A stretch of 16,541 nt of DNA from Candidatus Desulfofervidaceae bacterium (lineage in GTDB: Bacteria; Desulfobacterota; Desulfofervidia; Desulfofervidales; Desulfofervidaceae). Position numbers and translations under genes: made by a program. Below, piece by piece: positions 1 through 16,541 of this stretch; the first letter of the stretch is position 1; the number at the start of each line of letters is the position of its first letter. Where the stretch lies: positions 1-16,541 of the forward strand of contig JAGHCL010000024.1 in NCBI GenBank assembly GCA_021160485.1. Reading direction: 5' to 3'. The notes beneath the pieces were generated by a model, which worked only from the letters and a program-made list of their open reading frames with translations, made no database searches and was not told where the DNA came from.

Positions 1-622
1 AAGAGAATTTATTTAAAAGTTCTTTAAATTCTTCTATTTTTTGTTGGACATCTAAATATTCTTCTGGTTTTTTTCCAGAAGTAAGTTTTTTAAAAAGAGG
101 TTCTACATTAGTGGCAAAATACTCCTGCAGGGATTTTTTTTGTTGGGAAAAACTCTCTACCTTCTTCTCGCATTTTTCTACTCTATTTTTCAAGATCTTG
201 TTCTGAAGGGAAAGTCTTTGAATTAAATTCTTTTGTTCTTCCTGTCTATTGTAATATTCTATTGCCTCCTGAATCATCTGCTTAAATTCTTCTTCCGAAT
301 TCCAAGGCTTGGTAATATAACGATAGACATGTCCTTGGTTGATTGCAGCCAGCAGAGTGGGAATCTGGGAGTAAGCAGTTAATACTATGCACACAACCTC
401 AGGATATTTCTCTTTCACTTTTTTAATAAGCGTGAGACCATCCATCTCAGGCATCCGGAGGTCTGTAACTAACACCTGAACTGACTCTTCTTCTAAGATT
501 CCTAGAGCTTCTTTCCCATCAGAGGCAAAAAGCTTATTATAATCCTCTCTCCGCAACATTCTTTTAATCGTATGCAAAATTCTGACTTCATCGTCTACAA
601 ACAAAACCGTGGCAGTGTTCAT
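1..622 (-). CDS. Response regulator, REC domain plus C-terminal coiled coil (3' end outside window)
   Basis: This gene is cut by the left window edge: 207 codons are visible with no stop. Residues 1-120 form a receiver domain with the acidic pair D10/D11, phosphoacceptor D54 (in TDLRMPEMDG), switch T82 and conserved K105 in the KPW motif. From about residue 120 the protein is charged and heptad-like, so probably coiled coil. No DNA-binding, HD-GYP, GGDEF or kinase domain is visible, but the C-terminus is missing. The ATG at 622 overlaps the TGA of the preceding gene (ATGA), with AGGAG about 10 nt upstream, which indicates translational coupling. It is the last visible member of the kinase operon. 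RMP and KPW motifs are typical of HupR/RpfG-type receivers (family knowledge). A role as phosphorylation-dependent adaptor or output protein is inference. Confidence 0.85.
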   Translation of the reverse strand, partial: MNTATVLFVDDEVRILHTIKRMLRREDYNKLFASDGKEALGILEEESVQVLVTDLRMPEMDGLTLIKKVKEKYPEVVCIVLTAYSQIPTLLAAINQGHVYRYITKPWNSEEEFKQMIQEAIEYYNRQEEQKNLIQRLSLQNKILKNRVEKCEKKVESFSQQKKSLQEYFATNVEPLFKKLTSGKKPEEYLDVQQKIEEFKELLNKFS

Positions 623-1158
623 TTCAAGAGCTCTCCTAGATCTTCGTCTAATTCAATATATACCTCCCCGTTTTCGTCAGTTTTAACCTTCGTGATCCCT
701 GGATATCTTTGCTCCCAATATGCCAGAATTGCATCTCTTTTTTTGATTTCTTCCTGAAGGGATCTATTTTCACCAATGAGTTCTTTCCACTCCAATGCCC
801 TTATGACGGTAAGTAAAAAATCTTCATTATTCCAAGGCTTAAGGATAAACTTATATACGCCCACTTCATTAATGGCCTCCAATATCACATTAAGGTCCGA
901 ATATGCAGAAAGAATTATCTTTATAACCTCAGGGTATTTTGACGTAATTTTCTTTAACAACTCAATCCCTGTCATTCCTGGCATCCGCTGATCGGTAATA
1001 ATCAAGTCTATTTTCTCCTTATCAACAATCTTTAAAGCTTCAAAAGGGTCTGTGGTCGTAAAACAGGTAATCAGGGTATAAGGTTTGAATATTCTCTTTA
1101 TGGCATTCAAAACGTTTTCCTCATCATCTACGACTAGAATATTATGTGGCTGCTGCAT
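619..1158 (-). CDS. Response regulator with REC domain and short C-terminal tail
   Basis: The product is 179 aa. The receiver domain (about residues 5-125) has the acidic pair D11/D12, phosphoacceptor D56 in TDQRMPGMTG, switch S84 and K107 in FILKPW. The tail (130-179) starts helical and ends acidic (DEDLGELLK), and it holds no recognisable output domain, so the protein may act as a shuttle or adaptor receiver. I place the start at the ATG at 1158 because the receiver fold begins there and AAGGAGAG lies just upstream. An ATG further upstream, at 1314, would add 52 residues that merely read through the preceding gene in another frame. The gene overlaps the end of the HDOD gene by 17 bases and the next receiver gene by 4 bases. 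It is presumably co-transcribed with the kinase and phosphorylated by it (inference). Confidence 0.88.
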   Translation of the reverse strand: MQQPHNILVVDDEENVLNAIKRIFKPYTLITCFTTTDPFEALKIVDKEKIDLIITDQRMPGMTGIELLKKITSKYPEVIKIILSAYSDLNVILEAINEVGVYKFILKPWNNEDFLLTVIRALEWKELIGENRSLQEEIKKRDAILAYWEQRYPGITKVKTDENGEVYIELDEDLGELLK

Positions 1159-2350
1159 CTCTCTCTCCTTGTTCCTCAAACTCTTTAATTTTATCTTCAA
1201 TACTTTCTTTCTCAATCTTGAGAAAGGCAAATACCTCTGGCTCAGGAGGATAACGTGGCGTAATATTAAGGATCTCATCGGCATAAAAATCGGCAATATT
1301 GACAAGGGCAGCAATTTCTTTATTTATTACTCCTTCTTTTAAAGGCTCATGGTGGAAAAAGGCAATTTCAATGAGAGGATAAGGAAAGTTCCACCAGTTA
1401 AGCAAATATCCACCCAATAAAGTATGGGGAACACCTATAATCTCTCTTTCTGCCTCTAACCAACCAATTTCAGGTTGAGATTCGAGTCTTTCCAATATCT
1501 GAGAGAATTTTTCAGGAAAGTAAATTAACTCAAATAGTCTCCCAATGTCATGGAGTAATCCTACGGTAGAAAACCCATCTGGTAGCTTTTTCTGAAACAA
1601 ATCAATATACAAAAAGTTAATAATTTTATTACACAAATTTGCATGTTCCCAAAATTTGTTTATTTCTATTTTAGCTTTCCCTATTTTTCTAAAACTATTA
1701 ATAATTCCTAAAGAAAGAACAATATCTCTAATAACGTTTGTTCCCAAAAAGACAACTGCTCTATTTACCGAACTTATAGGCACCCTTTGACCATAAAAGG
1801 CAGAGTTGGCCAATTTTAAAACATCGGCTGTAAGAGCCGGATCTTCTTCAATTACCTTACTAATTTTAGATAAATTTTCTCCCTTTTTAATCAAATCCAG
1901 TATTTTCTGGTAGCGTATTTCAATAGTAGGCAGGTGAGATACAGAATTAATAATATTTAATAAATTTTGGTCTTCAAGCGCACTTTTAACTGCAAATAAT
2001 TGGGTGATATAATTTTCTAAACTCTCCTTATCCCAGGGTTTACTCAGGTAAGCCTGAGCCGTGCCATTAATGAGGGATTTATAAACAGTTTCCCTTTCGG
2101 TATAACCACTCAAAATTACACTTATGATATGAGGAGCCTTGAGTTTAACTTTCTGAAGAAATTCATAACCATCCATACCGGGCATCTTCATGTCTGCAAC
2201 TACTAAATCAATACCCTCTCTCTCTATGATTTCTAGCCCTTCAGGACCACTCTGGGCAAAAAAACATTTATAAGGACTCTTGCGAAAATCCCTTTTCAGG
2301 GCATGAAGGACTTGGGGTTCATCGTCAACAAAAAGGATTTTTTTATTCAT
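1142..2350 (-). CDS. REC-HDOD two-component output protein
   Basis: The product is 402 aa. Residues 1-120 are a receiver domain: D9/D10, phosphoacceptor D53 in ADMKMPGMDG, S81, and K104 in LSKPW. Residues about 138-335 are an HDOD domain, recognised by LPTIEI (140-145), EEDPALTADVLKLANSAFYG (168-187), FLGTNVIRDI (201-210) and LLHDIGRL (265-272). H236, H267/D268 and H333/H334 keep an HD-like histidine pattern, but there is no GYP motif, so c-di-GMP phosphodiesterase activity is not predicted. HDOD proteins are signalling modules of mostly unknown biochemistry, several linked to motility or regulated gene expression (family knowledge). The tail (350-402) is acidic. ATG and the kinase stop overlap by 8 bases (ATGAATAA), with AGAGGAAG just before the start. 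This is probably the main output of the operon (inference). Confidence 0.93.
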   Translation of the reverse strand: MNKKILFVDDEPQVLHALKRDFRKSPYKCFFAQSGPEGLEIIEREGIDLVVADMKMPGMDGYEFLQKVKLKAPHIISVILSGYTERETVYKSLINGTAQAYLSKPWDKESLENYITQLFAVKSALEDQNLLNIINSVSHLPTIEIRYQKILDLIKKGENLSKISKVIEEDPALTADVLKLANSAFYGQRVPISSVNRAVVFLGTNVIRDIVLSLGIINSFRKIGKAKIEINKFWEHANLCNKIINFLYIDLFQKKLPDGFSTVGLLHDIGRLFELIYFPEKFSQILERLESQPEIGWLEAEREIIGVPHTLLGGYLLNWWNFPYPLIEIAFFHHEPLKEGVINKEIAALVNIADFYADEILNITPRYPPEPEVFAFLKIEKESIEDKIKEFEEQGERDAAAT

Positions 2351-4037
2351 CTTCCTCTTCTTTTAATTTAGGTTTAATGGGTAATTTGATGGTAAAAGTT
2401 GCTCCTTTACCTGGTTCACTTTCAACCCAAATCTGACCCTGATGTTTGTTAACAACAATATCATAGCAAATGTTAAGTCCCAGCCCAGTACCTTTACCAG
2501 TGGGTTTAGTGGTAAAAAAGGGATCAAATATTTTATCTTGAATCTCCTTGGGAATTCCTGGGCCGTCATCTTTTATCTGACAATATACAAACTCCCCATC
2601 GCTGTAGGTTTTTATGAAAATAGTCCCTTTTTCTTGTCTGTTTTGACTAGCAATGGCCTGAGCGGCGTTGACAATAATATTCATAAGAACTTCATTAATC
2701 TTGCCTGGGTGACAATAAATAAGGGGAACTTCTCCCAATTCTGTCTTTACTTCCGCATAATATTTGTATTCATTTTTGGTAATTACCAATGTGCTCTTTA
2801 TCCCTTCATTGATGTCATATTCGGTATAGTCTTCTATTTGATCCACACGGGAAAAATCCCTCAGATTTTTAATGATCTCCGTTAGCCTTTTAATCCCTTC
2901 ATCTGTATCTTTAAATAGCGATTTCATATCATCTAAGATAAAATCAAGGTCCATCTGTTCCTCTAATTTTTTAATTTCTCTTATTTTCTCTTTAAATTCT
3001 GGCAAGCTGCCACTTAAATCTTCTGCAAGGTAACGATAAGCAGTTAAAAGCTTTGTTAAGTCTGTCACATAGTCCTTTAAGGTTCTAAAATTACTCGCTA
3101 CAAACCCCAGAGGATTATTCATTTCATGGGCAATGCCAGCTGCTAATTGGCCTATAGCCATTAGTTTACCTTGTTGGATGATAAAAGACTGGGCCTCTTT
3201 TAATTTGGCTACGGTTGCCTTCAATTCCTCTTCTACTTGTTTTCTGGGTGTGATGTCATGGAAAGTCTGGATTACTCCAATCAACTCCCCTTTTTCGTTT
3301 TTAAAAGGAGCAGCAGTTTTATAGAGCCAAACTTTCTCTCCTGTAGCCATTACATAAGGACCTTCTTTTCCTACATATTTTTCTCCTGCTTTAATCCTAT
3401 TTATCGGGCACAAGGGAGTATGACAACACTTACTTGGAAAACAATCAAAACACTTTTTGCCAACCAGTTCCTTAGCTGGAATACCGAAAAGTTCTCCCAT
3501 TTTACGATTAGCCAATTTAACCGTAAAATCTAAATCTAAAACCCATATCCCTTCACTTATGGTCTCAATCACTGATCGAAGGTAGTTTTTCTGTTGTTGC
3601 ACATCTTCAAGGACCAACTTGATGGTCTCTGCTTTTTTACTAAGTTCTTCCTTCAACTCTTTCACGCAATTCTTCATCTGCAATAATCTCTGGAGTTTTA
3701 ATTTTAAGGTCAATAAATCAAGTGGTTTTTCAATAAAGTCACAGCACCCTAAATAAAATGTTTTTGTCTTTTCCCATTCATCAGGATAAGCTGTCATTAC
3801 AATAATGGGAATGCAGTGTTTTTTTAAAATTGCTTGAGTTTCTTTTAAAAATTCTATTCCGCTCATTCCTGGCATTTTAAGATCTAAAAGAATCAAATCA
3901 GGAAGACCAGAAGCAAGTTTTTCTAAGGCTGCCTTTCCGTCTTGAGATTCTATTACCGTATAGTTATCAGATAGCGCTTCTTTTATAAACTTGAGATCAT
4001 CTAAATTATCATCCACAACTAAAATAATCGGGTTCAT
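2343..4037 (-). CDS. Histidine kinase with N-terminal receiver and Cys-rich PAS domain
   Basis: The product is 564 aa and has no membrane segment, so it should be a cytosolic sensor kinase. Domain order: receiver (1-122; D9/D10, phosphoacceptor D52, T82, K104), coiled-coil linker (123-150), PAS (about 152-272), HisKA with the H-box GIAHEMNNPLG (phosphorylated H304), a long linker helix pair, then HATPase_c with N-box around N457, DDGPGIP, FDPFFTTKP and GKGTGLGL. The PAS domain contains a dense cysteine cluster (C196, C199, C204, C205, C210) that could bind metal or sense redox state. ATG at 4037 follows GGGAGGGGTG. It is the promoter-proximal gene of the operon; downstream genes overlap it and each other. 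The N-terminal receiver means it may itself take phosphate or be feedback-controlled (inference). Confidence 0.95.
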   Translation of the reverse strand: MNPIILVVDDNLDDLKFIKEALSDNYTVIESQDGKAALEKLASGLPDLILLDLKMPGMSGIEFLKETQAILKKHCIPIIVMTAYPDEWEKTKTFYLGCCDFIEKPLDLLTLKLKLQRLLQMKNCVKELKEELSKKAETIKLVLEDVQQQKNYLRSVIETISEGIWVLDLDFTVKLANRKMGELFGIPAKELVGKKCFDCFPSKCCHTPLCPINRIKAGEKYVGKEGPYVMATGEKVWLYKTAAPFKNEKGELIGVIQTFHDITPRKQVEEELKATVAKLKEAQSFIIQQGKLMAIGQLAAGIAHEMNNPLGFVASNFRTLKDYVTDLTKLLTAYRYLAEDLSGSLPEFKEKIREIKKLEEQMDLDFILDDMKSLFKDTDEGIKRLTEIIKNLRDFSRVDQIEDYTEYDINEGIKSTLVITKNEYKYYAEVKTELGEVPLIYCHPGKINEVLMNIIVNAAQAIASQNRQEKGTIFIKTYSDGEFVYCQIKDDGPGIPKEIQDKIFDPFFTTKPTGKGTGLGLNICYDIVVNKHQGQIWVESEPGKGATFTIKLPIKPKLKEEEDE

Positions 4038-4111
4038 CTACACACCCCTCCCTATTCTTACTTCGGCAATATATAAAAAAAGTTCGGAGAAATTGACGTC
4101 TAATCCATCTC

Positions 4112-4131
4112 TGATTTTAGAACCAAAATCA
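4112..4131. repeat. 7-bp perfect inverted repeat upstream of kinase operon
   Basis: TGATTTT and AAAATCA arms are separated by AGAACC. The site lies about 75-95 bases upstream of the kinase start and could be an operator for either divergent unit. AT-rich inverted repeats of this size arise by chance, so confidence in function is low. Confidence 0.25.
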
Positions 4132-4333
4132 CAGCCTCTGCTGCTTGGGTAATTCTTTTATACCATTAGTTTAATTTTCTCTGGGTTTCACAAAGACTTG
4201 CTTGACAACCTTCACAGACATGCTTACTTCATAATTGAAAAATGTAGTAAGGAGGCAAGACAGAAAATAGCATGGTTAGATTCGTTTTTAATATTGAAAA
4301 TATAGCCCAAAATCTGGTTATGTAAATTTCTCC

Positions 4334-4361
4334 TTGACGATATCATAAATTATGAGAGAAT
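4334..4361 (+). promoter_or_regulatory. Candidate sigma70 promoter of the coiled-coil gene with internal palindrome
   Basis: TTGACG at 4334-4339 and GAGAAT at 4356-4361 are 16 bases apart (5/6 and 4/6 to consensus). The spacer contains the perfect 13-bp palindrome TCATAAATTATGA (4343-4355), well placed for a repressor to block polymerase. The predicted transcript leader is about 80 nt. Confidence 0.45.
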
Positions 4362-4432
4362 AGAAACAATTTTTAAAGCTAGCGTTGTTTAAAGTAGAAA
4401 AAGCAAGGCCTAATGAAAAGTAGGCGAACAAA

Positions 4433-4443
4433 AAGGAGGTGAT
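4433..4443 (+). promoter_or_regulatory. Perfect 11-base Shine-Dalgarno sequence
   Basis: AAGGAGGTGAT is complementary over its whole length to the conserved 16S rRNA 3' end and sits 5 nt before the ATG at 4449. No other gene in the window has such a site. It fixes the start and suggests strong translation. Confidence 0.9.
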
Positions 4444-4448
4444 AGTGT

Positions 4449-4844
4449 ATGAAACCATTGGAATTGTGGCAGAGAGTAAAAGAAACACTTTATAATGCCA
4501 TGGAAACAGTAATAGAAAGAGCCCAGCGGGTAGCGGAAAAAACAAAGGAAAGTGCAGAGGAAGCCAGAGCTAAACTGGAGATAAAAAAGCTAGAGTTAAA
4601 AATTGCTAGTAAATTTGCAGAATTAGGTCATAAAGTATATGAATTGCACCTAAAAGCAGGAGAAGAAAATCCTTTGGTCAATGAAGAAGTGAAGCTACTT
4701 TTAGAGGAAATTACTAATCTGGATAGGAATTTGGCTCAGAGCCAGGCGATGCTGGAAAAGGAAACGGCTGAGAAAAAAGGCATTCCGGAAGTAGAAAAAA
4801 AAGAGGAACAGGTTTTGGAAGCTAAACCTACCGAAAAAGAGTAA
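4449..4844 (+). CDS. Small charged coiled-coil protein of unknown function
   Basis: The product is 131 aa, very rich in Lys, Glu and Ala, with no cysteine, signal peptide or membrane segment. Residues 1-40 are amphipathic helix (LWQRVKETLYNAMETVIERA), 40-110 are heptad-rich coiled coil interrupted near residues 72-76 (EENPL), and 111-131 are a disordered charged tail. I do not recognise a named domain. The layout resembles short conserved hypothetical helical proteins seen beside stress or housekeeping genes in Desulfobacterota (from memory, unverified). It has the strongest ribosome binding site in the window and a candidate promoter of its own, so it may be abundant. The Nudix gene follows after 42 bases that contain a hairpin. 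A structural, scaffold or stress-related role is speculation. Confidence 0.8.
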   Translation: MKPLELWQRVKETLYNAMETVIERAQRVAEKTKESAEEARAKLEIKKLELKIASKFAELGHKVYELHLKAGEENPLVNEEVKLLLEEITNLDRNLAQSQAMLEKETAEKKGIPEVEKKEEQVLEAKPTEKE

Positions 4845-4847
4845 ATT

Positions 4848-4866
4848 GCAGGGGGATCCCCCCTGC
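4848..4866 (+). terminator. GC-rich hairpin between coiled-coil and Nudix genes, poor T-tract
   Basis: GCAGGGGG (4848-4855) pairs perfectly with CCCCCTGC (4859-4866) around a 3-base loop. Only TCTT follows, so it is a weak intrinsic terminator at best. It could reduce read-through into the Nudix gene or protect the upstream mRNA 3' end. The Nudix Shine-Dalgarno begins 9 bases later. Confidence 0.45.
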
Positions 4867-4886
4867 TCTTCAATAAGGAGTATCTT

Positions 4887-5324
4887 GTGGCGAAAAAGGT
4901 TATTCATTGTCCAAATTGTGGTGAACCTGTTTATGTTTATCAAAATCCCATTCCCACCGTGGATATTATCATAGAAGTAGAAGGTGGTATCATCCTTATT
5001 AAAAGAAAAAATCCCCCTTATGGTTGGGCAATCCCTGGTGGTTTTGTGGATTATGGCGAGAGCTTAGAAGAGGCTGCTGTGAGAGAGGCAAAAGAAGAAA
5101 CCGGGTTAGATATAGAACTGATAAGGCAACTCCATACTTATTCTGACCCAGGTCGTGACCCAAGGCAGCATACCATTACTACTGTTTATATTGCCAGGGC
5201 AAAAGGCGAGCCTCAAGCGGGGGATGATGCCGCTGAAATAGGTATCTTCTCACAGGAAAGTCTCCCTACTCCTATTGCCTTTGACCACGCTAAAATTCTA
5301 GCTGATTATTTTGCCAGTAAGTAA
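4887..5324 (+). CDS. Nudix hydrolase, probably ADP-ribose pyrophosphatase-like
   Basis: The product is 145 aa. The Nudix box is complete: G52, E58, then R66-E67 with E70/E71 and G73 ([10 protein letters not shown]), the metal-binding helix that cleaves nucleoside diphosphate-X substrates. The stretch [11 protein letters not shown] (20-30), the [15 protein letters not shown] segment and the loop [13 protein letters not shown] (83-95) resemble archaeal and bacterial ADP-ribose pyrophosphatases (from memory). Substrate is therefore inferred, and 8-oxo-dGTP or another NDP-sugar remains possible. The N-terminus has one CPNCG pair (C8, C11), a half zinc ribbon; a full NudC-type zinc site needs four cysteines. 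The start is GTG, preceded by AAGGAG at a 6-nt spacing. It follows the coiled-coil gene and may share its transcript. Confidence 0.93.
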
Positions 5325-5624
5325 AAGTTTTTGATTTATTCTACTTTCTAAGTGCAGAAGTGCATTTGAGTAATTGCAAAGCGGTTTTCTCTACCCAATT
5401 TAAGTCGAATTCCACTTGAGGTAGTTGCGAAAAAATGCGCTATATATAGTAATTTATGCCCAAAAATAAATTTCCCCTACAACAAAACTCCTTTATCTAA
5501 TCTTTGTAATTATTTTAGAAATGAATTTCACTCACCCTTGACACCCTTGAGTTTTTCTTACACATTGCAAGGCAATTAGTGCTACAGCCGACCAGTAACT
5601 TTAAATCTGTTGGATAAGAAAGTA
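5325..5624. other. AT-rich region upstream of uvrA with small repeats
   Basis: No gene is visible. The stretch holds an 8-base near-tandem repeat (AAGTGCAG/AAGTGCAT, about 5350-5365), a 20-base imperfect palindrome (5400-5419, 16 of 20 symmetric), the 10-bp palindrome CTATATATAG (5440-5449), a paired CCCTTGA repeat (5535-5550) and a candidate uvrA promoter. I found no match to a LexA box of the CTGT-N8-ACAG or GAAC-N4-GTTC type. Confidence 0.5.
5538..5566 (+). promoter_or_regulatory. Candidate uvrA promoter
   Basis: A perfect -35, TTGACA (5538-5543), is followed at 17 bases by a weak -10, CACATT (5561-5566, 3/6). The small inverted repeat ATTGC-AAG-GCAAT (5564-5576) overlaps the -10 and start region. 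The predicted leader is about 50 nt. Confidence 0.35.
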
Positions 5625-8090
5625 ATGCCTTACATTACCCTTCACGGTGCTAGAGAGCATAATCTAAAAAATATTAGCCTTAACATTCCCAGAGATAAGC
5701 TTGTCGTTATTACTGGCGTGAGTGGATCAGGAAAAACTACCTTGGCCTTTGATATTTTGTTTGCTGAAGGACAAAGGCGGTATATTGAAACTCTGCCCGC
5801 TTATGTTCGTCAATATCTCCAAGTACTAGCAAAACCAGACATAGACCTTTTAACAGGCATTCCTCCTACCGTCGCCATTAATCAACGAAGCAGCCTTTTT
5901 ACCCGTCGGTCCACGGTGGCTACTATTACTGAGATCGCTCATTATTTACGTCTCTTCTTTGCCAAAGCAGGCAGGCAATATTGCCCAAAGTGTGGCAGGT
6001 CTGTACAAAGTATGCAATCAGGAGAAATTCTGGATGCCATTCTATCTGAATGGAAAGGAGAGGAAATCGCTATTCTTGCTCCTAAAGTGAGACAAAGAAA
6101 AGGCTGGCACAAAGAGGTATTTAAAGAGGCTGTTAAAAAAAGATATACCGAAGCTCGGGTGAATGGGAAAATCGTTACCCTAGGCCAAAATCCACCCGCA
6201 TTAGCTCGCTATAAAGAACATAATATTGACATTGTTATTGCCCGTCTGCATGTAAACTACAAAAACCTACCTCTTTTGCGCGAGGCCGTAAACCTGGGTC
6301 TTAAAGAAGGCCGGGGAGTTGTTACGGTCATAAATAAAAGCACTGAGCGTCTTTACAGTGAAAAACTTTTCTGTCCGTTTTGTCAGATGGGACTGCCCAG
6401 TCCTGACCCCAGACTCTTTTCCTTCAACAGTCCTCTGGGTGCCTGTCCTAGGTGCGATGGTTTGGGCACGATAGGGGACAAAATTTGTCCTCAGTGTCAA
6501 GGACACCGACTTAACTCCATTGCCCTCGCCGTGCGGATAGCTGATTATAATATTGCTGATATTCAGGCACAAAGTGTGGAAACACTTTTAAAACTTTTAC
6601 CCACTCTCCCTTTGGATGAACGCCAGCGAGAAATTGCCAAACCAATTATCCCAGAAATCTTCAAGCGGCTTTCTTTTTTAAATCAAGTAGGACTTGGTTA
6701 TCTCACCCTGGACAGAAGTGGAGATACCCTTTCTGGCGGAGAGGCCCAGCGCATTCGTCTTGCCGCTCAATTGGGCTCTAATCTGCGGGGAGTATGCTAT
6801 ATTCTTGACGAACCGACCATTGGACTCCATCCCCGCGATAATGCCATGTTGATAGAAGTGCTGAAAACACTGCGGGATAGAGGCAATACGGTTTTGGTGG
6901 TGGAACATGATGCTGCCACCATAAAAGCCGCAGATTTTGTTATAGATTTAGGTCCAGGTGCAGGAAAAGAAGGTGGCAGGGTAATAGCTACCGGCACCCT
7001 GGCGGAAATCAAAGCCAATCCTTATTCTCTGACCGGAAAGTACCTGAAAAGGGGTTTAAAGCTTAATACCTCGCCAGTAAAAATAGCCAGATGGCTTCAT
7101 ATCAAAGGGGCAAGGGCGTTTAATTTAAAAGGATTTGATGTCGCTATCCCTTTAGGCACTTTTACCTGTGTTACCGGTGTTTCAGGTTCAGGCAAAAGCA
7201 GTCTAGTAATGGAAGTAGTTTACAAAGGGCTTAAGGCTCGTTTGCAAAAGGTAACACCACCAGATAACCACGTTGATATGATCGGCTGGGAGGCAATAAA
7301 ACGGGTATTGGTCGTTGACCACAGCCCTATTGGTCGCACACCCCGTTCCACACCGGCCACTTATGTTGGAGTCTGGGATGAAATCAGGCATCTTTTTGCT
7401 CAGGTGCCGGCAGCAAGGGCCAAGGGATACAAACCAGGCAGATTTTCCTTTAACGTCCGTGGGGGGCGGTGCGAACACTGTGCCGGTCAGGGCAAGATAA
7501 AAGTAGAAATGAACTTTTTGCCAGATGTCTATGTTGATTGTGAAGTTTGTAATGGAAAGCGTTTTAATGAAGAAACTCTGGCTATTACCTACAAAGGTAA
7601 AAATATAGCTGAAGTTTTAAATATGACCATTGCCGAAGCAGCAGCATTCTTTTCGGCCATCCCCCGTATCTCCCATCCCCTGAAAATCCTTGAAGAAATG
7701 GGGCTGGGATACCTCACCCTAGGTCAACCAAGCCACACCCTTTCTGGAGGCGAGGCCCAACGGATAAAATTGACCGAAGAACTATGTAAAAAAAGCCAGG
7801 GGAAAACTTTGTACATCTTGGATGAACCTTCCACTGGTTTACACATGGCTGATGTAGAAAAGTTAATTAAGGTCTTACGTAAGCTGGTAGAAGTAGGAAA
7901 TACCGTGCTTGTTATTGAACATAATCTGGACATTATCGCCGCTGCCGATTACATCATTGACCTTGGTCCAGAAGGCGGTGAGAAGGGGGGTGAACTTGTT
8001 GCAAGTGGTTCCCCTGGTGAAATTATCCATTGTCCCCGATCCTATACAGGACAGTGGTTAAAACTTGGGTGTGGAAGCGGAAATGTATGA
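5625..8090 (+). CDS. uvrA: Excinuclease ABC subunit A lacking the insertion domain
   Basis: UvrA is the damage-recognition ATPase of nucleotide excision repair; it loads UvrB on damaged DNA. From the ATG at 5625 it is 821 aa, against about 940 in usual UvrA. Visible parts: Walker A GVSGSGKTT (31-39), zinc module 1 (C250, C253, C274, C277), signature LSGGEAQRI (from 369) with ILDEPTIGLH, second Walker A GVSGSGKSS (518-526), zinc module 2 (C616, C619, C639, C642), second signature (from 706) with ILDEPSTGLH. The UvrB-binding region (about 115-245) is present. Only about 10 residues separate C277 from the CPQC pair at 288-291, where classical UvrA has an insertion domain of about 110 residues. 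An alternative TTG start at 5610 adds MDKKV; the ATG fits known N-termini better. Neither start has a good Shine-Dalgarno. Confidence 0.95.
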   Translation: MPYITLHGAREHNLKNISLNIPRDKLVVITGVSGSGKTTLAFDILFAEGQRRYIETLPAYVRQYLQVLAKPDIDLLTGIPPTVAINQRSSLFTRRSTVATITEIAHYLRLFFAKAGRQYCPKCGRSVQSMQSGEILDAILSEWKGEEIAILAPKVRQRKGWHKEVFKEAVKKRYTEARVNGKIVTLGQNPPALARYKEHNIDIVIARLHVNYKNLPLLREAVNLGLKEGRGVVTVINKSTERLYSEKLFCPFCQMGLPSPDPRLFSFNSPLGACPRCDGLGTIGDKICPQCQGHRLNSIALAVRIADYNIADIQAQSVETLLKLLPTLPLDERQREIAKPIIPEIFKRLSFLNQVGLGYLTLDRSGDTLSGGEAQRIRLAAQLGSNLRGVCYILDEPTIGLHPRDNAMLIEVLKTLRDRGNTVLVVEHDAATIKAADFVIDLGPGAGKEGGRVIATGTLAEIKANPYSLTGKYLKRGLKLNTSPVKIARWLHIKGARAFNLKGFDVAIPLGTFTCVTGVSGSGKSSLVMEVVYKGLKARLQKVTPPDNHVDMIGWEAIKRVLVVDHSPIGRTPRSTPATYVGVWDEIRHLFAQVPAARAKGYKPGRFSFNVRGGRCEHCAGQGKIKVEMNFLPDVYVDCEVCNGKRFNEETLAITYKGKNIAEVLNMTIAEAAAFFSAIPRISHPLKILEEMGLGYLTLGQPSHTLSGGEAQRIKLTEELCKKSQGKTLYILDEPSTGLHMADVEKLIKVLRKLVEVGNTVLVIEHNLDIIAAADYIIDLGPEGGEKGGELVASGSPGEIIHCPRSYTGQWLKLGCGSGNV

Positions 8091-8385
8091 CTCGATTACG
8101 CATCACGTAATTCTCCACTCCGGAAAGCTAGGAGCTAAAAATGGGGAAAGTTCTGTTTCTAAATCACATTGACTGTATAAAAATGTTGATTTAAAAAGCA
8201 TTAATTATGGAAAGGATAATGGTAACAAAAGACCTATGAAAAAGGATTGACGCGATAACTAAAAACAACAGAAGTGTATCCTGCCCTCCTATTAGCTGGA
8301 ACGGGTATCTTTTTGGTAAAGACATACAGAATGGATTAAAGGTATATGATAAAATAACCATACAAAATTCTTTTAAACTTCTTTC
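8091..8385. other. uvrA-truD intergenic region with inverted repeats
   Basis: This 295-base AT-rich stretch has no credible gene. Just after the uvrA stop lies ATTACG-CATCA-CGTAAT (8095-8111), a small perfect stem without a T-tract. A longer interrupted inverted repeat (8160-8170 with 8182-8193, one bulged base) surrounds a TTGACT -35-like element. A second TTGACG occurs near 8250 without a recognisable -10. Confidence 0.5.
8169..8197 (+). promoter_or_regulatory. Weak candidate promoter embedded in an inverted repeat
   Basis: TTGACT (8169-8174) and TAAAAA (8192-8197) are 17 bases apart. The inverted repeat TAAATCACATT / AATGTTGATTTA (8160-8170 and 8182-8193) overlaps both elements and could be an operator. 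It lies about 190 bases before truD, so assignment to truD is uncertain. Confidence 0.25.
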
Positions 8386-9561
8386 ATGAAACTTAAAGTA
8401 AAGCCAGAAGACTTTTTCGTAGAAGAACATATTATTCTACCCAGAAAAAAAGGGGAATACGGGCTTTATCTCCTTGAAAAGCGTGGTTGGAATACGGTAG
8501 ATGTTTTAAAAAAAATCGCAAGCACCTATAAGATTCCCATCTCCCACCTGGCGGCAGCCGGCAGAAAGGACAAATATGCCGTTACCAAACAGTATGTAAC
8601 AATAAAGAGGGTAAAAGGTCGTTTCTTTAAAGACAAAAACTGGGAACTTATACCTGTAGGCACCATGGATCGTCCTGTAGGCCCAGACTTGATTATCAAA
8701 AACAGTTTTCGGATTGTGCTGCGGAAGGTTTCTAAAGAGGAAGGAGAATACATAAAAAAGGCTTTAAGCACAATAAAAGCCTGCGGTCTGCCTAACTATT
8801 ATGGTGATCAGCGTTTTGGCACTTACGATAGTCAGAATGGTTTTGTAGGTGAAAAAATTGTGAAACAGCAATTTAAAGGGGCCGTTAAAGCCTTTCTTTG
8901 CACTATTCACCCTGGTGATAAAAAACCTGCCAAAGAGCGAAAACGCTATTTTTTTGAATACTTTGATGAACCTAAGTTCTGCCTCAAGCAGGCAAAAACC
9001 ACCCTGGAAAAACGCATTTTTTCTTTTCTGCTCAAAGAGAAAAATTATCTAAGAGCCCTTTACCTAATTCCAGCTATAGAACTTGAGTTTCAACTCTCTA
9101 TGTTTCAAAGTTATCTCTGGAATCTCTTTTTACGGGAGTTGCTTTTACATTTAGCGCCAGAAGGCTATGAAATTAGGGGACGGGTCAATAGTTACTATTT
9201 TCCTTCTCTTCTGTCTGAACCATCAAGAAGCTATCTATCCCGCGAATTTCCTACTCCAGGTTATCAGGCTAAGATGCCCGATGAACTGACCCAAAGAATT
9301 TATGAAAAAATTTTAACAGACAACAATCTCAAACCATCTGCTTTTAACTTCAGAAAATTTCGCAGACATTACATAAAATCTTTCCCTCGCCACGGCATTG
9401 TCTTTCCAGAAAATTTCAAAATGGGTGAGTTAGAACCAGATGAGCTTTATTCAGACCACTTCAAGTTATCTTTATCCTTTGCCCTCCCCACAGGCAGTTA
9501 TGCCACAATTCTGGTCAAAAACTTGCAGGCATATATAGCGGCGGAAAAAGGTTACCATTAA
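8386..9561 (+). CDS. truD: tRNA pseudouridine(13) synthase TruD
   Basis: The product is 391 aa. TruD converts uridine 13 of tRNA to pseudouridine in the cytoplasm. Diagnostic motifs are visible: the N-terminal KPEDFFVEE (6-14), the catalytic motif AAGRKDKYAVTKQ (58-70) with catalytic D62, CGLPNYYGDQRFG (134-146), and FQSYLWN in the C-terminal half of the catalytic core. The segment between the last two motifs contains the start of the TRUD insertion domain, which extends further downstream. Length is slightly above the enterobacterial enzyme and within the range of archaeal and deep-branching bacterial members. The ATG is fixed by the family N-terminus, yet no Shine-Dalgarno precedes it (the upstream 15 bases are pyrimidine- and A-rich). 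It stands alone between uvrA and the convergent trp operon. Confidence 0.95.
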   Translation: MKLKVKPEDFFVEEHIILPRKKGEYGLYLLEKRGWNTVDVLKKIASTYKIPISHLAAAGRKDKYAVTKQYVTIKRVKGRFFKDKNWELIPVGTMDRPVGPDLIIKNSFRIVLRKVSKEEGEYIKKALSTIKACGLPNYYGDQRFGTYDSQNGFVGEKIVKQQFKGAVKAFLCTIHPGDKKPAKERKRYFFEYFDEPKFCLKQAKTTLEKRIFSFLLKEKNYLRALYLIPAIELEFQLSMFQSYLWNLFLRELLLHLAPEGYEIRGRVNSYYFPSLLSEPSRSYLSREFPTPGYQAKMPDELTQRIYEKILTDNNLKPSAFNFRKFRRHYIKSFPRHGIVFPENFKMGELEPDELYSDHFKLSLSFALPTGSYATILVKNLQAYIAAEKGYH

Positions 9562-9741
9562 TCAGGAGAAAATGATGTGCAAGCAGGAACCACTTTAGCA
9601 ATAGTTTTTAGACCCACAAAAGGTGTTTAATACCTGCAAAAGTAAAAGATGTAAGTCCATATCGCTATGCAGTTATATTTAAGACAAGAACACAAGTTTT
9701 AAATATCTGATTCTGTTCTGACGAAACAGCCAATTAAACTA

Positions 9742-10443
9742 CTATGAAGTACGAAGTTTCCTTGCATCAACTTGGCGAACTGCTTGGAGAAAGGCTTTCA
9801 CTTTCTCAGGATCTTTTTTTGTAACAGGATTTTCAACACCTGTAATGACATCCACTCCATAAGGTTGCACTTCTGCAATAGCCTGGCCTACATTCTCAGC
9901 ATTCAATCCACCGGCTAGAATAAGAGGGATTTTTATTTTTTCTCTTACCCGGCGGGCAATTGCCCAGTTAAAGGGCTTACCAGTGCCTGCGGGCCGAGAA
10001 TCAGTGAACGAATCAAGGAGCACTGCATTTACTCCAGCGTTAGCTAGTCTGTCGCAGGCCACAACAGGATCAGCAATATCATATTTAAGCTGCCCTGTTT
10101 CTACAGAAAAACGAAGTGCCTTGATGATTTGAACTCCCCGTTTTTTGAGCTCAGAAATAAGCTTTTCTGTGACATTAAAAGGCTCACGTCCATGAAGCTG
10201 AACCACATGTGGCTTTAACATATCAGTTATAGCCATTATTTTGTCTGACTCATCTCCTACCACAACCACTTTTGTTACAAAAGGCGGCACTTTAGCCATA
10301 AGTCTTTTGGCAACTTCTCTGTCTAGATTCCACGGGACGGGAACAGGATACTCTACAACAAAACCTAGGGCGTCAACACCAGCACAGACGCAGAGTTGGA
10401 TGTCTTCTTCATTGGTAATACCGCAAATCTTTACCCGTGTCAT
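9742..10443 (-). CDS. trpF: Phosphoribosylanthranilate isomerase (divergent)
   Basis: The product is 233 aa, slightly longer than the usual 200-215. TrpF isomerises N-(5'-phosphoribosyl)anthranilate to CdRP, the third step from chorismate to tryptophan. It keeps the general base C7 (KICGIT), VQLHG (81-85), the acid D144 in LLDS, GTGKPFNW, LAGGLNAENV and the phosphate-binding VDVITGVE. The usual SPR/SKR loop after beta-2 is replaced by EYPVPVPWN (31-39), so the arginine equivalent to R36 of the Thermotoga enzyme is absent; a 2-residue insertion lies here. The start is ATG at 10443, overlapping the trpC TGA by ATGA; an ATG at 10500 further upstream would only read through trpC. There is no strong Shine-Dalgarno, so translation is probably coupled. 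It is the last gene of the operon. Family assignment is firm; substrate is less so. Confidence 0.9.
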   Translation of the reverse strand: MTRVKICGITNEEDIQLCVCAGVDALGFVVEYPVPVPWNLDREVAKRLMAKVPPFVTKVVVVGDESDKIMAITDMLKPHVVQLHGREPFNVTEKLISELKKRGVQIIKALRFSVETGQLKYDIADPVVACDRLANAGVNAVLLDSFTDSRPAGTGKPFNWAIARRVREKIKIPLILAGGLNAENVGQAIAEVQPYGVDVITGVENPVTKKDPEKVKAFLQAVRQVDARKLRTS

Positions 10444-11150
10444 ACAGGCCATCCCACAGAGGTCATTTCTTTTAAAAATTGAGAGATACTCGGTGCACAC
10501 ATCACCGCCGTGCCAACCAAAACAGCATCTGCTCCTGCCTTCCCTGCTCGTCTAACTTCATCCGGAGTGCTGATAGAACTTTCACTAATAACTGGTTTTT
10601 TACCGTTATAGTATCTGGCCAACTTCTCCGTGTGTCCTACATCTGTATCATCTACTTCCAAAATAGTGATGTCTCTATTGTTTATACCTAAAAGGTCAAA
10701 GGGGAGTTGCTGGACACGTTGCATTTCTGAAATTGTATGAACTTCCAACAGTGATTCCAGCCCACATTTGCTGGCAGCATCTAAAAGTTTAATGAGTTCT
10801 TGGTCTTCAAGCATGGATGCAATCAATAATATAGCTGATGCACCACTTTTTGCTGATTCTTCTATCTGTTTTGTAGTTTTAATAAAATCTTTATGTAGAA
10901 CAGGCAGATCAACAGATTGTGCCACATTCTTTAATAGCTCCATACTTCCGCCAAAATAACGTGGTTCAGTAACCACACTAATCCCAGCTACCGGACAGGT
11001 AGCCATTTCTTGCACAAGAGCAAGGGGATCTCGCCCGTGCAGCAGGTCTCCTGCCTTTTTTGAGCGCAGTTTAATTTCTGAAATGACCGGGAAAAATCCT
11101 TCTTCCTGTCTTCGCCTGATATTTTTTACAAGAGACCGCTTAAGGGACAT
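10440..11150 (-). CDS. trpC: Indole-3-glycerol phosphate synthase (divergent, short N-terminus)
   Basis: The product is 236 aa, against about 250-260 in most bacteria and archaea; the N-terminal alpha-0 helix is shortened. TrpC closes and decarboxylates CdRP to indole-3-glycerol phosphate. Catalytic residues are recognisable: E25 and K27 (VISEIK), K87 (HKDFI, general acid), E136 (LLEVH), N157 and R159 (GINNRD), E190/S191. Two usually conserved segments differ: the SPS loop is SKKAG (30-34), and SESGI is SESSI (189-193). The ATG at 11150 lies 4 bases after the trpD TAG (TAGGCCTATG) without a clear Shine-Dalgarno, so coupling to trpD is likely. It is the middle gene of the trpD-trpC-trpF operon. 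IGPS activity is probable; the substitutions fit a divergent subfamily. Confidence 0.92.
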   Translation of the reverse strand: MSLKRSLVKNIRRRQEEGFFPVISEIKLRSKKAGDLLHGRDPLALVQEMATCPVAGISVVTEPRYFGGSMELLKNVAQSVDLPVLHKDFIKTTKQIEESAKSGASAILLIASMLEDQELIKLLDAASKCGLESLLEVHTISEMQRVQQLPFDLLGINNRDITILEVDDTDVGHTEKLARYYNGKKPVISESSISTPDEVRRAGKAGADAVLVGTAVMCAPSISQFLKEMTSVGWPV

Positions 11151-11154
11151 AGGC

Positions 11155-12504
11155 CTATTTAAATTCGTTTGAGCGTCTAATCAGTTCTTCCAGTTTTTTC
11201 ATTGCTGCCCCAGAATCAATCAGGGATTGCGATTTCTCTATTCCCTCTTTGATACTTGGTACCACTCCACTTACATAGAGAGCAGCCGCATTATTAAGCA
11301 CTAAGAAATCTCTTTTAGGACCTTGTTCCTTTCCTGAGAAGATGTCCCGGATAATCTTTGCATTATATTCTGAACTTCCTCCAGCAATATCTTCCAGGCT
11401 ACATCTGCGCATCCCAAAGTCCTCAGGTGTGATCTCGTAGCGCTTTATTTCTTTCCCTCGAATTTCAGCAATAGAAGTTTTACCAAGCAATGATATTTCA
11501 TCAAGACCATCTAGGCCGTGGGCCACTATAACATGATTAAAGTCCATTTCCGCTACCACTTCAGCTACCATAGGAACCAAATCAGGTTTATAGACTCCCA
11601 TCAAATGGTTTCTTGCGCCCACAGGATTGGTCAATGGACCAATGATAGTGAAAAAGATAGTTTTTATTCCCAGTTGATTCTCTGGTCCAAAGACCTTGAG
11701 CATCACTGGATGAAAATCAGGCGCATATAAGAAAGCGATACCTATTTCTTCAAGAAGGATGGATGCCTGTTGAGGTGTAAGATGAATATTAACCCCTAAT
11801 GCTTCCAGCACATCCGCACTCCCTGATGAAGAAGAAATGGACCGGCTTCCGTGTTTGGCCACAGGTACACCGGCAGCTGCAGTAAGTATTGCGTTAGCCG
11901 TACTTACATTAAAAGTGGTCAATCCGCCGCCCGTGCCGCAGGTATCAGTTATTTCACCTTCCACCGCTGGACTGATGGGTATACAATTGTTTCGCATGGC
12001 CTGGGCGATGTAAGCTACCTCTTTAATGCTGGGCCCCTTGGATAAAAGAGCGACCAGAAAGCCTCCGATCTGAACATCCGTGACCATATCATTGTTAATT
12101 GCGTCAATCAGGGTGTATATTTCGTGTTTCTCCAAATCAAAATTTTGCGTTAATTTGGAAAGAATGGGTTTAATTATCTCTTTCCCTTTTTCTGTCTTGG
12201 GAATAGACACTGTTTCTGAAATTACAGGAGGAGGCGTTGGATAGGTGCTTTCCATCAATCCACTAAACTTATAAGTCTTAAAAGCCATCATTGTCCTGGT
12301 AGAAACCAAGCCTTCAATGTTTTGCATATTTACCGTTACAATATCTGAAAGGCTCTCGTACTCTTGCACCTGAATTTTCACTGCAAGGTCATACTCGCCG
12401 GTAATGGAGAAGATTTCCACTACCTCATCTATTTCCCTCAATTGGGCAACCACCTTTGGAATCATTCCCTTCTCTACCTTTGTCAAAACAAATGCTGTAA
12501 TCAT
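11155..12504 (-). CDS. trpD: Anthranilate phosphoribosyltransferase with N-terminal RAM (Lrp/AsnC-type) domain
   Basis: The product is 449 aa, about 100 longer than normal TrpD. Residues 1-79 form a stand-alone Lrp/AsnC effector (RAM, ACT-like) domain: MITAFVLTKVEKG, EIFSITGEYDLAVKI (30-44) and VSTRTMMAF. No helix-turn-helix is present. A Pro/Thr linker (85-107) leads to TrpD (108-449), which transfers phosphoribose from PRPP to anthranilate. Visible TrpD motifs: DTCGTGGG (187-194), FNVST, KHGSRSISS, SGSADVLEALG, GPLTNP, and metal-binding D335-E336. By eye, D83, N109 and R164 of the Sulfolobus enzyme correspond to G194, S220 and E275. The ATG at 12504 follows AAGGGAG; an ATG at 12561 would lie upstream of the promoter. 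It is the first gene of the operon. Feedback control by tryptophan through the RAM domain is inference. Confidence 0.93.
   Translation of the reverse strand: MITAFVLTKVEKGMIPKVVAQLREIDEVVEIFSITGEYDLAVKIQVQEYESLSDIVTVNMQNIEGLVSTRTMMAFKTYKFSGLMESTYPTPPPVISETVSIPKTEKGKEIIKPILSKLTQNFDLEKHEIYTLIDAINNDMVTDVQIGGFLVALLSKGPSIKEVAYIAQAMRNNCIPISPAVEGEITDTCGTGGGLTTFNVSTANAILTAAAGVPVAKHGSRSISSSSGSADVLEALGVNIHLTPQQASILLEEIGIAFLYAPDFHPVMLKVFGPENQLGIKTIFFTIIGPLTNPVGARNHLMGVYKPDLVPMVAEVVAEMDFNHVIVAHGLDGLDEISLLGKTSIAEIRGKEIKRYEITPEDFGMRRCSLEDIAGGSSEYNAKIIRDIFSGKEQGPKRDFLVLNNAAALYVSGVVPSIKEGIEKSQSLIDSGAAMKKLEELIRRSNEFK
12268..12504 (-). other. RAM / AsnC-type ligand-binding domain within trpD
   Basis: Codons 1-79 of trpD encode a beta-alpha-beta-beta-alpha-beta ACT-like module. 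The core GEYDLAVKIQV (36-46) matches the G.YDl.vkv strand of Lrp/AsnC effector domains, where amino acids bind at dimer interfaces. It is in frame with the transferase with no internal stop, so it is a true fusion in this sequence. Confidence 0.85.
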
Positions 12505-12543
12505 CAGTCTATCTCCCTTAAATGAAGAATTTGAATGGGAGAA

Positions 12544-12572
12544 AGTATAGGAAAAGTACAATTGTGTGTCAA
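12544..12572 (-). promoter_or_regulatory. Sigma70 promoter of the trpD-trpC-trpF operon
   Basis: On the minus strand, a perfect TTGACA (12572-12567), a 17-base spacer and TATACT (12549-12544, 5/6) form the best promoter in the window. The spacer holds the 8-bp palindrome ACAATTGT, a possible operator. Transcription would start near 12537, leaving a leader of about 33 nt before the ATG, too short for an attenuator or leader peptide. Confidence 0.8.
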
Positions 12573-12673
12573 GAATTTTTGCCCTTTGTAACTCTAAGCG
12601 AGATGTTTTTAGGGTTGAAGGTCATACTTAAAAAGATATTTCATGGTAATTTCTGTGTAAAACCTCCCTTTCA

Positions 12674-12700
12674 AAGAGATTTTATAGTTAAAAATCTCTT
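12674..12700. repeat. 10-bp perfect inverted repeat upstream of mfd
   Basis: AAGAGATTTT (12674-12683) and AAAATCTCTT (12691-12700) flank a 7-base loop. The repeat lies 67 bases before the mfd GTG and about 125 bases upstream of the trpD -10. No T-tract follows on either strand, so it is not an obvious terminator. It could be an operator or a stem in the mfd leader. Confidence 0.5.
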
Positions 12701-12766
12701 ATGTCTCTTACCATCACTTCTCAACCCTCCTCTGGCAATTTTAAGAAAAAAGATTAAAATTAAAAC

Positions 12767-15700
12767 GTGAGTATTGCTTCCCTTATTCAATACCTTAAAC
12801 ATAAGCCCTGTGTGCGCATAACCGGACTTGAAGGAAGTAGTCTGGCCTATGTCCTGGCCAGGACGCAGGTAGTATTAAAACAGCCTTTTCTGATTGTGGT
12901 TCCTACAGAAGAACAAGTCCAGAAGCTGGCACAAATGCTCCGCTTTTTTATTGAACCTCCGGTAATTAATTCACCTTTTGAACAAAGGGTATTCACCCTG
13001 CCCGAAGAACCCTTTATGCCTTATACAGGTTTAAGCCCCAGGCCAGAGGTTTTGGGAAAACACTTTGCCGGGCTTTTTGGATTGTTAAATGCAGATAAGC
13101 CGGTAGTAGTTACTACCCCAAAAGTTCTCATGTCCTTTTTCGTACCTAAGCAGGCCTTTCAGGAAAATACTCAGATTTATCAGAAGGGTGAGGAAATTCC
13201 TAGAGAAGCATTTATTACCTTTTTACAACGACTGGGTTACGAACGGGTTTCCCTGGTAGAGGGTATAGGTGAATTCAGCGTGCGTGGGGACATTATAGAT
13301 ATCTTTTGTCCTCTTTATACCCTGCCTCTACGGCTTGAGTTTTTTGGTGATGTCCTGGAATCCATAAGACTTTTTAATCCCATTAGCCAGCGGTCTGAAA
13401 ACTATCTTGAAGATTTCATTCTCATTCAGACCAATCCTATTCCCCGGGAAGAGAGAGCTTTTATTGAAGCCAAGCATCGGTTAAATGATTCTGCTCTCCT
13501 AGTGGAAATTAAAGAAAAAGTGCTTTCCTTTCTAGAAGTGCCAGTGCATCAACCAGGTATAGAAGGCTTCTTCCCTCTTTTTTACGAAAAGACTCACACT
13601 CTATTTGACTATCTCCCCCCTGATATCCTTATGATTATGGTAGAGCCTGAACAGATAGAAAATCAGGCCAGGGGTCTGGAGAAGGCCATTAAATCCCATC
13701 TAGCAGAGTTAGAAGCAGAAAGAAAACCATCTTTACCCGTTTCACAAACGATTATTTCGTGGAAAGATATTCAAAAAAAGAGCAAATCCTATAAAAAGCT
13801 CTTTTGCCATACCCTTGCCTTTTTAACCCATGAGAACATACCCACAGTGGAGTTTTCTCCTAAAAAACCCTTTGCCCATTTAACGCCTGCTGAAAAACAC
13901 GCGCGCTTTCGTTCTGAGCTGGAGAACTGGTTAAAAATGGGACTTTGTGTTGTCCTAACAGCCAGTCATCCTTTAACCCAACGACGGCTGGCACGATTAC
14001 TGGAAACCTGGAACTTACCAGCCGTCACGGCTACCCCACCTTTTACCTATAAGCCCGGACTTTTTGTCTATCGGGGAGAGCTAGAACAAGGCTTTCTTAT
14101 GCTGGAAGAGAAATTGGTTATTTTGGGTGAAAAAGATTGGCAGATTAAAGGTGAACCTCTAGTTGCACTTCCCCGGCGGGATTACAAAGATTTGTTGCCT
14201 GTAAGCAGTTTTGAGGATTTGAAAGAAGGAGACCTTCTTGTCCATGTAGAACATGGCATCGGACGTTATCAGGGGCTTAAAACCATTACTACTGGAGGTA
14301 CAACTGCCGAATTTCTTGTTCTGGTCTATCAAGACGGGGATAAACTTTACCTGCCTGTAGATAAACTACATTTAGTGCAAAAGTATCGGGGAGTAGAAGA
14401 TAAAGAACCACCACTGGACAAGCTAGGTGGACGCACTTGGGCAAAAACAAAACGCCATGTTAAAAAGGCAGTTGAAAAAATTGCTAAAGAGTTACTTGAA
14501 CTCTATGCCAAACGTATGGCCCAGCCAGGCTATGCCTTTTCACCCCCTGATGGAATGTTTAACCAGTTTGTTGCCAGCTTTCCTTATACCGAAACACCTG
14601 ACCAAAAACGGGCCATAGATGATGTAATGGCAGACATGCTTAAGCCTCGCCCGATGGACAGACTTATCTGCGGAGATGTCGGCTTTGGCAAAACAGAGGT
14701 AGCTGTGCGGGCGGCTTTTAAGGCAGTTTTAGATGGAAAGCAAGTAGCAGTCTTAGTGCCCACAACCATTCTGGCCGAACAGCATTATTTAACTTTTAAA
14801 GAACGCCTGGAGGCATTTGGTGTTAATATTGCCTGTTTGAATCGCTTTCGCTCAACCAAAGAACAGCGGGCCATCCTTAAAAAATTGAAAAAAGGCGAAA
14901 TAGACGTTATCATTGGCACCCACCGGCTTTTGCAAAATGATGTGGAATTTAAAGATCTGGGATTGCTTATTATAGATGAAGAACACCGCTTTGGTGTGAA
15001 GCAGAAAGAGCACTTAAAGGCCCTAAAGGCCACAGTAGATGTCCTCACCTTAAGTGCTACGCCTATTCCCAGGACCCTATATCTTTCTTTGCTTGGTGTT
15101 AGAGATTTAAGTTTAATTGAAACCCCACCACCAGGCAGGCGCCCGGTTAAAACTTATTTGTCCAAGTTTAACCTCACTCTTATTAAAGATGCAATTCAGA
15201 GGGAATTAGCCCGTGGTGGGCAGGTCTTCTTTATTCATCCTAGGGTAAGAGGCTTAAACGCCCTGGCACGATTTTTAAAAAAACTTCTGCCTGAAGTCCG
15301 CTTGGGATTAGCCCACGGGCAAATGCGAGAAAGAGAATTGGAAAAAGAGATGCTTAAATTTTTACATCACGAAGTGGATGTCCTTTTGTGCACAAGCATT
15401 GTGGAATCGGGTCTTGATATCCCCAATGCCAACACCATTATCATCAATCGTGCTGATATGTTTGGACTAGCGCAGCTTTATCATTTACGCGGGCGGGTAG
15501 GACGTAGTCCCTCTCAAGCCTATGCCTACCTCCTTGTGCCTGGAGAAAAACTCATTACTCAAGAAGCGCAGAAACGGCTTCGGGCCTTATTAGAACACAC
15601 TGAACTCTCTTCTGGTTATAAACTGGCCATGCATGACCTCAGAATGCGAGGAGCTGGGAACATCTTAGGTATGGCCCAGTCAGGCCACATTGCGGCCGTT

Positions 15701-16231
15701 GGATATGAAATGTATTTAGAGCTTTTACAAAAGGCAGTGCAGGAGTTAAAAGGCGAGATTGTGCCAGAAAAGATAGAACCAGAGATTAAATTACGCCTGG
15801 TGGCCTACATTCCCGAAAGTTATATTCCCGACAAGACCCAGCGGGTAGTCTTTTATAAACGATTAAGTCAAATAAAAAATGAGGCAGAACTGGAAGAGCT
15901 GCGCACCGAGATGAAAGATAGATTTGGAAATATGCCTGAAGCAGTCGAACATCTTTTCAAACTGGTTGAACTCAGGCTCTGGTGTATCCATTTCCGCATC
16001 AAACGGTTGGATAGCAAAGATGGCCTTTTACGCTTCACCTTTGCACCGGATAATCCTATTTCTCCCCAGCAAATGATCAAATTTTTGGCTCAACGTCCGA
16101 GTTATCGCTTTACGCCAAAAGGCGAATTACTTGTACCTTTGAAGAAAAAGAATATATTAAAAAAGATAGAAAAGGTTATGCAGGGTTTGCAAGAAGAGAA
16201 TAAATATACTCCCACTAAAAACTGGTTATGA
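12767..16231 (+). CDS. mfd: Transcription-repair coupling factor Mfd
   Basis: The product is 1154 aa, full length for the family. Mfd displaces RNA polymerase stalled at DNA damage and recruits UvrA. Domains in order: UvrB-like module (about 1-330, with MPYTGLSPRPEVLG), linker, CarD-like RNA-polymerase-interaction domain (about 480-580, VHVEHGIGRYQGL and KLYLPVDKL), superfamily 2 translocase with Walker A GDVGFGKTE (636-644), DEEH box (737-740), LSATPIPRTL, the VESGLDIPNANT and RGRVGRS motifs, RMRGAGNILG, and the C-terminal TRCF domain (about 1000-1110). All key motifs look intact. The start is GTG at 12767: the next upstream in-frame codon but one is TAA (12761-12763), so no longer start is possible. 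No Shine-Dalgarno is visible. It is divergent from the trp operon. Confidence 0.97.
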   Translation: MSIASLIQYLKHKPCVRITGLEGSSLAYVLARTQVVLKQPFLIVVPTEEQVQKLAQMLRFFIEPPVINSPFEQRVFTLPEEPFMPYTGLSPRPEVLGKHFAGLFGLLNADKPVVVTTPKVLMSFFVPKQAFQENTQIYQKGEEIPREAFITFLQRLGYERVSLVEGIGEFSVRGDIIDIFCPLYTLPLRLEFFGDVLESIRLFNPISQRSENYLEDFILIQTNPIPREERAFIEAKHRLNDSALLVEIKEKVLSFLEVPVHQPGIEGFFPLFYEKTHTLFDYLPPDILMIMVEPEQIENQARGLEKAIKSHLAELEAERKPSLPVSQTIISWKDIQKKSKSYKKLFCHTLAFLTHENIPTVEFSPKKPFAHLTPAEKHARFRSELENWLKMGLCVVLTASHPLTQRRLARLLETWNLPAVTATPPFTYKPGLFVYRGELEQGFLMLEEKLVILGEKDWQIKGEPLVALPRRDYKDLLPVSSFEDLKEGDLLVHVEHGIGRYQGLKTITTGGTTAEFLVLVYQDGDKLYLPVDKLHLVQKYRGVEDKEPPLDKLGGRTWAKTKRHVKKAVEKIAKELLELYAKRMAQPGYAFSPPDGMFNQFVASFPYTETPDQKRAIDDVMADMLKPRPMDRLICGDVGFGKTEVAVRAAFKAVLDGKQVAVLVPTTILAEQHYLTFKERLEAFGVNIACLNRFRSTKEQRAILKKLKKGEIDVIIGTHRLLQNDVEFKDLGLLIIDEEHRFGVKQKEHLKALKATVDVLTLSATPIPRTLYLSLLGVRDLSLIETPPPGRRPVKTYLSKFNLTLIKDAIQRELARGGQVFFIHPRVRGLNALARFLKKLLPEVRLGLAHGQMRERELEKEMLKFLHHEVDVLLCTSIVESGLDIPNANTIIINRADMFGLAQLYHLRGRVGRSPSQAYAYLLVPGEKLITQEAQKRLRALLEHTELSSGYKLAMHDLRMRGAGNILGMAQSGHIAAVGYEMYLELLQKAVQELKGEIVPEKIEPEIKLRLVAYIPESYIPDKTQRVVFYKRLSQIKNEAELEELRTEMKDRFGNMPEAVEHLFKLVELRLWCIHFRIKRLDSKDGLLRFTFAPDNPISPQQMIKFLAQRPSYRFTPKGELLVPLKKKNILKKIEKVMQGLQEENKYTPTKNWL

Positions 16232-16242
16232 TTTGTATCTGG

Positions 16243-16264
16243 ACTAAAATAATTACCTTTTAGT
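16243..16264 (+). terminator. Weak AT-rich inverted repeat after mfd
   Basis: ACTAAAA and TTTTAGT arms (7 bp, perfect) flank an 8-base loop 11 bases after the mfd stop, followed by TTACCTTACC. The stem is AT-rich and the T-tract interrupted, so termination is possible but weakly supported. Confidence 0.25.
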
Positions 16265-16274
16265 TTACCTTACC

Positions 16275-16305
16275 TTGACACTATAGTAAAGCAAGATGTT
16301 AAAAT
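16275..16305 (+). promoter_or_regulatory. Candidate promoter of the UPF0280 gene
   Basis: A perfect TTGACA (16275-16280) is followed at 19 bases by TAAAAT (16300-16305, 5/6); TTAAAA one base earlier gives an 18-base spacer. The 8-bp palindrome ACTATAGT (16280-16287) touches the -35. The leader would be about 65 nt. Confidence 0.5.
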
Positions 16306-16377
16306 AAAGGAAAGAAAAGTAATCCCTCTTAGTTGAATGACACGAAAGGAAAAGTAATAACAATAATTTAACAAGTT

Positions 16378-16541
16378 ATGTCAAAAACTGATTTATCACA
16401 AGCTTCCCACCGTTTTTACCGTGATTGGTGTCAGGCTAAGCATTTGACCAGTTTCTCTATTGCAGTCAAGGAAACTGACCTTTGGATCAAAGCTCAATCT
16501 GTTCTGATTAAAGAGGCCAAAGAAGCAACTTTCAAATACAG
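16378..16541 (+). CDS. UPF0280 family protein (5' part, cut by window edge)
   Basis: Only the first 54 codons lie in the window. The N-terminus has the pattern I associate with UPF0280 proteins: RFYRDWCQAKHLTSFSIAV (residues 12-30) followed by KETDLWIKA (31-39) and an alpha-helical KEAKEATFKY. The family is sometimes linked to ApbE-like flavin transfer folds, but its activity is not established to my knowledge. The ATG at 16378 is the only reasonable start, since TAA lies in frame at 16369. No Shine-Dalgarno sits at normal distance; AAAGGA is about 28 bases upstream. It probably has its own promoter and is separate from mfd. The assignment rests on a short segment. Confidence 0.7.
   Translation, partial: MSKTDLSQASHRFYRDWCQAKHLTSFSIAVKETDLWIKAQSVLIKEAKEATFKY

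Follow-up and report, generated by a model that had tools for sequence, protein, structure and literature searches.

Altogether, our analysis supports a model, held with moderate confidence, whereby the DNA analyzed here (the window, a stretch of 16,541 nucleotides from a Candidatus Desulfofervidaceae bacterium) carries a mobile RAM-trpDCF cassette that would be controlled by an amino acid and would provide a second version, with altered acceptor specificity, of the three steps in the middle of tryptophan synthesis. The cassette reads RAM-trpD'-trpC'-trpF' on the minus strand: at its head, a RAM (Lrp/AsnC effector) domain is fused to a TrpD-like phosphoribosyltransferase (TrpD'), and downstream lie trpC' (11150-10440), encoding a paralogue of indole-glycerol-phosphate synthase (IGPS), and trpF' (10452-9742, with an alternative start at an internal Met at 10443), encoding a paralogue of PRAI. 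The model builds on the domains and order of the cassette, its conservation and selection, its coexistence with ordinary trp genes, the replaced residues of its acceptor site, and its horizontal transfer.

The fused gene lies at 11155..12504, exactly where a preliminary description of this DNA had placed it, and is read from the minus strand, with the ATG at 12504-12502, the stop codon at 11157-11155, and a product of 449 aa; the plus-strand frame at 11155-12504 is riddled with stops. That description had also recognized a RAM domain of 79 residues without a helix-turn-helix, followed by a linker and a complete TrpD, and had proposed a profile search and a structure prediction, both of which bear it out. 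AsnC_trans_reg (PF01037) matches residues 9-77 significantly at 49.9 bits (cut-off 25), the RAM domain begins at residue 1, no helix-turn-helix family of Pfam matches at E <= 0.01, and both the S-I-T-G-E-Y-D-L-A-V-K-I-Q-V core and a Pro/Thr-rich linker are present. Glycos_trans_3N (residues 112-174) and Glycos_transf_3 (residues 184-434) together make up a complete TrpD-like domain, and the protein scores 366.8 bits with the NCBIfam trpD model TIGR01245 (cut-off 199). We assign residues 1-79 (12268..12504, minus strand) to the RAM domain on the basis of PF01037, a profile match to 2djw, and the structural model; residues 80-108 (12181..12267, minus strand) to a flexible linker on the basis of alignment variability, pN/pS, and low pLDDT; and residues 109-449 plus the stop codon (11155..12180, minus strand) to the TrpD' domain. 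In the AlphaFold2 model (mean pLDDT 82.9, superseding an earlier model from 12 sequences with a mean of 66.9), residues 2-73 follow the order beta-alpha-beta-beta-alpha-beta, which by order of elements is the RAM fold, with means of 78-90 for ten-residue blocks across residues 1-70; residues 73-100 of the linker region are of low confidence, and TrpD-like elements come after. The TrpD' domain has the AnPRT fold, and a fold search with the whole chain, which barely probes the RAM part, gave TrpD structures only among the matches listed.

The RAM domain has several relatives in the PDB. Residues 1-79 of 2djw align to RAM residues 1-79 with an E-value of 3.4e-12 (2.4e-22 with a profile), and PH1519 and 2e1a are further relatives. 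Both 2djw and 2e1a/2z4p, the latter of which we take to be DM1, resemble the domain described here in lacking a helix-turn-helix and in their length, start, and GxYDL signature, but they stand alone, whereas here the domain is joined via the linker to a phosphoribosyltransferase. Lrp/AsnC regulators, by contrast, carry an N-terminal helix-turn-helix that the fused protein lacks. The GEYDL and T-x-T-M-M-A-F signature is near-invariant across the fused RAM domains, and much of it is common to 2djw and 2e1a. RAM or ACT domains joined to metabolic enzymes have reportedly been described in general by Ettema et al. in 2002; those fusions are reported to embody the same idea of an amino-acid-binding domain on a biosynthetic enzyme, but here the enzyme itself is a diverged paralogue in a mobile cassette. 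Apart from the fused RAM domain, PF01037 matches nothing in the window's genome (assembly 81.3% complete). Stand-alone RAM proteins that share 34-38% identity with the fused domain occur in 7 of 24 genomes in the family of G250, a genome that carries the fusion.

When a collection limited to a single genome per species was scanned by pattern, 27 loci matched the fused protein. The whole fusion is present in 12 loci besides the window (L002-L013); L014, L015, and L027 are partial fusions, L028 is a 45-residue fragment, and 11 loci (L016-L026) match from residue 101 or later only. Identity to the window's fusion is 68-82% in the 11 loci aligned without L011, and 71% in L011. Over the 78 pairs among 13 sequences, mean pN/pS is 0.174 in RAM, 0.182 in TrpD, and 0.566 in the linker; purifying selection acts equally on the RAM domain and the enzyme. 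With 12 more full-length fusions and this low pN/pS, the fusion is not a matter of chance; the PF01037 and 2djw matches and the purifying selection likewise rule out that the RAM domain is a chance or frame artefact. Distances for RAM correlate well with those for TrpD' (Spearman 0.83, 13 sequences), and the agreement is weaker for TrpC' (0.69, 12 sequences) and TrpF' (0.64, 11 sequences). Two of the partial genes are damaged. At L015:5948-6753 the fused gene is interrupted by a deletion (either real or an assembly error) that starts near residue 12 of RAM, reaches into TrpD', and is flanked by short stretches that resemble each other, with trpC' and trpF' present; at L014:3-1214 (G419) it is truncated by the contig start and has also lost about 36 TrpD' residues (~279-314) in frame. 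Among the matches listed from the open-licence PMC literature, we found no description of an AsnC/RAM-TrpD fusion or of a paralogous trpDCF cassette.

The order TrpD', TrpC', TrpF' is preserved in 15 of 15 loci with sufficient DNA (tblastn of the window and 17 loci, with L015 counted without RAM and with L002, L004, and L027 ending too early to count). Directly upstream of the cassette lies trpB-trpA in 7 of 17 readable loci (L003, L004, L005, L008, L011, L012, and L015) and not in the window, L002, L006, L007, L009, L010, L013, L027, L197, or L238; L014, cut at its start, is outside this count. By eye, no recurrent neighbor beyond trpB-trpA was noticed in the flanks of this cassette, which we refer to as type I. 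In L010 (Desulfatitalea alkaliphila), positions 1-290 hold the broken end of an extra trpF' about 6 kb upstream of the cassette. A possible sigma-70-like promoter of the window's cassette, TTGACA-17-TATACT (12544..12572, minus strand; 11 of 12 consensus matches, on consensus alone), ends 40 nt 5' of the ATG of RAM-trpD'. The short leader that had been claimed is plausible given this site and the lack of any Rfam family at gathering score in the window, a result on which we also set aside an RNA leader; against it, promoter-like sites are no commoner than in shuffled sequence (7 against 6.9 over the whole scan). Elsewhere, the window encodes on the plus strand (5610-8090) a UvrA of 826 aa that scores at or above the curated UvrA cut-offs and is about 115 residues short of the profile in its first half, and on the minus strand (2-4037) four successive receiver-domain genes, namely two for receiver proteins without other Pfam match (one truncated by the window end), one for a receiver-HDOD protein, and one for a receiver-PAS-histidine kinase.

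The cassette is a second, paralogous trpDCF set that coexists with the ordinary pathway. Fusion sequences occur in 18 genomes (G000, G407-G420, G491, G493, and G703; broken in G419 and G420, fragments only in G493), 13 of which also have an ordinary trpD: G407, G409, G410, G411, G413, G414, G415, G416, G418 (a partial gene), G420, G491, G493, and G703. The fused TrpD' usually coexists, that is, with an ordinary TrpD of the TIGR01245 type; the trpD family search covered 15 of the 18 fusion genomes and two fusion-less ones, and accounts for ten of the 13, all but G491, G493, and G703. No ordinary trpD was found in the draft assemblies of G000, G408, G412, G417, and G419; in G408 and G412, the latter being the same genome as G250 as judged by identical contig places, the trpE contig stops short of trpD. 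The two sets share a single 3,179,300-bp contig in G491, where the ordinary genes run trpE-G-D-C-F-B-A (order by eye), and lie within 10 kb on one contig in G703. The fused trpD is the only one found in the incomplete assembly of the window's genome, which also has an ordinary trpC (C86; 305 bits, against 184 bits for the cassette trpC') and an ordinary trpF-trpB-trpA (C66). We did not find trpE in this genome, the sole chorismate-binding match adjoining, by eye, a PabC-like gene. The LLES motif of TrpE, which is linked to feedback, is kept in 10 of 11 fusion genomes checked and reads LFES in G703 (L238).

What sets TrpD' apart is its acceptor site. AnPRT holds the carboxylate of anthranilate with N138 and R193 in Mtb numbering (PMC9835598); the Arg corresponds to R164 of the Sso enzyme and R159 of the Tk enzyme (PMC5537072). 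Both are replaced in the window, the Arg by Glu275 (codon at 11680..11682, minus strand) and the Asn by Ser220 (codon at 11845..11847, minus strand). The R193 position is Glu in 13/13 cassette TrpD' and Arg in 52/52 ordinary TrpD, and the N138 position is Ser in 13/13 and Asn in 52/52, the ordinary set having been filtered by length and the GTGGD motif; without this filtering the set comprises 62 TrpD, of which 60 have Arg and, among the 61 with a letter at the N138 position, 60 have Asn, the one Ser and one Glu being those of the cassette fragment L015. H218 of the KHG motif is 57 residues from E275, a distance equal to that of H102-R159 in TkTrpD; the region around E275 (269-281) has a pLDDT under 50 in the model. 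The PRPP/Mg site (GTGG, Asn/Ser, Lys-His, Asp-Glu) is kept in 13/13, with Ser for the Thr after NxS in 4/13, and in place of the GTGGD signature all 13 TrpD' have GTGG-G, one residue shorter. Relative to TrpD (TIGR01245), TrpD' carries an N-terminal RAM domain, lacks the GTGGD Asp, has the changes N138->S and R193->E, and has Thr for Asn at residue 286, next to an insertion of one residue. It forms a clade of its own (support 100/100). From these replacements we infer that the acceptor has changed from plain anthranilate. Residue changes alone are no proof of a new substrate, since yeast Trp4 S121A, an active-site variant that loses PRPP binding in crystals, still supports tryptophan synthesis in vivo (PMC12750150).

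The two partner enzymes are altered as well. For TrpF, a simulation study attributes shielding of the carboxylate to R36, the Arg in the SPR motif, and describes no clear direct contact between R36 and substrate (PMC9088769). The position of TmTrpF R36 is Trp in 14/14 cassette TrpF' (Trp41 in the window) and Arg in 34/34 ordinary TrpF. TrpF' (9742..10452, minus strand; 112 bits with PF00697) shares the barrel and catalytic residues of PRAI TrpF but has an EYP..VPWNL signature besides this Trp; the Asp (D126 in TmTrpF) and what we take to be the catalytic Cys are kept in 14/14 each. TrpC' (10440..11150, minus strand; 182 bits with PF00218, profile from position 35) belongs to the barrel family of IGPS TrpC and has its catalytic residues but lacks the N-terminal alpha0 lid in the alignment of 14 cassette with 56 ordinary sequences, and the loop Pro found in 56/56 ordinary sequences is present in 0/14 cassette ones. 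Profile matches begin at position 25-40 in cassette TrpC' and at 1-2 in ordinary TrpC except that of G133 (31), the short piece L162 being excluded. Equivalents of SsIGPS Glu51, Lys53, Lys110, and Glu159 are kept in 14/14, as are those of Asn180 and Ser211, presumably catalytic as well; the conserved Asn and Arg of TrpC' we take to be N180 and R182 of SsIGPS. These counts come from 72 hit entries for TrpF (split hits counted twice, pieces under 195 residues dropped) and 72 for TrpC, and most of the ordinary rows are from loci chosen for holding TrpD, so that the sample is non-random. In IGPS, removal of alpha0, a helix needed for substrate affinity, is reported to raise Km strongly, and a substrate that lacks the carboxylate can still undergo weak ring closure (PMC7681013). 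Both paralogues are sharply separated: with self-matches excluded, TrpC' scores 273-322 bits among cassette proteins and at most 128 bits otherwise, and TrpF' 244-302 bits and at most 119 bits, with a clade support of 100/99 for TrpF'.

Support for the idea that the three components belong together also comes from a sister operon, type II, in which RAM accompanies TrpC' and TrpF' even when unfused. In G492 (L193:5946-11755) and G904 (L239, ~3350-9410), a stand-alone RAM protein is followed by TrpC', TrpF', a RibD_C-type reductase that falls below the TIGR01508 and TIGR00227 cut-offs, a distant TrpD homologue, and a molybdopterin oxidoreductase; in G031 (L231, ~6470-9105), the contig breaks off after the first four genes (all genes of L231, and RAM, TrpC', and TrpF' of L239, were named by eye). 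Like the cassette, this operon has RAM, TrpC', and a TrpF' with EYP..VPWN[LI], and its TrpD homologue also has an altered acceptor site, but RAM is unfused, the TrpD homologue is of a distant lineage, and the RibD-type reductase and, in L193 and L239, the molybdopterin oxidoreductase are additions. In the TrpF' tree, type II (2 rows, with G904 left out) falls inside type I (14 rows), and the two together make up one clade (100/99). The TrpD homologue of G492 is a separate lineage in which the two columns of the carboxylate ligands read Ala and Met, the second column having gaps beside it in the alignment. In L194, L195, L196, L199, and L200, a zinc alcohol-dehydrogenase-like gene adjoins, by eye, a TrpD homologue that is distant and has an altered acceptor site; L196 joins the two in a single frame of 708 aa.

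The cassette reached the window's lineage horizontally. The window's mfd, beside the cassette, is 64-71% identical to that of the family relatives G002-G005, 58% to that of G001, and 37-46% to those of nine other genomes searched (weaker paralogue rows excluded), and the match to family relatives rules out a misbinned contig for the window. In turn, the window and G407 share 82% identity in the fusion but only 45% in mfd. The other five of the six genomes covered from the window's class have a RAM-less TrpD, only 41-46% identical; together with the match to G407, these rule out vertical inheritance in the class. Counts elsewhere are as follows: in the family of G250, 20 of 24 genomes have a match and G250 alone has the fusion; in the phylum, 346 of 395 genomes match the query, with at least two whole fusions among the matches listed, and a TrpF' profile gives three matches (G000, G250, and G031) at 332-401 bits, the next row having 151; whole, broken, or fragmentary fusions occur in 11 of 155 genomes of the class of G415; and TrpF' is found at E <= 1e-60 in 4 of 389 genomes of the class of G413.

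In our model, RAM-TrpD' would catalyze the committed step of an altered trpDCF route, in which it would move phosphoribose from PRPP onto an amine other than plain anthranilate, TrpF' would carry out the Amadori rearrangement, and TrpC' would perform the ring closure. A genuine and selected RAM domain on a TrpD-family enzyme makes it reasonable to infer that RAM-TrpD' is under direct amino-acid control. By analogy, the RAM domain may bind an amino acid, either the pathway product or tryptophan itself, via dimer and dimer-dimer contacts and, once bound, switch the first, PRPP-consuming enzyme by changing the assembly of the transferase or its loop closure. Given the trpB-trpA neighborhood, the first candidates are an indole-type product or a cassette co-regulated with tryptophan synthesis. 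The changed acceptor is suggested by the coexistence with an ordinary trpD, the replaced carboxylate residues of TrpD' and TrpF', and the loss of alpha0 and the loop Pro from TrpC', and the cassette reading as a whole by the retained PRPP/Mg and catalytic residues, the sharp separation from ordinary enzymes, the company that RAM keeps with TrpC' and TrpF' even when unfused, and the pN/pS of RAM. Several observations count against an altered acceptor: the trpB-trpA genes upstream of some cassettes also fit an ordinary output of indole-glycerol phosphate, the usual catalytic residues of TrpC' are intact, the E275 region is poorly modeled and R36 lacks a clear substrate contact, and no ordinary trpD was found in the draft assemblies of 5 of 18 genomes, the window's included.

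The same observations bear on the alternatives. Were the cassette a second set of tryptophan isozymes that uses anthranilate and in which RAM provides an amino-acid response different from that of the ordinary TrpD, much as DAHP synthase isozymes are differently regulated, then the trpB-trpA neighbors, the intact catalytic residues of TrpC' and TrpF', and a trpD profile score far over the cut-off would be as expected; both carboxylate ligands of TrpD' and the Arg of TrpF' are replaced, however, invariantly across the cassette sequences compared, and the IGPS lid is lost, and we consider such a set unlikely. The preliminary description had gone further, taking the fused enzyme as the TrpD of the pathway, with RAM perhaps shifting feedback control from TrpE to TrpD. 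A real RAM domain, the single trpD of the window's genome, a possibly short leader, and the trpB-trpA genes of 7 loci agree with this, but an ordinary trpD in 13 of 18 fusion genomes, LLES in 10 of 11 TrpE, and the replacement of both anthranilate-carboxylate residues do not support a role as the organism's tryptophan-pathway TrpD or a shift of the control point to it, and the window's genome, only 81% complete, keeps an ordinary trpC and trpFBA; we regard this proposal as very improbable. A further alternative concerns the RAM domain, which might be a mere oligomerization module or partner tether that senses nothing. In its favor, RAM domains, which bind amino acids at subunit interfaces, form dimers and larger complexes, and certain relatives of Lrp are predicted, or said on the basis of unpublished work, not to bind amino acids (PMC2995911). 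The near-invariance of a signature largely common to 2djw and 2e1a and the unfused RAM of the sister operon argue against this alternative, which we think quite unlikely.

Returning to the model of a mobile cassette with an altered acceptor, it is tempting to speculate, as a tentative extension, that the cassette belongs to an unrecognized pathway of tryptophan-type chemistry in which the carboxylate of the acceptor is absent or moved, which yields a new indole-like or ribosylated metabolite under direct amino-acid control, which is spread among anaerobic sulfate reducers and syntrophs, and which includes the sister operon with its RibD-type reductase, second TrpD homologue, and molybdopterin enzyme. 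Because family profiles name the cassette genes trpD, trpC, and trpF, metabolic models of anaerobes would count them as redundant tryptophan genes. If the cassette uses another acceptor, it would represent a hidden pathway in culturable organisms such as Desulfatitalea alkaliphila. Finally, if our model is correct, the cassette would provide a natural case of three consecutive enzymes re-specialized together, with an amino-acid sensor attached directly to the PRPP-consuming step.
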